This document shows, in pieces, positions 1 through 64,000 of a stretch of 64,000 nt of DNA (positions are counted from its first letter, which is position 1; every line of letters starts with the position of its first letter). The DNA lies in contig PAPR01000025.1 of the NCBI GenBank assembly GCA_002709085.1, positions 1-64,000 on the forward strand. Direction: 5' to 3'. The DNA is from Pseudooceanicola sp. (GTDB lineage: Bacteria > Pseudomonadota > Alphaproteobacteria > Rhodobacterales > Rhodobacteraceae). A program made the position numbers and the translations under genes. A model generated the notes under the pieces. It ran no database searches and was not told the DNA's origin. It worked only from the letters and a program-made list of their open reading frames with translations.

Positions 1-126
1 AAAGAGGCCGGGTGCACCTGGGCCTGGCTCGGCTCCGATCCCGACAGCGACACGGCCCTGCCGTTTTATCACGCACTCGGCCTGCCGTTCCAGACGATCC
101 AGTACACTGAGTTTGATCTGAGCTGA
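1..126 (+). CDS. GNAT-family acetyltransferase, C-terminal fragment
   Basis: The reading frame is open from base 1 to a TGA at 124-126, so only the last 41 residues of a gene starting outside the window are seen. The tail has Ala-Leu-Pro-Phe-Tyr-His-Ala-Leu-Gly followed by a Tyr-Thr-Glu-Phe-Asp-Leu end. This resembles the terminal helix and strand of GNAT N-acetyltransferases, especially AAC(3)-I-like members (pattern ALxFYxxLG...hFD). The substrate cannot be told from this fragment. The gap to alr (about 190 bp) suggests separate transcription. The family call is inference from a short motif. Confidence 0.5.
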   Translation, partial: KEAGCTWAWLGSDPDSDTALPFYHALGLPFQTIQYTEFDLS

Positions 127-313
127 GTAATACCCGGCGCCGAAATAGCTGCGCGCGCGCGGCACGATGCCGCCTCGTCAGCGCCGCTCTCCAAGGCACC
201 ACTGTCTCCTGAGGCGCCGGCTGCCACCATCCCCCGACATCCGATCCGGCGAGAGTATTCCGACGCGGCAATTCCCCTTGCACGCCAAGGTCGCTGCGGT
301 CAAAAGGCTGGGC

Positions 314-1357
314 ATGAGTACCGCACGCCTTACCGTCGACCTCGACGCGCTCGTTTCCAACTGGCGCTCCCTGGATGCCGCTTCTGACAACCGCACCGAG
401 ACGGGGGCGGTGGTCAAGGCAAATGCCTATGGCGTGGGGATTCAACCCGTCGCCCGTGCGCTGGCCAAGGCCGGCGTGAAACGCTACTTTGTCGCCGTCG
501 CCGAAGAGGGCGCGGCGGTACGAGAAGCCGCTGGCCCGAACGTCGAAATCAATGTTTTCTCGGGGCACATGCGCGGCGACACGGACATGATCGGGGACTT
601 GAACCTGATCCCGATGATCAATTCCATCGACCAGATGCTGCGCCACGTCGAGGCCCTGCCCGGCCACGACTTCGGCCTCCAGCTCGATACCGGGATGAAC
701 CGCCTCGGGATGGAGCCGGATGAATGGATGGCGGTGCGCGACTCCGCGCTCGACCTCAATCCGACGCTGATCATGTCCCACCTCGGCTGCGCGGACGAGC
801 CCGAGCATCCGATGAACCCCTATCAGTTGAACCTGTTCAACGAGCTGACCAGGGGCGTGAACGTCGCGCGTTCTCTGGCGGCAACCGGCGGTATCCTCCT
901 GGGCAAGGAATACCATCTCGACGTGACCCGCCCCGGCGTCGGCCTATACGGCGGCCTGCCCTTCGCGGATGCGACACCAGTCGTGCGGCTCGACCTGCCG
1001 GTGATCCAGACGCGCGAGGTTCCGGCCGGGGAAACGGTCGGCTATGGCTGCACCTGGGAGGCCTCCGAACCCACGGTGATCGCCACGGTCGCCGCCGGGT
1101 ACGCCGACGGCATCCACCGCCTGATGGGACCGCGCACCAGCCTTTACGCCGGTGACATCCCCTGCCCGATCCGCGGCCGCATCTCGATGGATCTGATCGG
1201 TGTCGATATCACGCATCTGGACGAAATTCCGCAGGGCCTGACGCTGCTGGGCCCACAGCAGACTGTGGACGTGATCGCGGGCAACGCAAAGACTATCGGC
1301 TACGAGGTGCTGACCTCACTCGGCGGGCGCATGGCGCGGCGCTACAAAGGGGGCTGA
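314..1357 (+). CDS. alr: Alanine racemase
   Basis: A cytoplasmic PLP enzyme interconverting L- and D-alanine for peptidoglycan synthesis. The product is 347 residues, slightly short for the family. The PLP lysine is K35 in [19 protein letters not shown] lies at about 125-132, and the catalytic tyrosine is probably Y244 in VGYG of the C-terminal beta domain, followed by AGYADG. The frame is open upstream to 167, but the conserved N-terminus ([17 protein letters not shown]) begins at the ATG at 314 and the upstream residues are Arg/Pro-rich without similarity, so 314 is used. The stop is 4 bp before mlaE, so the two may be cotranscribed. Confidence 0.93.
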
Positions 1358-1361
1358 CCGC

Positions 1362-2138
1362 ATGTGGCGGCTTCTCGGGGGGATCGGTGCACCAGTGCTG
1401 GCCATCCTCGCCGCCATCGGCCGGGTCACGATCTTTGCCGGTCAGACACTGCGACACGTGGTACGCCCGCCGTTTTACGGGCGCGAATTTATGACCGCGC
1501 TGGCGCAAATCGGCTGGCTGTCCCTGCCCGTGGTCGGGTTGACAGCGCTCTTTACCGGCGGCGCGCTGGCCTTGCAGATATATGCTGGCGGCTCACGCTT
1601 TGACGCCGCGGCGGTGGTGCCCCAGATCGTCGCCATCGGCATGGTGCGCGAATTGGGACCGGTGCTGGTCGGTTTGATGATCGCGGCGCGCGTCACGTCT
1701 TCGATCGCCGCAGAAATCGCCACGATGAAAGTGACGGAGCAGATCGACGCCCTTGTCACCCTATCCACCCATCCGATGAAATACCTGACCGTGCCGCGCG
1801 TGCTGGCGGGGTTGATCACCGTGCCGTTTCTGGTCGGAGTGGGCGACATCATCGGCATCTTTGGCGGCTATCAGGTGGCGGTGCGCTCACTGGGATTCAA
1901 TTCGGCGACCTACCTGCAGAACACAGTCGATTTCCTGGAGCCGCTGGACATCGTCTCCTCCCTCGTTAAAGGCGCGGCGTTCGGCGGGATCGCGACCTTG
2001 ATGGGATGTTACTCAGGCATGTCTTCAGGGCGTGGGGCGCAGGGGGTTGGGCAGGCGACGAAATCCTCGGTCGAAGCGGCGGCGGTGCTGATCCTCGCGG
2101 CGAATTTCATCCTGACGGGGGTCTTCTTTTCGGTATGA
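1362..2138 (+). CDS. mlaE: MlaE-family ABC transporter permease
   Basis: Inner-membrane permease of the MlaE/YrbE family, which moves phospholipids between inner and outer membrane together with an MlaF ATPase and normally an MCE-domain MlaD protein. The product is 258 residues, the usual size. It has an N-terminal amphipathic segment, several membrane helices and the conserved central stretch IGMVRELGPVLVGLMIAARV followed by AAEIATMKVTEQIDAL, which is diagnostic for the family. The stop overlaps the mlaF start (ATGA at 2135-2138), implying translational coupling. No MCE gene is adjacent; the third gene is PqiA-like instead. Confidence 0.92.
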   Translation: MWRLLGGIGAPVLAILAAIGRVTIFAGQTLRHVVRPPFYGREFMTALAQIGWLSLPVVGLTALFTGGALALQIYAGGSRFDAAAVVPQIVAIGMVRELGPVLVGLMIAARVTSSIAAEIATMKVTEQIDALVTLSTHPMKYLTVPRVLAGLITVPFLVGVGDIIGIFGGYQVAVRSLGFNSATYLQNTVDFLEPLDIVSSLVKGAAFGGIATLMGCYSGMSSGRGAQGVGQATKSSVEAAAVLILAANFILTGVFFSV

Positions 2139-2881
2139 TCCGCTACATCGACGTTCACAAATCCTTTGGGTCCAATCATGTGCTGCGTGGCATGACGCTG
2201 GACGTCCCCCGGGGCGAGTCGATGGTGATCATCGGCGGCTCCGGCACCGGGAAATCGGTCGCGTTGAAAAGCGTGCTCGGCCTCGTGACGCCGGATGCAG
2301 GGCAAATCCTCGTCGATGGCAGACCGGCGGGAGCAGGGGATCGCGACGCCTTCCTCGCGCGGTTCGGGATGCTGTTTCAGGGTGGCGCGCTGTTCGATTC
2401 GCTCCCCGTCTGGCAGAACGTCGCCTTTCGCCTGATGCGAGGTGCGCTCAAGCGTCCCCGCAGCGAAGCCCGCGACATAGCGATCGAAAAGCTGCGCCGT
2501 GTCGGGCTAACCCCGGATGTCGCCGATCGACTGCCAGCGGAACTGTCGGGGGGCATGCAGAAACGGGTCGGGTTGGCGCGTGCGATCGCGGCAGAACCAG
2601 AGATCATCTTCTTTGACGAACCCACCACGGGCCTCGATCCGATCATGGCCGGAGTCATTAACGACCTGATCCGCGAGATCGTCGTCGAGATGGGCGCGAC
2701 GGCAATGACGATTACCCATGACATGAGTTCGGTGCGCGCGATTGCGGACCGGGTCGCGATGCTGCACGGAGGAAAAATTCGCTGGGCCGGTCCGGTCGCT
2801 GACATGGATCACTCGGGTGATCCCTACCTCGATCAGTTCATCCACGGGCGCGCCGAGGGTCCGATTGAAGCGGTTCGCTGA
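2135..2881 (+). CDS. mlaF: MlaF-family ABC transporter ATP-binding protein
   Basis: ATPase partner of the preceding permease in an outer-membrane lipid-asymmetry transporter. The 248-residue product has Walker A GGSGTGKS (34-41), a Q-loop MLFQ near 79-82, signature LSGGMQKR (about 137-144), Walker B IIFFDEPTTGLDP (157-169) and the switch His in ITHDM. LSGGMQKR in place of the usual LSGGQ is typical of MlaF. The frame is open from 2006, but homology begins with MIRYIDVHKSFG at 2135, which also gives an exact 4-base overlap with mlaE. Confidence 0.93.
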   Translation: MIRYIDVHKSFGSNHVLRGMTLDVPRGESMVIIGGSGTGKSVALKSVLGLVTPDAGQILVDGRPAGAGDRDAFLARFGMLFQGGALFDSLPVWQNVAFRLMRGALKRPRSEARDIAIEKLRRVGLTPDVADRLPAELSGGMQKRVGLARAIAAEPEIIFFDEPTTGLDPIMAGVINDLIREIVVEMGATAMTITHDMSSVRAIADRVAMLHGGKIRWAGPVADMDHSGDPYLDQFIHGRAEGPIEAVR

Positions 2882-2909
2882 GGCCGGAGGGCACGAGAGG
2901 AACGGATAG

Positions 2910-3347
2910 ATGCGGATCGCCTTTTACCTCAACCTTTCGCTTCTGGTGCTGTTTCCAATCGCATGGGCGGCACCGCTGGTGCGGGCCGGACTGCTGCCGC
3001 TTTTTGGACTAAAAGAAATCTCGGTCCTCTCGGGACTTGCCGCGTTATGGGAAACGGATCTCTTTCTGACCATCATCGTCGCCCTATTTGCTCTTGTCGC
3101 GCCGATTGCGAAAACCCTCGTTCTGACCCTTATCCTCGCAGGACGCGCGCCGACGCGTTGGCTGCCCACACTCGGCTGGATGGGCAAACTTGCGATGGCG
3201 GATGTCTTTCTGATCGCGCTCTACGTCACTTTGGCCAAGGGCATGGGAATCGGGCGTGTCGAAGTTGCATGGGGTCTTTACCTCTTTACCGCCTGCGTCC
3301 TCACCTCCCTCGCGATTTCGGTTTGGACGGCGCGAAAGACGACGTAA
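2910..3347 (+). CDS. PqiA-like paraquat-inducible membrane protein
   Basis: The 145-residue integral membrane protein has about four hydrophobic helices and matches one PqiA domain (N-terminal LNLSLLVLFPIAWAAPL, central APIAKTLVL, and WMGKLAMADVFLIALYV). PqiA-type proteins accompany MCE transporters in other bacteria, and here the gene lies 28 bp after mlaF with an AGAGGAA ribosome site about 7 nt before the ATG, so it probably belongs to the same lipid-transport operon. E. coli PqiA has two such domains; this is a single-domain form. Its exact role (gating, substrate delivery) is not known. Confidence 0.82.
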   Translation: MRIAFYLNLSLLVLFPIAWAAPLVRAGLLPLFGLKEISVLSGLAALWETDLFLTIIVALFALVAPIAKTLVLTLILAGRAPTRWLPTLGWMGKLAMADVFLIALYVTLAKGMGIGRVEVAWGLYLFTACVLTSLAISVWTARKTT

Positions 3348-3385
3348 ATCAACCGATTTTTGGGAACTTTCCTTGCGCTCAGGCG

Positions 3386-3411
3386 TAGACAGGCGGAATG
3401 TCGCTTATAAT
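3386..3411 (+). promoter_or_regulatory. Candidate promoter for the 3437 gene
   Basis: A perfect TATAAT lies at 3406-3411, rare in this GC-rich sequence. The nearest -35-like hexamer is TAGACA at 3386-3391 (5 of 6 to consensus) but the spacer is only 14 bp, so the -35 assignment is doubtful. A start of transcription near 3418 would leave a leader of about 20 nt and would exclude the upstream ATG at 3398 as a start codon. Confidence 0.45.
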
Positions 3412-3436
3412 GCGGCCGACAGCAGGAGCGGGGATC

Positions 3437-4225
3437 ATGAAACCTTCGACTTTCAACAAGACATCACTCTTGGTTCAATCCATTCTCCAGCCTATTGTTA
3501 TGGCTGCACTTATTATCGGGACCATCGGGGCGGTGATCGCGACAGGGCTGGCCTTTGCCGGTGAATTGCCGTGGCCGGGAATCGCGGTCGAGTACGGCGA
3601 AACGTCGGTTCAAATCGGGATGGCCCTGCAAATCGGCATGACGGTGTTCCTGATGATGCTTTGTGTTTTCTTGCCGACAACATGGCGCGTTCGCCGCCTG
3701 GAAAATTCGCATCGCCGGTTTGAGCTGAACATGGATGACGTAACGCGCGCCTATGCCGCCGCCCATGCCGGTGATCGCGCCGGGGTCTTCCAGTTGAAGC
3801 ATGAGTTCGATGCTGTACGTGAACGCATCCAATTTCTGCGCAACCATCCCGATCTGGGCGAGATGGAGCCGGGGATCCTCGAAATCGCCGCACAGATGAG
3901 CCAGGTCAGCAGCGAATTGGCCCGCGTCTACAGCGATGAAAAGATGTCGCGCGCCCGCGTCTTCCTAGATCAGCGTCAGCAGGAACTTGCGACCTTTGAA
4001 GAACGGATCGACCAGGCGACCGGCATCACCCGTGAGTTGGTGCATTGGGCGCGTCAGGTTGAGTTGGGTGAAGCCGTCGCACAAAGCCGGTTGGACCGTC
4101 TGCGCGAAGAAATGAGCAATGTGATGCCCACCCTCTTGCCCGCCGCTGCCCGCCCGGCGCAACTGCCCCGCCGTTACGTTGATCTGGCGAAATCCGAACC
4201 GGCAAATACGACACCGGCGGAATAA
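3437..4225 (+). CDS. Two-TM membrane protein with helical cytoplasmic region
   Basis: I do not recognise a named family. The 262-residue product has two hydrophobic segments (about 18-42 and 58-80) followed by Arg-rich WRVRRLENSHRRFE and a long, mostly helical, charged region with heptad-like stretches (about 105-235), ending in a Pro/Ala tail. This suggests an inner-membrane anchor with a cytoplasmic coiled coil. The ATG at 3437 is preferred because AGGAG lies 8 nt upstream and a TATAAT box sits at 3406-3411, downstream of the alternative ATG at 3398. A rho-independent terminator follows at 4258, so it is probably monocistronic. Confidence 0.75.
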   Translation: MKPSTFNKTSLLVQSILQPIVMAALIIGTIGAVIATGLAFAGELPWPGIAVEYGETSVQIGMALQIGMTVFLMMLCVFLPTTWRVRRLENSHRRFELNMDDVTRAYAAAHAGDRAGVFQLKHEFDAVRERIQFLRNHPDLGEMEPGILEIAAQMSQVSSELARVYSDEKMSRARVFLDQRQQELATFEERIDQATGITRELVHWARQVELGEAVAQSRLDRLREEMSNVMPTLLPAAARPAQLPRRYVDLAKSEPANTTPAE

Positions 4226-4257
4226 CGCGGCCACGTCCACGGCCGGCGTGAAACAAC

Positions 4258-4287
4258 AGGAAGCTCCGATCCGGGGGCTTCCTTTTT
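4258..4287 (+). terminator. Rho-independent terminator
   Basis: AGGAAGCTCC (4258-4267) pairs with GGGGCTTCCT (4274-4283, one T-G wobble) around a 6-nt loop, and the stem runs into a T tract (4283-4287). It lies 33 bp after the stop of the preceding plus-strand gene. Confidence 0.8.
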
Positions 4288-4360
4288 ACATGCTTCATAG
4301 CGCGCGACCGCACGACAGCCGGCATTGACCACTTCCCTGCCCTGCGGCACAAGCCGGGGC

Positions 4361-5725
4361 ATGGCCAAACCCCAAGTCTCTTTCACCTGCCAATCCTGCG
4401 CCGCCCGCTCCAACAAATGGGCAGGGCAATGCGACGCCTGCGGCGAATGGAACACCATTGTCGAGGAAACTCCGCTGTCCGCCGGACCCGGCAAGGCCTT
4501 GAAAGGCGCGCGCGGACGCAGGCTGACACTCACTGACCTCGCGACCAAAGAAGCGCCGCCGCCGCGCAGTTCCTCCGGCATGGACGAATTCGACCGCGTG
4601 CTCGGCGGCGGGCTGGTCCCTGCCTCGGCCATTCTGGTCGGCGGCGATCCGGGAATCGGCAAATCCACCCTGCTCTTGCAAGCAGCGGCAAGGTTCGCGA
4701 TGGCGGGGCTCAAGACGTTCTATATCTCGGGCGAGGAAGCCTCGGCGCAGGTCCGCCTGCGCGCGGCCCGACTGGGGCTGACGGATGCGCCGGTAAAACT
4801 CGCGACCGAAACCTCGCTGCGCGACATCATGACGACGCTGGACGAAGAGCGGCCCGACCTCGTCATCATCGATTCGATCCAGACCATGTGGTCGGACAAC
4901 GTGGAAAGCGCGCCCGGCTCTGTCTCCCAGGTTCGTGCCACGGCGCAAGAGCTGACCACCTTCGCCAAGCGGCGAGGATCAGCCGTTGTCCTCGTCGGCC
5001 ACGTCACCAAGGAAGGGCAGATCGCTGGTCCGCGCGTGGTCGAGCATATGGTCGATACCGTGCTCTATTTCGAGGGTGAGCGCGGGCACCAGTTCCGCAT
5101 CCTGCGCAGCGTCAAAAATCGCTTTGGCCCGGCGGACGAGATCGGTGTGTTCGAGATGACCGGCAGCGGGTTGGCCGAGGTCACGAATCCCTCGGCGCTG
5201 TTCCTGTCCGAACGTGGCAAGCCCGCACCGGGGTCCGTCGTCTTTGCCGGGATCGAGGGGACGCGCCCGGTTCTGGTGGAATTTCAGGCCCTTGTCGCCC
5301 CGACCCCGCATAGCCAGCCGCGCCGGACCGTCGTGGGCTGGGATGGCGGGCGGTTGGCGATGATCCTCGCCGTGCTGGAATCGCGCTGCGGCATCCCCTT
5401 CACGGGTCTCGACGTCTACCTCAACGTCGCAGGTGGTCTGAAGGTCAGCGAGCCGGCGGCGGATCTGGCGGTGGCCGCGGCGATCCTGTCAGCGCGCGAG
5501 GACGTCGCCCTGCCTGCGGACAGCGTGGTTTTCGGCGAAATCTCTCTTTCTGGCGCGCTTCGGCCCGTCGGACAGACCGAAAACAGGTTGAAAGAAGCGG
5601 CAAAACTTGGTTTCACGTCCGCAATAGCCCCGGCCGGTGGAAAAATCACCGGGCGAGAGGGCATGAGCCTGCGCGAAATGCCGGATTTGACGGCAGTTGT
5701 GGGCGAAGTATTCGGCGCAGGCTAG
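4361..5725 (+). CDS. radA: DNA repair protein RadA
   Basis: RecA-like ATPase that helps process recombination intermediates (branch migration). The 454-residue product has an N-terminal zinc finger with C10-x2-C13 and C24-x2-C27, Walker A GGDPGIGKS (about 94-102), the RadA-specific KNRFG motif, and a C-terminal Lon-protease-like domain. An in-frame TTG at 4325 would add 12 residues, but homology begins at MAKPQVSFTCQSC. cvpA follows 21 bp downstream, a spacing that suggests cotranscription; radA-cvpA-purF order is familiar in Rhodobacteraceae. Confidence 0.95.
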   Translation: MAKPQVSFTCQSCAARSNKWAGQCDACGEWNTIVEETPLSAGPGKALKGARGRRLTLTDLATKEAPPPRSSSGMDEFDRVLGGGLVPASAILVGGDPGIGKSTLLLQAAARFAMAGLKTFYISGEEASAQVRLRAARLGLTDAPVKLATETSLRDIMTTLDEERPDLVIIDSIQTMWSDNVESAPGSVSQVRATAQELTTFAKRRGSAVVLVGHVTKEGQIAGPRVVEHMVDTVLYFEGERGHQFRILRSVKNRFGPADEIGVFEMTGSGLAEVTNPSALFLSERGKPAPGSVVFAGIEGTRPVLVEFQALVAPTPHSQPRRTVVGWDGGRLAMILAVLESRCGIPFTGLDVYLNVAGGLKVSEPAADLAVAAAILSAREDVALPADSVVFGEISLSGALRPVGQTENRLKEAAKLGFTSAIAPAGGKITGREGMSLREMPDLTAVVGEVFGAG

Positions 5726-5746
5726 GCGCAACATAGGGACGAATGG

Positions 5747-6301
5747 ATGGAAGGTTTCACAGTCATCGACGCCGTTGTCGCGGTGGTCATCGTCCTTTCG
5801 GCGCTACTGGCCTATTCGCGGGGTCTGGTGCGCGAGGCGCTGGCCATCGGTGGCTGGATCGCGGCCGGTTTCCTGGCGTTTCTCTTCGCGCCGCAGGTGC
5901 AACCGCTGGTGAAAGAGGTCCCCTTCATCGGGCCGTTCATCTCGGACAATTGCGAGTTGTCGATGATTACCGCCTTCGCGGCTGTCTTTGCGGTCGTCCT
6001 TTTGATTGCATCGCTGTTCACACCGCTCTTTTCCTCGGTCGTACAGAGGTCCGCCCTTGGCGGGCTGGATCAGGCGCTCGGCTTTTTGTTCGGTGTGGCG
6101 CGCGGCCTGCTCTTGGTGGCGATCGCCTTCTTTGTCTACAACACGGTGTTTTCATCGCAGAGCACCCCTATGGTCGACAACAGCCGCTCGGCGCTGGTCT
6201 TTGGCCAATTGACCGGCAAGATCGAACAAGAAGACCCGCAGCTTGCCCTCGGGTGGGTGACGACCCAATATGAACAATTGATCGGCACCTGCGGTCAGTA
6301 A
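5747..6301 (+). CDS. cvpA: CvpA family membrane protein
   Basis: The 184-residue inner-membrane protein has four predicted helices and the CvpA signature: DAVVAVVIVLSALLAYSRG near the N-terminus and GLDQALGFLFGVARGLLLV near 100-120. CvpA was named for colicin V production and has been linked to envelope stress; its molecular function is unsettled. It sits just upstream of purF, the same order as in E. coli, where cvpA and purF share an operon. The C-terminus is a short soluble tail after the last helix. Confidence 0.88.
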   Translation: MEGFTVIDAVVAVVIVLSALLAYSRGLVREALAIGGWIAAGFLAFLFAPQVQPLVKEVPFIGPFISDNCELSMITAFAAVFAVVLLIASLFTPLFSSVVQRSALGGLDQALGFLFGVARGLLLVAIAFFVYNTVFSSQSTPMVDNSRSALVFGQLTGKIEQEDPQLALGWVTTQYEQLIGTCGQ

Positions 6302-6393
6302 CCAAAGGTCCGGGTCACGAATCATCCCGGCATCGCACAGCCGTGTGATCCTGTCGTGACACGGCCTGTCAAAGGTCCTATGAGGGCCGCAGG

Positions 6394-7926
6394 ATGCGCA
6401 TGGATTCGGAGCACGACTTGTCCCGCCAGACCTCGACCCCCCGGAAAGACCTTTTCGACCTACAAGAGAAATCCCTGCCGCAGCTGCTCTGGGATGACGA
6501 CAAGCTCCGGGAGGAGTGCGGTGTCTTTGGCGTTGTGGCCGTCGCGGACGCGGCAAGTTTTGTGGCCCTTGGCCTGCACGCGCTGCAACATCGCGGACAA
6601 GAAGCCGGCGGGATCGTCAGTCACGATCTTGAGCACGGTTTTAATTCTGCGCGTCAGCTGGGCTATGTGCGCGACAACTTCACCTCGGCCGATCTGATGG
6701 ACACCTTGCCGGGGCCGCTGGCCATCGGGCATGTGCGCTACTCCACCGCCGGCAGCAAGGGACAGACCGCAATCCGCGATGTGCAGCCGTTCTTTGGCGA
6801 ATTTGCCATGGGCGGCGCGGCGCTGGCCCATAATGGCAACATCACGAATGCGGATGCCCTGCGCAGAGAATTGATCGAACGCGGCGCGATCTTTCAAAGC
6901 TCGTCGGACAGCGAATGCATCATTCACCTGATGGCGCGGTCCCTGCAGCGCAATATTCCCGACCGGATGGAAGATGCGCTGCGCCGGGTCGAGGGTGCGT
7001 TTTCCGTTGTCGCCATGACCGAAGAAGAGCTGATCGGCGTGCGCGACCCGCTGGGCGTTCGCCCGCTGGTTCTGGGCAAGGTCGCGGATGGCTGGTGCCT
7101 CTCGTCCGAGACCTGTGCGCTCGATATCATCGGCGCGGAATTCGTGCGCGAGGTCGAACCGGGCGAGATGGTCGTGATCTCGGAGAAAGGCGTGGACAGC
7201 CGCTTTCCCTTCCGCAAGCGGAATTCGCGGTTCTGCATCTTTGAGCATGTCTATTTCTCCCGCCCCGATTCGATCATTGGCGGACGCTCGGTCTACGAAA
7301 CGCGTCGCCAGATCGGTGTCGAACTGGCGCGCGAAGCTCCGGTGGACGCCGACCTCGTCTGCCCCGTCCCCGACAGTGGGACACCGGCGGCGATCGGCTT
7401 CAGCCAGGAATCGGGCATCCCCTACGCCATGGGGATCATCCGCAACCAGTACATGGGCCGGACCTTCATCGAGCCGTCCGAGCAGATCCGCAACATGGGC
7501 GTGCGGCTCAAACTGAACGTGAACCGGGCGCTGATCCGCGGCAAGCGGGTGATCCTGGTCGATGACTCGGTCGTGCGCGGGACGACATCGCGCAAGATCA
7601 AGGAAATGATTCTCGATGCTGGCGCGGCGGAGGTGCATTTTCGCATCGCCTCTCCGCCGACCTCCTGGCCCTGCTTTTACGGTGTCGACACGCCGCAGCG
7701 TGAAAAGCTGCTGGCCGCCACGATGTCCGAAGAAGAGATGCGTGAACATTTGCACGTCGACAGCCTCAAGTTCATCTCGCTCGACGGGCTTTACCGCGCG
7801 GTCGGCGCGGCAGAGGGGCGCAATGCGGCCTGCCCGCAGTATTGCGACGCCTGTTTTTCCGGTGAATATCCCGTGGCCCCCTCGGATATGCTGGAAAAGG
7901 GCTTTGAGCTGAAGGCCGCCGAGTAG
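6394..7926 (+). CDS. purF: Amidophosphoribosyltransferase
   Basis: Catalyses the first committed step of purine synthesis, converting PRPP and glutamine to 5-phosphoribosylamine. The 510-residue product has a class II glutaminase domain with the nucleophile cysteine in EECGVFG and a C-terminal phosphoribosyltransferase domain with the PRPP loop VILVDDSVVRGTTSRK. CPQYCDAC near the C-terminus fits the B. subtilis-type form that carries a 4Fe-4S cluster and is matured by propeptide removal. The catalytic Cys is residue 42 if translation starts at 6394, an unusually long leader compared with 11 residues in B. subtilis; no internal ATG lies between residue 3 and the Cys. Confidence 0.95.
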   Translation: MRMDSEHDLSRQTSTPRKDLFDLQEKSLPQLLWDDDKLREECGVFGVVAVADAASFVALGLHALQHRGQEAGGIVSHDLEHGFNSARQLGYVRDNFTSADLMDTLPGPLAIGHVRYSTAGSKGQTAIRDVQPFFGEFAMGGAALAHNGNITNADALRRELIERGAIFQSSSDSECIIHLMARSLQRNIPDRMEDALRRVEGAFSVVAMTEEELIGVRDPLGVRPLVLGKVADGWCLSSETCALDIIGAEFVREVEPGEMVVISEKGVDSRFPFRKRNSRFCIFEHVYFSRPDSIIGGRSVYETRRQIGVELAREAPVDADLVCPVPDSGTPAAIGFSQESGIPYAMGIIRNQYMGRTFIEPSEQIRNMGVRLKLNVNRALIRGKRVILVDDSVVRGTTSRKIKEMILDAGAAEVHFRIASPPTSWPCFYGVDTPQREKLLAATMSEEEMREHLHVDSLKFISLDGLYRAVGAAEGRNAACPQYCDACFSGEYPVAPSDMLEKGFELKAAE

Positions 7927-8147
7927 GCGCAACGACGTCTCATCACTGTCTGGCGGTTGGTGGTGCAATCACGCCCCCGCGACCAGAAGCCGTCATAGGC
8001 CGAAGCGCGCCTGTTTCTGCGGCGCGAACGGCGATGCCTCGCGCATGATATGGCGGCGCCGCCAGCCCCACTTTCATTCCGGTTGCGACTGCTGCATCCC
8101 CTCGCCCTGCGCCCTCAATGGCGTTTTATGCGAGAAGGATTCCGAGA

Positions 8148-8429
8148 ATGCCAAACACCCCCGACGACCGCGCCAATTCAACGACGCCCGCGAACGTCGC
8201 AAAGATGGCAACGGAAGCTCAGGCGCTGGACCTGGGCGGTGTCGCTCTCTTGGGTACGATGGTCGAAACCACGGGACCAAAGGCCCTGTTGCGATTGGAA
8301 AACGGGACGGTTCGCAAGGTAGCACCCGGAGACCGGATCGGGATGGTTCGCGTCCGGGCTATCGGCGAAGGCATCGTGCAGATCACCAGTCTTGGCGCGG
8401 TGGAAACCCTGTCGATGCCCAACGGCTAG
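8148..8429 (+). CDS. Small PulC/GspC-like domain protein
   Basis: The 93-residue protein has a disordered N-terminus and then one compact domain (about 30-88) with the pattern LLGTMVETTGPKALLRLENGTVRKVAPGDRIG...VRAIGEGIVQI, resembling the homology region of type II secretion PulC/GspC and pilus PilP proteins. No membrane segment or signal peptide is seen and no secretion genes are near, so a secretion role is not supported. The ATG at 8148 is chosen because AAGGA lies 8 nt upstream; an ATG at 8118 has no such site. Confidence 0.65.
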   Translation: MPNTPDDRANSTTPANVAKMATEAQALDLGGVALLGTMVETTGPKALLRLENGTVRKVAPGDRIGMVRVRAIGEGIVQITSLGAVETLSMPNG

Positions 8430-8486
8430 GCCGGCCGGCGCCGCGAGGATCTTGACGGTTGCGTCCAAAGCGGCCAAACCCCCGCC

Positions 8487-9128
8487 ATGACTGACAAGAT
8501 CGCCCTCATCACCGGTGCGTCGCGCGGCCTCGGGACTGCGCTGGCCAAGGCGCTCGCGCCGACCCACCATATCGTCGCTGTCGCACGGACCGTCGGCGGG
8601 CTCGAAGAGCTTGACGACGCGATCACCCAGGCCGGCGGGACCGCGACGCTGGCCCCGATGGACATCACTAAACCCGACGCCATGGCGCAGCTGTGCCGGT
8701 CGATCCATGACAGATGGGGTGGTATCGCGCTGTGGGTCCACACGGCGATCCACGCGGCCCCGCTGACCCCGGTGGCGCATATGGATGCCAAGGATTGGAC
8801 AAACTCCGTGGCGGGCAATGTCACCCCGCTTGGCCATCTGATCCCCTATATCGCGCCGCTGCTGGGGCGTGACGGGCAAGCCGTATTCTTTGACGACCCA
8901 GCGGCCGCGCAGATGTATCACGGCGCCTATGGGGCGAGCAAAGCTGCCCAGATCACCCTCGCCCGCGCCTGGGCTGCGGAAAGCGCGAAGTCCGGCCCCA
9001 AGGTCCACGTTTTGACCCCAGCGCCGATGCCGACCGCTACTCGAGCACGGTTCCATCCCGGTGAGGACCGCACCGCCCTGACCCACCCCGATGCCGAAGC
9101 CGCACGGCTTTTGCAGCTCCTGGACTGA
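8487..9128 (+). CDS. Short-chain dehydrogenase/reductase
   Basis: NAD(P)-dependent oxidoreductase of the classical SDR family, 213 residues (short for the family, usual about 250). It has the nucleotide-binding motif TGASRGLG at about 9-16, the conserved Asp of a DIT motif near 60, and the catalytic YGASK (YxxxK) near 147-151. The usual NNAG is replaced by VHTAI and the catalytic Ser region by FFDDPAA, so the Ser of the catalytic triad seems absent and activity is uncertain. The substrate is unknown. The next gene starts 3 bp later, so the two are likely coupled. Confidence 0.8.
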   Translation: MTDKIALITGASRGLGTALAKALAPTHHIVAVARTVGGLEELDDAITQAGGTATLAPMDITKPDAMAQLCRSIHDRWGGIALWVHTAIHAAPLTPVAHMDAKDWTNSVAGNVTPLGHLIPYIAPLLGRDGQAVFFDDPAAAQMYHGAYGASKAAQITLARAWAAESAKSGPKVHVLTPAPMPTATRARFHPGEDRTALTHPDAEAARLLQLLD

Positions 9129-9131
9129 CGC

Positions 9132-9503
9132 GTGGTCGAAAATCCCAACAGCTATATCGCCGCTCAACCCGAGCCTTTGGCAAAGTCGCTGCGCGCCTTG
9201 CGTCAGTTGCTGGCCGCCCGGATCACCCACGCCGGCGTGGCGGTCGAAGAGGTCATGTCCTACGACATGCCGGGTTTTCGCATCCTCTCGGGTCATGGCA
9301 CCGGCAAGATGCTGATTGGCTACGCTGGCTGGACCGCGCACCTAGCGATCTATCCCCATTCGGGCGGCGTGTTGGGCCGCATGACGCAGGAAACGCGCGG
9401 CATGAGCCAGACCAAGAGCGCGTTGCATGTGCCCATCGGCGGGCTACCGGACGAGCGCGTGGTCGACAGGATGGTCCACCTTCGTCTCGATGAAATGGAC
9501 TGA
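9132..9503 (+). CDS. DUF1801 (YdhG/Fra-like) family protein
   Basis: The 123-residue cytoplasmic protein starts with GTG 3 bp after the SDR stop. It matches the YdhG/DUF1801 fold, with VEEVMSYDMPGFRI and LIGYAGWTAHLAIYPHSGG. Members of this frataxin-like-fold family include an iron chaperone of Bacillus (Fra/YdhG), but most have no assigned function. I assign the family, not an activity. Confidence 0.75.
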   Translation: MVENPNSYIAAQPEPLAKSLRALRQLLAARITHAGVAVEEVMSYDMPGFRILSGHGTGKMLIGYAGWTAHLAIYPHSGGVLGRMTQETRGMSQTKSALHVPIGGLPDERVVDRMVHLRLDEMD

Positions 9504-9654
9504 CCGTTCCCTTGCGAGGGGCGCGTCGGGTGCCTTGCCATAGGCTTGGACGGTGGCTTTGATGGGTGATCACCGGCGGAGGAAAACGTCCTGCCCTACG
9601 ATTTTCACCACGGGGCGGGTTCAGCCAACTCAGGCGACACATCTCAGGCCTATG

Positions 9655-9708
9655 CCCGCTTGCCCGTCTGCGTCCCCGATTGTATGCAGGACGAAACGGG
9701 CAAGCGGG
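9655..9708 (+). promoter_or_regulatory. Strong hairpin in the surE leader
   Basis: CCCGCTTGCCCGT (9655-9667) and ACGGGCAAGCGGG (9696-9708) form a perfect 13-bp inverted repeat. Inside the 28-nt loop, CGTCC (9671-9675) and GGACG (9689-9693) add a 5-bp inner stem. The structure ends 7 nt before the surE ATG and includes the only purine-rich stretch available for ribosome binding. It is not followed by T residues, so it does not look like a terminator. A translational control element is inferred. Confidence 0.65.
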
Positions 9709-9715
9709 GCAAAAT

Positions 9716-10498
9716 ATGCGTATTCTCATCACCAACGACGATGGCATCAACGCACCCGGCCTCAAGGTTCTGGAGGATATCGCCAACGAGCTTGCCGGGC
9801 CGGAGGGTGAAGTCTGGATCGTCGCCCCCGCGTTTGAGCAATCTGGCGTCGGGCACAAGATCTCCTACACCCATCCCTTCATGATCTCGGAAATGGGACC
9901 ACGCCGGTATGCCGCCGAAGGGGCGCCAGCGGATTGCGTCATGGCGGGCTTGCATCAGGTCCTCCCCGGTCAGCCGGTCGACCTGATCCTTTCTGGCGTG
10001 AACCGGGGAAACAATTCCGCAGAGAACGCGCTATATTCCGGGACACTTGGCGGCGCGATGGAGGGCGCCTTGCAGGGCCATCGCGCGATTGCCCTGTCGC
10101 AATACCTGGGGGCGGAGACAATTGACCTGCCCAACCCCTTTGAGGGCGCGGCACACCATGGCGTCGAGGTCATTCGCAGAATTCTCGCCTCGGACCCCAC
10201 GCAGGGAAGTGCCTACGGAGTCTTTTACAACGTCAATTTCCCACCCTGCGCAGCTGCGGATGTGGCCGGCGTGCGGGTCGCGGCACAGGGCATCCGGCCC
10301 GGCACGCGCTTCGCGGTCGAGCCGCATCTGTCGCCATCGGGACGGACATTCCTGTGGGTGCGCGGCACGGATCAACGTATCACCTCTGCGCCCGGCACGG
10401 ATGCGGCGGTCAATCTGGAACGCTACATCTCGGTCACGCCGATGCGCGCCGATCTGACTGCCCATGACCTTTTGGAGAGCCTGAAGGCCATCGAATGA
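9716..10498 (+). CDS. surE: 5'/3'-nucleotidase SurE
   Basis: Metal-dependent nucleoside monophosphate phosphatase (survival protein), 260 residues. The N-terminus [12 protein letters not shown] carries the Asp-Asp metal ligands. [25 protein letters not shown] is the family signature, with further ligands around the Asn-rich loop. The frame is open from 9566, but homology starts exactly at the ATG at 9716. The stop overlaps the pcm start (ATGA at 10495-10498). surE-pcm-nlpD is a conserved stationary-phase cluster in proteobacteria. Confidence 0.95.
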
Positions 10499-11157
10499 CC
10501 GACGACGAGACCATCGCCGAACGCAAGATGCAGTTCCTCTTCGCGCTGCGATCCCGCGGTGTGACGGACAGCCGCACGCTGGCCGCGATGGAGCGCGTGG
10601 ATCGTGGCGAGTTCGTGCGCGGCCTGTTCGCGGCACGCGCCTATGAGGACATGCCGCTGCCGATCGCCTGCGGGCAGACGATCTCCCAACCCTCAATCGT
10701 GGGGTTGATGACGCAGGCGCTGAATGTCCAACAGCGTCACCGCGTGCTGGAGGTTGGTACCGGCTCAGGCTATCAGGCCGCGATCCTGTCGCAACTGGCG
10801 CGCCGCGTTTATACTATCGACCGCCATCAACGACTGGTACGCGAGGCGCAGGCGCTGTTTGACCGCAAGGGATGGGGCAATATCACGACATTTGCCGCCG
10901 ATGGCAGTCACGGGCTGGCGGATCAGGCCCCCTTTGACCGCATCATCGTGACCGCCGCCGCAGAGGACGCCCCCGGGCCGCTCTTGGCTCAGTTAAAGAT
11001 TGACGGTATCATGGTGGTGCCGGTCGGCCAGTCGGATACGGTGCAAAGCCTGATCCGGGTCACCCGTCTAGAGACGGGATACGACTACGAGGAATTGCGC
11101 CCGGTGCGCTTTGTTCCGCTGGTCGAGGGCCTTGGTAAAGAAGACGAAGGCGCCTAA
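10495..11157 (+). CDS. pcm: Protein-L-isoaspartate O-methyltransferase
   Basis: SAM-dependent methyltransferase that starts repair of isoaspartyl residues in damaged proteins. The 220-residue product has the PCMT substrate loop [13 protein letters not shown] (about 58-70), SAM motif [16 protein letters not shown] (about 83-97), and the FDRIIVTAA / [12 protein letters not shown] segments. It is coupled to surE by a 4-base overlap, as expected for this cluster. The start at 10495 is fixed by that overlap. Confidence 0.94.
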
Positions 11158-11215
11158 GCGTCAAAATGGGTAGACGAAGCTCCGACACAACGGGGTGGTG
11201 TGAGGGATCGAACAG

Positions 11216-12499
11216 ATGCGCGACAAATCCGACAGCTCGGGTCATTTCATGGGCGGGGCCTACCGTCATCGCAGGGCGTTGAGCAAAGTCCTGATGGCCG
11301 GAACCGCCGTATTGGCGCTCAGCGCCTGTGAGCAAGGAGTGGACATGGACCTGCGCGGTGGATTGGGTGGATTTTCCACCACCGATGCCGCGCGCACCTC
11401 TACCGCCAGCCGACCGCAGCCGGATAATCGCGGCGTCATCTCTTATCCCAACTATCAGGTGGCCTTGTCCCAGCGCGGTGATAGCGTTTCGGATGTGGCG
11501 CGCAGAATTGGCGTGAACCCGCAGCAACTGGCCGATTACAACGGATTGCGTGTCGATGATCGCCTGCGCAAAGGCGAGGTCTTGGCGCTGCCCACACGGG
11601 TGGCCGAACCCTCCCCCGCCACGGGGGCTGCTGGTGTGGGGCCGATCCTGCCGAACGGTCAGGTCGACATCGGGTCGATGGCCGGTGCGGCGATCGATCG
11701 TGCGGGCGATCAGCGCGTCGAAGTCGCCACCCTGCCGCCAGCGGACAACCAGATGACCGGGCAGGAACCCGTGCGCCACCAGGTCGTGCGCGGAGAGACC
11801 GCCTACACGATTTCACGGCTTTACAACGTGCCGGTGCGATCGCTGGCCGACTGGAACGGGCTGGATGAGAATTTCACCATCCGTGAAGGGCAGTTCCTGC
11901 TGATCCCCGTCGCCTCCGCCCAGCCCCCAGCCTCGTCCGGTGCCTCTGCCACCGGAACGACGGAATTGCCGGGGGCCGGCTCACCCACCCCGGTCCCACC
12001 GAGCGCGGTTGCACCGCTTCCGGCGGAAAAGACCGAACCGATCAAACCGGCAGCCCCCGTCGCCGCCGCTACCGCTGCGGCGACCGCCCCGGTAGAGACG
12101 CCGACCCTCGCGCCCGACCTCGGACAGCAACAGACCGCCACGACAAAGCGTGCGGCCATGGATTATCCGGTCAAGGGGCGCATCATTCGGGAGTTTTCGC
12201 GCGGCCGCAGCGACGGAATCGACATTGCCGCCGATCCGGGAACCGCCGTCCGCGCGGCGACCGCCGGAACCGTGGCCGCCATCACATCGGATGCGGACAA
12301 CGTCCGTGTGATCGTGGTGCGCCACGAGGGCCAGTTGCTGACGATCTATTCCAACGTCGACAATATCTCGGTGAAGGAAGGCACGTCGGTCTCGCGCGGG
12401 CAGAAGATGGCCGAAATCCGCTCCGGTGCATCGTCCTACGTGCATTTCGAGGTCCGCAAGGGTCTCGAAGCGACGGACCCGATGGCTTATCTGAACTGA
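11216..12499 (+). CDS. nlpD: NlpD-like LysM/M23 lipoprotein
   Basis: The 427-residue outer-membrane lipoprotein has a signal peptide ending in the lipobox LSAC, two LysM domains (around 77-125 and 182-227; YQVALSQRGDSVSDVARRIG and HQVVRGETAYTISRLYNVP), a Pro/Ala-rich linker, and a C-terminal M23/LytM domain (about 320-427). The metal-binding residues are degenerate: DGIDIAA lacks the first His, and YSNV stands where active enzymes have YxH. This fits NlpD/EnvC-type amidase activators rather than endopeptidases. The linker is 58 bp after pcm, completing the surE-pcm-nlpD block. A lysostaphin-like activity is not expected. Confidence 0.88.
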   Translation: MRDKSDSSGHFMGGAYRHRRALSKVLMAGTAVLALSACEQGVDMDLRGGLGGFSTTDAARTSTASRPQPDNRGVISYPNYQVALSQRGDSVSDVARRIGVNPQQLADYNGLRVDDRLRKGEVLALPTRVAEPSPATGAAGVGPILPNGQVDIGSMAGAAIDRAGDQRVEVATLPPADNQMTGQEPVRHQVVRGETAYTISRLYNVPVRSLADWNGLDENFTIREGQFLLIPVASAQPPASSGASATGTTELPGAGSPTPVPPSAVAPLPAEKTEPIKPAAPVAAATAAATAPVETPTLAPDLGQQQTATTKRAAMDYPVKGRIIREFSRGRSDGIDIAADPGTAVRAATAGTVAAITSDADNVRVIVVRHEGQLLTIYSNVDNISVKEGTSVSRGQKMAEIRSGASSYVHFEVRKGLEATDPMAYLN

Positions 12500-12616
12500 G
12501 AAATCGGCGGTTTGGGCGTGGGTGAATACGCTGGCGGTGTGATCGGAGAAGTTATGCTCCGCGATCCATCACGCCCCCGACGGCTACTTGCCCAAGGGAG
12601 ATGAGGCGCGCGACCT

Positions 12617-13465
12617 TCAGGTAATCTTGACGCCGTGACGGCCCGCGAGGTCAACGAAGAATTGCCAGGCGACACGCCCCGAGCGCGCGCCGCGCGTGGC
12701 CTGCCATTCGATCGCTTCCGCCTTTAGTGTCGCGGGATCGACGGTCACGCCATAGGCGGCGCAATAGCCCTCGATCATCGCCAGGAAGTCGTCCTGATCG
12801 CAGGCGTGAAATCCCAGCCAGAGGCCGAAGCGATCCGAGAGGGAGACCTTTTCTTCGACCGCTTCGCCCGGATTGATCGCGCTGGAGCGTTCATTGTCGA
12901 TCATCTCACGCGGCATCAGGTGCCGCCGGTTCGAGGTGGCGTAGAACAGGACGTTCTCAGGCCGCCCGGCGATGCCGCCGTCCAGTACCGCTTTGAGCGA
13001 TTTATAGTGCTGGTCATCGTGGCCGAATGACAGATCATCGCAGAACAGCAGGTAGCGATGCGGCGTCGCGCCGAGAACCTGCATCAGCCGCGTGACCGTA
13101 GGCAGGTCATCGCGCTGGAGTTCAACGATTTTCAACGCGTGGCCGCGCGACAGGCATTCGGCGTGGATCGCCTTGACCAGGCTCGACTTGCCCATGCCGC
13201 GTGCCCCCCAGAGGAGGGCGTTGTTTGCTGGCAGCCCCTTGGCGAATTGCAGGGTGTTGGCGAGCAAGGTGTCGCGCGATCGGTCGATGCCCACCAGCAG
13301 GTCCAGTGCGACGCGCGAGACGTTTGGGACCGGCTCCAGCCGTTCGGGATCGCCGTGCCAGACAAAAGCGTCTGCCGCAGAGACGTCGGGTGTCAAAAGC
13401 GGCGGCGGGGCCATCCGCTCCAACGCGGCGGCGATTCGGGGAAGGGCGTCGTCAGTCATCGTCAT
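12617..13465 (-). CDS. DUF815 family ATPase
   Basis: Predicted AAA-like ATPase of 282 residues. Walker A is LLWGARGMGKSSLV (about 84-97), Walker B YLLFCDDLSF (about 138-147), sensor-like ATSNRRHL near 178, and an FGLWLGF segment follows. DUF815 proteins are widespread in proteobacteria with no established cellular role. It begins 3 bp after tatC and is probably cotranscribed with tatABC, but nothing links it directly to protein export. Confidence 0.82.
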   Translation of the reverse strand: MTMTDDALPRIAAALERMAPPPLLTPDVSAADAFVWHGDPERLEPVPNVSRVALDLLVGIDRSRDTLLANTLQFAKGLPANNALLWGARGMGKSSLVKAIHAECLSRGHALKIVELQRDDLPTVTRLMQVLGATPHRYLLFCDDLSFGHDDQHYKSLKAVLDGGIAGRPENVLFYATSNRRHLMPREMIDNERSSAINPGEAVEEKVSLSDRFGLWLGFHACDQDDFLAMIEGYCAAYGVTVDPATLKAEAIEWQATRGARSGRVAWQFFVDLAGRHGVKIT

Positions 13466-13468
13466 GGA

Positions 13469-14398
13469 TCAAGTATCATTCCGGTCTTTGTCGTCGTCCA
13501 GATGCGCCGCGATATCGTCGTCCTGTTCGAACTCATCCTCCAGCGGGTCGCCGAGATCGGCGTCTTCATCGTCGTAATAGCCATCGGCGCGCAGTTGCTC
13601 CTCGCGCTTGGTCTCAACCCGGCGCACGAGGAAGATCGAGACCTCGTAGAGCCCGTAGACGACCACAAAGAGGATAACCTGCGTGATGACATCCGGCGGG
13701 GTCACGAGGGCCGCCAGCACGAGGATCGCGACAGAGGCGTACTTGCGCATCCCGCCCAACCCTTCAGAGCTGACGAGGCCGGCTTTGCCCATGAGGGTCA
13801 GAAGGACGGGGAGCTGGAAGCACAGGCCGAAAGCAACGATGAACTTGATTGTCAGCGACAGGTATTCCTGCGCGGAGCCCTGAAAAGCGATGCCGGCGAT
13901 GCCGTTGGTGACCTCTTCCTCGCCAAGGACCGAGCCGGGCTGCTGGAAGCCGAGAAAGAAATCAAAGGCCAGCGGCGTGATGATGTAGAAAGCAAAGGAT
14001 GCGCCCAGCAAAAACATCACCGGCGAGGCGATCAGGAACGGCAGGAAGGCGCCCTTTTCGTTACGGTAAAGGCCCGGCGCCACAAAGCGCCACATCTGGT
14101 AGCTGATGAATGGAAAGGCCAGGAACAGTCCCCCAAGCAGGGAGATCGAGATCGCGACAAAGAAGCCTTCCTGCAGCTTGATGAGGATCAGACCGCAATC
14201 GCCGGTCTGACCACGCGCGGCCATGGCATCGCACAAGGGGCGCGTCAGAAAGTTGAAGATCGGGTTCCAGACGGTGAAACAGATCACCATGCCGATGATG
14301 AAAGCGATGGCGGAATGGATCAGCCGGGTGCGCAGCTCGGCGAGGTGCTCGATCAGCGGGGCGGAGCTGTCTTCGATCTCGTCATTCAACGTGCTCAT
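13469..14398 (-). CDS. tatC: Sec-independent translocase TatC
   Basis: Core receptor of the twin-arginine translocase; binds the RR signal peptide in the inner membrane. The 309-residue product has six hydrophobic segments, the N-terminal HLAELRTRL motif, and the conserved [14 protein letters not shown] of the first cytoplasmic loop. A long, highly acidic C-terminal tail (last 40 residues, [20 protein letters not shown]) extends the usual length of about 250. It overlaps tatB by ATGA at 14395-14398. Confidence 0.95.
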
Positions 14399-15144
14399 TC
14401 GCTGCCCTCAGGGGTGTCGGGTTTGGGCTTCGGCGTCTTGGGTTTCGTCGTCCGCGGTTTGGTTGTCTTTGGCGTCGCCGTCTTTGGTTTGGGCGTTTTC
14501 GGCTGCGTGGTGCCCGTGTCGGCGGCGGCTGTCGTGCGTGCTTTGGTGGCCGCGGTGGCGCCCGCGAGCTGGGCCTTGGTCGCCTTGGCCGGCGTTTTCG
14601 CCGTGCTCCGCTTGGTGGCCGGTTTGGATGCGGCGGGTTTTGCGGCGGCGGATTTGGCCGCAGGCTTTCGGGTCGGCTTTCGGGCGGGCTTAACCTTTGC
14701 CTTGGTGGGCTGTGCGCCCTCGCTCCGCGTCGCCTCGCCCTGCTCGCCCTGCGCGCTGGCGGCGGCCTCAGCTTCGGCATCCGGACGTTTCTGGGCACGC
14801 TCGGCGGTGGTTGCATGAATCTTCTTGGCGGCAGCGGCGCGATCTTCGGCCAGCTTTGACGTGTTCGAAGAGGGATCCCACTTGGTGAAATCCGCCGCGT
14901 CCTTGACCTTGTCCAGCCCGTATTTCGCGGGGTTGGACAAGCCGCGCAGGCTGTCCGTCGCCTCTTTCACGCCGGACTGATCAGCCGCGTCTTCCATCGC
15001 GCGCGAAAACTCGCGCGCCATGCCCTTCGCCTTGCCCATGTAGCGACCCATGTTGCGAAACAACACGGGCAGATCCTTGGGGCCGACCACGATGAGGGCG
15101 ACGACGCCGATGAGCAGAAGCTCGGTCCAGCCCATTCCGAACAT
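14395..15144 (-). CDS. tatB: Sec-independent translocase TatB
   Basis: TatB partners TatC in recognising twin-arginine substrates. The first 21 residues form the membrane helix ([21 protein letters not shown]) with the conserved Glu and Gly-Pro hinge, followed by an amphipathic helix ([19 protein letters not shown]). After about 120 residues it turns into a long Ala/Lys/Pro/Thr-rich tail with imperfect KP/TT repeats. At 249 residues it is longer than E. coli TatB (171). It lies 6 bp after tatA. Confidence 0.93.
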
Positions 15145-15150
15145 TTAGGA

Positions 15151-15363
15151 TCAGACCTTGTCTTTTTCTTCCGGCGTCACGTCGCGCGCGCCGTCGGCAT
15201 GAGCGTCGTCCAGTTCGTTCTGGCCTTCGCTGACGCCCCGCTTGAACGAAGTGATGCCTTTGCCGACTTCGCCCATGAGCGACGAAATCTTGCCGCGTCC
15301 GAACAGGACCAGCACGACGACGGCGATCAGCAGAAGGCCGGGCAGGCCGATATTGTTGAGCAT
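15151..15363 (-). CDS. tatA: Sec-independent translocase TatA
   Basis: Pore-forming or membrane-thinning subunit of the Tat system; 70 residues. It has an N-terminal helix ([17 protein letters not shown]), the FGRGKI hinge and an amphipathic helix [18 protein letters not shown], then an acidic tail. It is first in the tatABC-DUF815 run on the minus strand, so the operon promoter is expected in 15364-15522, where I could not pick convincing -10/-35 boxes. Confidence 0.93.
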
Positions 15364-15522
15364 TGTCTTTTCTCCCCTGGCTCCGGGCTGGTGTGATCGC
15401 CCGGGTCGAAAGTCCGTTCGTATCTAATGGGTCAACCCCGGAAGGGGAAGGTGCAATCCCTGAATTGTGAGAATATTCGCTCAGCCCGCAGACAGCCGTC
15501 CGAGGGGGCCACAGCGGGCAGG

Positions 15523-16608
15523 CTAACCTGTCACTGGAAAGACAAAACAGCGATCACGCCGGATGGTCAACCACAGCGGCTTGCCCGGCTTGGGCAGGAA
15601 CACATTGGGCACCGTCGCCTTGATGGTGGAGCCGTCGTAGTCCATCCGGAATTCGACGAGGCTTTCGTTGCCCATGAAGCGCGCCCGCGTTACCACACCG
15701 CGCGCCGGCGTGCCGTCCTGCGGCGTCGATAGCGGGCCGGAGCCGTTGCGGTCGAAGTCGATTTTCAGATGCTGAGGCCGGATCACGATGTCCACCGCCT
15801 GACCGTCCGGCACGCCGGGCGCGAGGAACTGGCCAAAGGGGCTTTCGGTCAGCGCCCCACGCACGATACCGCGTATTACATTGATATCACTGAAAAAAGC
15901 CACCGCCTCCTTGTCGATCGGAGCGTTGTAGATGTTGTAGGGCGCGCCTTGCTGGACGATCACACCGCGTCGCATCAGGGCGATCTCATCCGCCATGCGC
16001 ATCGCTTCGTCAGGTTCGTGGGTGACCAGCAGAACGGCGGTACCCGCTTCCTTCAACACGGCGAGCGTGGTGTCCCGGATTTCGTCACGCAGGCGGTTGT
16101 CGAGACCCGAGAAGGGTTCATCCATCAGCATGATGCGCGGATTGGGGGCCAGCGCCCGTGCCAGTGCAACGCGCTGCTGCTCACCCCCGGACAATTCATG
16201 CGGCCAGGCGTCGATAAATCGCCGCAGGTTTACGCGGTCCAGCATGGTTTCGACCCTCGCGCGGCGCTCGGCCGCACGGCCGGTCAACCCGAAGGCGACG
16301 TTATCCGCCACGGAAAGGTGCGGAAAGAGGGCAAAATCCTGAAACATCAACCCGATCCGGCGACGTTCGGCGGGGACATTGGTGCGTGTGTCGCTGATCA
16401 CCTCGCCGTCGACGAGGATCGCGCCTTCATTCTGCATTTCGACCCCGGCAATCATCCGTAGCGTCGTCGACTTGCCACAGCCCGAAGGCCCCAGCAGGCA
16501 GGTCACCTGCCCCGGCAGGATCGACAGCGACACGTCATCGACCACCGCGCGGCCCTCGAACCGGCGGGTCAGGTTGCGAATCTCCAGTCGTGGTATCTGC
16601 CCGGTCAC
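15523..16608 (-). CDS. FbpC-like ABC transporter ATP-binding protein
   Basis: Importer ATPase of the iron(III)/spermidine type, 361 residues. Walker A GPSGCGKST, signature LSGGEQQRVALARAL, Walker B MLMDEPFSGLD, switch His VTHEPDEAMRMAD, and a C-terminal TOBE-like regulatory domain (about 275-361). No permease or binding protein is nearby, so the substrate is unassigned; sulphate, iron or polyamine are possible. I use the GTG at 16608 because AGAAGG lies 7 nt upstream. A GTG at 16635 would add 9 residues, but has no clear ribosome site and lies inside a hairpin (16621-16652). Confidence 0.83.
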   Translation of the reverse strand: MTGQIPRLEIRNLTRRFEGRAVVDDVSLSILPGQVTCLLGPSGCGKSTTLRMIAGVEMQNEGAILVDGEVISDTRTNVPAERRRIGLMFQDFALFPHLSVADNVAFGLTGRAAERRARVETMLDRVNLRRFIDAWPHELSGGEQQRVALARALAPNPRIMLMDEPFSGLDNRLRDEIRDTTLAVLKEAGTAVLLVTHEPDEAMRMADEIALMRRGVIVQQGAPYNIYNAPIDKEAVAFFSDINVIRGIVRGALTESPFGQFLAPGVPDGQAVDIVIRPQHLKIDFDRNGSGPLSTPQDGTPARGVVTRARFMGNESLVEFRMDYDGSTIKATVPNVFLPKPGKPLWLTIRRDRCFVFPVTG

Positions 16609-16688
16609 GGCGCGCCCTTCTCCCAAGCGAAACACTCGGGTTTCGCAAGGGATTACCGCCGCGCTGCGCGGGACGCAACCGGGCGCGA

Positions 16689-17807
16689 TCAGGCGGCAGT
16701 CAGCTCAAACCCGGCGGAGTCACGGATTTTGCCGTTGATCTGAAGGTACAGGCGGTGCGGCCCCGGATGCAGGCGAAAGGTGGTCGCATCCCCCCGCATC
16801 ATATGCTGTTTGGAGAGGGTCAACGGAGCATCGGGCGCCACCCTCCCCTGTCTGAGCTTGAAAACCTTGCGGCCCGGCCGGCCCGAGGGGCGGTGAAATT
16901 CGAGGATATAATCGATCAGAACCACGCATGTCTCTGGTGCGGTGAGCGTGATCGCCATGTCCAGGGCCTCACCGATCCGGATGATCGGCGAGGCCAGCGT
17001 CAGCTCTGCCGTAAGGGTTGCCTCAGGATCATATCCAAGGAGAGCGAAGGCTTGGGGGTGGCCCGCTTTGATCAAGCCCCGAAGGGCATGGCGGGTCAGC
17101 CATGCGACCTCTTCCTTCCGCCGCGCCTCGGCCTGCCAGCGGTCAAGCCGTTGCAGCACGGCATCTGCGTCGACCTTGCTGATATCGTTCATGTGATTGG
17201 CGACAGACCTTGTGACGAACCTTGCGTCATCCTCGCGCAACCGGTCGAGCAGCGGCAGCGCGCGTGCAATCGGTGTGGTGATGCCGATTCCCCATGGTAG
17301 CCTGGGCCGGGTCCCTTCGCTGACCAGACGCCGGACGTGGTAGCTGGGATGGTGCGCCCAGACCTCGAAACGCGCATAGCTATCGTCCGGCCATCGGTTG
17401 ATGACATGGCGGATCGCGTATTCCATCGAAAAGCGTTGCGTCAGCGCCTCCAGCAGATCCAGCGTGCGATCCCGGTGGTGCTCCAATCCATGCGCGACGG
17501 CGTATTCGCCAAGCGGTGCATAGATGAAATCCCCGAAATCCCCATCCCTCCGCGTCGGGTCCAGCGGCGGCGGCAGCGCGGCCTCGATGATCTCTGCCGC
17601 ATGCGCGAAATCGCTCGGCAAAGCCGGGGCGAGGCATTCAGCGATCCAGGCCATTCGCTGCTTCAGCTCCAACTCCGGAAACCGACCCAGCACCCGGGCT
17701 TCAAACTCAGGATCGAAGCCCGGATCGACAGCGCGGAACCGGGCCGCGAGGTCGCCGACCTTTGTCGCGTTGAAAAACAGGTCTTTCAGCGGCGCGCCCT
17801 TGGCCAT
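16689..17807 (-). CDS. AlkC-like DNA alkylation repair protein
   Basis: The 372-residue protein fits the AlkC branch of HEAT-like-repeat DNA glycosylases, which excise N3-alkylated purines. The start MAKGAPLKDLFFNATKVGDLAARF and PGFDPEFEARVL are typical of AlkC. The middle (about 60-265) is helical repeats containing WAHHPSYHVRRLVSEGTRPRLPW. The last 100 residues look like an all-beta Ig-like domain, as in some AlkC proteins. It starts 11 bp after the SDR stop, so the two are probably cotranscribed. The family assignment is by pattern; activity is inferred. Confidence 0.8.
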   Translation of the reverse strand: MAKGAPLKDLFFNATKVGDLAARFRAVDPGFDPEFEARVLGRFPELELKQRMAWIAECLAPALPSDFAHAAEIIEAALPPPLDPTRRDGDFGDFIYAPLGEYAVAHGLEHHRDRTLDLLEALTQRFSMEYAIRHVINRWPDDSYARFEVWAHHPSYHVRRLVSEGTRPRLPWGIGITTPIARALPLLDRLREDDARFVTRSVANHMNDISKVDADAVLQRLDRWQAEARRKEEVAWLTRHALRGLIKAGHPQAFALLGYDPEATLTAELTLASPIIRIGEALDMAITLTAPETCVVLIDYILEFHRPSGRPGRKVFKLRQGRVAPDAPLTLSKQHMMRGDATTFRLHPGPHRLYLQINGKIRDSAGFELTAA

Positions 17808-17818
17808 CAGCGTGTCGC

Positions 17819-18598
17819 TCAGAGCGTTGCGTTAAAGGCGCCGCCGTCCAGCAGGATATTCTGCCCCACCATATACCCCACATAAACCGAGCACATGAAG
17901 GCACAGGTGGCCCCGAACTCCTCCGTCGTTCCGATCCGCCCCACGGGGATCGCATCGTTGCGGTTGCTGGCAGCCTGATCTGTGCTGATGCCCTCGCGCT
18001 CTGCCGTGATCTCAACCAAGGACGTCGCGCGGTCGGTCTGATGCAGACCGGGCAAGAGGTTGTTGATGATGACACCGTGGGGCGCGACCTGCCGCGCCGT
18101 CCCCGCAACATAGCCGGTCAAACCTGCGCGTGCGGAGTTCGACAGCCCCAGCTGCGCGACCGGCGATTTGACAGAGGCCGAGGTAATATTGACCACCCGC
18201 CCCCATTCGCGATCAATCATGGCCGGCAAAAGCGCCTTCATCAGCGCGATCGGCGCCAGCATGTTGGCATCCAGCGCCTTGATAAAATCCTCACGATCCC
18301 AATCCGGCCAAAAGCCCGGCGGCGGCCCGCCCGCATTGTTGACGAGGATGTCAGGCGAATTGGCGGCCTCCAGGACTTTGGCGCGGCCCTCTTCGCTGGT
18401 GATGTCAGCGGCGACAGTCGTGACGGTGACGCCGTGCGCGCGGCGCAGCTCCTCCGCGGTCGCCTCCAGCGCCTCCGCGCCGCGCGCGTTGAGGACGAGA
18501 TCGACCCCGGCGGCGGCCAGCGCATCAGCACACCCCCTGCCCAATCCTTTGGATGAAGCGCAAACCAGCGCGCGTTTGCCAGCGATACCAAGGTCCAT
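17819..18598 (-). CDS. SDR-fold protein lacking the YxxxK motif
   Basis: The 259-residue product has the full Rossmann SDR architecture: ASSKGLGRGCA at the nucleotide site, NNAGGPPPG after beta-4, and NITSASVKSP with the usual Ser. At the catalytic YxxxK position it has S-N-S-A-R (in GLSNSARAGL), so both Tyr and Lys are replaced; the glycine motif is also atypical (CASSKGLG). This matches a recognised BKR-like SDR subgroup that lacks the normal catalytic tetrad. Its reaction is unknown and it may be non-catalytic. It is often labelled 3-oxoacyl-ACP reductase, which the residues do not support. Confidence 0.82.
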   Translation of the reverse strand: MDLGIAGKRALVCASSKGLGRGCADALAAAGVDLVLNARGAEALEATAEELRRAHGVTVTTVAADITSEEGRAKVLEAANSPDILVNNAGGPPPGFWPDWDREDFIKALDANMLAPIALMKALLPAMIDREWGRVVNITSASVKSPVAQLGLSNSARAGLTGYVAGTARQVAPHGVIINNLLPGLHQTDRATSLVEITAEREGISTDQAASNRNDAIPVGRIGTTEEFGATCAFMCSVYVGYMVGQNILLDGGAFNATL

Positions 18599-18763
18599 GT
18601 CGTCTCCCCCTTGCGGGCACGAGGCCCGGCTATGTTAAAGGCTCAGCCGTTTTCGCAACAATGACGGCAAATCACCTGGGACTTGCCGGTTTGCCGCCAC
18701 AATCGACGCCTATACCCCTTAGTCATGCCGAACCATCTCGGCAGAGGAAAGGTGCAAAGCGCA

Positions 18764-19789
18764 ATGATTTCTGCAATCGCCAAGCCTGCCGCGTCGATTC
18801 CGGTCTTTCGGGCCCGGGACCTGAGCTGTGTGCACGGCGCGAACGAAGGGGATGAATTGACCTTTGCGGATGATTTGATCCCGGATGACACATATTGGTT
18901 CTCCGAGGGCGCGGCGCAGGCCCGGCTGGCCGTCGAATCCTCAGAGGCAGGCGACATCTGGGTCGGCGATGAGACCGGCGTCGGAACGCCGGGCGCCTCC
19001 ATCCACCTTGATAGCTGCCTCACCTTCATGTCACCCGACGGGACAACCAGCGAGGTGCTGGTGCTGGTGGAGGTTGACCCGAACGGCAATGCCGCCGCGG
19101 TCTATGCCCTGCCGCTGTCCCCGCTTTCTGCAAAGACGGACTACACGCTAGTCGGAATCGACGCCGAGGACGCGGCGCATAAGTTCGCTGAACTCGCCTG
19201 CCTCTCCTTCACCCGTGGGACGATGATCACCATGGCCTCGGGACGTCAGAAACGGATCGAGACGCTACGTGTCGGCGACCGCGTCCTAACCCGTGACAAC
19301 GGGGCCCAGGCAGTCCGCTGGATCGGCCATTCGACTGTGCGGGCCGTTGGCGAGTTCGCCCCGATCGTGATCACTGCGGGAGCGCTGAGCAACGAGGCCG
19401 ACCTAATCGTCAGCCCGGATCACCGCCTCTTCATCTATCAACGCGAGGATGCCATCGGCGCAGGCCATCGCGAAGTTCTGGTCAAGGCGCGCCATCTGGT
19501 GAATGGCGACACAATCGTCCAACAGGATGGTGGGTTTGTCGAATACTACCAACTGCTGTTCGACGGTCACGAGATCATCTACGCCGAAGGGATCGCCGCC
19601 GAGACGCTGCTGGTCGATACACGCAGCCGCCCCGCCCTGCCGCCTGAACTGGACGCAACACTGGCGCGCGCTCTGCCGGAACATACCGCGCGCGCGCATC
19701 TCAAGTTCGAGGTTCCCAAGGCGCTGCTGGACACTCCCGATGCCGCAGCGACCCTGCGCCGGGCTTCGGGTCGCACCCTGCCGCACTGA
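18764..19789 (+). CDS. Hint (Hedgehog/intein) domain protein
   Basis: The 341-residue product has an N-terminal all-beta region (about 10-140) and a C-terminal Hint_2-type domain that starts near C146 (ACLSFTRGTMI) and contains IETLRVGDRVLTRDNG, IVSPDHRLFIY and LVKARHLVNGDTIVQ. Such proteins are common in Roseobacters, usually several per genome, and are thought to be autoprocessed or exported; substrate and role are unknown. I chose the ATG at 18764 (AGGAAAGG 11 nt upstream) over ATG 18725 and TTG 18683. Confidence 0.82.
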   Translation: MISAIAKPAASIPVFRARDLSCVHGANEGDELTFADDLIPDDTYWFSEGAAQARLAVESSEAGDIWVGDETGVGTPGASIHLDSCLTFMSPDGTTSEVLVLVEVDPNGNAAAVYALPLSPLSAKTDYTLVGIDAEDAAHKFAELACLSFTRGTMITMASGRQKRIETLRVGDRVLTRDNGAQAVRWIGHSTVRAVGEFAPIVITAGALSNEADLIVSPDHRLFIYQREDAIGAGHREVLVKARHLVNGDTIVQQDGGFVEYYQLLFDGHEIIYAEGIAAETLLVDTRSRPALPPELDATLARALPEHTARAHLKFEVPKALLDTPDAAATLRRASGRTLPH

Positions 19790-19846
19790 AAGCGCGCTGG
19801 GCTGACCCAGAACCGCCAGCTTGCGCCGCATCCCGGCCCCCGCTAT

Positions 19847-21463
19847 ATGCCCGCCATGCTGGACACGCCCCCAAACCGCCCGAAATTGCCGCCCGAAATC
19901 GCGCGGCGCCGCACCTTTGCGATCATCTCGCATCCGGATGCCGGCAAAACCACGCTGACAGAGAAATTCCTGCTCTTCGGCGGGGCGATCCAGATGGCGG
20001 GTCAGGTCCGGGCCAAGGGTGAGGCGCGACGAACGCGCTCTGACTTCATGCAGATGGAAAAGGATCGGGGCATCTCGGTCTCTGCCTCCGCGATGTCGTT
20101 TGACTACAAAACCTTTCGTTTCAACCTCGTCGACACGCCTGGCCACTCGGATTTTTCCGAAGATACTTACCGGACGCTGACGGCCGTGGATGCCGCCGTA
20201 ATGGTCATCGACGGCGCCAAGGGGGTCGAGAGCCAGACCCGGAAATTGTTCGAAGTCTGCCGTTTGCGCGACCTCCCCATCTTGACTTTTTGCAATAAGA
20301 TGGACCGCGAAAGCCGCGATACCTTCGATATAATTGATGAAATACAGGAAAACCTTGCGATTGACGTGACTCCGGCCTCTTGGCCGATCGGCACCGGCCA
20401 GGAATTCATCGGCTGCTATGACATTTTGCGCGATCGGCTGGAACTGATGGACCGCAAGGACCGGAACCGCGTCGCGGAGACGGTCGAGATCAACGGGCTG
20501 GACGACCCCGAACTGGCTCGTCACGTGCCCGCGCATCTCTTGTCCAAGCTGGTCGAGGATATCGAAATGGCCAAGGAACTCTTGCCAAAGCTCGATCCTC
20601 AATCCGTGCTCGAAGGGCATATGACACCAATCTGGTTCGGCTCTGCGATCAACTCCTTCGGGGTGAAGGAGCTGATGGACGGGATCAGCGCATATGGTCC
20701 CGAACCACAGGTACAATCAGCCGAACCACGCAAAATCGCCCCCGAAGAGACCAAGGTTTCCGGCTTTGTTTTCAAGGTACAAGCCAATATGGACCCGAAG
20801 CACCGCGACCGGGTTGCGTTCCTCCGCATGGCCTCGGGACACTTTGAACGCGGCATGAAACTAACCCATGTGCGCACCAAGAAACCGATGGCGATCTCCA
20901 ACCCGGTGCTGTTCCTCGCAGCGGATCGGGAACTCGCCGAAGAGGCTTGGGCAGGCGACATCATCGGCATTCCCAACCACGGCCAGTTGCGGATCGGCGA
21001 CACGCTGACCGAAGGCGAGGCGCTGCGCGTCACCGGCATTCCTTCTTTTGCGCCGGAACTGCTGCAATCGGTCCGCGCCGGCGATCCGATGAAGGCCAAG
21101 CATCTGGAAAAGGCGCTGATGCAGTTCGCCGAAGAAGGTGCCGCCAAGGTATTCAAGCCGACCTTCGGGTCGGGCTTTATCGTCGGCGTCGTCGGGGCGC
21201 TCCAATTCGAGGTGCTGGGCAGCCGGATCGAGATGGAATATGGCCTGCCCGTGCGTTTCGATCAGTCGCAGTTCACCTCAGCCAGATGGGTGAAGGGTGA
21301 TCGACAAGCCGTTGAAAAGTTTGCAGATACCAATAAGCAGCATATCGCCTTGGATCACGACGGCGACGTCGTTTACCTCACCCGGTTGCAATGGGATATC
21401 GACCGGGTCGAGCGTGACTATCCCGAGGTCGAGCTGACTGCGACCAAGGAGATGTCGGTCTGA
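19847..21463 (+). CDS. prfC: Peptide chain release factor 3
   Basis: GTPase that recycles RF1/RF2 from the ribosome after termination; 538 residues, close to the usual 529. G1 is SHPDAGKTT, the switch I region ARRTRSDFMQMEKDRGIS, G3 DTPGH, and G4 NKMD. RF3-specific domains II and III follow. An internal ATG at 19856 is an equally possible start. Upstream is the Hint gene; downstream the glycosyltransferase pair begins after 10 bp. Confidence 0.94.
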   Translation: MPAMLDTPPNRPKLPPEIARRRTFAIISHPDAGKTTLTEKFLLFGGAIQMAGQVRAKGEARRTRSDFMQMEKDRGISVSASAMSFDYKTFRFNLVDTPGHSDFSEDTYRTLTAVDAAVMVIDGAKGVESQTRKLFEVCRLRDLPILTFCNKMDRESRDTFDIIDEIQENLAIDVTPASWPIGTGQEFIGCYDILRDRLELMDRKDRNRVAETVEINGLDDPELARHVPAHLLSKLVEDIEMAKELLPKLDPQSVLEGHMTPIWFGSAINSFGVKELMDGISAYGPEPQVQSAEPRKIAPEETKVSGFVFKVQANMDPKHRDRVAFLRMASGHFERGMKLTHVRTKKPMAISNPVLFLAADRELAEEAWAGDIIGIPNHGQLRIGDTLTEGEALRVTGIPSFAPELLQSVRAGDPMKAKHLEKALMQFAEEGAAKVFKPTFGSGFIVGVVGALQFEVLGSRIEMEYGLPVRFDQSQFTSARWVKGDRQAVEKFADTNKQHIALDHDGDVVYLTRLQWDIDRVERDYPEVELTATKEMSV

Positions 21464-21473
21464 GGTCCCTCGC

Positions 21474-22562
21474 GTGCTCGGGCTTGCAAGCGCCGGGACG
21501 TGGGCGCAATCTACGCGGATGAGCCGCCCCGATGTCACGCCCCAGCACACGCAAACCCCACCTGTGGATGAGTCGGATAACTTTCGCCAAATCAGGAATT
21601 TGGAATGGGAATCTCATCCGCTTCCCCTGCCCCCGACAGGCCCGCCGACATGGGGTGTGGTGGCCACGGTGCGCGGCTCGACGACGCAGATCGCACGCTT
21701 CATCGCTTGGCACCTCGACCTCGGGGCGCAGAGTGTGTCGATCTATTTCGATGAACCCGACGCCCAGCAGATCAAATCCCTCGCCCATCCGCGCGTAAAG
21801 CTCGTCGCCTGCGATGACGCGCATTGGATTCGTCGTCGCACGAGGCCAGAGCAGCACCAGTTGCGTCAGGTGCGCAACGCCACCGAGGAGTGGCGCAACA
21901 CGCGGCATGAATGGCTGGCACATATCGACGTTGACGAATACCTTCTGCCGCCGTGCCCGATGGACGAAATCCTGCGCGATATTCCCGAGGATTGCGCGTT
22001 GCTTCACCTCGACCCGGTCGAGCAACTCGCCGACGGCGATGGCACCGCCTTCAAACGTACCGCCGCCGATGTGGGGTTGAAAAAATCTGACCTCGCGGAG
22101 GTTTACCCGACCTTCGGCCCCTACCTGCGCGGCGGGTTCCTCAGCCATCTGGAAGGTAAAAATCTGCTGCGCGCAGGCGGGCGGCCTCGGGCCGACAAGG
22201 TCCGGTTCGGCATTCATATGGCGTTCTGGCAGGGCGCCCGGATATCCAACCGGATCACTCTGCCCGACCTGCCCCTCGGTCACGCCCATGCCCCAGATTG
22301 GCACAGCTTTCGCGACCATCTATCCTTTCGCCGCGAGAAAGGGTCTTATCGTAACAAGGAGGGAGAGCGTTTCCGCCTTGCCGAATTGCTCGACCTGCTC
22401 GAAGAGACCGAGGGCGAAGCTGGGTTCCGCATGCTGTTTGATGAGGTCGCGCGCGCGAGTCCGGAACTGGTCGCCCGTCTTGATGAACGAGATATGTTGC
22501 TGCGTTACCCTCTGGATTTAGATCGCGCCCTAGCCCGTTGGTATCCGGAGATAAACACATGA
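21474..22562 (+). CDS. Glycosyltransferase family 2-like protein, copy A
   Basis: The 362-residue cytoplasmic protein has a GT-A-type core: TWGVVATVRGSTTQIARFIAWHLDLGAQSVSIYFD at the start of the fold and HIDVDEYLLP carrying the DxD-like metal motif. Later YPTFGPYLRGGFLSHLEGKNLLR and GHAHAPDWHSFRDHLSFRREKGSYR are shared with the next gene, showing that the two are paralogues. Sugar donor and acceptor are unknown; a capsule, EPS or LPS decoration role is a guess. The start is the GTG at 21474; ATG 21519 is an alternative that still keeps the whole domain. Confidence 0.8.
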   Translation: MLGLASAGTWAQSTRMSRPDVTPQHTQTPPVDESDNFRQIRNLEWESHPLPLPPTGPPTWGVVATVRGSTTQIARFIAWHLDLGAQSVSIYFDEPDAQQIKSLAHPRVKLVACDDAHWIRRRTRPEQHQLRQVRNATEEWRNTRHEWLAHIDVDEYLLPPCPMDEILRDIPEDCALLHLDPVEQLADGDGTAFKRTAADVGLKKSDLAEVYPTFGPYLRGGFLSHLEGKNLLRAGGRPRADKVRFGIHMAFWQGARISNRITLPDLPLGHAHAPDWHSFRDHLSFRREKGSYRNKEGERFRLAELLDLLEETEGEAGFRMLFDEVARASPELVARLDERDMLLRYPLDLDRALARWYPEINT

Positions 22563-23521
22563 CGACCTGGGGCCTGGTCACGACGGTCAAGGCACCGCTG
22601 CGCAGCATTCTGGAGTTCGCCGCCTGGCATCTTGAGCTGGGTGCGCACCGCATCTTCCTTTACCTCGACGACCCTGAGGGGCTGGAGCCCGGTACGCTCG
22701 ATGTCCTTCGCGATCATCCGAAATTGCGCCCGATGCTGACGGACCACCCCTACTGGCGGCAGCGCGGACGCAAGCGCCCAGCCAGGCACCAAGTGCGCCA
22801 AACCGCGAACGCGTCGCACCGCTATAATAGCGGCGCGGGCGTCGACTGGCTGGGTCATATCGACGTTGACGAATTTCTCGTGCCCGAGGGGCCTCTCACT
22901 CAATTATTGGGCGCCCTGTCCGAGGACTGCCATATCGCCCGCGTTCGCCCGATGGAAGCACTGGCGCAAGAGAACCAAAGCGATCGTTGGGCGTTCAAGA
23001 CCCTGACACTTGACCGGGACTGCCGCCGTCGCCAATCGCTTGAGGTCTGGCCGACCTACGGCGCTTACATGAACGGCGGTTTCCTCAGCCATGTCGCGGG
23101 AAAGATCCTTGTCCGCACCGGGCTTGAGGCCGCCGATTTCCGCATTCACAACGTCTTCTCCGGCGGCGAGGAGAACCCCGGTTCGGTCGAGTTGAGCGGC
23201 GCAGCCCTTGCCCATATGCATGCCCGCAACTGGCCCGACTGGCTGGCGCAGTACCGCTTTCGTCATCAAAAAGGCTCCTACCGCGCCGAGTTGAAACCCG
23301 ACCGGCCCAGAGACAAGGGTGGCCTGACCCTGCACGAGCTCTTTTCCATGATCGAAACGGAGGGCGGCGAGCCAGCCCTGCGGCAATTTTTCGACGAGGT
23401 TTGCGCCGCGAATCCTCAGCATCTCAACCGCCTCGCAAAGGCGGGTTTGCTGCGCGAGGTACATCTACCGCTCGACGCGCTGCGGCTAAAGCACTTTCCT
23501 GACTGCAATCTCGCTAAATAG
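22559..23521 (+). CDS. Glycosyltransferase family 2-like protein, copy B
   Basis: Paralogue of the preceding gene, 320 residues, beginning TWGLVTTVKAPLRSILEFAAWHLELGAHRIFLYLD, with HIDVDEFLVP as the metal motif and the same YGAYMNGGFLSHVAGKILVR, AHMHARNWPDW and RHQKGSYR blocks. The ATG at 22559 overlaps the stop of copy A (ATGA), so the products are made together and may act in sequence or as a heteromer. It lacks the roughly 60-residue N-terminal extension of copy A. The substrate is unknown. Confidence 0.82.
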   Translation: MTTWGLVTTVKAPLRSILEFAAWHLELGAHRIFLYLDDPEGLEPGTLDVLRDHPKLRPMLTDHPYWRQRGRKRPARHQVRQTANASHRYNSGAGVDWLGHIDVDEFLVPEGPLTQLLGALSEDCHIARVRPMEALAQENQSDRWAFKTLTLDRDCRRRQSLEVWPTYGAYMNGGFLSHVAGKILVRTGLEAADFRIHNVFSGGEENPGSVELSGAALAHMHARNWPDWLAQYRFRHQKGSYRAELKPDRPRDKGGLTLHELFSMIETEGGEPALRQFFDEVCAANPQHLNRLAKAGLLREVHLPLDALRLKHFPDCNLAK

Positions 23522-23532
23522 CGGTTACTAAT

Positions 23533-23561
23533 TTGACGAAACACGCTTTTTCCGCTATGCC
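23533..23561 (+). promoter_or_regulatory. Candidate promoter of the DEAD-box helicase gene
   Basis: TTGACG (23533-23538) is separated by exactly 17 bp from TATGCC (23556-23561). Transcription from about 23568 would give a 5' leader of roughly 90 nt before the ATG at 23660. The -35 is strong, the -10 only partly matches. Confidence 0.45.
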
Positions 23562-23659
23562 CGCTCCACTCAGGCCGACCTGACGAATATTCAGGGCCAT
23601 ATGGGCGACGGTCGCCCCAGCTGCGCGGGCCAAGACGTGTCCGCAAACAACGGATACGC

Positions 23660-25198
23660 ATGACAAAATTTACTGATCTGAACCTGGACCCCAAGGTCCT
23701 GAAGGCCATTTCCGAAGCCGGCTACGAATCGCCGACCCCCATTCAGGCAGGGGCCATCCCCCCCGCCCTTGAAGGCCGCGATGTCCTCGGCATCGCGCAG
23801 ACCGGGACAGGCAAGACCGCCAGCTTCACCCTGCCGATGATCACGCTTCTGGCAAAAGGTCGCGCGCGCGCGCGCATGCCACGCAGCCTCGTGCTGTGTC
23901 CGACGCGTGAACTGGCCGCGCAGGTGGCTGAAAATTTCGACACATATACCAAGCATCTGAAACTGACCAAGGCGCTGCTGATCGGCGGCGTCAGCTTCAA
24001 GGAGCAGGATCAGCTGATTGACCGTGGCGTCGATGTTCTGATCGCGACGCCAGGTCGTTTGCTGGACCATTTCGAGCGTGGCAAACTGCTGTTGACCGGC
24101 GTGCAGATCATGGTCGTGGACGAAGCGGACCGCATGCTCGACATGGGCTTTATCCCCGACATCGAGAAGATCTTCAGCCTGACGCCATTTACCCGCCAGA
24201 CGCTGTTCTTCTCGGCCACCATGGCGCCGGAGATCGAGCGGATCACCAATACCTTCCTCTCCGGCCCCGCCCGTGTCGAAGTGGCGCGTCAGGCTACGAC
24301 GAGCGAGACGATCGAACAGGGTGTTTTCATGTTCAAGGCTTCGCGCAAGGATCGCGAAGGCAGCGAAAAGCGCCGGCTGCTGCGTGACATCATCGAGTCC
24401 GAGGGTGCGGAGTGCCGCAACGCCATCATCTTTTGCAACCGCAAGACCGACGTGGATATCACCGCGCAATCGTTGAAGAAATACGGGTACGACGCAGCAC
24501 CGATCCACGGCGATCTGGAGCAATCACAGCGGATGAAGACCCTGGACGGGTTCCGCGATGGCTCGCTTCGCTTCCTTGTGGCCTCCGATGTGGCGGCGCG
24601 TGGGCTCGACATTCCCAACGTAAGCCATGTGTTCAACTTTGACGTTCCGTCGCACGCCGAAGACTACGTGCACCGGATCGGTCGCACTGGCCGCGCCGGT
24701 CGCAAGGGCAAGGCGATGATGATCTGCGTTCCCAAGGACGAGCGGAACCTGGGGGACATCGAAGCGCTGGTTGGCAATACGATCCCGCGCATCGACCTGC
24801 CGAATGGTCAGAAGAACGCTCCGGCGCCTGCCGAGGCGGGTGAAGAGGTCAAGGAAAAGCCCAAGCGGACCCGCAGCCGGCGCAAGCCCGCAGCGGAAAA
24901 AGATGTCGCTCAGCAGGCTGGCAAAGGGTCCGATGATGCCGTCGAAAAGGCGGATCAGAGCGCTGCGAAACCGGCACCGAACGAAGTCCCCGTCACAGAG
25001 CCGAAAGCAGACGACGACGCCAAGAAGGCCGACATCGCGTTGGTGGCCTCCGACGAGCAACCTGCCGAAGCGAAAAGCGAGCCGCGTCGCGATCGCAATC
25101 GCCGCCGCGAACGCCATGACGACAACAAGGTTGTGGGCATGGGCGATCACCTGCCCAGCTTTATCGCGCTCAGCTTTGATGAGCGTCGCACGGGTTGA
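23660..25198 (+). CDS. DEAD-box RNA helicase (RhlE-like)
   Basis: ATP-dependent RNA helicase, 512 residues. Q motif FTDLNLDPKVLKAISEAGYESPTPIQ, motif I AQTGTGKT, Ia PTRELAAQ, II VDEAD, III SAT, then the helicase C domain ending with motif VI HRIGRTGRAGR (about 335-345). From about 380 the chain becomes a charged, disordered Lys/Ala/Pro/Arg tail with an Arg-rich patch (EPRRDRNRRRERH) likely to bind RNA. Such enzymes act in ribosome assembly or mRNA decay. A leader of about 90 nt may carry regulation, as in cold-induced helicase genes, but I see no specific element. Confidence 0.92.
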   Translation: MTKFTDLNLDPKVLKAISEAGYESPTPIQAGAIPPALEGRDVLGIAQTGTGKTASFTLPMITLLAKGRARARMPRSLVLCPTRELAAQVAENFDTYTKHLKLTKALLIGGVSFKEQDQLIDRGVDVLIATPGRLLDHFERGKLLLTGVQIMVVDEADRMLDMGFIPDIEKIFSLTPFTRQTLFFSATMAPEIERITNTFLSGPARVEVARQATTSETIEQGVFMFKASRKDREGSEKRRLLRDIIESEGAECRNAIIFCNRKTDVDITAQSLKKYGYDAAPIHGDLEQSQRMKTLDGFRDGSLRFLVASDVAARGLDIPNVSHVFNFDVPSHAEDYVHRIGRTGRAGRKGKAMMICVPKDERNLGDIEALVGNTIPRIDLPNGQKNAPAPAEAGEEVKEKPKRTRSRRKPAAEKDVAQQAGKGSDDAVEKADQSAAKPAPNEVPVTEPKADDDAKKADIALVASDEQPAEAKSEPRRDRNRRRERHDDNKVVGMGDHLPSFIALSFDERRTG

Positions 25199-25221
25199 GT
25201 CGCATTTGACCTAATCTCCGC

Positions 25222-25255
25222 CCCTGCCCGGGCGCTCCTTAAACTTTGGGCAGGG
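25222..25255 (+). terminator. Hairpin after the helicase gene, terminator-like
   Basis: CCCTGCCC (25222-25229) and GGGCAGGG (25248-25255) form a perfect 8-bp stem with an 18-nt loop, 24 bp after the helicase stop. There is no T tract, so it is either a weak terminator or a 3'-end stabilising structure. Confidence 0.4.
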
Positions 25256-25263
25256 TCGATCTG

Positions 25264-25294
25264 CCATCATCTGTCGCAACGACATTGATGATGG
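25264..25294 (+). promoter_or_regulatory. Imperfect hairpin just before the PilZ gene
   Basis: CCATCATC (25264-25271) pairs with GATGATGG (25287-25294), then TGTCG (25272-25276) with CGACA (25280-25284) across a TT bulge, leaving a CAA loop. It ends 9 nt before the ATG at 25304, where no clear ribosome-binding site is visible. Translational control is possible. Confidence 0.4.
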
Positions 25295-25303
25295 CCCCAG
25301 CAC

Positions 25304-25624
25304 ATGCCCCTGTCTCACGAATTGAAAATCCTTCGGGAACGCCGGTTCGAACGCACTCGCGTGAACCTGCGCGGTACGGCGCTGTTCAGCGACACCTCTG
25401 TCGCGGTCAAGATCATCGATCTCTCATATAGTGGCGCGCGGCTCGAATTTCCGCTGCACGCATCGGTCTATCAATCGAGGGGAATGACTGGGCTGCGGAT
25501 CGTCGATATCCTGCACCTCGGGATAATGTGGCGCTGGTCCCGCGGGCGGATGGCCGGTGTCGAATTTATCTCACCAACCCAGCTACGCGACGCGATTTCT
25601 CACCTGATGGCGACGCGTGAATGA
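25304..25624 (+). CDS. PilZ domain protein
   Basis: The 106-residue protein is a single PilZ domain. It carries both parts of the c-di-GMP binding signature: RxxxR in LRERRFERTR (about 11-18) and DxSxxG in IDLSYSGARLEF (about 42-53). It is therefore expected to bind cyclic di-GMP, acting as a stand-alone effector in motility or surface-growth control. No output domain is present and the partner cannot be seen from context. It converges with rnj. Confidence 0.82.
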   Translation: MPLSHELKILRERRFERTRVNLRGTALFSDTSVAVKIIDLSYSGARLEFPLHASVYQSRGMTGLRIVDILHLGIMWRWSRGRMAGVEFISPTQLRDAISHLMATRE

Positions 25625-25714
25625 GCACGGTTGGATGTCGTGTCGAGGCTAACTCGCGCGTGCGGTCCGGATATGAGGCAGGCACGGCATCTCGGATGCC
25701 CCTTGCCCCTGGCC

Positions 25715-27385
25715 TCAAGTCAACCGGCTGACAACCACAGTGACTTCGGGCTTCTTGCCGATTTCGTCCTGCGCGGACTGGCGCACGACGCGGCGCAGGC
25801 CTTCTTCCAACTTTTTGTCGTCCGACAGCATCTTTTTCCCCGCACGGTTGAGGAATTGGCTGAGGTCTTCTTCCAGCACCTCTTGCAACGCGGCACGGGA
25901 ACGACCGGTTTCCGGCAGCCCCATCAGATCGCACCAAGGCTCACCCAGGGGTTCGTCGCCCTCATCCAGCACCACAGTCACGGTCACATGGCCATTCAGC
26001 GCCATGCGGATACGGTCCCGCACGATGCCGTCCAGCGCGCCGACCTGAACCGACCCATCGAGATAGGTGCGCCCGGTTTCCACGTATTCCACGATTTCAG
26101 GGGCATTGCCCGAGAGGGAGACCATCGTGCCGTTGACCGCTAGCACGCCCTTGCGGCGGCTTTGCTCGGCGAGCTTTGTGTGTTCGCGCAGGTGCCGGTG
26201 TTCCCCGTGCATCGGGATCACGATCTGCGGGTTCACCACCTCATGCATCTTGGCGAGGTCAGGCCGGTTGGCGTGGCCCGAAACATGGTAAAGGCCCGAT
26301 GTATCATCGACCACATCCACGCCCAGTTCGGAAAAGGAGTTGATGACGTGGATCACGCCCTTTTCGTTGCCCGGAATGGTCTTGGAAGAGAACAGGAAGG
26401 TATCGCCCGGTTTCAACGACAGCCCCATATGCTTGCCCCGTGCCAGTTGAGCAGAAGCCGCGCGGCGTTCGCCCTGCGATCCGGTGACGATCAGCATCAG
26501 GTTCTCGCGGGGAATGTTGCGTGCGTCCTCGGGCGAGATGACAAGCGGAAAGTCAGATAGCACACCGGTCTTTATGGAGGCTTCGATCATCCGGCGCATC
26601 GCGCGGCCCAGCAGGCAGATCGACCGCCCCGCCGCGACGCCCGCGTCAGCCAGCGTCTTTACGCGCGCCACGTTCGACGCAAAGGTTGTCGCCACGAACA
26701 TACCTGTCGAGTCATTGACGAGCTGGGTGATTTCCGGCCCCACCACAACTTCGGAGCGACCCGCATGCGGGGTGAAGACATTGGTGGAATCGCAGACCAG
26801 CGCGCGCACGCCGGTCGATGCGACTTCGCGCCAAAGGTCCTCGTCAAAGGCCTCTCCGACCAGCGGAGTCACGTCGAGCTTGAAGTCGCCGGTGTGGATG
26901 ACCCGCCCTTCGGGGCTGTCGATGACAAGGGCCGAACTTTCGGGAATCGAATGCGAAATCGGCAGGAAGCCGACGCGGAACGGTCCCGCTTCCAATTGCT
27001 CGGGCCAGGCGTTGGCGACGGTGACGGCCTTGTCGCCGTGTCCGTATTCCGCCAGCTTGCCGCGCGCGATATTCGCGGTAAATGCACGGGCATAGACCTT
27101 GGGCGAACCGAGCCGATCGAACAGATGACCGATGGCCCCGACGTGATCTTCGTGGGCGTGGGTGATGAATACCGCCTCAAGCTGATCGCGCCGCTGTTCC
27201 AGCCAAGTGATGTCGGCAAAGATCAGATCGACACCCGGCGTCGTATCCATATCGGGAAAGGCAACGCCGATGTCGACGAGGATCAGCCGCTCTTCTCCGG
27301 GTGCGCCGTAGCCGTAGACATAGGCGTTCATGCCGATTTCCCCGGCACCGCCGAGGGGGAGATAGATCAGCCGATTTGTGGTCAT
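25715..27385 (-). CDS. rnj: Ribonuclease J
   Basis: Metallo-beta-lactamase/beta-CASP ribonuclease with 5'-3' exo- and endonuclease activity in rRNA and mRNA processing; 556 residues. The metal motif HAHEDH occurs in FITHAHEDHVGAIGHLF, and later HTGDFKLD, DSTN and the beta-CASP HVSGHA and MHGEHRHL motifs are present. It overlaps coaX (ATGA at 27382-27385), so it is made at the distal end of the nuo-birA-coaX run. A GGCATC/GATGCC hairpin (25686-25700) lies between it and the convergent PilZ gene. Confidence 0.94.
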   Translation of the reverse strand: MTTNRLIYLPLGGAGEIGMNAYVYGYGAPGEERLILVDIGVAFPDMDTTPGVDLIFADITWLEQRRDQLEAVFITHAHEDHVGAIGHLFDRLGSPKVYARAFTANIARGKLAEYGHGDKAVTVANAWPEQLEAGPFRVGFLPISHSIPESSALVIDSPEGRVIHTGDFKLDVTPLVGEAFDEDLWREVASTGVRALVCDSTNVFTPHAGRSEVVVGPEITQLVNDSTGMFVATTFASNVARVKTLADAGVAAGRSICLLGRAMRRMIEASIKTGVLSDFPLVISPEDARNIPRENLMLIVTGSQGERRAASAQLARGKHMGLSLKPGDTFLFSSKTIPGNEKGVIHVINSFSELGVDVVDDTSGLYHVSGHANRPDLAKMHEVVNPQIVIPMHGEHRHLREHTKLAEQSRRKGVLAVNGTMVSLSGNAPEIVEYVETGRTYLDGSVQVGALDGIVRDRIRMALNGHVTVTVVLDEGDEPLGEPWCDLMGLPETGRSRAALQEVLEEDLSQFLNRAGKKMLSDDKKLEEGLRRVVRQSAQDEIGKKPEVTVVVSRLT

Positions 27386-28161
27386 ATATTACCCTGCTCG
27401 CGGTTGTAATCATAGATGATCCGCAGCCCGTGGATCGTCAGGAATTCGTCGAATTCATCGTAGAGGGTATCGCCCTGACCGAACAGCGGCGCAAGGCCTC
27501 CGGTGGAAATAACCTTCATCGGATGGTCATATTCCTCCATGATTCGGTCGCAGATGCCGCGGACCAGCCCGACATAACCCCAGAAGACGCCCGATTGCAT
27601 GCAGGTCACGGTGTTGGTGCCGATCACTTTTTGCGGCATGGTCACGTCGACGTGCGGCAGGGCGGCGGCCATTTCATGCAACGCCTGCAAGGACAGGTTG
27701 ACCCCCGGCGCGATGGCCCCGCCGACATAGGCGCCGTCATGCGCGACCACATCGAATGTCGTTGCGGTGCCGAAATCCACGACGATCAGGTTGCCGCCAT
27801 AGCGATCATAGGCTCCGGCAGAGTTCACCAGCCGGTCCGGGCCGACGACGGTGCCTTCGTCCACGCGCGGCTGTGTGGGCAACAGGCACTCCGGCTTGCC
27901 GACCACTAGCGGGCGACAGCTGAAGTACCGATCCGCCAGGACCCGCAGGTTGAAGACGACACGCGGCACAGTGGTCGAGATCATCACCGCGTTGATGTCC
28001 ATGGGGATCCGGTGGTGCAACAGCAAGGCCGAAAGCCAGACGTAATATTGATCTGCGGTGCGCTGATGCTCGGTCGCCGTCCTGAGCGTGCACAGAATTT
28101 CCTTTCCGTCCCAGACGGAAAAAACCGTATTCGTATTACCGCAATCAATGGTGAGCAGCAT
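27382..28161 (-). CDS. coaX: Type III pantothenate kinase
   Basis: Phosphorylates pantothenate in the first step of coenzyme A synthesis. The 259-residue product has the ASKHA fold motifs DCGNTNTVFSVWDG (residues 5-18), GPDRLVNSAGAYDRYG, VVDFGTATTFDVV and GGAIAPGVNLSLQAL. CoaX enzymes are feedback-insensitive to CoA and need a monovalent cation. It lies 12 bp after birA and overlaps rnj, a gene order I regard as usual in Rhodobacteraceae. Confidence 0.94.
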   Translation of the reverse strand: MLLTIDCGNTNTVFSVWDGKEILCTLRTATEHQRTADQYYVWLSALLLHHRIPMDINAVMISTTVPRVVFNLRVLADRYFSCRPLVVGKPECLLPTQPRVDEGTVVGPDRLVNSAGAYDRYGGNLIVVDFGTATTFDVVAHDGAYVGGAIAPGVNLSLQALHEMAAALPHVDVTMPQKVIGTNTVTCMQSGVFWGYVGLVRGICDRIMEEYDHPMKVISTGGLAPLFGQGDTLYDEFDEFLTIHGLRIIYDYNREQGNI

Positions 28162-28173
28162 CGCGCCCTCCTG

Positions 28174-28932
28174 TCAGAAGAAGATGTCAGCCGCCGCGAT
28201 CCCCTGGCGACCGGCGTTGGTAGTGAGGATCAATTGCCCATTGTCATCAATCGTCTCGAAGGTGCCTGTCACCTCGCTGGTGCCGGTGCGGGCGGTCAGG
28301 ACCGTGCCCAGCCCAGCCGCACGCTGCAGCCATTGCGTGCGGATCGGCGTAAAGCCATAGGTGATGAACTGCGTTTCATATCGCGCGAAAGCGGGTGCAA
28401 GTAGACTGAGGAAGTCCTGCGGGCTGGGCGGCGGGCCGGCCTCGCTCAACGCGACAGGCCGCAGGGCGCGCGGCTCGACCTCCTTGGGCTGGGGAGCCTG
28501 TACCAGATTGACGCCGATGCCGATCGAGGCACCCGAGACGTAGCCGCCCGATTGCATCGATTCCAGCAAGATCCCTGCCAGCTTGCCCCCGTTCAACAGC
28601 ACGTCGTTCGGCCACTTCAGGCTTAGCCCTGCCACCCGTCCCGTGGCGGCGACGCAAGCGTCAAATAGCGCAAGGGAAGCGATGAAGCTGCGCAATGCGA
28701 TCCGGTCGGGTTTGTCGGAAGTTGGCAGGATCAAGCTCACCGCAAAATTTCCCGGCGGCATGGCCCATGGCCGCCCACGCCGCCCGCGCGCCGCCGTCTG
28801 GTTCAGCGCGAGGACCCAAAGCGGACGCGTGACACCCGAAGCGAACTGCCGCTGCGCTTCGTCGAGGGTGCTGTCGGTTGTATCGAGGATGAGCTTGTCG
28901 TGACCGTCGGGCCACGACGGAAACGCGCTCAT
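28174..28932 (-). CDS. birA: Biotin-[acetyl-CoA-carboxylase] ligase
   Basis: Attaches biotin to carboxyl carrier domains, such as the one in the carboxylase gene near 50.5 kb. The 252-residue product has RGRRGRPW for biotinyl-AMP binding and KWPNDVLLNGGKLAGILLE with the catalytic Lys. There is no N-terminal helix-turn-helix, so it is a group I ligase without repressor function. The frame is open to 29004, but the ATG at 28932 lies 4 bp after the nuoN stop and starts the homologous region, so it is used. Confidence 0.9.
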   Translation of the reverse strand: MSAFPSWPDGHDKLILDTTDSTLDEAQRQFASGVTRPLWVLALNQTAARGRRGRPWAMPPGNFAVSLILPTSDKPDRIALRSFIASLALFDACVAATGRVAGLSLKWPNDVLLNGGKLAGILLESMQSGGYVSGASIGIGVNLVQAPQPKEVEPRALRPVALSEAGPPPSPQDFLSLLAPAFARYETQFITYGFTPIRTQWLQRAAGLGTVLTARTGTSEVTGTFETIDDNGQLILTTNAGRQGIAAADIFF

Positions 28933-28936
28933 GACC

Positions 28937-30373
28937 CTAGTTGACCAGCGAGGCTGCGGCCGCCTGCGCCACGCCGTCGATCCCGAACAGGTTGATGACC
29001 CCAAGGATCATCACTGCGGCCGAGCCCATCAGCAGCACCCACAGGACCGGAGAGCGATCACTGTCCATCTGTGTGCCTTCGGTTCCGAAGTACATGAAAA
29101 AGACAATCCGCAAGTAGTAATAGGCCCCGATGGCCGAGGCGACTGCCGACAGCACGACCAGCCAGATCAGACCCGCGTCCACACCCGCTTGCCAGACACC
29201 CAGCTTGGCAAAGAAGCCCAGCATCGGCGGTACACCCGCGAGGGAGAACAGCAGAACGAGCATCGCCAGCGCCTTGGCCGGTTCGCTTTTCGCGTAGAGG
29301 TTGAGGGAGGCGATGTCAGTTACCGGTTCGCCGTCACGCTGCATCGACAGGATAAAGGCAAAGGTTCCGACGTTCATCGTCACGTAGATCGCAAGGTAGG
29401 TCAGCATCGCGCCGACCCCCAGTTGCGTCCCCGCCGCGAGGCCAATGAGCGCGTAGCCCATATGCGCGATGGAGGAATAGGCCATCAGCCGCTTGATATT
29501 GGTCTGCCCGATGGCGGCAATCGCGCCGAGGAACATCGACAGGACCGACAGCAAGGCAACGATCTGCTGCCAGTCCCCGATGATGCCGCCAAAGGCGTCG
29601 TACATCACGCGGGCGAACATCCCCATGGCCGCAACCTTGGGTGCGGTGGCGAAAAAGGCGGTGATCGGGGTCGGTGCGCCTTCATAGACGTCCGGGGTCC
29701 ACATATGGAACGGCACGGCAGAGACTTTGAACGCAAGGCCCGCCAACATGAAGACCACCCCGAACAGCAGCCCTAGCGGCGCCTGCCCATCACCTGTCGC
29801 GGCGATGATCCCGGAAAACAACGTCGTCCCGGAGAAGCCGTAGACCAGCGACGCGCCATACAGCAGCATGCCCGAGGACAGCGCGCCAAGGACGAAGTAC
29901 TTCAGGCCCGCTTCGGTCGAACGCACGGAGTCGCGCCGCAGCGAGGCGACGACGTATAGCGCGAGCGACTGCAATTCGAGCCCCATGTAGAGCGCCATGA
30001 GGTCCCCGGCGGAGACCATGACCATCATGCCGACAGCCGACAAAGCGACGAGCACGGGATATTCAAAGCGCAGGATACCGCGCCGCTCCATATACTCCTG
30101 CCCCATGACCAGCACGACCGCGCCCGAGATCAGCAACGTGACCTTGGCAAATCGCGAGAAGGCATCGTCAACGAACATCCCGCCAAAGGCCGGCGTCGTA
30201 CCCTGCCCGGTGAAGGCGATCCACAGCGCCAGCAGCGCCATGACGCCTGCCGTCAGCCAGGTCAGCGCCGGCGCCATCTTGTCCTTGCCGGTGTAGACGG
30301 CACCGAGCAGCGCGAGCATGGCATAGATCGCCAGCAGGATTTCCGGGAGGATGGTGTTCAGATCGGCCGACAT
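28937..30373 (-). CDS. nuoN: NADH-quinone oxidoreductase subunit N
   Basis: Antiporter-like proton-pumping membrane subunit of complex I; 478 residues, about 14 transmembrane helices. Conserved elements include [24 protein letters not shown] with the key Glu, the lysine helix [26 protein letters not shown], and [13 protein letters not shown]. It is the last nuo gene and is followed after 4 bp by birA. Confidence 0.95.
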
Positions 30374-30385
30374 CGGCGGGCTCCC

Positions 30386-31939
30386 TTAGTGCGACGCGGC
30401 GGCGACCTGCGCATCGCCCAGGCGATCCGCGGCGGCCAGCGCCGTATTGTGATCCGCGATCAGCGCCCCGACAGAGGGGCCGATCACATCGGTAACGAGG
30501 CTGGGATAGACGCCCAGCAGCAGGGTCATGACGACCAGCGGCGCGAAAATCCACTTCTCGCGCGCGGTCATGTCGGTGATCGCTTTCAGGCTCTCCTTGA
30601 TCAGGTCGCCCATGACGACCCGGCGATAAAGGTAGAGCGCATAGGCCGCCGACAGGATCACGCCCGATGTCGCGAACAGAGCCACCCAGGTGTTGACCTG
30701 GAAGATGCCCATCAGCACGAGGAATTCCCCGACAAAGCCACTGGTGCCCGGCAGGCCGACATTGGCCATTGTGAACAGCATGAAGAGCATCGCGTAGACC
30801 GGCATCCGCGTGACGAGGCCACCATAGGCGTCGATATCGCGGGTGTGCATCCGGTCGTAGATCACGCCGACGCAAAGGAACAGTGCCCCCGAGATGAAGC
30901 CATGGCTGATCATCTGGAAGATCGCCCCGTCCACGCCCTGCTGGTTCATCGTGAAGATGCCCATGGTGACGTACCCCATATGCGCGACGGACGAATAGGC
31001 GATCAGCTTCTTCATGTCCTCCTGCACCAGCGCGACGAGGCTGGTGTAGACGATGGCGATGGCCGACAGCCAGAACACCAGCGGGGTCAGCACATCCGCC
31101 CCGACCGGGAACATCGGCAAGGAGAACCGCAGGAACCCGTAGCCCCCCATCTTGAGTAGGATCGCCGCCAGCACGACCGAGCCAGCCGTCGGGGCCTGAA
31201 CGTGCGCATCCGGCAGCCAGGTGTGCACCGGCCACATCGGCATCTTGACCGCAAAGCTGGCAAAGAAGGCGAGGAACATCAGTGTTTGCATCCCGCCGAT
31301 GACCTGCACGCCGAGGATCGAGAAAGACTCGGACGCGAACTGATGCGCCATCAGCGTCGGAATGTCCGTGGTGCCCGCGTCCGCGAACATCGCCACCATC
31401 GCCACCAGCATCAGGACCGACCCGAAGAAGGTGTAGAGGAAGAACTTGAACGACGCGTAAATCCGGTTCGCCCCGCCCCAGATGCCGATGATCAGGAACA
31501 TCGGGATCAGTCCGGCCTCAAAGAACAGGTAGAACAGCACGAGGTCCAGCGCCATGAAGACGCCCAGCATCAGCGTTTCCAGCAGCAGGAAGGCGATCAT
31601 GTATTCCTTGACCCGCGTGTTGACGTTCCAGCTGGCCGCGATGGTCAGCGGCATCATGAAGGTCGTCAGCATCACGAAAAGGACCGAAATCCCGTCGACG
31701 CCCATCTTGTACTTGAGGCCCATCAGCCACTCGCGCTCTTCGACGAACTGGAATCCGGTGTCGGCGGCGTTGAAGTCGAACAGGATGAAGAGCGAGACGA
31801 GGAACGTCAGCGTCGTGGCGATCAACGCCACCCACTTGGCGTTACGCTGACCGGCCTCGTCCTCACCGCGTAAAAAGATGGCGAGGATCAGCGCGGCAAT
31901 CGCCGGCAGGAAGGTGACGATAGAGAGAAGGTTGCTCAT
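30386..31939 (-). CDS. nuoM: NADH-quinone oxidoreductase subunit M
   Basis: Second antiporter-like subunit of the complex I membrane arm, 517 residues. Conserved [18 protein letters not shown] (key Glu), [23 protein letters not shown] and [12 protein letters not shown]. The frame is open far upstream, but the protein proper starts at the ATG at 31939, overlapping the TAA of nuoL by one base; upstream residues are antisense-like and Arg/His-rich. Confidence 0.95.
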
Positions 31940-34125
31940 TATTCCGCCCCTCCGGTCATCGTCATCCACGTCACCAGAAGCGCGATGCCGATCACCATGG
32001 CAAATGCATAGGTGAAGATGTAGCCGGACTGCGCCCGCCCCGCGAGGCGGGTAAAGAACGGGATGATCCCCATGGCAAGGCCGTTCAACCCGCCGTCGAT
32101 GATCTTGCCGTCGCCGCGCTTCCACAGATGCTTGCCGATCCAGAAGGCCGGGCGCACAAAGATCGCGGCGTAGATTTCATCAAAGTACCATTTGTTCAGC
32201 AGGAACAGGTAGAGCGGACGGTTCGCCCCGGCCACGCGTGCCGGCATTGTCGGGCTCCAGATATAGAACCAGAGCGCGGTGACGAGACCGATCAGCATCG
32301 CGACAAAGGGCGAGATCTTGACCCAGACCGGCGCGTGGTGCGCGTCGTCCATGACGTGGTTTTCCGGCGCCATGTAGATCGCACCCTGCGGTGCCATACC
32401 GCTACCGGCGGCGGTCGCTGTGGCGTGATCTTCCGCGGGGGTCGCCGGGGCGTGGCTGCCCTCGGTCACCGTGTCTTCGGTCAGGCTTTCGACAACCTCG
32501 GTACCATTGCCCTCAACTGCGCCTTCGGTGGCGGCGACGACGCCCTCACCGTGGCTGTCATCGGCCTCACCATGGGCCTCGGCCGTCTCATGCACCGGAA
32601 TGCCAAAGAAGCGATTTACCTGCGCGTGATCGCCAAAGAACGACCCGAACCAAAGCATGCCCGAGAAGATCGCGCCAAGCGCCAGCACCCCGAGGGGGAT
32701 CAGCATGACCATCGGGCTTTCATGTGCGTGATCGTGGGTGTGCTTGTCGCCGCGTTGCTTGCCGTAAAACGTCAGGAACATCAGGCGCCACGAATAGAAG
32801 GAGGTCATCAGCGCCGCGATCACCAGCATCCAGAAGGCATAGCCCCCCGCCGTGCCAGCCCAGGCGCTTTCGATGATCGCGTCCTTGCTGAGGAACCCGG
32901 CGAAACCGATGTGGGTCAGCGGAATGCCGACGCCAGTGATGGCCAGCGTCCCAATCATCATCGCCCAGAAGGTATAGGGGATCTTCTTGCGCAAGCCACC
33001 GTAGTTCCGCATGTCCTGCTCGTGGTGCATCGCGTGAATGACCGAGCCCGCGCCGAGGAACAGCATCGCCTTGAAGAAGGCGTGGGTGAAGAGGTGGAAC
33101 ATCGCGGCGGAATAGACGCCGACACCGGCGGCAACGAACATATAGCCGAGCTGCGACATGGTCGAATAGGCGATCACGCGCTTGATGTCGTTCTGTACCA
33201 ACCCGATGGTGGCGGCGACAAAGGCGGTGGAGGCCCCGAGGAAGACGATGATCGTCTTGACGTCCGGCGCGAACTCGACCAGCGGCGACATGCGGCAGAT
33301 CATGAAGACCCCCGCCGTCACCATGGTCGCCGCGTGGATCAGCGCCGACACCGGGGTCGGGCCTTCCATCGCGTCGGGCAGCCAGGTGTGCAGGAACAAT
33401 TGCGCCGATTTGCCCATGGCACCGATGAACAGCAACAGCACGATGATTTCGGTCGCGTCAAAGCTCCAGCTCAGGAACTGCAGATTGACGCCGGAGAGGC
33501 GCGATGCATCGGCAAAGATGTCGTCCAGCATGATGCTGTCGGTCAGGTAGTAGAGCCCGAATATCCCGAGCGCGAAGCCAAAGTCCCCGACCCGGTTGAC
33601 CACGAAGGCCTTGATCGCGGCGGCATTGGCGGAGGGCTTGCGGTAGTAGAACCCGATCAGCAGGTAGGAGGCGACCCCGACCCCTTCCCAACCAAAGAAC
33701 ATCTGCACGAGGTTGTCGGAAGTCACCAGCATCAGCATCGCGAAGGTAAAGAAGCTGAGGTAGGCGAAGAACCGGGCGCGGTAGCTTTCCTCGCCCTCTT
33801 TGAAGTTCTCATCATGCGCCATGTAGCCAAAGCTGTAGAGATGCACCAAAGCCGACACAGTGGTGACGACGATCAGCATGATCGAGGTCAGCCGGTCAAG
33901 GCGAATACCCCAGGACGTGGAAAGCGTGCCGCTTTCGATCCAGCGCAACAGCTCGATGTGCTGGGTCTGCTCGGGCGTGGTGAAAAAGACGATCCACGAC
34001 AGGACACAGGCGAGGAACAGCAGCCCCGTGGTGATCCATTGCGCACCCTGAATGGTGATGAGGCGCCAGCCGAACCCGGCGATCAGCGCGCCAATGAGCG
34101 GGGCAAAGAGGATGATCGAGACCAT
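31939..34125 (-). CDS. nuoL: NADH-quinone oxidoreductase subunit L
   Basis: Largest antiporter-like subunit, with the lateral helix that braces the membrane arm; 728 residues compared with about 613 in E. coli. Conserved [54 protein letters not shown] and [13 protein letters not shown]. Residues about 512-580 are a soluble Glu/His/Ala/Thr-rich insert between two membrane helices, which explains the extra length. It is 4 bp after nuoK. Confidence 0.95.
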
Positions 34126-34129
34126 GGTT

Positions 34130-34435
34130 TCAGCCTTTCATCACGTTGACGTCTTCGACCGCGATCGTGCCGCGGTTGCGGAAGAAGCAGACGAGGATGG
34201 CGAGGCCGATGGCGGCCTCTGCGGCGGCGACCGTCAGAACGAACAGGGTGAACACCTGCCCGGCGAGATCCCCAAGGTAGGACGAGAAAGCCACCAGGTT
34301 GATATTCACTGCCAGCAGCATCAATTCGATGCTCATCAACAGGATGATGATGTTCTTCCTGTTGAGGAAGAGCCCGAAAATCCCGATGACGAACAGCGTC
34401 GCCGCAACCGTCAGGTAATGTTCAATACCGATCAT
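34130..34435 (-). CDS. nuoK: NADH-quinone oxidoreductase subunit K
   Basis: Three-helix membrane subunit of complex I, 101 residues, of the proton-transfer chain. It shows the usual [18 protein letters not shown] with the conserved Glu in helix 2 and [17 protein letters not shown] with the second Glu. It is separated from nuoJ by a 135-bp gap that contains a small hairpin (34497-34514), an unusually long gap for this operon. Confidence 0.95.
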
Positions 34436-34496
34436 CCCAGTCCCCTCAGACCTTCGCGTTTCTTGTTTTCCGGGTCCGGATCACCGCCCGGCCCCG

Positions 34497-34514
34497 TGAC
34501 GGTTCAGACCGTCA
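34497..34514 (-). promoter_or_regulatory. Hairpin in the nuoJ-nuoK gap
   Basis: TGACGGT (34497-34503) and ACCGTCA (34508-34514) form a perfect 7-bp stem with a four-base TCAG loop. No T tract follows on either strand. An mRNA processing or stabilising element is possible. Confidence 0.45.
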
Positions 34515-34570
34515 GATCTTGCAACCGGACCGCGCGACGCCACCGAGGCCCGAGCGCGGTCAGCGCCTCT

Positions 34571-35176
34571 TCAGAGGCCCTGCCCCGGCTTGACGTCCTT
34601 CAGCTCCATCGCCTTGGCCGGATCACGCCACATCTGGTGCAGCACGTTCTGGCGCTTGACGTCAGTGCGATGGCGCAGCGTCAACACGATGGCCCCGATC
34701 ATCGCGACCAGCAGCACGAGACCCGCCAGCTGGAACAGGATGAAATAGCGATCATAGATCAACAGCCCCAGCCCGCTGGTATTCCCGCCCTCGGGGGCGA
34801 TGGCCAGGCGGTTCGCCTCGGCCATTTCCGACGCCTCCCAAGAGCCGAAGGCCAAGCCGAACTGCATCAGCAGGATCACCCCGATCAACAGGGCGAGCGG
34901 CATGTACTTCGCCATCTCGGCCTTGAGCGCCGAAAAGTCGATATCCAGCATCATCACGACAAACAGGAACAGCACCGCGACCGCGCCGACATAAACGATG
35001 ATCAGCAGCATCGCGATGAATTCAGCCCCCAGCAGGACAAACAGCCCCGCCGAAGACAGAAAGGCAAGGATCAGCCAAAGCACCGAATGCACCGGATTGC
35101 GGCTGACCACGGTGAACAGGCCACCGACCAGCGTCGAGATGGCGAACAGGTAAAAGGCCAGTGACATGACGGTCAT
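34571..35176 (-). CDS. nuoJ: NADH-quinone oxidoreductase subunit J
   Basis: Five-helix membrane subunit of complex I, 201 residues. Contains [52 protein letters not shown], the conserved core of the subunit with the flexible helix around [11 protein letters not shown]. Its start codon overlaps the stop of the upstream carboxymuconolactone-decarboxylase-like gene (35173-35176). Confidence 0.95.
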
Positions 35177-35595
35177 TCGGCGTTCCCTTCCTTGTCGGCG
35201 TCGTCGCGATCTTTCATCACGTCGTTCGCGATTTCACCCGCCTTGGTCATCGCGGGTATTCCGGCAAACATCGACATCTGCGTGATGCATTCACCGATTT
35301 CCTGCTTCTTCGCACCAATTTCCAGCAAGTGACGGACGGTCATGCGGATCTGTGCCTCGGCATGAGCCCCTTGCATGGTCAGGCCAGCCAACGTCAGGAA
35401 AAGGCGGGTCTTGGCGTCCAGCCCTTCCTTGTTGACCGTGTTGCCAAAGGCCATCTCCATCCATTCCTTGGGCATCGTTGGCCAAAGGCTGTCGAACCCC
35501 TTGGGGGTGAATGTCTCAAGCGCCGGGTTCATGGATTTCATCATGTCCTGCGCCTGAGCCATCATGACTTCGAACGGGGTTTTCTGATCACTCAT
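35173..35595 (-). CDS. Carboxymuconolactone decarboxylase-like protein in the nuo operon
   Basis: The 140-residue helical protein matches the CMD/AhpD-like fold in its second half: [58 protein letters not shown]. The CxxC of peroxidase members (AhpD) is absent; the only cysteine in the domain is the one in GECITQ. The N-terminal third ([18 protein letters not shown]) resembles phasin-type helices. It is coupled to nuoJ by a 4-base overlap. A function in complex I is not established. Confidence 0.75.
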
Positions 35596-35611
35596 GAACG
35601 GACCCTTCCGG

Positions 35612-35672
35612 CTGCCCCGCGGTGCGGGCAGACATCGCGCCCGCGCGACGCACAGGTCCGCGCGCCGTCGCG
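35612..35672 (-). promoter_or_regulatory. Two tandem hairpins in the gap after nuoI
   Basis: CTGCCC (35612-35617) plus GC (35619-35620) pairs with GCGGGCAG (35624-35631) around a GGT loop with one bulged C. CGCGACG (35644-35650) pairs with CGTCGCG (35666-35672). Both lie in the 105-bp gap between nuoI and the CMD-like gene. There is no T tract. Transcript processing is inferred. Confidence 0.45.
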
Positions 35673-35700
35673 TCAGTCAACATATTTTGGTCGGCAAGAT

Positions 35701-36198
35701 TCATCGGTAAGGCGCGTCGATTTCCAGGTTGCGGGCAATCTCGGCCTCCCAACGGTCGCCATTGGCGAGCAGCTTGGCCTTGTCGTAGAACAGTTCTTCG
35801 CGGGTCTCGGTGGCGAATTCGAAATTCGGCCCCTCGACGATGGCATCGACCGGGCAGGCTTCCTGGCAGAATCCGCAGTAGATGCATTTGGTCATGTCGA
35901 TGTCATAGCGCGTGGTGCGGCGCGAGCCGTCCTCACGGGGTTCCGCGTCGATGGTGATCGCCTGCGCCGGGCAGATCGCCTCGCACAGCTTGCAGGCAAT
36001 GCAGCGTTCTTCGCCATTGGGATAGCGGCGCAACGCATGTTCACCGCGAAAACGCGGCGACAGCGGGCCCTTTTCATGCGGGTAGTTCAGCGTCGCCTTG
36101 GGTTTGAAGAAGTACTTGAAGCCCATCTTGAACCCCTGCCAGATATCAAACAGCAGGAAGTATTTCGCCGCACGGGTATAGTCGACTTGTTGCGTCAT
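35701..36198 (-). CDS. nuoI: NADH-quinone oxidoreductase subunit I
   Basis: Ferredoxin-type subunit carrying the two 4Fe-4S clusters N6a and N6b; 165 residues. The motifs [16 protein letters not shown] and [16 protein letters not shown] are intact. The start is the ATG at 36198, with GGAGG 5 nt upstream; the frame extends to 36267 but that part lies inside nuoH. Confidence 0.95.
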
Positions 36199-36199
36199 A

Positions 36200-37240
36200 T
36201 CAGCCTCCAATCGCCCAACGGGCATAGGCCCCGCCGAGGAGTTCGAATTTCGCGAGGAATGCGACAATCACCACCCAGACCAGCGACAGCGGCAGGAAGA
36301 CCTTCCAGCCGATCCGCATCAACTGGTCATAGCGGAAACGCGGCACGATGGCCTTGACCATGGCAAAGACAAAGAACACCAACAGAATTTTGCCCAGGAA
36401 CCACAGGAACCCGTCCGGCAGCCCCGGAATGGGTGACAGCCAGCCGCCGAGGAACAGCAGCGAGGTCAACGCACACATCAGCACGATGGCGAAATATTCA
36501 CCGATCATGAACAAAAGGAACGGGGTTGAGGAATATTCCACCTGATAGCCGGCAACCAGTTCGGATTCCGCCTCCGGCAGGTCGAACGGCGGACGGTTGG
36601 TTTCCGCCATGGCCGAGATCAGGAAGAGGAACAGCATCGGGAAGTGCGGCAGCCAGTACCAGGAAAAGATGCCAAAGCGTCCATCCTGCGCCGCCACGAT
36701 ATCCCCGAAATTCAAGGACCCCGTGGTGATGATCACACCGATGATGATCAGGCCGAGCGAGACCTCGTAGGAGATCATCTGCGCCGCAGAGCGCAGCGAG
36801 CCGAGGAACGGATATTTCGAGTTGGAGGCCCAGCCCCCCATGATCACGCCGTAGACTTCAAGCGAGGAGATCGCCATCACGTAAAGGATCGCGACGTTGA
36901 TATCAGCCAGAACCCATGTCGGGTTGAACGGAATCACGGCCCAGGCAATCAGCGCGAGGGTAAAGGACAAGAGCGGCGCGAGGAAAAAGACGAACTTGTC
37001 CGCGCCCGCTGGCACCACGATTTCCTTGGTGATGTATTTGCCGAAATCCGCGAAGGATTGCAGCAGGCCAAAGATGCCAACGACGTTCGGCCCCTTGCGC
37101 AACTGGACCGCCGCCCAGATCTTGCGGTCCGCGTAGAGCAGGAAGGCCAGTGCCACCAGCAAGGGCACCACCAGCAGCAGAACCTGACCAAGCGTCAGAA
37201 GCAGGATGCCCATGGGGTGCGTGGTAAAGAAGTCAGCCAT
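36200..37240 (-). CDS. nuoH: NADH-quinone oxidoreductase subunit H
   Basis: Membrane subunit at the junction with the peripheral arm and part of the quinone chamber; 346 residues, eight helices. Contains [56 protein letters not shown] and [14 protein letters not shown]. It ends 1 bp before nuoI and starts 6 bp after a small lipoprotein gene. Confidence 0.95.
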
Positions 37241-37246
37241 TGGTCC

Positions 37247-37654
37247 TCACACCGTCGGTATTCCGTTGATCTTGCAGTTCTCGACCGTCACTTCGGCGTC
37301 GATCGTGCGCAACCCGGCGGGGATCGCCGCCGAGATGGTATAAATCGCATCTGCCTGCCAGAGGCCAGAGACTTCGGCAGTTTTTGTGCGCAAATGACGC
37401 GCGAATCCAAAGCCACGGATCAATGTGTACTGCGCCGCGGCACATTCTGCGTAAGTTGAGACGTCTTCAGCACCGCGCGCGCCACGCATCTTGACGTGAA
37501 ATGCCACGAGGTCATTGTCCAAGAGCCGGGTCTCGATCCCCTCGTAGCGCGCGCTGTCCGGCGCGCCCGTCGCGACCGGCGCCGCACCTGTGACGTCTCC
37601 GGCCGGAGTGCAGGCGGCCAGGGCCGCCGCGACTATGAGGGACGCGCGGATCAC
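37247..37654 (-). CDS. Small lipoprotein between nuoG and nuoH
   Basis: The 135-residue protein has a short signal sequence ([15 protein letters not shown]) with a type II lipobox LAAC, then an Ala/Pro linker and one compact domain (about 40-135) with three further cysteines (CAAAQ, ENCKING). No known domain is recognised. It overlaps the nuoG stop by four bases (ATGA), so its translation is tied to the complex I genes. Rhodobacter nuo operons contain unidentified frames at such positions. It is a predicted periplasm-facing membrane-anchored lipoprotein. Confidence 0.75.
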
Positions 37655-39669
37655 TCAGCCGCGACCGGGGCCGCCGCGCGCGCCGCGGCGTTGGCCGACA
37701 GTTCGGCCAGAACCTGGCTTGCGCGTGCAATCGGGTTGGTCAGGTAGTGATCCCGGATGGCGGGCACGAAATGCGCGTCGCCCATGTCGTCCACGGCCAC
37801 CGGGGCCCAGTCGTTGGACGGCACGGCATCGACCTTCTTGAGGTGCGGAACCGCCGCGATCAAGGCCTTGCGCAACTGCGCGAGGCTGTCGAACGGCAGC
37901 GCCTCACCGGTTTCAGCCGACAGCGCGCGCAGGATGGCCCAGTTCTCCTTGGCCTCGCCGGGGGCGAACCCGGCGCGCAAGGCCAGTTGAGGCCGCCCTT
38001 CGGTATTTACGAACAGCCCGTTTTCCTCGGTATAGGCCGCGCCTGGCAGGATGACGTCGGCACGGTGCGCGCCGCGGTCGCCGTGGCTGCCCTGATAGAT
38101 GACAAAGGACCCATCGCCGATTTCGACCTCGTCCGCGCCGAGGTTGTAGACGACGTCCGCGCCGTCAATCGCGGCGCTCAGCCCGCCGTCGGTTACGGCG
38201 CCGATGTCCAGCGCGCCGACGCGGCTGGCGGCCGTGTGCAGGACCATGAACTTCGACTCGGTGATTTCGGCAAACTTCATCGCATGGCCCAGGACGGCGG
38301 CACCGTCGGCCTCTCGCAGCGCCCCCTGCCCGACGATGACGATGGTGCTCTTGCCAATCGCGTCGCCGTCATGGTTCGCCGTCATCTTGGCCAAGGCAGC
38401 GCGGTCGGCCCCGATGTGATAATATTCGTAGGTGAGATCGACGGCCGGCCCGACCACGCCGACCTTGGCGCCGTTCAGCCAGGCCTTGCGAATCCGGGCG
38501 TTCAGTACCGGCGCTTCGTCACTCGGGTTGGTGCCGATCAGCATGATTGCATCGGCGGTATCGATATCCTCGATCCGCGCGGTTCCGACGTAGGCCGAGC
38601 GGTTGCCGGCCGGCAACCTCGCGCCATCGGTACGGCATTCGACCGAACCGCCCAGCCCCTCAACTAGTTGTTTCAGCGCAAAGGCGGCCTCGACCGGGGC
38701 CAGATCACCGATCAGGCCGGCGACCTTGCGGCCCTTCATCGCCTCGGCGGCCTTGCTCAGCGCTTCGGGCCATGTGGCGGGGCGCAGCTTGCCGTTTTCA
38801 CGGATGTAGGGTTTGTCCAGACGCTGGCGGCGCAGGCCGTCCCAGACGAAACGGGTCTTGTCGGAAATCCATTCCTCGTTCACGCCATCATGGTTGCGCG
38901 GCAGGATACGCATGACTTCGCGCCCCTTGGTATCCACGCGGATGCTGGAGCCGAGCGCATCCATCACGTCGATGGTCTCGGTCTTGGTCAGCTCCCACGG
39001 GCGGGCGGTGAAGGCGTAGGGCTTGGAGACCAGCGCGCCGACCGGGCAAAGGTCGATGATGTTGCCCTGCAAGTTCGAGTCGAGCGTCTGGTTGAGGTAG
39101 GAGGTGATCTCGGCATCCTCACCGCGTCCGGTCTGGCCCATCTGGCTGATCCCGGCGACCTCGGTGGTGAAACGCACGCAGCGGGTGCAGGAGATGCAGC
39201 GCGTCATATGAGTTTCGACCAGCGGGCCGAGGTCCAGATCCTCGCTCGCCCGCTTGGGTTCGCGGTAGCGGCTGAAATCCACGCCGTAAGCCATTGCCTG
39301 ATCTTGCAAATCACACTCGCCGCCCTGATCGCATATCGGGCAATCGAGCGGGTGGTTGATGAGCAGGAATTCCATCACGCCTTCGCGGGCCTTCTTGACC
39401 ATGGGCGAGTTGGTCTTGACCACGGGGGGCTGTCCCTCGGGCCCGGGGCGCAGATCCTTGACCTGCATCGCGCAGGAGGCGGCGGGTTTCGGCGGGCCGC
39501 CGACGACCTCGACCAGACACATCCGGCAGTTACCCGCGATGGAGAGGCGTTCGTGGTAACAGAAGCGCGGAACCTCGATCCCTGCCTGTTCACAGGCCTG
39601 AATGAGGGTAAGCTTGGGATCGACCTCGACTTCGTGGTCGTCGATGATGATCTTGCGCAGGTCAGACAT
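37651..39669 (-). CDS. nuoG: NADH-quinone oxidoreductase subunit G
   Basis: Largest peripheral subunit, holding one 2Fe-2S and two or more 4Fe-4S clusters; 672 residues, the short alphaproteobacterial and mitochondrial (75 kDa) form rather than the 908-residue E. coli one. N-terminal [15 protein letters not shown] (N1b), [18 protein letters not shown] (N5/N4 ligands) and CISCTRC are intact, followed by a molybdopterin-oxidoreductase-like domain without cofactor. The Shine-Dalgarno GAGAGA can pair with an upstream GGTCTC. Confidence 0.95.
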
Positions 39670-39670
39670 G

Positions 39671-39710
39671 GTCTCTCACTTTGCTTCCGTCTTGCCGGGT
39701 TGAGACCGGC
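39671..39710 (-). promoter_or_regulatory. Alternative hairpins over the nuoG ribosome site
   Basis: On the mRNA, GGTCTC (39702-39707) can pair with GAGACC (39671-39676), which includes the nuoG Shine-Dalgarno and ends one base before the start codon. The same GGTCTC overlaps a competing stem GCCGGT/ACCGGC-like hairpin (39694-39710). The two structures exclude each other. The sequence supports pairing only; regulation is inferred. Confidence 0.35.
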
Positions 39711-39750
39711 TTGTTCTTGTCAGCCGATCCGGGACCGGCGGGCTTGGGTT

Positions 39751-39777
39751 TCCTCCGGCGCGCAGAGCGCCAGAGGA
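39751..39777 (-). promoter_or_regulatory. Hairpin in the gap before nuoG
   Basis: TCCTC (39751-39755) and GAGGA (39773-39777), then GGCGC (39757-39761) and GCGCC (39767-39771) with one C/A mismatch, make a 10-bp stem with a GCAGA loop. It lies in the 139-bp gap between the DUF5333 gene and nuoG. There is no T tract, so a terminator is unlikely. Confidence 0.45.
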
Positions 39778-39808
39778 CAGGTCGGGTCGCGGCGCATACC
39801 GCATGGCG

Positions 39809-40210
39809 TCACCGCAGGAAAGCGCCGATCTGGCTGTTCGCGGCCATTTCCATCCGCCCCAGCTTGCACAGGTCTTGCGTCGCCTTCGGGTCGAGCCCCT
39901 TGGCGCGCACATAGGCTTCGCCCATCTTGCGCATCCGGGCCTTTTCCGCGTCGCTTTTGCGGTAGGTGTCGATCTCTTCCTTGGTGTAGCCCATGGATTT
40001 CGCCTTCCCGGCGAGGTTCCACAAAAAGGCCAGCCCCTTGGCGGTGCGGGGCTTCAGTTCGGTGCATTTGTCGCTGATTTCGATCGCCATGGCGACGGCA
40101 AACATCTGGTTGTCGATCGCCGGCACGTCGCGCAGCGGCGTTTTGGCAGTCGCGGCGCTCGCTGTGCTCGCCACCAGGGTAAGGATCAGGGCAGTTGTCT
40201 TCAGGCGCAT
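39809..40210 (-). CDS. DUF5333 family periplasmic protein
   Basis: The 133-residue protein has a cleavable signal peptide (MRLKTTALILTLVASTASA, cleavage after ASA). The mature part is helical with two cysteines (DKCTEL and DLCKLG) that could form a disulphide in the periplasm. It resembles the DUF5333 family seen in Rhodobacteraceae nuo operons. The start at 40210 is supported by AGGGAA 7 nt upstream; the frame extends to 40387 without homology. Its role is unknown. Confidence 0.8.
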   Translation of the reverse strand: MRLKTTALILTLVASTASAATAKTPLRDVPAIDNQMFAVAMAIEISDKCTELKPRTAKGLAFLWNLAGKAKSMGYTKEEIDTYRKSDAEKARMRKMGEAYVRAKGLDPKATQDLCKLGRMEMAANSQIGAFLR

Positions 40211-40254
40211 GTCGGGTTCCCTTTCTTGCAGCCAGGGACAGCCAAATCGGCCGC

Positions 40255-40275
40255 CCCATCTGCTGCGCAGATGGG
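40255..40275 (-). promoter_or_regulatory. Perfect 9-bp hairpin upstream of the DUF5333 gene
   Basis: CCCATCTGC (40255-40263) and GCAGATGGG (40267-40275) pair perfectly with a TGC triloop. It lies in the 216-bp gap between a small lipoprotein gene and the DUF5333 gene, the longest gap in the operon. There is no T tract in the direction of transcription. Confidence 0.5.
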
Positions 40276-40426
40276 TGTCAGGGGCGTTGTTATGCAATGA
40301 CAAGCCGCCCAAGACATTGATATGCGGGAAAAACCGCTCATTCCGCCGCAACCCCGCCGGCGTGGTTCTGCCGTTGGCCGAGGTCAAGCACCACGGTCGA
40401 TCCCGAGAGGTGATATGCGCAATAGC

Positions 40427-40774
40427 CTACCATCCGGCGCATTCCCCACGCATGACAAGGGCGCCGTTGACGATGGGCAACTGCGCATCCTCAACATCCG
40501 GCGACACGACCCAGGTCAGATCGGACCGGCCAAACTGGCGAATGCAATATTCGTTGGCTTTCTGACGAGCAGCTTCGCGCGCACCGATGAGCGACCTGCC
40601 CGCGTCATTGACCGTGACGCCAAAGGCCGCACGGTCGTCGCGATTGCGGTCGAGCTTTACCCGGAAGAAATGTCCGTCATAAGCTTCGCGATTGCCGAAA
40701 GGATTTCCGCCGTTCTTTGCGCAAGCGCTCAGCGCCGTCATCGCAACGAGGGCAAGGATCAGGGTGCGCGTCAT
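40427..40774 (-). CDS. Small lipoprotein upstream of nuoG
   Basis: The 115-residue product has signal MTRTLILALVAMTALSAC with lipobox LSAC. The mature domain has DGHFFRVKLDRNRDDRAAFGVTV, EAARQKANEYCIRQFGRSDLTW and a C-terminal Cys (GECAGW), giving two cysteines that may pair. No known domain is recognised. The frame extends to 40837 with a Cys-rich non-homologous stretch, so the ATG at 40774 before the signal peptide is used. It follows the 160-residue lipoprotein gene by 64 bp. Confidence 0.7.
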   Translation of the reverse strand: MTRTLILALVAMTALSACAKNGGNPFGNREAYDGHFFRVKLDRNRDDRAAFGVTVNDAGRSLIGAREAARQKANEYCIRQFGRSDLTWVVSPDVEDAQLPIVNGALVMRGECAGW

Positions 40775-40838
40775 GCCGCGTCTCCGCAATACGGCGCGAC
40801 AGGGGAGGTCGCGGGTTTCACAACAAGGATCGCACAAG

Positions 40839-41321
40839 TCATTTGCACACCCCCATCAAGGTCCAGGCGCCATCGATCAGATAGCCGGCCCCATAATACT
40901 TGGTCGCGTCAGTTCCGGCCACCGGGCGGGCGATCAGCGCTGCCTTGGCCGGGGTCCAGCCGGGACGATCCACACAGCTGGCCGAGGCAGCGGCAACCGC
41001 CTTTTCATGCTCGGCCTCCGTCATCGGGTGGCCGTCGGCGTGATTGACCCGCAGCGCCGGAACGCCGCCATCCACAATGGTGAAGGGCGCATCGACCCGT
41101 GTCCCCAGCACCCAGGCATCCGCACGCCGACCCGGCGGTGAGGCCAGCGGCACAAAGGCCACGTCAAACGCGCCCTCGAAGATGTCTACACGAGTTGCCC
41201 CCGCCGCGCGGTCAATCCAGCTGTCGCGGATGCTCGCAGGCGTGCAGGCCGCCAGGCCGGCAGCTGCGACGAGACCCATGACGGACACGGAACGGATATG
41301 GCGCGACAGGCCCATGGTCAT
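40839..41321 (-). CDS. Lipoprotein following nuoF
   Basis: The 160-residue product has a signal peptide ending in lipobox GLAAC (about 22-26), then a domain with [30 protein letters not shown], a SCVDRPGW motif and a C-terminal GVCK. It is not assigned to a known family. The start overlaps the nuoF stop by four bases (41318-41321); an ATG two codons in is an alternative. Like its neighbour it is a predicted lipoprotein with two mature cysteines besides the lipid Cys, which suggests a disulphide. Confidence 0.72.
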
Positions 41322-42604
41322 TCGGCCGCCACGGGGATGCGCTTGTGCTTGATACGGTCTTCGATCACATCGCGGAAGTTGCGGATCAAACCCTGGATCG
41401 GCCAGGCGGCGGCATCGCCGAGGGCGCAGATGGTGTGCCCCTCGACCTGCTTCGTCACGTCCCAGAGCATGTCGATCTCTTCAGGGTCCGCCTCGCCCTT
41501 CACCAGACGCTCCATCACCCGCATCATCCAGCCGGTGCCTTCGCGGCAGGGCGTGCACTGGCCGCAGCTTTCATGCTTGTAGAACTTGGCCAGACGCCAG
41601 ATCGCCTTGATAATATCGGTCTGCTTGTCCATCACGATCACCGCCGCCGTCCCGAGGCCCGAGCCAAGCTCGCCCCTGAGGTAGTCGAAATCCATGACGG
41701 CGTCTTTCATCTTTTCCCCGCGGACACAGGGCACCGACGACCCGCCGGGGATCACCGCCAGCAAGTTGTCCCAGCCGCCGCGAATGCCACCGCAATGCTT
41801 GTCGATCAGCTCTTCAAAGGTGATCGACATCGCCTCTTCGACGACGCAGGGGTTATTGACGTGGCCAGAGATCGCGAACAGCTTGGTACCTGCGTTGTTC
41901 TCCCGCCCGAAGGAGGAGAACCACTCAGGCCCGCGTCGCAGGATGGTCGGCGCAACCGCAATGGATTCCACGTTGTTCACGGTGGTCGGGCAACCGTAGA
42001 GGCCAGCACCGGCCGGGAACGGCGGCTTCATCCGGGGCATGCCCTTGCGCCCTTCGAGCGATTCCAGCAGCGCGGTTTCTTCACCGCAGATATAGGCCCC
42101 TGCGCCGTGGTGCAGGTAGATGTCGAAATCCCAGCCGGACTTCGCCGCATTCGGCCCGACGAGGCCCGCGTCGTAGCATTCATCGATCGCGATTTGCAGC
42201 GCCTCACGCTCGCGGATGTATTCACCGCGCAGGTAGATGTAGCAGGCGTTTGCGTTCATCGCGAAAGAGGCGATCAGGCACCCTTCGATCAAGGTGTGGG
42301 GATCGTGGCGCATGATCTCCCGGTCCTTGCAGGTGCCGGGCTCGGATTCATCGGCGTTGACCACCAAATAGGCGGGACGGCCATCGCTTTCCTTCGGCAT
42401 GAAGGACCACTTGAGCCCGGTCGGGAAGCCAGCGCCCCCCCGGCCCCGCAGACCCGAGGCCTTCATCTGGTCGATGATCCAGTCGCGACCCTTCTGGATA
42501 ATGCCAGCGGTTCCATCCCAATGGCCACGGGCCTGCGCGCCCTTGAGCGAGCGGTCGTGCATCCCGTAGAGATTGGTGAAGATGCGGTCCTGATCCTTGA
42601 GCAT
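41318..42604 (-). CDS. nuoF: NADH-quinone oxidoreductase subunit F
   Basis: NADH- and FMN-binding subunit, electron entry point of complex I; 428 residues. [20 protein letters not shown] binds FMN and [23 protein letters not shown] is the second nucleotide motif, and [11 protein letters not shown] plus the later HTICALGD Cys bind cluster N3. It starts 3 bp after the DUF5337 stop. Confidence 0.96.
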
Positions 42605-42607
42605 GCT

Positions 42608-42844
42608 CTACCCTTTGTTATCCCGGCCTTGGCCATTCTGGCGCGCGCGCCAAATTTGTGTCGCTACCACCAGCGCCCAGACAAAGGCGGCGATGGCGAG
42701 AAAATCAATCAGAAGCGCATAGCGTCCCGGCAGTCCCAATCGGGGTCCGATCACCTGCGCCGCGATCCAGAGCAGCATTGCCCCGGCGATCACCAGCGCC
42801 ACCATCCGGCCCTTTCTCGCGTTTGCCTGATCCTGATCAGTCAT
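42608..42844 (-). CDS. DUF5337 small membrane protein
   Basis: The 78-residue protein has two membrane helices (about 16-33 and 44-63: VALVIAGAMLLWIAAQVIG and ALLIDFLAIAAFVWALVVA). It resembles the DUF5337 family of Rhodobacteraceae nuo operons. The ATG at 42844 has GAGG 6 nt upstream; a TTG at 42856, overlapping the upstream stop, is the alternative. It could be an accessory subunit or assembly factor of the membrane arm, but this is inference from position. Confidence 0.72.
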   Translation of the reverse strand: MTDQDQANARKGRMVALVIAGAMLLWIAAQVIGPRLGLPGRYALLIDFLAIAAFVWALVVATQIWRARQNGQGRDNKG

Positions 42845-42852
42845 ATGTTGCC

Positions 42853-43992
42853 TCAATAGACGCCGCCATCAGAGGCGCGCTTTGAGAATTCGGTTTCGCC
42901 ACCGGCGGCAAGCGTCTTGGCCTGCTCGACCCAGGTGTCGCGCATCACGCGGCCCTTGGCGCCTTTGACGTTCTGTTCGACCCAGGCCGCCTCGTCCGCT
43001 GTCCAGGTCGCGATCTGATCAAAGTGGTAGTAGCCCGCCGTATTCAGCGCGGCGTTCAGCTTGGGGCCTACGCCCTTGATCCACCTCAGATCATCCGCGC
43101 CGCCTGCGCGTGGTGCGGCGAGGCCCTCGGGCTTTGTCCCTGCGGCGATGGCGGCGGTTTCATCGGCGACCACCGGCACAGCGGCCGGGGGATCCGCAGG
43201 GGTGGCGATGTTGGTGCCGCCCTCGGACTGGATGTCGGCGATACCCTCTTCGGCAATTTTCGGTTCGGCGGTTGGCGTGGGCTTAGCGGTTGGCGTTTCC
43301 ACGGATTTTGTCGCGACGGGCGCGTCGGCGTCGGAAGGCGCGTCGTCGGGGGCAGCTTTGGCGGCGGAATTGGTTTCATGCGCCACAGTATCTGCAGAGG
43401 TGGTCTTGGCAGGCGTCTCAGGCGCTGATTCGGCCAGCTCAGCTTTGACAGACCCGTCCGTGTCCGCCGTGGAATCGGCCTTGGCTACAGCAGGCTTTGT
43501 CGGTGGGGTCGGTGAATCCTCAGTCCGGGCTCCGCTTGCTGGCGAGGGTGTCGTCGTGCCTTCGCTGGCCGTGCCATTCAGACCTGCCTGACCCGCGTCC
43601 GTCGAGGAGACGGGCGTCACGCTTTCGCTTGGTCCCTGCGAAGGCTCATCCGGCGTCGTCGCCGGCGGCTCTACCGGTTCAACCTCTGGTGCAGCGGGGG
43701 CGGTGGTCGGGACGGTCGAGACCGGCGGAACCGAAGGGGTCACCGCGCCGGGGGTCGTCGCAGTGCCCGTCGATTGCGCGCTTGTCGAGCCGGTCGATTG
43801 GCCGGTCATCGTCATGGTCGCGTCATCACCACCGCACAGGAAGCGAGTGAGCAAGATGCCCACGCCCGCGGCAATTACAACGGCAAGGATCAGGACAAAG
43901 AGGAACCACATCGCACCAGTCATCAGCACGAGAGCGACAATGCCCACGAATGCAGCGATGACCCAGCAGATCATTTTGCAATTATTGCCCAT
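42853..43992 (-). CDS. Membrane protein with disordered linker and NuoE-shared C-terminal domain
   Basis: The 379-residue product has two membrane helices at the start (about 7-50), a Cys/Gly spot (FLCGGDD), a long low-complexity Thr/Pro/Ala/Glu linker (about 60-290), and a C-terminal helix-hairpin-helix-like domain (about 290-379; LRWIKGVGPKLNAALN). The last 89 residues align by hand at about 60% identity with the C-terminus of the adjacent NuoE. It was probably formed by duplication of that tail. Its role is unknown; it may be an anchored partner of NuoE. It starts 27 bp after nuoE. Confidence 0.72.
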   Translation of the reverse strand: MGNNCKMICWVIAAFVGIVALVLMTGAMWFLFVLILAVVIAAGVGILLTRFLCGGDDATMTMTGQSTGSTSAQSTGTATTPGAVTPSVPPVSTVPTTAPAAPEVEPVEPPATTPDEPSQGPSESVTPVSSTDAGQAGLNGTASEGTTTPSPASGARTEDSPTPPTKPAVAKADSTADTDGSVKAELAESAPETPAKTTSADTVAHETNSAAKAAPDDAPSDADAPVATKSVETPTAKPTPTAEPKIAEEGIADIQSEGGTNIATPADPPAAVPVVADETAAIAAGTKPEGLAAPRAGGADDLRWIKGVGPKLNAALNTAGYYHFDQIATWTADEAAWVEQNVKGAKGRVMRDTWVEQAKTLAAGGETEFSKRASDGGVY

Positions 43993-44019
43993 CTGTCCGT
44001 CCCCTTAGCTGTCAGTGTT

Positions 44020-45468
44020 TCAGTCGTAGACGTCGCCTTTTTTCACCCGACCGGAAAATTCGGTGGACCCGCCATCCGCGAGGATACGGGCTTGTTCGAC
44101 CCATTTGTCGCGGCTGGCGCGGCCCTTGAACCCCTTGAGGTTGAGATCGACCCAGGCCAGTTCGGCTTCCGTGAACCGCGCGATCTGATCGAAATGGTAG
44201 ATACCCATGTCGTTGCACATCTTTTCCAGTGCAGGACCGATGCCCTTGATCTGCTTGAGGTTATCTGCGCCACCTTCGCGCGGAGCGCTCAGAGCCGCGG
44301 GCTTCGTGCCCTCCGACGCGGCGCTGTCCGCTACGACGCTGCCGCTTCCGGTGCTCTTTGGCGCGGCACTCTCCGGCGCGGGATTTTCGGTCGGCTTGCC
44401 CCCTGCCCCGGTCGCTGTCGATTTGGCATCCGGCGCGGTCGCTTGGGTTTCAGCGTGAGAAGTCGTCGTATCCGCCTCCGGCGTGGTCGCATCGTCCGTC
44501 GCCTCGACCTCGGGATCGGTGGCGGTCTCCGCGCCCTTCACCTGGCTTGTCGCCTCGGGTACCGGGTCGCTCTCACCGGAGGACACGGTTGCGCCGTCGC
44601 CTTCAGGCTCGCGCTTGGAGATGGGCCGCGCTTCGGAATCGGCCTGCGCCTCCTGCTCCGTCACCCCGGTCTTGTCGGCGGGCGCACCCTCGGCAGGCCG
44701 GGGCTCATCGCGAAGCGCACCGCCCCTCGGGTCCTCGACTGCCGGCGCCTCGGGGCGCGCCGTGTTCAACCAGGGAGTCAGGATGGGAACTTCGCTGCCA
44801 TCGATCCGCTTGACCGTATCGCCCAGCTCTGTCGCCAGCGCGACGGAGGCGTTGTGCTGCGTGCGCCCGCTTTCGTATTCGGTCAGCGACGTGAGGCCCT
44901 TGAGCGGCTCGGCGGCGTAGCGTCCGTTCTGCGGACCCGGCGTAGGCACCTTGCCCGCCGCCAATTCCGCGATGATCTCGCGCAGGCGGTCGGCGGTCAG
45001 ATCTTCGTAGTAATCCTTGCCAATCTGGGCCATCGGCGCGTTGGCGCAGGCCCCGAGGCATTCGACCTCTTCCCATGAGAACTTGCCATCAGCGGAAACC
45101 TGATGCGCCTTGGGGGCGATCAGTTCCTGACAGACCGCCACGAGGTCTTCGGCGCCGCAGATCATGCATGACAGGGTGCCGCAAATCTGGATGTTCGCAA
45201 TGGACCCGACAGGTTGCAGCTGAAACATGAAGTAGAATGTCGCGACTTCAAGCGCCCGAATATAGGCCATGCCCAGCATCTCGGCGATATGTTCGATCGC
45301 CGGACGGGTCAGCCAGCCCTCCTGCTCCTGCGCGCGCCACAACAGCGGAATGATGGCCGAGGCCTGACGGCCCTCGGGGTATTTCGTCACCTGCGCCTCG
45401 GCCCATTTCTGGTTTTCCGGGCTGAAGGCAAAACTGGCCGGTTGGTCTTTGTGAAGGCGACGCAGCAT
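44020..45468 (-). CDS. nuoE: NADH-quinone oxidoreductase subunit E, extended form
   Basis: The N-terminal 210 residues are a standard 24 kDa subunit, with the 2Fe-2S (N1a) cysteines C96, C101, C137 and C141 and [20 protein letters not shown]. Unlike canonical NuoE (about 170-240 residues) this protein has 482: residues about 240-400 are a disordered Ala/Glu/Thr/Pro-rich linker and about 400-482 a helix-hairpin-helix-type domain ([16 protein letters not shown]) shared with the following gene. The start overlaps the preceding lipoprotein stop by one base. Confidence 0.93.
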
Positions 45469-45782
45469 CAGGCACAGGCTCCGGTCGTCAGTTGGACACT
45501 ACCGTCTTCAAGACGGACGGCCTGCTTGTTGGCGATCTTGTAGGCGGTCATTTCGAGGACTTGCTGGCGGCTCATGCCCGTCTGGATTTCGACCGGCAGG
45601 TAATCCTTTTCGCTGCGCATCTTGCACCCGACCGAAGCGACAGCCGCATCATAAGAGGTTACGGCATCCAGCGGCACGCCCTGCGGCGGCATCGCACAGG
45701 CGGCAAGGGACAGAACGGTCAGGCCGAGGGCCACAGTCCGCAGGGAGGTGCGCGAAGCGAGGGGGGAGGTCAATTTGATCAC
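45468..45782 (-). CDS. Small lipoprotein between nuoD and nuoE
   Basis: The 104-residue protein has an N-terminal signal with lipobox LAAC at about 25-28 ([10 protein letters not shown]). The short mature part contains [54 protein letters not shown], with two cysteines near its ends. It is not recognised. The start overlaps nuoD by 4 bases (45779-45782), and the stop overlaps nuoE by one. It is a predicted envelope lipoprotein coupled to complex I expression. Confidence 0.7.
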
Positions 45783-46999
45783 CGGTCAATTTCTCCGAAT
45801 ACGATGTCGAGCGTGCCAATGATGGCCGCGACGTCGGCCAGTTGATGGCCCTTTGCGATGTAATCCATGGCGGCAAGGTGCGGATACCCCGGCGCGCGCA
45901 GCTTGGCCCGGTAGGGTTTGTTGCTGCCGTCGGACACGATGTAGACGCCGAATTCGCCCTTGGGGGCCTCGACTGCGGCATAGGTCTGACCCGCGGGAAC
46001 CTTGAACCCTTCTGTGTAGAGCTTGAAGTGATGGATCAGCGATTCCATCGAGGTCTTCATGTCCGTTCGCGAGGGCGGCGTGATCTTGCCACGCGCGAGG
46101 ATATCGCCCTGCCCTTCGGGCGCGCGCAGCTTCTCGATCGCTTGCCGGATGATGTATGTCGACTGGCGCATCTCTTCGACCCGGCAGAGGTAGCGATCAT
46201 AGCAATCGCCGTTCTTGCCCACGGGGATTTGGAAGTCGAACTCGTTGTAGCACTCATAGGGTTGCGAACGGCGCAGGTCCCAGGCCAGCCCCGATCCACG
46301 CACCATGACGCCGGAAAAGCCGTAGCGCTGAATGTCGTCCTCGGTGACGACGCCGATGTCGACGTTGCGCTGCTTGAAAATCCGGTTCTCGGTCAGCAGG
46401 GTGCCAAGGTCGTCGATGAAGTCAAAGAACTGGTCGGCCCAGGCCTCGATATCGTCCAGCAAGGCCGGCGGCAGATCCTGATGTACGCCGCCGGGGCGGA
46501 AATAGGCCGCATGCAGACGCGCGCCACAGGCCCGTTCGTAAAAGATCATCAGCTCTTCGCGCTGCTCGAACCCCCAGAGAGGCGGGGTCAGCGCACCCAC
46601 GTCCATCGCCTGCGTCGTGACGTTCATCAGGTGGTTCAACACGCGCCCGATCTCGGAATAAAGCACCCGGATCAGGGAGGCGCGGCGCGGCACTTCCACG
46701 CCTGTCAGCTTTTCGATGGCGAGGCACCAGGCGTGTTCCTGGTTCATCGGCGCGACGTAATCGAGGCGGTCGAGATAGGGCAGGTTCTGCAGGTAGGTCC
46801 TGCTTTCCATCAGCTTCTCGGTACCCCGGTGCAACAGCCCGACATGCGGGTCGCAGCGTTCTACGACCTCACCGTCAAGCTCCAGAACCAGACGCAGTAC
46901 CCCGTGCGCCGCAGGGTGCTGCGGACCGAAGTTCAGGTTGAAGTTGCGGATCTTCTGCTCGCCCGTCTGGGCGTCACCGAATTGGTTCGCGCCGTCCAT
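45779..46999 (-). CDS. nuoD: NADH-quinone oxidoreductase subunit D
   Basis: 49 kDa quinone-binding subunit, related to [NiFe] hydrogenase large subunits but without the metal cysteines; 406 residues. Contains [60 protein letters not shown] and the C-terminal [16 protein letters not shown]. It starts directly against the small 71-residue membrane-protein stop (46999). Confidence 0.96.
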
Positions 47000-47214
47000 C
47001 AGATTGCCTCCGCGTCACTGGGCCAGCGTTTGAACGCCAGGTACCAGACCAGAATGGGGAAAAGGGGCGGAAAGATCGCCAGCAGCGCCAGCGCGCCGGG
47101 GCTGCCGCTGCGCGCAAGCAGTTTCCACAGCGCCCAGATATTGACCACCCAGACCACCAGGAAGACGATCATCGGGAACCCGCCCATCATGCCGCCCATC
47201 GTACCACCCATCAT
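46999..47214 (-). CDS. Small two-helix membrane protein between nuoC and nuoD
   Basis: The 71-residue product has a Met/Gly-rich start ([12 protein letters not shown]) and two hydrophobic segments (about 15-32 and 42-60). No family is recognised. It overlaps nuoC at 47211-47214 and abuts nuoD, so it is translationally tied to both. The Met-Gly repeats are unusual and could be a metal (copper) contact, which is speculation. It may be an accessory or assembly subunit. Confidence 0.65.
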
Positions 47215-47816
47215 GCTTCGGACTCCTTCTCATCGCCGGGAAGGATATATTGCGCACCCTCCCACGGGGACATGAAGTCGAACTGCCGGTATTCCTGAAC
47301 CAGCGAGACGGGTTCGTAGACGACGCGCTTGGCGGCTTCGTCGTAGCGCACCTCGGTGTAACCGGTGGTCGGAAAATCCTTGCGCAGCGGATAGCCGCGA
47401 AACCCGTAGTCGGTCAGCAGGCGGCGCAGATCCGGGTGGCCGGAAAAGATGATGCCGAACATGTCGAAAACTTCGCGCTCAAACCAATTGGCACTTGGGT
47501 GTGGTTCAGTGATGGTCGGGACCATCTCATCGTCACGGACCGAAACGCGCAGGCGCACACGGTGGTTCTGGTACATCGACAGGAAGTGGTAGATCACGTC
47601 AAACCGCTTGGGCCGGTCGGGATAATCCACGCCGGTGATGTCGATGAGGGTCGAAAACCGGCAGGTGGCATCGCTGCGCAGAAACTCAACAAAACCCGCT
47701 ATATTTGCGGGGGTGACGTCCAGCGTCAGCTCGCCCAGGGTGACATCCCAGGCCAGCACGCAATCCTTGCGCTTGGTCTCGATATAGGTGCCGAGTTCGT
47801 TCAGGGCGTCGCTCAT
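47211..47816 (-). CDS. nuoC: NADH-quinone oxidoreductase subunit C
   Basis: 30 kDa peripheral subunit, 201 residues, not fused to NuoD (as it is in E. coli). Contains [25 protein letters not shown] and the family signature [40 protein letters not shown]. It lies 18 bp after nuoB and overlaps the 71-residue membrane protein gene. Confidence 0.96.
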
Positions 47817-47834
47817 CTTATCCTCGGTCCCCTC

Positions 47835-48452
47835 TTAACGGGTTATCGTGCCGGTGCGGCGAATTTTCCGGGCCAGCTGCATGATACCATAAAGCAGCGC
47901 CTCGGCGGTCGGCGGGCAGCCGGGCACGTAGATATCCACGGGCACGACACGGTCGCAGCCCCGCACCACGGAATAGCTGTAGTGATAATAGCCGCCGCCG
48001 TTTGCACAGGAGCCCATGGAGACGACGTAACGCGGCTCGGGCATCTGGTCGTAGACCTTGCGCAGCGCCGGGGCCATCTTGTTCGTCAGCGTACCGGCGA
48101 CGATCATCACATCGGACTGGCGCGGGCTGGCGCGCGGCGCGATGCCAAAGCGTTCGGCGTCATAGCGCGGCATCGAGGTGTGCATCATCTCGACCGCGCA
48201 GCAGGCCAGACCAAAGGTCATCCAGTGCAGGGAGCCGGTGCGCGCCCAATTGATCAGATCCTCGGTCGAGGTCAGCAGGAACCCCTTGTCCTGAAGCTCG
48301 CGATTCAGCACCTGCGTGGTGTGGTCCTTGTCCTGGCCGGCAGCATTTTCGCCGTAGGCCGCCATGGCGGAGGGACCGGATTTCACACGCGGGGTCTGGG
48401 TGAAATCACCCTGAACCGGTGTCACCAGCGCATCGTCTTGCTTCACTGCCAT
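47835..48452 (-). CDS. nuoB: NADH-quinone oxidoreductase subunit B
   Basis: Carries the terminal 4Fe-4S cluster N2 that reduces quinone; 205 residues. The ligand motifs are [20 protein letters not shown] and [14 protein letters not shown]. The start at 48452 has an AAGGGGG ribosome site and lies within the last bases of nuoA (overlap 48443-48452); longer in-frame starts at 48473 and 48563 are inside nuoA and lack homology. Confidence 0.95.
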
Positions 48453-48808
48453 TCCAGCGCCCCCTTCTTCCATTCGTAGGCAAAGCCGATTGTCAGGACA
48501 CCGAGGAACACCATCATCGACCAGAAACCGGCCATCGAGATATCCTTGAACGCCACGGCCCATGGAAACAGCATCGCGATCTCCAGATCAAAGATAATGA
48601 ACAGGATCGACACCAGATAGAACCGGACGTCAAATTTCATCCGTGCGTCGTCGAACGCATTGAACCCGCATTCATAGGCCGAAACCTTTTCCGGATCCGG
48701 GTTACGGACCGCAATGACGAGGGCCGCGAGGATGAAAACAAGGCCCAACCCGATGGCAACGGCGAGGAAAACGAGAATGGGAAGGTATTCCCTGAGCATC
48801 TCTTCCAC
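48443..48808 (-). CDS. nuoA: NADH-quinone oxidoreductase subunit A
   Basis: Three-helix membrane subunit at the start of complex I; 121 residues, the standard size. Contains the diagnostic [32 protein letters not shown]. The start is the GTG at 48808 ([10 protein letters not shown]), with GGAG 8 nt upstream; the frame is open to an ATG at 48856 but the extra 16 residues lack similarity. It heads the nuo operon; a candidate promoter lies about 60 bp upstream. Confidence 0.93.
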
Positions 48809-49166
48809 TTGGATGGCTCCTTTCGAGGTGGGCGGGACGGGCTGTTCGTGCCACAATCCAGGCTGTGAGCGGTTTACTCCCCACCTATGCTATGGTCAAC
48901 CAAAGCGCCACAAATTCGCCAAATTGAATGCTGCGCGTGCGAGGGGAGCTTTTGAGACCTCAGAGCGGACGCTGGGAAAGGGACGCGCGGCGATGGAAAC
49001 GCATACCCTCAGAGGTCTGCCCGAATGTCGCGACGCTCGCGCGGGACCCCAAGGTTATACGCGATCTCGTTATGGAACTCTTGGGACCGGGGCCGATCTG
49101 GCCAAGCCGACGGCGCCTAGGTCATTCGCGCCCTGAGCGCACCGCAACACTTACGCACCGTAACAT
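48809..49166. other. 358-bp intergenic region upstream of nuoA
   Basis: The region between nuoA and the first GST-like gene holds the nuo promoter candidate (48871-48899) and, farther from nuoA, about 200 bp in which I see no convincing gene or RNA. AGACCTC at 48955-48961 and GAGGTCT at 49012-49018 make a 7-bp inverted repeat with a long loop. A short open frame from 48928 to 49188 (86 codons, plus strand) has no recognisable homology and a composition like random sequence; I do not call it. Confidence 0.5.
48871..48899 (-). promoter_or_regulatory. Candidate nuo operon promoter
   Basis: On the minus strand TTGACC (48894-48899) and TAAACC (48871-48876) are spaced by exactly 17 bp, just upstream of nuoA, consistent with a sigma-70-type promoter. 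The -35 is good, the -10 is partial (3 of 6). Transcription would begin near 48864, giving a leader of about 55 nt. Confidence 0.4.
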
Positions 49167-49832
49167 TCACTCATCCCACGCCGGGTAAAAGTCGCGGGAA
49201 TATACCCCCGCCTCCTTCGGCGGCAGAGCCTTGCGAAAGGCCGGCCTGTCCGTGATGCGGTCATACCAGGCACTCAGCTCGGGATATTCGTCCGTCTTGG
49301 CGAAAAAACGTGCCAGGTAAACAGCCTGCCCGACCGCGATATCTGCCGCCGAGAAGCCCGACGTCAGCAAGTGATCGCGGTTCTCGACAGGGGTGGAGAG
49401 GCGATTTTCGATTGCAGCGTAGCATTTCTCCAGCCGGGCCGCCTCCAGCTTCATCACGGTTCGGGACCGCATGGAATCATCGTAGAGCGCGACGTGCTGT
49501 TGGGTCAGGGCGACACTGTGCTGAGTGATGGTTTCGGCAAAGTTCAACCAGACCAGCCAGTCCGGGCGGTCAAGGTCCCTAGGTTCACGCCCCAGCCCAC
49601 GCTCGGGAAACCGTTCGCAGAGGATCTGCATGATTGCGATGGATTCAAAGTAGGTCTCGCCATACATCTCCAGCGCGGGCACGCGCCCTGCGGGCGACAG
49701 CGACAGGAAGCTGGGCGCGCGCAGGGATTTGTCGAACGGATATGGCACGACCTGAAAGTCGACCTCCAGTTCCTCAAGCAACCAGAGCACCCGCATCGAC
49801 CTGGTCTGCGGACAATGGTGCAGTGTGATCAC
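49167..49832 (-). CDS. Glutathione S-transferase-like protein, copy 1
   Basis: The 221-residue protein has a thioredoxin-like N-domain beginning ITLHHCPQTRSMRVLWLLEELEVDFQVV and PAGRVPALEMYGETYFESIAIMQILCERFP, followed by an all-helical C-domain. It belongs to the cytosolic GST superfamily. The active-site Ser/Cys/Tyr is not certain; the C and S in HCPQTRS are candidates. It is a paralogue of the next gene and overlaps it by ATGA (49829-49832). It is cotranscribed with the leucine-catabolic carboxylase; its substrate is unknown. Confidence 0.85.
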   Translation of the reverse strand: MITLHHCPQTRSMRVLWLLEELEVDFQVVPYPFDKSLRAPSFLSLSPAGRVPALEMYGETYFESIAIMQILCERFPERGLGREPRDLDRPDWLVWLNFAETITQHSVALTQQHVALYDDSMRSRTVMKLEAARLEKCYAAIENRLSTPVENRDHLLTSGFSAADIAVGQAVYLARFFAKTDEYPELSAWYDRITDRPAFRKALPPKEAGVYSRDFYPAWDE

Positions 49833-50484
49833 GCTTCGACCTCGTAGAAATCCTTGTCGAAGACATTGGACTCTCCGTCCAGGGCCGTGGCCAACGCATG
49901 TGCCGGGCGGGCCGTCATGCGGTCAAGATAGGCGAGAATCTTGGGGAACCGGTCAAAACGAACATAACGCTGCGATGCGGTCAGGCTGAAGCCGACCATG
50001 GTATCGGCAGCGGAAAACCCGCTGGCCAGCATGTGGTCCTGACGGCCCAGCAGCTCTTCGATCGGGACGAGTGAGGCCTGAAGGCGACGTGCCTCCAGTT
50101 TGCAAACCGTCTCTGAGCGATCCGCGGGATTACGCAGGAAAATCCATTGCAGGTTCAGCCCGGCGATCAGATGCGCGATGGTTTCGGAATAATGCATCAT
50201 TTCGAGAAACGCGATGCGTTCGGGATCGCCCGGCGCCCGGCCAAGCCCGAATTCGGGCCGCGTTTCGCACAGGTACTCTGTGATCGCGCCGCTTTCGTAT
50301 ATGACTTCACCGTCGATTTCGAGCGCCGGAATCCGCCCCGCAGGGGATTTCGCCATAAAATCCGGGTGACGCAAGGACCCGTCCTGAATCTTGTAGGTCT
50401 TCACGGTCGGGGTGATCTGCATTTCCTGCAGCAACCAGAGGATACGGAAGGACCGTGCCCCTGGGATGTGGTGTAAAACAGTGC

Positions 50485-50488
<4 letters not shown>
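49829..50488 (-). CDS. Glutathione S-transferase-like protein, copy 2
   Basis: 219 residues, GST fold: LHHIPGARSFRILWLLQEMQITPTVKTY, KSPAGRIPALEIDGEVIYESGAITEYLCET, then the helical domain. It shares with copy 1 the HHxPxxRSxRxLWLL start and the GFSAADxxVG motif of the second domain, indicating tandem duplication. The stop of mccA overlaps its start (50485-50488). GSTs in catabolic operons often handle thiol-reactive intermediates, but no reaction is assigned here. Confidence 0.85.
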
Positions 50489-52431
<1,943 letters not shown>

Positions 52432-52473
52432 CACTTCACCTATCTTGCATGCGGGGCGCGTTGCCCGCTCCGT

Positions 52474-52490
52474 CTGTCACCGGGTGACAG
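52474..52490. promoter_or_regulatory. 17-bp palindrome between mccB and mccA
   Basis: CTGTCACC (52474-52481), a central G, and GGTGACAG (52483-52490) are a perfect inverted repeat in the 166-bp gap between mccB and mccA. It could be a protein-binding site or the stem of an mRNA hairpin; no T tract follows. Confidence 0.45.
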
Positions 52491-52600
52491 GGTTGAAATT
52501 CGCGGCCCATCTCAACGCCGCCACCCGCCGCACGAACGCGCACCTGGCTCCGTAGCGATACGGAAAACGGGCGATCCGGCAGCGAGACAGTCATCGGCGA

Positions 52601-54205
52601 TCACATGCGGAAGACGCCAAAGCGGGTCTCCTCGATCGGGGCGTTCAGGCTGGCCGACAGGCTCAGCGCCAGCACTTCGCGGCTTCTGCGGGGATCAAGG
52701 ATTCCATCGTCCCACAACCGAGCCGACGCATAAAGCGGATGCGACTGCTCTTCGAACATTTCGATAGTGGGTCGCTTGAACGCCGCCTCCTCGTCCTCTG
52801 ACCAGGTACCGCCGCCCCGCTCGATCCCGTCGCGGCGCACGGTGGCCAGAACACCGGCGGCCTGTTCGCCGCCCATGACCGAGATCCGCGAATTCGGCCA
52901 TGTCCACAGGAACCGCGGCGAATAGGCACGACCCGACATGCCGTAGTTGCCCGCGCCAAAGGAGCCGCCGACCAGCATTGTGATCTTGGGAACGTTGGTG
53001 GTGGCCACAGCCGTCACCAGCTTGGCCCCATGGCGCGCGATACCTTCGTTCTCGTATTTCCGCCCCACCATGAAACCGGTGATGTTTTGCAGAAACACCA
53101 GCGGGATCTTGCGTTGCGAGCAGAGCTCGACGAAATGCGCGCCTTTTTGCGCGGCCTCCGAAAACAGCACGCCGTTGTTGGCGATGATCCCGACCGGGCA
53201 GCCCATGACATGGGCAAAGCCCGTCACCAGCGTCTCGCCAAATCGCGGCTTGAACTCGTCAAAGCGCGAGCCGTCCACCATGCGCGCGATCACCTCGCGA
53301 ATATCATAGGGGGTGCGCAGATCGGCGGGGACGACGCCGATGATCTCTTCGGGATCATAGGCCGGCGCTTCGGGGGACTGCCATTGCACCGTCGCGGGCT
53401 TGGCCCGGTTCAGGTGGCTGACGGCACGGCGGGCCAACGACAGGGCGTGCATGTCGTCCTCAGCGAGGTAGTCGGCGACGCCGGACAGGCGCGTGTGCAC
53501 GTCACCGCCCCCCAGGTCTTCGGCAGTCACGACTTCACCGGTCGCGGCTTTGACGAGGGGGGGACCAGCCAGAAAGATCGTGCCCTGTTCCTTGACGATG
53601 ATGGTGACGTCCGACATCGCAGGCACATAGGCGCCCCCGGCGGTGCAAGAGCCCATGACCACGGCAATCTGGGGAATGCCCTTCGCGCTCATCCGCGCCT
53701 GATTGTAAAAGATGCGGCCAAAGTGATCGCGGTCGGGAAAAACCTCGTCCTGATTGGGCAGGTTCGCGCCGCCGCTGTCGACCAGATAGACGCAGGGCAG
53801 ATGGTTTTCCTCGGCGATTTCCTGTGCGCGCAGGTGTTTTTTGACGGTCATCGGATAGTATGTGCCGCCCTTGACGGTGGCATCGTTGCACACAACCATG
53901 ACGTCCTGCCCGTGGACCTGACCGATGCCAGTGATGACACCCGCCCCCGGAGCCGCATTGTCGTACATACCGTGCGCCGCCGTCGCACCCAGTTCCAGAA
54001 AGGCCGAGCCGGGGTCGAGCAAGCCCGCCACCCGGTCCCGCGGCAACATCTTCCCTCGGGAAACATGGCGCTCCCGCGATTTTGCGCCGCCCCCCTGCGT
54101 CGCGGCCTCGGCCGCCGCACGGACGGTTTCGAGCGCGGCAAGGTGCCCCTCCCGGTTGCGCTTGAAGTCTTCGGATGTGGCGATGGCTTGAGAGATGAGC
54201 TTCAT
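52601..54205 (-). CDS. mccB: Methylcrotonyl-CoA carboxylase carboxyltransferase subunit
   Basis: The 534-residue carboxyltransferase transfers carboxyl from biotin to the acyl-CoA. It has both crotonase-like CT domains, with [45 protein letters not shown] and [16 protein letters not shown] in the N-half and [35 protein letters not shown] in the C-half. These patterns match MCC beta subunits closely. Its ATG at 54205 overlaps the stop of the preceding small ORF by 4 bases. It is followed by mccA after 166 bp. Confidence 0.9.
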
Positions 54206-54588
54206 GCCTGTGCCTCCTCTTTGGAGCGGGTTTTCAGGCCCTTGTGGACGACGTTACCTGCTCCGGCCATGGGCTGCACATCGAGAAATGCGGTCTCGTG
54301 CGGGCCCGGATGGCTGGACAGGCGGATTTTGACGGGGCGGATATTGACGGGGCGGATTGGGCCGGGCCGGATTGTAACGGGGCGGATGATGTCGTGCAGA
54401 ATTTCGCTGCACAAGAGGGCTGCGTGCGCCCTGCCCGTCGTGACCCTGCATTGGCCCGGCGCGCGCCGGGCGACTGGGGCGCGGCGTGGCCGGAAATCAT
54501 TGCCATGCGGCACGCCCTGCTCCATCAGCCGCGCGGCCGTTTGCCTGACGACAAGCGTCCGCTGGTATGATCCGCGCGGCTCAAACAT
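54202..54588 (-). CDS. Small coupled ORF with pentapeptide-like repeats, unknown
   Basis: The 128-residue frame starts at an ATG overlapping the stop of the flavodoxin-like gene (54586-54590) and ends with a TGA overlapping the mccB start (54202-54205). Such exact ATGA joins at both ends support a translated, coupled gene. The chain is basic and Arg/Pro/His-rich, and contains [23 protein letters not shown], four-plus five-residue repeats coded by a 15-bp tandem repeat. No family is recognised. On the opposite strand the same repeat reads as an Asp/Gly/Ala-rich pentapeptide series; the minus frame is preferred because of coupling. Confidence 0.5.
54321..54390. repeat. 15-bp tandem repeat, about 4.7 units
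   Basis: Unit GGCGGATATTGACGG recurs at 54321, 54336, 54351 and 54366, with a partial fifth at 54381-54390. Units differ at one to five positions, mostly at positions 8-13. It is in phase with codons, giving a five-residue repeat in the minus-strand ORF. Confidence 0.85.
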
Positions 54589-55307
54589 CAGCTGCGATAC
54601 TCGGGGTTTTCAAAGCCGAACCTTGCGCCCGCCGACCAGGCGTTGCGATCATTCCCCTCGTTGGGATAGCCGCCAGCGTCGCGCAGGATGCGCGCCAGAT
54701 GCATCAGGTTCCAGGTCATGATCGTCGTGTTGCGCTGGGTGAATTCGTTGTCGAACCCCGCTCGGGAGCCGTCATCCATCTCGTCGCCATAAGACGGCCC
54801 TGGCCCCGCCTCGCCGATCCAGCCGCTGTCTGCCTGTGGCGGAATGGAATAGCCCAGATGGTTGAGCGCGAATCCAAGGCTCATGGCGGCATGCTTGATC
54901 CCGTCCTCATTGCCTGTGATGACACAACCGCCGACCTTGTTGTAATAGACCGACTGGCCCTTGTCGTTCAGCTCACCACTCATCGCGTAGAGCCGTTCAA
55001 TCAGCACCCGGCACACCGAGCTTTCCTCGCCCAGCCAGAGCGGCGTGCCGATCACAAGAATGTCCGCCGCCTTGACCTTTTCCCAGATCCTGGGCCAATC
55101 GTCCCGGTCCCAGCCATGCTCGGTCATGTCAGGATAGACCCCAGGCGGCACCTGATGGTCGAGTAGGTAAAGGTGTTCGATATCCACCCCCTCCCCCTGC
55201 ATGATCTTGCTGGAGGCCGCGAGCAGCAACGCCGTATGACTGTCTGAGGGCTGCTTCTTGAGCGAGGTGTTGATGTAGAGCGCTTTCAGTCCGGAAAAAT
55301 CCGTCAT
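54588..55307 (-). CDS. Flavodoxin/NADPH-dependent FMN reductase-like protein
   Basis: The 239-residue protein has a flavodoxin-like alpha/beta fold: LKALYINTSLKKQPSDSHT (FMN phosphate loop), AADILVIGTPLWLGEESSVCRVLIERL (GTPxWxG, FMN ring region), KVGGCVITGNEDGIKH. It fits the NADPH-dependent FMN reductase / flavodoxin_2 group. A C-terminal extension of about 60 residues (Asn/Thr/Trp-rich) is unusual. It sits in the leucine cluster, overlapping the upstream membrane gene by ATGA; its electron partner is unknown. Confidence 0.75.
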   Translation of the reverse strand: MTDFSGLKALYINTSLKKQPSDSHTALLLAASSKIMQGEGVDIEHLYLLDHQVPPGVYPDMTEHGWDRDDWPRIWEKVKAADILVIGTPLWLGEESSVCRVLIERLYAMSGELNDKGQSVYYNKVGGCVITGNEDGIKHAAMSLGFALNHLGYSIPPQADSGWIGEAGPGPSYGDEMDDGSRAGFDNEFTQRNTTIMTWNLMHLARILRDAGGYPNEGNDRNAWSAGARFGFENPEYRS

Positions 55308-55702
55308 TCACCGAGTTCCTTCTTTAGTTGATCGAGTTCTCGATCAAGGAAGTAGGACGTGATCGACCGTATGACGACCAATAGCAAAAGAAACATCAGG
55401 TCGGCGAAGGCGAGGCTCAGCGCGGTGTGGATCACGTCAGACACGATGAAAAGCTCGAGTCCGGCCAGAATATAGCGCCCCAGTTCAATGCGTTCGCGGT
55501 TGGTTCTGCTCACCCTGTCCTGGCCCCGGCGCGCGATTTCGGCCACCGCTACGCCGATGATGAATCGCCCGGCGCCGATCAATAGCAGAATGATCGCCGC
55601 GACGTCGATGAAGGCCGCGAGCCATTCGAGCACCTGAACCAGCCAGTGGAGCTGCCCGTGCAGGATACCGCCCTCCTGCTCCATTTTGAACAAGGCTTCC
55701 AT
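55304..55702 (-). CDS. Three-helix membrane protein (DUF1622-like)
   Basis: The 132-residue protein has three or more membrane helices (about 24-50, 77-95 and 100-118; LEWLAAFIDVAAIILLLIGAGRFIIG and FADLMFLLLLVVIRSITSYFLDREL). The pattern resembles DUF1622-type small membrane proteins, though I assign this only tentatively. It lies 7 bp after isovaleryl-CoA dehydrogenase and is coupled by ATGA to the reductase gene. Its function is unknown. Confidence 0.6.
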   Translation of the reverse strand: MEALFKMEQEGGILHGQLHWLVQVLEWLAAFIDVAAIILLLIGAGRFIIGVAVAEIARRGQDRVSRTNRERIELGRYILAGLELFIVSDVIHTALSLAFADLMFLLLLVVIRSITSYFLDRELDQLKKELGE

Positions 55703-55709
55703 GGCGTGC

Positions 55710-56873
55710 TTACTCCATGCTTGCCATCAGCTCACGACCGATCAACATCCGGCGAATTTCAGAGGTTCCGGCGCCGATTTCCATCAGCTTGGCATCCCGG
55801 AAGATACGCCCCACGGGATTGTCGTTGAGATAGCCCGCCCCGCCCATGGCCTGCACGGCCTGATGTGCCACGACCATCGCCTCCTCGGAGGCATAGAGCA
55901 CGCAGGCGGCGGCGTCCTGACGCGTAACCTCGCCCCGGTCGCAGGCCTTGGCGACCTCGTAGACATAGGCGCGCGCGGAGTTCATCTTGGTGTACATGTC
56001 CGCGATCTTGCCCTGCATCAGCTGGAAATTTCCGATGGGCTGGCCGAACTGGGTGCGGTCGCGCATGTAGGGCATGATCTCGTCCAGGCAGGCGGCCATG
56101 ATGCCAGTGCCGATGCCCGACAGGACGACCCGTTCGTAATCAAGCCCCGACATCAGGACGCGCACGCCCTTGCCCTCTTCGCCCAGCACGTTCTCGAAGG
56201 GGACCTCCACATTGTCAAAGATCAGCTCGGCCGTGTTCGATCCGCGCATCCCGAGCTTGTCGAAATGGGGGGATGTCGAAAACCCGGTCATGGACTTTTC
56301 GATGAGGAAGGCAGTGATGCCATTGGATCCGGCGTCCGCATCCGTCTTGGCGTAGACGACCAGCGTGTCGGCGTCCGGGCCATTGGTGATCCAGTACTTG
56401 TTGCCGTTCAACCGGTAATGATCGTTGCGCTTTTCGGCCCGCATCTTCATCGACACCACGTCCGAGCCGGCGGCGGGTTCGGACATCGCCAAGGCGCCGA
56501 CATGATCGCCCGCGACGAGTCCGGGCAGGTATCTCCGGCGCTGATCATCCGTGCCGTTCAGCTTGATCTGATTGACGCAGAGGTTGGAGTGCGCGCCGTA
56601 GGACAACGAAACAGAGGCCGAGGCCCGCGCGATTTCCTCAACCGCGATCACATGGGCGAGATAGGACATGCCCGCGCCGCCGAATTCTTCCGGCACGGTG
56701 ATCCCGAGAAGGCCGAGATCGCCCATCTCTTTCCAAAGTGCAGCGGGAAATTCGTTGCTCGAGTCGATCTCGGATGCCATGGGTTTGATCCGCTCCTGGG
56801 CGAACCGGTGCACCATATCGCGCAGGGCATTCACGTCCTCGCCCAGATCGAACGTCATCGACGCGTTGAACAT
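55710..56873 (-). CDS. ivd: Isovaleryl-CoA dehydrogenase
   Basis: FAD enzyme oxidising isovaleryl-CoA to 3-methylcrotonyl-CoA in leucine degradation; 387 residues. Acyl-CoA dehydrogenase motifs: [47 protein letters not shown] and AYQ-type C-terminal [23 protein letters not shown]. The Glu in [12 protein letters not shown] is at the place used as the catalytic base in isovaleryl-CoA dehydrogenases (not the general position near residue 376). It heads the minus-strand cluster, with GGAGGAGG before the ATG at 56873; the frame extends further but only into the divergent gene. Confidence 0.87.
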
Positions 56874-56893
56874 GCAGACCTCCTCCAGTTTAT

Positions 56894-56907
56894 TGAACAG
56901 TCGTTCA
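56894..56907. promoter_or_regulatory. Candidate palindromic operator upstream of ivd
   Basis: TGAAC-AGTC-GTTCA (56894-56907) is a perfect 5+5 inverted repeat, 21 bp upstream of the ivd start codon and in the gap shared with the divergent PPOX-family gene. The form suits a TetR- or similar-type regulator; leucine/isovalerate genes in proteobacteria are often under LiuR or LiuQ control, but this site does not obviously match a site I know for them. Confidence 0.45.
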
Positions 56908-57027
56908 TAAAAGAACCACAACCCGCGCGTCGGGTCAAGCACGGGAACCGTGAAAGGCAGGGTGGCGTTGGTCAGGCAATGGCGAATAACGCCGCCTGAC
57001 CCAATCTCAACCTTGAACGGAGAGACC

Positions 57028-57504
57028 ATGACCCACGATCCAAACAAACTGATCGAAGACTTCTGGGACCATATCGACGACACCCGCGCCGTCATGCTGG
57101 ACATCGATGGACGCATGATGCCGATGTCGCCGCAACTGGACGACGACGAGCGCGTCATCTGGTTCATCACTGCCGAAGGGACCGACGCCTACAAGGCTGC
57201 ACAAGGCTCTGGTCGCGTCCGCCTCGTCGCGGCGGATTCCAGCGCAAAGCTCTATGCCGACGTGCAAGGCAGCCTGACGGTCGCCAACAACCCCGACAAG
57301 CTGGACGAGATATGGTCGCCCGTCGCTGCCGCATGGTTCGATGACGGTCGCGAAGACGACGATGTGCGCCTGCTGGCCTTCCGCCCGACCGAGGGCGAGA
57401 TCTGGACCACCGATGGCGCCGCCGGGTTCCTTTATGAGGTGGCCAAGGCGAACATGACCGAGGCCAAGCCGGATATGGGGGACCACGGGCGCGTCACGTT
57501 CTGA
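57028..57504 (+). CDS. Pyridoxamine 5'-phosphate oxidase-related protein
   Basis: The 158-residue protein is of the general stress protein 26 group of split-barrel flavin-binding proteins (PNPOx-like). It has [74 protein letters not shown] and the C-terminal [23 protein letters not shown]. Such proteins bind FMN or FAD; a pyridoxine oxidase role is not expected. GGAGA lies just before the ATG at 57028, and a strong terminator follows the stop. It is transcribed divergently from ivd. Confidence 0.85.
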
Positions 57505-57549
57505 GACCGCTCGCGATATATTTTCTGGGCCTGCAGATGGCCCGACACA

Positions 57550-57579
57550 CGCGGCGTTGAATTTTCAGCGCCGCGTTTT
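57550..57579 (+). terminator. Rho-independent terminator
   Basis: CGCGGCG (57550-57556) pairs with CGCCGCG (57569-57575), extended by a short TTGA/TTCAG helix into the loop, and is followed by TTTT (57576-57579). It ends the PPOX-family gene; the convergent aminotransferase gene ends 27 bp later. Confidence 0.88.
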
Positions 57580-57605
57580 GCCCATTCGTTGAAGATCGCC
57601 CAAGG

Positions 57606-58823
57606 TCAGCCTGTCCCGCCCTGCCAGACCGCGCCCACCTCGGCCCGGATGATACGGGCCAGCGTATCGCAATCCTCCAGCGAAAAGGTCAGCGGCAGGC
57701 GCATATCGACGATGGACTCCAGGATCCGATCCGTTTTGGGCATCGCCTCAGACGGGGCATAGCGCCAACTGTCATAGCGGGAGGTGAATCCGGTCGGCTC
57801 TGCCCCGCCGAACCACTTCAATTCGACACCTCGCGCGGCGCAACGCTGCAAGACCTGGTCTATGGCTTGATCTGACCAGTCGAGCAGCAGAAACTGGATC
57901 GAGGACCCGACATATCGCTCCTGTTCTGGACGCTCGATCAGCGTCAGGCCGGGCGTGTCGCGCAACCCCTCCTCAACCCGCCCATAGCGTTCATTCCAGC
58001 GCCCGCATTGCGCAGAAAGGTTGCGCAGCTGCGGTCGCAGGATAGCCGCGCGAAGATTATCCATCCGCCCCGAGACGTTGGGCGTGACATATTTGGCCGC
58101 CTCATAGGCGTCCGGGCCCGGCGCGGCGAGGTGCCGCTCGTATAGCATATAGCTGCCCGACAGGATCACCGCGCGTGCCATCAGGTCGGAATCGTCAGAG
58201 GTGACGAACCCACCCTCGCCGGAATTAAGATGTTTGTAGGTCTGCGTGGAATAGCACGCCGCCACCCCATGCCGACCCGAAGGCACGCCACGCCACGCAG
58301 CACCCATCGTGTGCGCGCAATCCTCGATCACCCGGACCCCGGCTATGTCGCAGATCGCCATCAGTCGATCCATGTCACAGATGTGACCCCGCATGTGGCT
58401 GAGCAGGAGGACCTTGGCCCGACCCTCGAACGCGTCAGAATCAAGCCGTTGCGCGAGGTGATCCAGGTCGATGACCAGCCCTTCGGTCACACCGACATAG
58501 ACCGGCACCGCGCCGAGCGAAGCAATCGCCCCCGGCACCGGCGCAAGGGTGAAAGCGTTGGTCAAAACCGCGTCGCCCGCGCGCACCCCCGCCGCACGCA
58601 GGGCTGTCGCGATCGCCGCACCGCCGGATGCGGTCGCCAGGGCGTAGCGCGCGCCCATGGCTTCGGCGAACTCCTGCTCCAGCAGCGCGACATCGCCCGC
58701 CTCACCGTCCGCGACGTTGTAACGGTGCAGCCGGCCACTTCGCATGACAGCAACTGCGGCGTCGATGGCCTCTTCGGGGATTGGCTCCTGCTGAGTGAAA
58801 GAGCCTGTGAAAATCTCTGGCAT
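57606..58823 (-). CDS. DegT/DnrJ/EryC1-family aminotransferase
   Basis: PLP-dependent aminotransferase of the nucleotide-sugar type, 405 residues. Motifs ALATASGGAAIATALRAAGVRAGDAV, VIEDCAHTMGAAWRGVPSGRHG and the PLP lysine in CYSTQTYKHLNSGEGGFVTSDD are present. Family members make amino sugars or glycan precursors, or regulate transcription by homology. No sugar-biosynthesis genes are adjacent except glmU/glmS 1 kb away on the other strand, so the substrate is unassigned. Another possibility is an amino-acid or antibiotic-type aminotransferase. Confidence 0.85.
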   Translation of the reverse strand: MPEIFTGSFTQQEPIPEEAIDAAVAVMRSGRLHRYNVADGEAGDVALLEQEFAEAMGARYALATASGGAAIATALRAAGVRAGDAVLTNAFTLAPVPGAIASLGAVPVYVGVTEGLVIDLDHLAQRLDSDAFEGRAKVLLLSHMRGHICDMDRLMAICDIAGVRVIEDCAHTMGAAWRGVPSGRHGVAACYSTQTYKHLNSGEGGFVTSDDSDLMARAVILSGSYMLYERHLAAPGPDAYEAAKYVTPNVSGRMDNLRAAILRPQLRNLSAQCGRWNERYGRVEEGLRDTPGLTLIERPEQERYVGSSIQFLLLDWSDQAIDQVLQRCAARGVELKWFGGAEPTGFTSRYDSWRYAPSEAMPKTDRILESIVDMRLPLTFSLEDCDTLARIIRAEVGAVWQGGTG

Positions 58824-59033
58824 GTTGTCTCCTGCGGGCGGAGTGTGGGAGTGTGGCGGGGCGGCTTGGAGGCGTCAATCCGCGCCACTGTCGGCTGTTA
58901 ACGCTAATGCTGCGAGCGGATGGGGATCGCGGCCAGGCCTGTGCAGGGCTGGCGATGAGCGGAGCGAAGTCTGCGAAACAGCCCGAGAACCGGCGTAAGG
59001 CAGGTCGCACCGCGACCCCGGTTTGATGGACGC

Positions 59034-59696
59034 TCAGGGCCAGAACCCCTGCACGACGCCCGGCAGATGATCGAAGTGGTCAATCAACGCCTCGGGGAGG
59101 AGCGCTGCCATATCCTCACCGCTTGGCCCGAAGGTGACGAGGATGGAATGCACCCCGGCGGCGCGCGCGGTGTTGCGGTCGGTGTCGCTGTCCCCGACGA
59201 GACAGGCGATGGTTGGATCGCCCCCTGCCCGGCGCACCGCCTCGCGCAGAGGCTCAGGGTCGGGCTTGCGCACCGGCAATGTGTCCGCCCCGATGATCGC
59301 GGCGAATTCGTCCAGCACGCCCAGCTCGTTCAGCAGGGTGCGGGCCAGCGCCTCGGGCTTGTTGGTGCAGATCGCGACGCTGTGGCCGGCGGATTTCAGG
59401 GCCGTGATCGCCTCCGTCGCGCCGGGGTTGAGACGGGTGTGCACGGCGATTGCTTCGGCATAAGCGCTCAACAGCAGGGGGTACTGGCGGTCGATCTCTG
59501 CCGCATCCTCTGCTCGGCCCATGCGCTCCATCCCCAGACGCAGCATCGCCCGCCCGCCGCGCAGGGCCGTGCCCGCGTCATCCGGGGTCAGTATCGCGCC
59601 CGCGCCCATGCCGGAAAAACAGCTGTTCGCCGCCGCCAGCAGGTCGCCGCTGGTATCCGCCAGCGTGCCATCCAGGTCGAAAACAATCGTGGCCAT
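59034..59696 (-). CDS. gph: HAD-family phosphoglycolate phosphatase
   Basis: The 220-residue HAD hydrolase is of the beta-phosphoglucomutase-like subfamily. Motif I is VFDLDGTLADTSGDL (D-x-D nucleophile), motif II VAICTNKPEALA with Thr, motif III Lys in RKPDPEP, and motif IV VGDSDTDRNTARAAG. It fits Gph, which removes phosphoglycolate produced by DNA repair or the oxygenase reaction. The ATG at 59696 begins MATIVFDLD; the frame extends to 59798 but lacks homology. It is divergent from glmU. Confidence 0.85.
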   Translation of the reverse strand: MATIVFDLDGTLADTSGDLLAAANSCFSGMGAGAILTPDDAGTALRGGRAMLRLGMERMGRAEDAAEIDRQYPLLLSAYAEAIAVHTRLNPGATEAITALKSAGHSVAICTNKPEALARTLLNELGVLDEFAAIIGADTLPVRKPDPEPLREAVRRAGGDPTIACLVGDSDTDRNTARAAGVHSILVTFGPSGEDMAALLPEALIDHFDHLPGVVQGFWP

Positions 59697-59815
59697 CCGG
59701 TTTCCCTGCCCTGTTGTTACGGGCCGAAACCCAAGTTGAACCGCGCAGCCCTTGCAAGGCCGCGTCATCCGGATAAAACGGCCGCGACAGAAAAACAATG
59801 TAAGGGGTTAACAGC

Positions 59816-61165
59816 ATGAGCATTGCACTCGTCATTCTGGCGGCGGGGCAAGGGACACGGATGAACTCCGACTTGCCCAAGGTGCTGCATCAGATCGCGG
59901 GGGCACCCATGCTGGTCCACGCCATCCGCGCCGGCGAGCCGCTAGAGCCGTCGCGCATCGTCGTCGTCACCGGCCATGGCGGCGAAGCGGTCGGCAAGGC
60001 CGCGCTCAACTATCAACCCGGCATCGAAATTGCGGTTCAGGATCAACAACTTGGCACCGCACATGCTGTGGCGAAGGCGCGCGATGCCCTAAAGGGGTTC
60101 GAGGGCGATGTAATCGTTTTGTACGGCGACACGCCTTTTATCCGTCCCGGAACCCTGGAGCAGATGCAGGCCGCACGTGCGGCGCATGATGTTGTCGTGC
60201 TGGGGTTCGAGGCTGCCGATCCGGGCCGCTACGGACGGCTCGTCATGGACGGTCAGAACCTGGAACGGATCGTCGAGTTCAAGGACGCCACCGAGGAGGA
60301 GCGCCGCATCACGCTTTGCAATTCCGGCGTCGTGGCGGCCAATGCGGACGTCCTCTTTGATCTGATCGACGGGGTCAGCAATGAAAACGCCTCGGGCGAA
60401 TACTACCTGACCGACATCGTAGGGTTGGCGCGGTCACGTGGCCTCTCCGCCGGGACCGTCACCTGCGCGGAGGCCGAGACCATGGGCGTGAATTCGCGCG
60501 CCGAACTCACCGTCGCCGAAGGGCTGTTCCAGGCCCGCGCGCGAGCCGAGGCGCTGGAGGACGGGGTAACGCTTGTGGCCCCCGAAACCGTGTATTTCGC
60601 CTATGACACAGCGATTGGACGCGACAGCCTGGTGGAGCCGAACGTGGTTTTCGGGCCCGGCGCGTCGATCGAATCCGGAGTTAAAATTCGCGCGTTTTCG
60701 CACCTTGAGGGCTGCCATGTCAGCCGGGGCGGCGTCATCGGCCCCTATGCCCGCCTGCGCCCCGGCGCGGAACTGGCCGAAGATGTGAAGGTCGGCAACT
60801 TTGTGGAAATCAAGGCCGCGAGGGTGGATCGCGCCGCCAAGATCAATCACCTCACCTATATCGGGGACGCGGAAATCGGCGAAGAGGCCAACATCGGCGC
60901 CGGCACCGTGACGTGCAATTACGACGGCGTGCTCAAGCATACCACTCGCATCGGCGCGCGCGCCTTCATCGGCTCCTCGACCATGCTGGTCGCCCCGGTT
61001 TCCATCGGCGATGACGCGATGACCGGATCGGGGTCCGTCATCACGCAGGATGTCGAACCCGGCGCATTGGCGCTGGGCCGGTCGCGGCAAGTAACAAAAC
61101 CGGGCCTCGCAAGAAGATTATTTGAAGTACTTAAGAAAAAAAAACGAGATCAAGGAACGCATTGA
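59816..61165 (+). CDS. glmU: Bifunctional UDP-GlcNAc pyrophosphorylase/GlcN-1-P acetyltransferase
   Basis: Makes UDP-GlcNAc for peptidoglycan and LPS: the C-half acetylates glucosamine-1-phosphate, the N-half adds UMP. The 449-residue product has LAAGQGTRMNSDLPKVLH (uridyl site), YGDTPFIRP, and a C-terminal left-handed beta-helix with hexapeptide repeats (VEIKAARVDRAAKINHLTYIGDAEIGEEANIGAGTVTCNYDG). The stop is one base before the glmS start codon. A weak promoter is possible at 59752-59779 (TTGCAA, 16 bp, TAAAAC). GGGG lies a few bases before the ATG. Confidence 0.95.
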   Translation: MSIALVILAAGQGTRMNSDLPKVLHQIAGAPMLVHAIRAGEPLEPSRIVVVTGHGGEAVGKAALNYQPGIEIAVQDQQLGTAHAVAKARDALKGFEGDVIVLYGDTPFIRPGTLEQMQAARAAHDVVVLGFEAADPGRYGRLVMDGQNLERIVEFKDATEEERRITLCNSGVVAANADVLFDLIDGVSNENASGEYYLTDIVGLARSRGLSAGTVTCAEAETMGVNSRAELTVAEGLFQARARAEALEDGVTLVAPETVYFAYDTAIGRDSLVEPNVVFGPGASIESGVKIRAFSHLEGCHVSRGGVIGPYARLRPGAELAEDVKVGNFVEIKAARVDRAAKINHLTYIGDAEIGEEANIGAGTVTCNYDGVLKHTTRIGARAFIGSSTMLVAPVSIGDDAMTGSGSVITQDVEPGALALGRSRQVTKPGLARRLFEVLKKKKRDQGTH

Positions 61166-62989
61166 ATGTGTGGAATTATCGGTTATCTCGGCAAGCATGA
61201 GGCTGCGCCTTTCCTTGTCGAGGCCCTGAAACGGCTGGAATATCGCGGATATGATAGCGCCGGCATCGCAACGGTGGAGGACGGCGCGCTGGATCGCCGC
61301 CGCGCGGTCGGCAAGCTGGTCAACCTCTCGGATCTCCTCGTGCATGAGCCGCTGGCCGGTAAGGCCGGGATCGGTCACACCAGATGGGCGACGCACGGCG
61401 AACCCTCGACGCGCAACGCCCATCCGCACAAGGCCGGCCCCGTCGCTGTCGTGCATAACGGTATCATCGAGAATTACCGCCATTTTCGCGCCGAACTCGC
61501 CGCGGCGGACATCGAATTTCATACTGATACCGACACCGAAACCGTGGCGCTGATGGCGGCGCATTACATCGCGAACGGCGATTCACCACGTGTGGCGGTC
61601 GAACGGCTGCTGGCGCGGCTTGAAGGGGCCTATGCACTGGCCTTCCTGTTTGAGGGCGAAGACGATCTGATGATCGCGGCGCGCAAGGGCTCCCCCCTTG
61701 CGATTGGTCATGGGGACGGTGAGAATTACATCGGCTCGGACGCCATCGCGCTCGCCCCGCTGACCGACCGGATCACCTACCTCGAAGAAGGGGACATGGC
61801 AGTCCTGACCCGCACTTCGATCGAAATCCGGGACGCCGAGGGCAACCTCGCCAATCGCGAGATGCGCACGATTGAGCGAGACAAGGCCATGGTGGACAAG
61901 GCAGGGCACAAGCACTTCATGTCCAAGGAAATCGCCGAGCAGCCACAGGTGATCGCGCAGACCATCGGGCATTACTTCGGCGCGGGCGGGCATGAAATTC
62001 AGTTTCCCACGGATCAGGTGGATTTCACCGGCGTGAACCGGATGGTGTTGGTCGCTTGCGGTACGGCCTTCTATGCCTGTCTGACGGCGAAATACTGGAT
62101 CGAACGGCTGGCAGGGATCCCCGTTGAGGTCGATGTCGCATCCGAATTCCGCTACCGCGCCCCCCCCATCGGGCCTGGCACGGTCGCCCTGTTCGTCAGC
62201 CAGTCCGGCGAGACCGCCGACACGCTGGCCGCGCTGCGCTATTGTCAGGGCAAGGCGGACCGGATCCTGTCGGTCATCAACGTTCCCGAAAGCTCCATCG
62301 CACGGGAAAGCGACGTGGCGCTGCCCATCCTCGCCGGGACCGAAATCGGTGTCGCCTCAACCAAGGCGTTCACCTGCCAGTTGACCGTTCTGCTGATCCT
62401 CGCGATGGAGGCAGGCCGCCAGCGTGGCACCTTGAGCGACGTAAGGCAAGCGGATCTGGTGGCCGCCCTGCGCGGATTGCCCTCGCGTCTGAACCTCGCG
62501 CTCGACGGCGAAGCGGTGGTCGAGGCCGTTTCGCAAGATTTGGCCGAGGCGCGTGACGTTCTGTTCCTCGGGCGCGGACAGATGTTCCCTCTCGCACTGG
62601 AAGGCGCGCTGAAACTGAAAGAAATCAGCTACATTCACGCCGAAGCCTACGCCAGCGGAGAGCTGAAGCATGGGCCAATCGCCCTCGTCGATCCACACAT
62701 GCCGGTGGTCATCATGGCACCGCGCGACGCGCTGTTCGACAAGACGGTTTCCAACATGCAGGAGGTTATGGCGCGCGGCGGCAAGATCGTGCTGATCTCG
62801 GACAAGGCAGGGCTGGAGATCGCCGGCGAAGGGCTGTGGCGCAGTATCGAGATGCCCGAGATCGAGGACATCCTCGCCCCGATCCTCTATGCCGTTCCGG
62901 CACAGCAACTGGCCTATCACACCGCCGTCGCCAAGGGCACGGACGTGGATCAGCCGCGCAACCTCGCCAAATCGGTAACGGTGGAATGA
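61166..62989 (+). CDS. glmS: Glutamine-fructose-6-phosphate aminotransferase
   Basis: Isomerising glutaminase that makes glucosamine-6-phosphate from fructose-6-phosphate and glutamine; 607 residues. The N-terminal nucleophile is C2 in MCGIIGYLG, with HTRWATHGEPSTRNAHPH and HNGIIENYRHFRAEL of the glutaminase domain, then two SIS domains (SQSGETADTLAALRY and GALKLKEISYIHAEAYASGELKHGPIALVD) and the C-terminal DQPRNLAKSVTVE. It directly follows glmU, so both steps of UDP-GlcNAc synthesis are encoded together. It overlaps alkD by ATGA. Confidence 0.96.
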   Translation: MCGIIGYLGKHEAAPFLVEALKRLEYRGYDSAGIATVEDGALDRRRAVGKLVNLSDLLVHEPLAGKAGIGHTRWATHGEPSTRNAHPHKAGPVAVVHNGIIENYRHFRAELAAADIEFHTDTDTETVALMAAHYIANGDSPRVAVERLLARLEGAYALAFLFEGEDDLMIAARKGSPLAIGHGDGENYIGSDAIALAPLTDRITYLEEGDMAVLTRTSIEIRDAEGNLANREMRTIERDKAMVDKAGHKHFMSKEIAEQPQVIAQTIGHYFGAGGHEIQFPTDQVDFTGVNRMVLVACGTAFYACLTAKYWIERLAGIPVEVDVASEFRYRAPPIGPGTVALFVSQSGETADTLAALRYCQGKADRILSVINVPESSIARESDVALPILAGTEIGVASTKAFTCQLTVLLILAMEAGRQRGTLSDVRQADLVAALRGLPSRLNLALDGEAVVEAVSQDLAEARDVLFLGRGQMFPLALEGALKLKEISYIHAEAYASGELKHGPIALVDPHMPVVIMAPRDALFDKTVSNMQEVMARGGKIVLISDKAGLEIAGEGLWRSIEMPEIEDILAPILYAVPAQQLAYHTAVAKGTDVDQPRNLAKSVTVE

Positions 62990-63678
62990 CCCTGCCGACC
63001 TCGGCGGAGGATGCGCTGGAGATCATGCGCGCCTCGGTCGAACCGGGGCGCGCCGAAGGCTCCGCCGCTTATCACAAGGCGGCCCGCGTCTATCTGGGCG
63101 TACCCAACCCCGTGCTCAACGACCTGACGACCGATTGGCGGCGCGCAATGGAGCTGGACCAACGGTTGGCTCTGGCACGCGGCCTTTGGGACAGTGATGT
63201 GCACGAGGGGCGAATCGCTGCCGCCAAACTGCTGACACAGGCCCGTATCCGCGATGACGCCGCCGTCTGGGCGCTCATCGCATCCTGGGTTCCTCAGTTC
63301 GACGCATGGGCCATCGCGGACCACGCCAGCAAGGCGGCGGAAAAGCGGATCATGGCCGACCTGTCGCGGCTGGACGAGGTCGAGGGCTGGACACAATCGG
63401 ATCACATGTGGACCCGCCGCGCGGCGCTGGTTTCAACGCTGGCGCTAACCAAATCAAACCACCCCGGCGCGGCCGAGGCAGCTGCACGGGATCGTGTTCT
63501 GGGTTGGGCGGCGGTTTACGTGCCCGATCAGACCTGGTTCATCCAGAAGGCCATCGCATGGTGGATCCGTGACCTCTCCAAGCATGACAAGGACCGCGCA
63601 TCGGCTTTTCTGGCAGCGCACGGCGCGGCAATGAAGTCTTTTGCACGCGCCGAGGCCGGCAAGTACCTTACCGACTGA
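62986..63678 (+). CDS. AlkD-like DNA alkylation repair glycosylase
   Basis: The 230-residue, all-helical protein of HEAT-like repeats matches the AlkD family of 3-methyl/7-methyl purine DNA glycosylases. It has a short N-terminal lead and then VYLGVPNPVLNDLTTDWRRAMELDQRLALARGLWDSDVHEGRIAAAKLLTQ, VPQFDAWAIADHASKAAEKRI (Asp in the catalytic region) and WTQSDHMWTRRAALVST. The ATG at 62986 overlaps the glmS stop. The frame is open upstream inside glmS but lacks homology. The 3' end overlaps a convergent gene by 11 bp. Confidence 0.85.
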   Translation: MTLPTSAEDALEIMRASVEPGRAEGSAAYHKAARVYLGVPNPVLNDLTTDWRRAMELDQRLALARGLWDSDVHEGRIAAAKLLTQARIRDDAAVWALIASWVPQFDAWAIADHASKAAEKRIMADLSRLDEVEGWTQSDHMWTRRAALVSTLALTKSNHPGAAEAAARDRVLGWAAVYVPDQTWFIQKAIAWWIRDLSKHDKDRASAFLAAHGAAMKSFARAEAGKYLTD

Positions 63679-64000
63679 CGGTTACTTCGGGTAGCTCGGT
63701 CAGGGGCGCGCCGAGCGCCTGCATCAGGTTCAGCGAAGCACGCGAGCCTGCTGTTGCAGGACCGGGGATCGGGATCAGATCGGCCCCGACCGTCTTGCCC
63801 TTGTAGCTGACGTTGCCCTTGGCCCGCGTCTTGACCAGCGGTGTCTTGAGCCAGACGCCAGGTTCGGACGCATCAAGCGACACAATCGTCTTGCCCAGAA
63901 CGCCCGTGGCGGGCGCTGCGGCGGCGGGCGTTATGGTTGCATCCGCTTCAGCCGTGGCCGTGTCACCGGCGGCGGGCGCGTCACCTGGACGTGTGGGCGG
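63668..64000 (-). CDS. C-terminus of an unrecognised exported-type protein, partial
   Basis: The frame is open to the window edge; the last 110 residues are seen. A Pro/Ala/Thr/Gly/Asp-rich linker precedes a domain with GKTIVSLDASEPGVWLKTPLVKTRAKGNVSYKGKTVGADLIPIPGPATAGSRASLNLMQALGAPLTELPEVTVSR, a compact beta-rich pattern. Rhodobacteraceae proteins of this type are, as I recall, often labelled D-galactarate dehydratase, which this sequence does not support by itself. Its function is unknown. It converges with alkD, overlapping by 11 bp. Confidence 0.55.
   Translation of the reverse strand, partial: PPTRPGDAPAAGDTATAEADATITPAAAAPATGVLGKTIVSLDASEPGVWLKTPLVKTRAKGNVSYKGKTVGADLIPIPGPATAGSRASLNLMQALGAPLTELPEVTVSR

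Follow-up and report, generated by a model that had tools for sequence, protein, structure and literature searches.

Protein-O was reported in 2025, on the basis of cryo-EM, as a subunit of the RC-LH1 photosystem of Dinoroseobacter shibae, its function being given as unknown; according to that report (PMC12079452), it has a membrane hairpin (Met8-Cys59) located between RC and LH1, with a Cys10-Cys59 disulfide on the cytoplasmic side, and a C-terminal domain, hereafter the “tail”, that is invisible in the cryo-EM map. The same report already places the protein-O gene between nuoE and nuoF and records the NuoE-like end of the protein. A U-shaped membrane hairpin at a similar RC-LH1 site is found in protein-U of Rhodobacter sphaeroides, whose sequence is quite distinct from that of protein-O (PMC12079452); protein-U consists of 53 amino acids, and for this reason lacks the tail, and its description (PMC8564508) places its gene between a transglutaminase and a metallo-hydrolase gene.

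In the window, i.e., the whole stretch of 64,000 nucleotides that was analysed, an unusually long nuoE is followed by a gene for a relative of protein-O. The elements of the locus are the following:

44020-45468, minus strand: nuoE open reading frame, 482 amino acids, without internal stop
44761..45468, minus strand: NuoE core (residues 1-236), thioredoxin-like [2Fe-2S] complex I subunit (Pfam PF01257, E 4.8e-51; 8qby_E)
44293..44760, minus strand: NuoE low-complexity linker (residues 237-392), pLDDT mostly <50 up to residue 383
44023..44292, minus strand: NuoE tail, the C-terminal domain (residues 393-482), AF2 pLDDT 92.7, probably HhH-like by fold and weak Pfam matches
42853-43992, minus strand: second gene (O homologue), 379 amino acids with membrane hairpin, linker and tail, without internal stop
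43828..43992, minus strand: membrane hairpin of the O homologue (residues 1-55), two hydrophobic segments, weakly similar to the hairpin of D. shibae protein-O
43978..43980, minus strand: Cys5 of the O homologue, equivalent by pairwise alignment to Cys10 of D. shibae protein-O
43834..43836, minus strand: Cys53 of the O homologue, equivalent by pairwise alignment to Cys59 of D. shibae protein-O
43123..43827, minus strand: low-complexity linker of the O homologue (residues 56-290), from the sequence
42856..43122, minus strand: tail of the O homologue (residues 291-379), 61% identical to the NuoE tail (8yy9_O, E 1.7e-32)
42608..42856, minus strand: small DUF5337 gene between the O homologue and nuoF (PF17272, E 7.3e-33), operon context outside the pair of genes sharing the tail
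41318..42604, minus strand: nuoF, the next complex I gene, 428-amino-acid open reading frame, context

Little space is left between the genes: 27 bases separate nuoE from the O homologue, whose stop is overlapped by 4 bases by the start of the DUF5337 gene, nuoF coming next, so that the second gene of the window occupies the position of protein-O between nuoE and nuoF, with the DUF5337 gene also interposed. The open reading frame at 41318..42604, which we take to be nuoF from recognition of its sequence, served as the NuoF query. Scans for promoters and terminators gave 0 and 4 hits, respectively, against 0.4 and 3.0 expected. Three other small proteins encoded among the nuo genes of the window (45468-45782, 40839-41321 and 40427-40837, minus strand) have lipoprotein-like starts by eye and no Pfam match above cut-off.

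Residues 1-236 of the window NuoE match the 239-amino-acid NuoE of Paracoccus denitrificans (8qby_E), which leaves an extension of about 243 residues. AF2 modelling of the full-length protein places most of residues 231-383 under pLDDT 50, and averages over blocks of ten residues reach pLDDT 88-98 between 391 and 480, in keeping with the initial annotation, which had described an extension of about 240 residues leading through a low-complexity linker to a helix-hairpin-helix-like domain. An artefact or a frameshift can be discarded as the origin of this extension, the reading frame being continuous and a NuoE tail being present in 110 of the 137 usable genera of the family (see below), far from a local peculiarity. 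The long NuoE is, in fact, an already annotated form: the window protein scores 583.2 bits against NCBIfam NF009040 (PRK12373; cut-off 514), differing from this model in its length (482 amino acids vs 400 model positions) and its longer linker. No paper on a NuoE C-terminal extension was found in the open-licence literature. The idea that the tail docks onto the core of NuoE was rejected on account of the pTM of 0.34 and the disordered linker of the full-length model, which constitute a weak test given the 37-row alignment and the low-scoring core.

The low-complexity linkers amount to about 155 residues in NuoE and about 235 in the O homologue, and the two tails beyond them share 61% identity across 89 residues (E 6e-31 within their own genome), a result with which the earlier hand count of 54 out of 89 agrees; the neighbouring two-TM protein thus ends in the same domain as NuoE, as had been claimed.

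The AF2 model of the tail, obtained with 70 aligned homologous tails, consists of six helices (pLDDT 92.7, pTM 0.84). Foldseek ranked RadA N-termini first, with NusA AR2 among the following entries and a best E of 0.32; in VIA-align the tail superimposed on RadA (3etl) with Z 6.7 over 61 residues at 2.6 Å and on NusA AR2 (6ib8_C) with Z 6.3 over 63 residues at 2.5 Å, values that the tool itself warns are common at this level and that fall in the middle range for a small helical structure, the ranking covering the families in the fold lists compared. Weak Pfam matches (E up to 0.1) to HHH_5 and Cdd1 occur in 64 and 65 of the 70 tails, respectively, the window NuoE tail remaining under the gathering cut-offs (15.3 bits vs 27 and 17.1 vs 25.5). 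We are therefore moderately sure that the tail is helix-hairpin-helix-like: of the shared HHH-like domain initially proposed, the sharing is firm, whereas the fold assignment stands as the best predicted match at moderate scores.

Nucleic-acid binding is usual, though not universal, for helix-hairpin-helix domains, and the RadA and polymerase entries of the fold list are DNA-binding proteins. The tail might accordingly bind RNA or DNA and tie membrane complexes to ribosomes, mRNA or the nucleoid. This reading, to which the HhH-like fold, the RadA N-terminus as top structural match (Z 6.7) and the conserved basic positions of the tail lend some weight, is also favoured by a related domain at the C-terminus of ribosomal protein L21 in seven genomes. 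It is nevertheless unlikely, and the carriers that are membrane proteins do not favour it; the mean net charge of the tails (-1.5 in 113 NuoE and -0.8 in 88 O proteins, zero in both window tails) is near neutral and may speak against it as well, if only as a hint.

The L21 copies emerged from a profile search of 12 genomes in which the nine copies read outside nuo were seven L21 ends (assigned in one case with NCBIfam and in six by eye) and two membrane proteins, one from G045 and one from G123. The tail matches the C-terminal parts of the L21, S2 and phasin PhaH models (NF008915, NF008916, NF008966, NF045508) with E from 1e-11 to 1e-20; compared with it, the seven L21 copies have no TEFS...VY end and, except in G123, no HFDQ-like stretch.

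Further carriers are membrane proteins. Among 78 named loci, 73 lie in nuo and the other 5 (L220, L235, L252, L270, L276; ~4554-5270) encode a protein that is anchored in the membrane, has a stretch resembling a coiled coil and carries the same tail, an OmpA-domain gene ending at most 40 bases upstream in 5/5. In nine genomes (e.g., G020, G025 and G086; L054, L058 and L118) the interval from nuoE to nuoF contains a third gene coding for this domain; its product has no membrane segment by the hydropathy rule and, in several cases, a phasin-like start by eye.

As to the second gene of the window, its tail matches chain O of the D. shibae RC-LH1 photosystem (8yy9_O, ABV93056.1) with E 1.7e-32, and the PDB chains matched by this tail occur only in 8yy9, 8yz2, 9jpb, 9km0 and 9wqv, no complex I structure being among these. 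The two proteins share the nuoE/nuoF location, the two-helix hairpin ended by cysteines, the long linker and the tail, and differ in length (239 amino acids in D. shibae, 379 in the window, where the linker is longer) and in the hairpin, whose similarity is weak (z 3.8, with 2 of 1000 shuffles scoring as high; best phmmer E 0.57 with the window hairpin alone as query). Cys5 and Cys53 flank the window hairpin and align with Cys10 and Cys59 of protein-O. By its position, its two cysteines and its tail, the second gene belongs with protein-O, of which it is the positional homologue, a kinship that the initial annotation had missed.

The 239-amino-acid O of G035 matches 8yy9_O end to end over its first 76 residues (E 7e-46), which identifies G035, as far as this sequence tells, as D. 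shibae or a very close relative; its hairpin is matched by that of “Protein LRC” in 9lts/9ltv (E 2e-34), the source of which is probably the species of G035 or one near it. Chain a of 9wqv, an entry that includes a reaction-centre M chain, is named “NADH:ubiquinone oxidoreductase 41 kd complex I subunit” and resembles the window protein in its tail and, by eye, in its hydrophobic N-terminus; unlike the latter, it ends shortly past the domain, without the TEFS...VY end.

The distribution of both carriers was surveyed in 149 genera of the family. Stretches from nuoE to nuoF were fetched for 140 of them, the window serving as one more; G022, G032, G102, G119, G122, G124, G133 and G147 were left out (no strong NuoE match, none listed, or a contig end), and the removal of G028, G098 and G144 (no nuoF) and of G116 (NuoE start missing) left 137 usable genera. 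Membrane segments were assigned by a simple hydropathy rule, which missed the O of G016; this genome was counted with O in the main counts and without O in those of RC type, cysteine pair, tree changes and linker motifs. The tree was built from NuoE and NuoF only.

The NuoE tail is present in 110 of the 137 genera and O, which adjoins nuoE, in 88; 77 have both, 33 the NuoE tail only, 11 O only and 16 neither (Fisher p 0.007, kinship ignored; here as elsewhere the p values are nominal, several tests having been made). On the tree, on the other hand, independent pairs change the same way in 5.2 and the opposite way in 3.5 cases (median p 0.75), and the Pagel test yields p 0.013, its rates lying at the limit imposed on them, so that the NuoE tail and O are not clearly linked. 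At least 23 changes for the NuoE tail and at least 33 for O are required by the 137 tips (G016 scored without O).

These data bear on the possibility that the tails of NuoE and O bind each other, O anchoring complex I to the membrane or to RC-LH1. NuoE belongs to the cytoplasmic arm of complex I. O, too, would present its tail to the cytoplasm, judging from the side of its disulfide (PMC12079452), and this common location, the presence of the same domain in the products of adjacent genes and the co-occurrence in 77/137 genera with the above Fisher and Pagel values favour mutual binding. Yet, aside from the near balance of the independent pairs and the Pagel rates at their bound, searches with E up to 0.001 found no second tail copy in 7 of the 33 genomes with the NuoE tail and without O (all 7 at least 94% complete), nor in 6 of the 11 with O and without the NuoE tail (G118 alone among these 6 being only 84% complete). 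Since each tail occurs alone and 7 of these 33 genomes have no second copy, an obligate handshake between the two tails is unlikely; mutual binding appears quite improbable to us. The interpretation given in the initial annotation is partly supported, in that the two tails are one domain; the tether it suggests is not established by these figures.

Outside the family, 95 of 112 genomes have a NuoE-like match and a single one (G215) such a NuoE tail, in a search at E up to 1e-20 that would miss weak tails; a profile search of 20 of these 112 genomes found the domain in 4. A NuoE-O-NuoF arrangement of the Rhodobacteraceae-family type also occurs on a contig titled Hydrogenophaga sp. MAG, a betaproteobacterium (L216, JAGXRS010000250.1), which is probably misbinned.

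Reaction-centre genes (PF00124) were detected in 60 of the 149 genomes, PufC in 24 and PufX in 35; G058 has two reaction-centre gene pairs (C2:745987-747877 and C3:51403-54216), with a PufX match beside one and a PufC match beside the other. Among the usable genera O is present in 41 of 53 phototrophs vs 47 of 84 without detected reaction-centre genes (Fisher p 0.017), with independent pairs at 4.8 to 1.0 (median p 0.22) and Pagel p 0.037, or, when G016 is scored without O, at 4.8 to 0.4 (median p 0.125) and Pagel p 0.017. O leans towards phototrophs, therefore, and the link is weak once kinship is counted. The NuoE tail is instead rarer in phototrophs (37/53 vs 73/84, p 0.026; Pagel p 0.024), so that a photosynthetic role of the NuoE tail is not favoured.

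Some simpler associations could be dismissed. O is no strict marker of phototrophy, in view of the 47/84 genera just mentioned; nor does it mark one type of reaction centre, occurring in 22/29 genera of the PufX type, 17/20 of the PufC type, 1/1 with both and 1/3 with neither (G016 without O). Finally, the cysteine pair is not RC-specific, being found in 37/46 O proteins from genera without RC, 14/17 of the PufC type, 6/23 of the PufX type, 0/1 with both and 0/1 with neither.

The genus of the window illustrates the point further. Whereas the host of protein-O has RC-LH1, PF00124 has no match in the window's genome (77% complete) nor in any of the 22 genomes of its genus, this one included, 20 of which are at least 90% complete. 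O is nonetheless found in 19 of the 22, and all 19 proteins show, by eye in their N-termini, one cysteine ahead of the first helix and another at the end of the second, the hairpin between the two being variable. PF00124 not having been detected in these genomes, O is hardly likely to be an RC-LH1 subunit here; as the genus keeps O without detected photosystem genes, O probably has another job besides the photosystem, and its retention, often with the cysteine pair, where no photosystem was detected suggests that its role is probably wider than photosynthesis.

One such role would be that of an accessory subunit of complex I, with the use of O in RC-LH1 being secondary in phototrophs and the NuoE tail aiding O assembly. 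The location of O inside the complex I operon and its retention in 47/84 genera without detected RC genes and in 19/22 genomes of the genus would suit this explanation, but O was identified in RC-LH1 (PMC12079452) and in no complex I structure found, and it leans to phototrophs (41/53 vs 47/84, p 0.017; kinship-aware median p 0.22); altogether, we regard it as rather doubtful, with little more than a slim chance of being right.

The tail is strongly constrained. An alignment of 70 tails, taken from NuoE, O and related membrane proteins, has 36 columns with an identity of 90% or more, and the linkers vary in length and composition; conservation of the tail columns while linkers drift indicates purifying selection on the tail, and the conserved columns are largely common to the tails of NuoE and O. 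This constancy argues against the tail being an almost neutral appendage, devoid of a specific ligand and propagated by duplication and recombination, an idea for which the unrelated carriers, the numerous changes on the tree (at least 23 and 33) and the four copies in one frame of G017 might plead and which we deem very unlikely. The four matches to the tail profile (G017:C53:9689-11287) lie inside one frame that is open over 1352 residues, an array seen in no other genome searched.

Some exchange of tails does occur. In 76 genomes the likeness of NuoE and O tails is 0.659 within the same genome vs 0.617 across genomes, a difference reached in 0 of 2000 permutations, part of which could reflect shared descent; furthermore, the DNA of the two tails is 97% identical in G103 and 87% in G148, which suggests gene conversion. 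Of the 76 O tails, 55 are nearest to another O, 17 to the NuoE of another genome and 4 to the NuoE of their own genome, and since O tails are mostly nearest to other O tails the exchange must be episodic. Strong concerted evolution is excluded by the same 4/76 and by the own NuoE tail ranking first among NuoE tails in only 7/76.

Within the linkers, a motif LxGQxELxxRKGxWxY, first noticed by eye and then counted, occurs in 21 of 88 O proteins and in 7 NuoE proteins (e.g., G035, L067); among the 34 genomes scored without O (G016 included), 6 have this motif or DxDxDGxxEG on NuoE, vs 2 of 76 with O (p 0.010). Neither was seen in the window.

The NuoE tail and O of the window are a variant of a described kind, namely protein-O together with a long NuoE. 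What appears to be new is the retention of O and of its disulfide cysteines where no photosystem is detected, along with the evidence on distribution and exchange; no further record of these points was seen in print, as far as the open-licence literature is concerned.

The reading we tentatively prefer, while granting it somewhat less than an even chance, is that the tail is a docking module. A strongly constrained domain borne on varying leashes by a complex I subunit and by a membrane hairpin reads as such a module. The tail would be a small protein-binding helix-hairpin-helix domain on a long flexible cytoplasmic leash, carried by complex I through NuoE and by the O hairpin protein, and would bind one cytoplasmic partner. 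Since each carrier can be the sole copy in a nearly complete genome, this ligand would be a third protein, likelier than the partner tail; since the same residues are conserved on both carriers and tails are occasionally exchanged, it is probably the same for both. Complex I and the membrane assembly holding O would thereby be gathered into one neighbourhood, the assembly being RC-LH1 in phototrophs and, in the genus of the window, one other than RC-LH1.

Consistent with a shared partner are the presence of D. shibae O and of the O-like protein of 9wqv as chains in reaction-centre structures, the adjacency of O and nuoE in 88/137 genera and the fact that a near fold, NusA AR2, binds a protein, SuhB, in 6ib8. 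On the other hand, the tail lineages of O and NuoE are mostly separate, so that the two may have different ligands, and RadA N-termini and polymerases, i.e., parts of DNA-binding proteins, score at least as well as NusA AR2.

The more specific proposition that in phototrophs the tail docks complex I and the RC-LH1 core in one membrane neighbourhood, another assembly taking the place of the latter in non-photosynthetic lineages, seems to us fairly improbable. If it were true, this docking would bring the oxidation of NADH and the light-driven reduction of quinone together at a single quinone pool; the tail common to NuoE and O offers a concrete handle for finding out if the complexes of respiration and photosynthesis have a partner in common.
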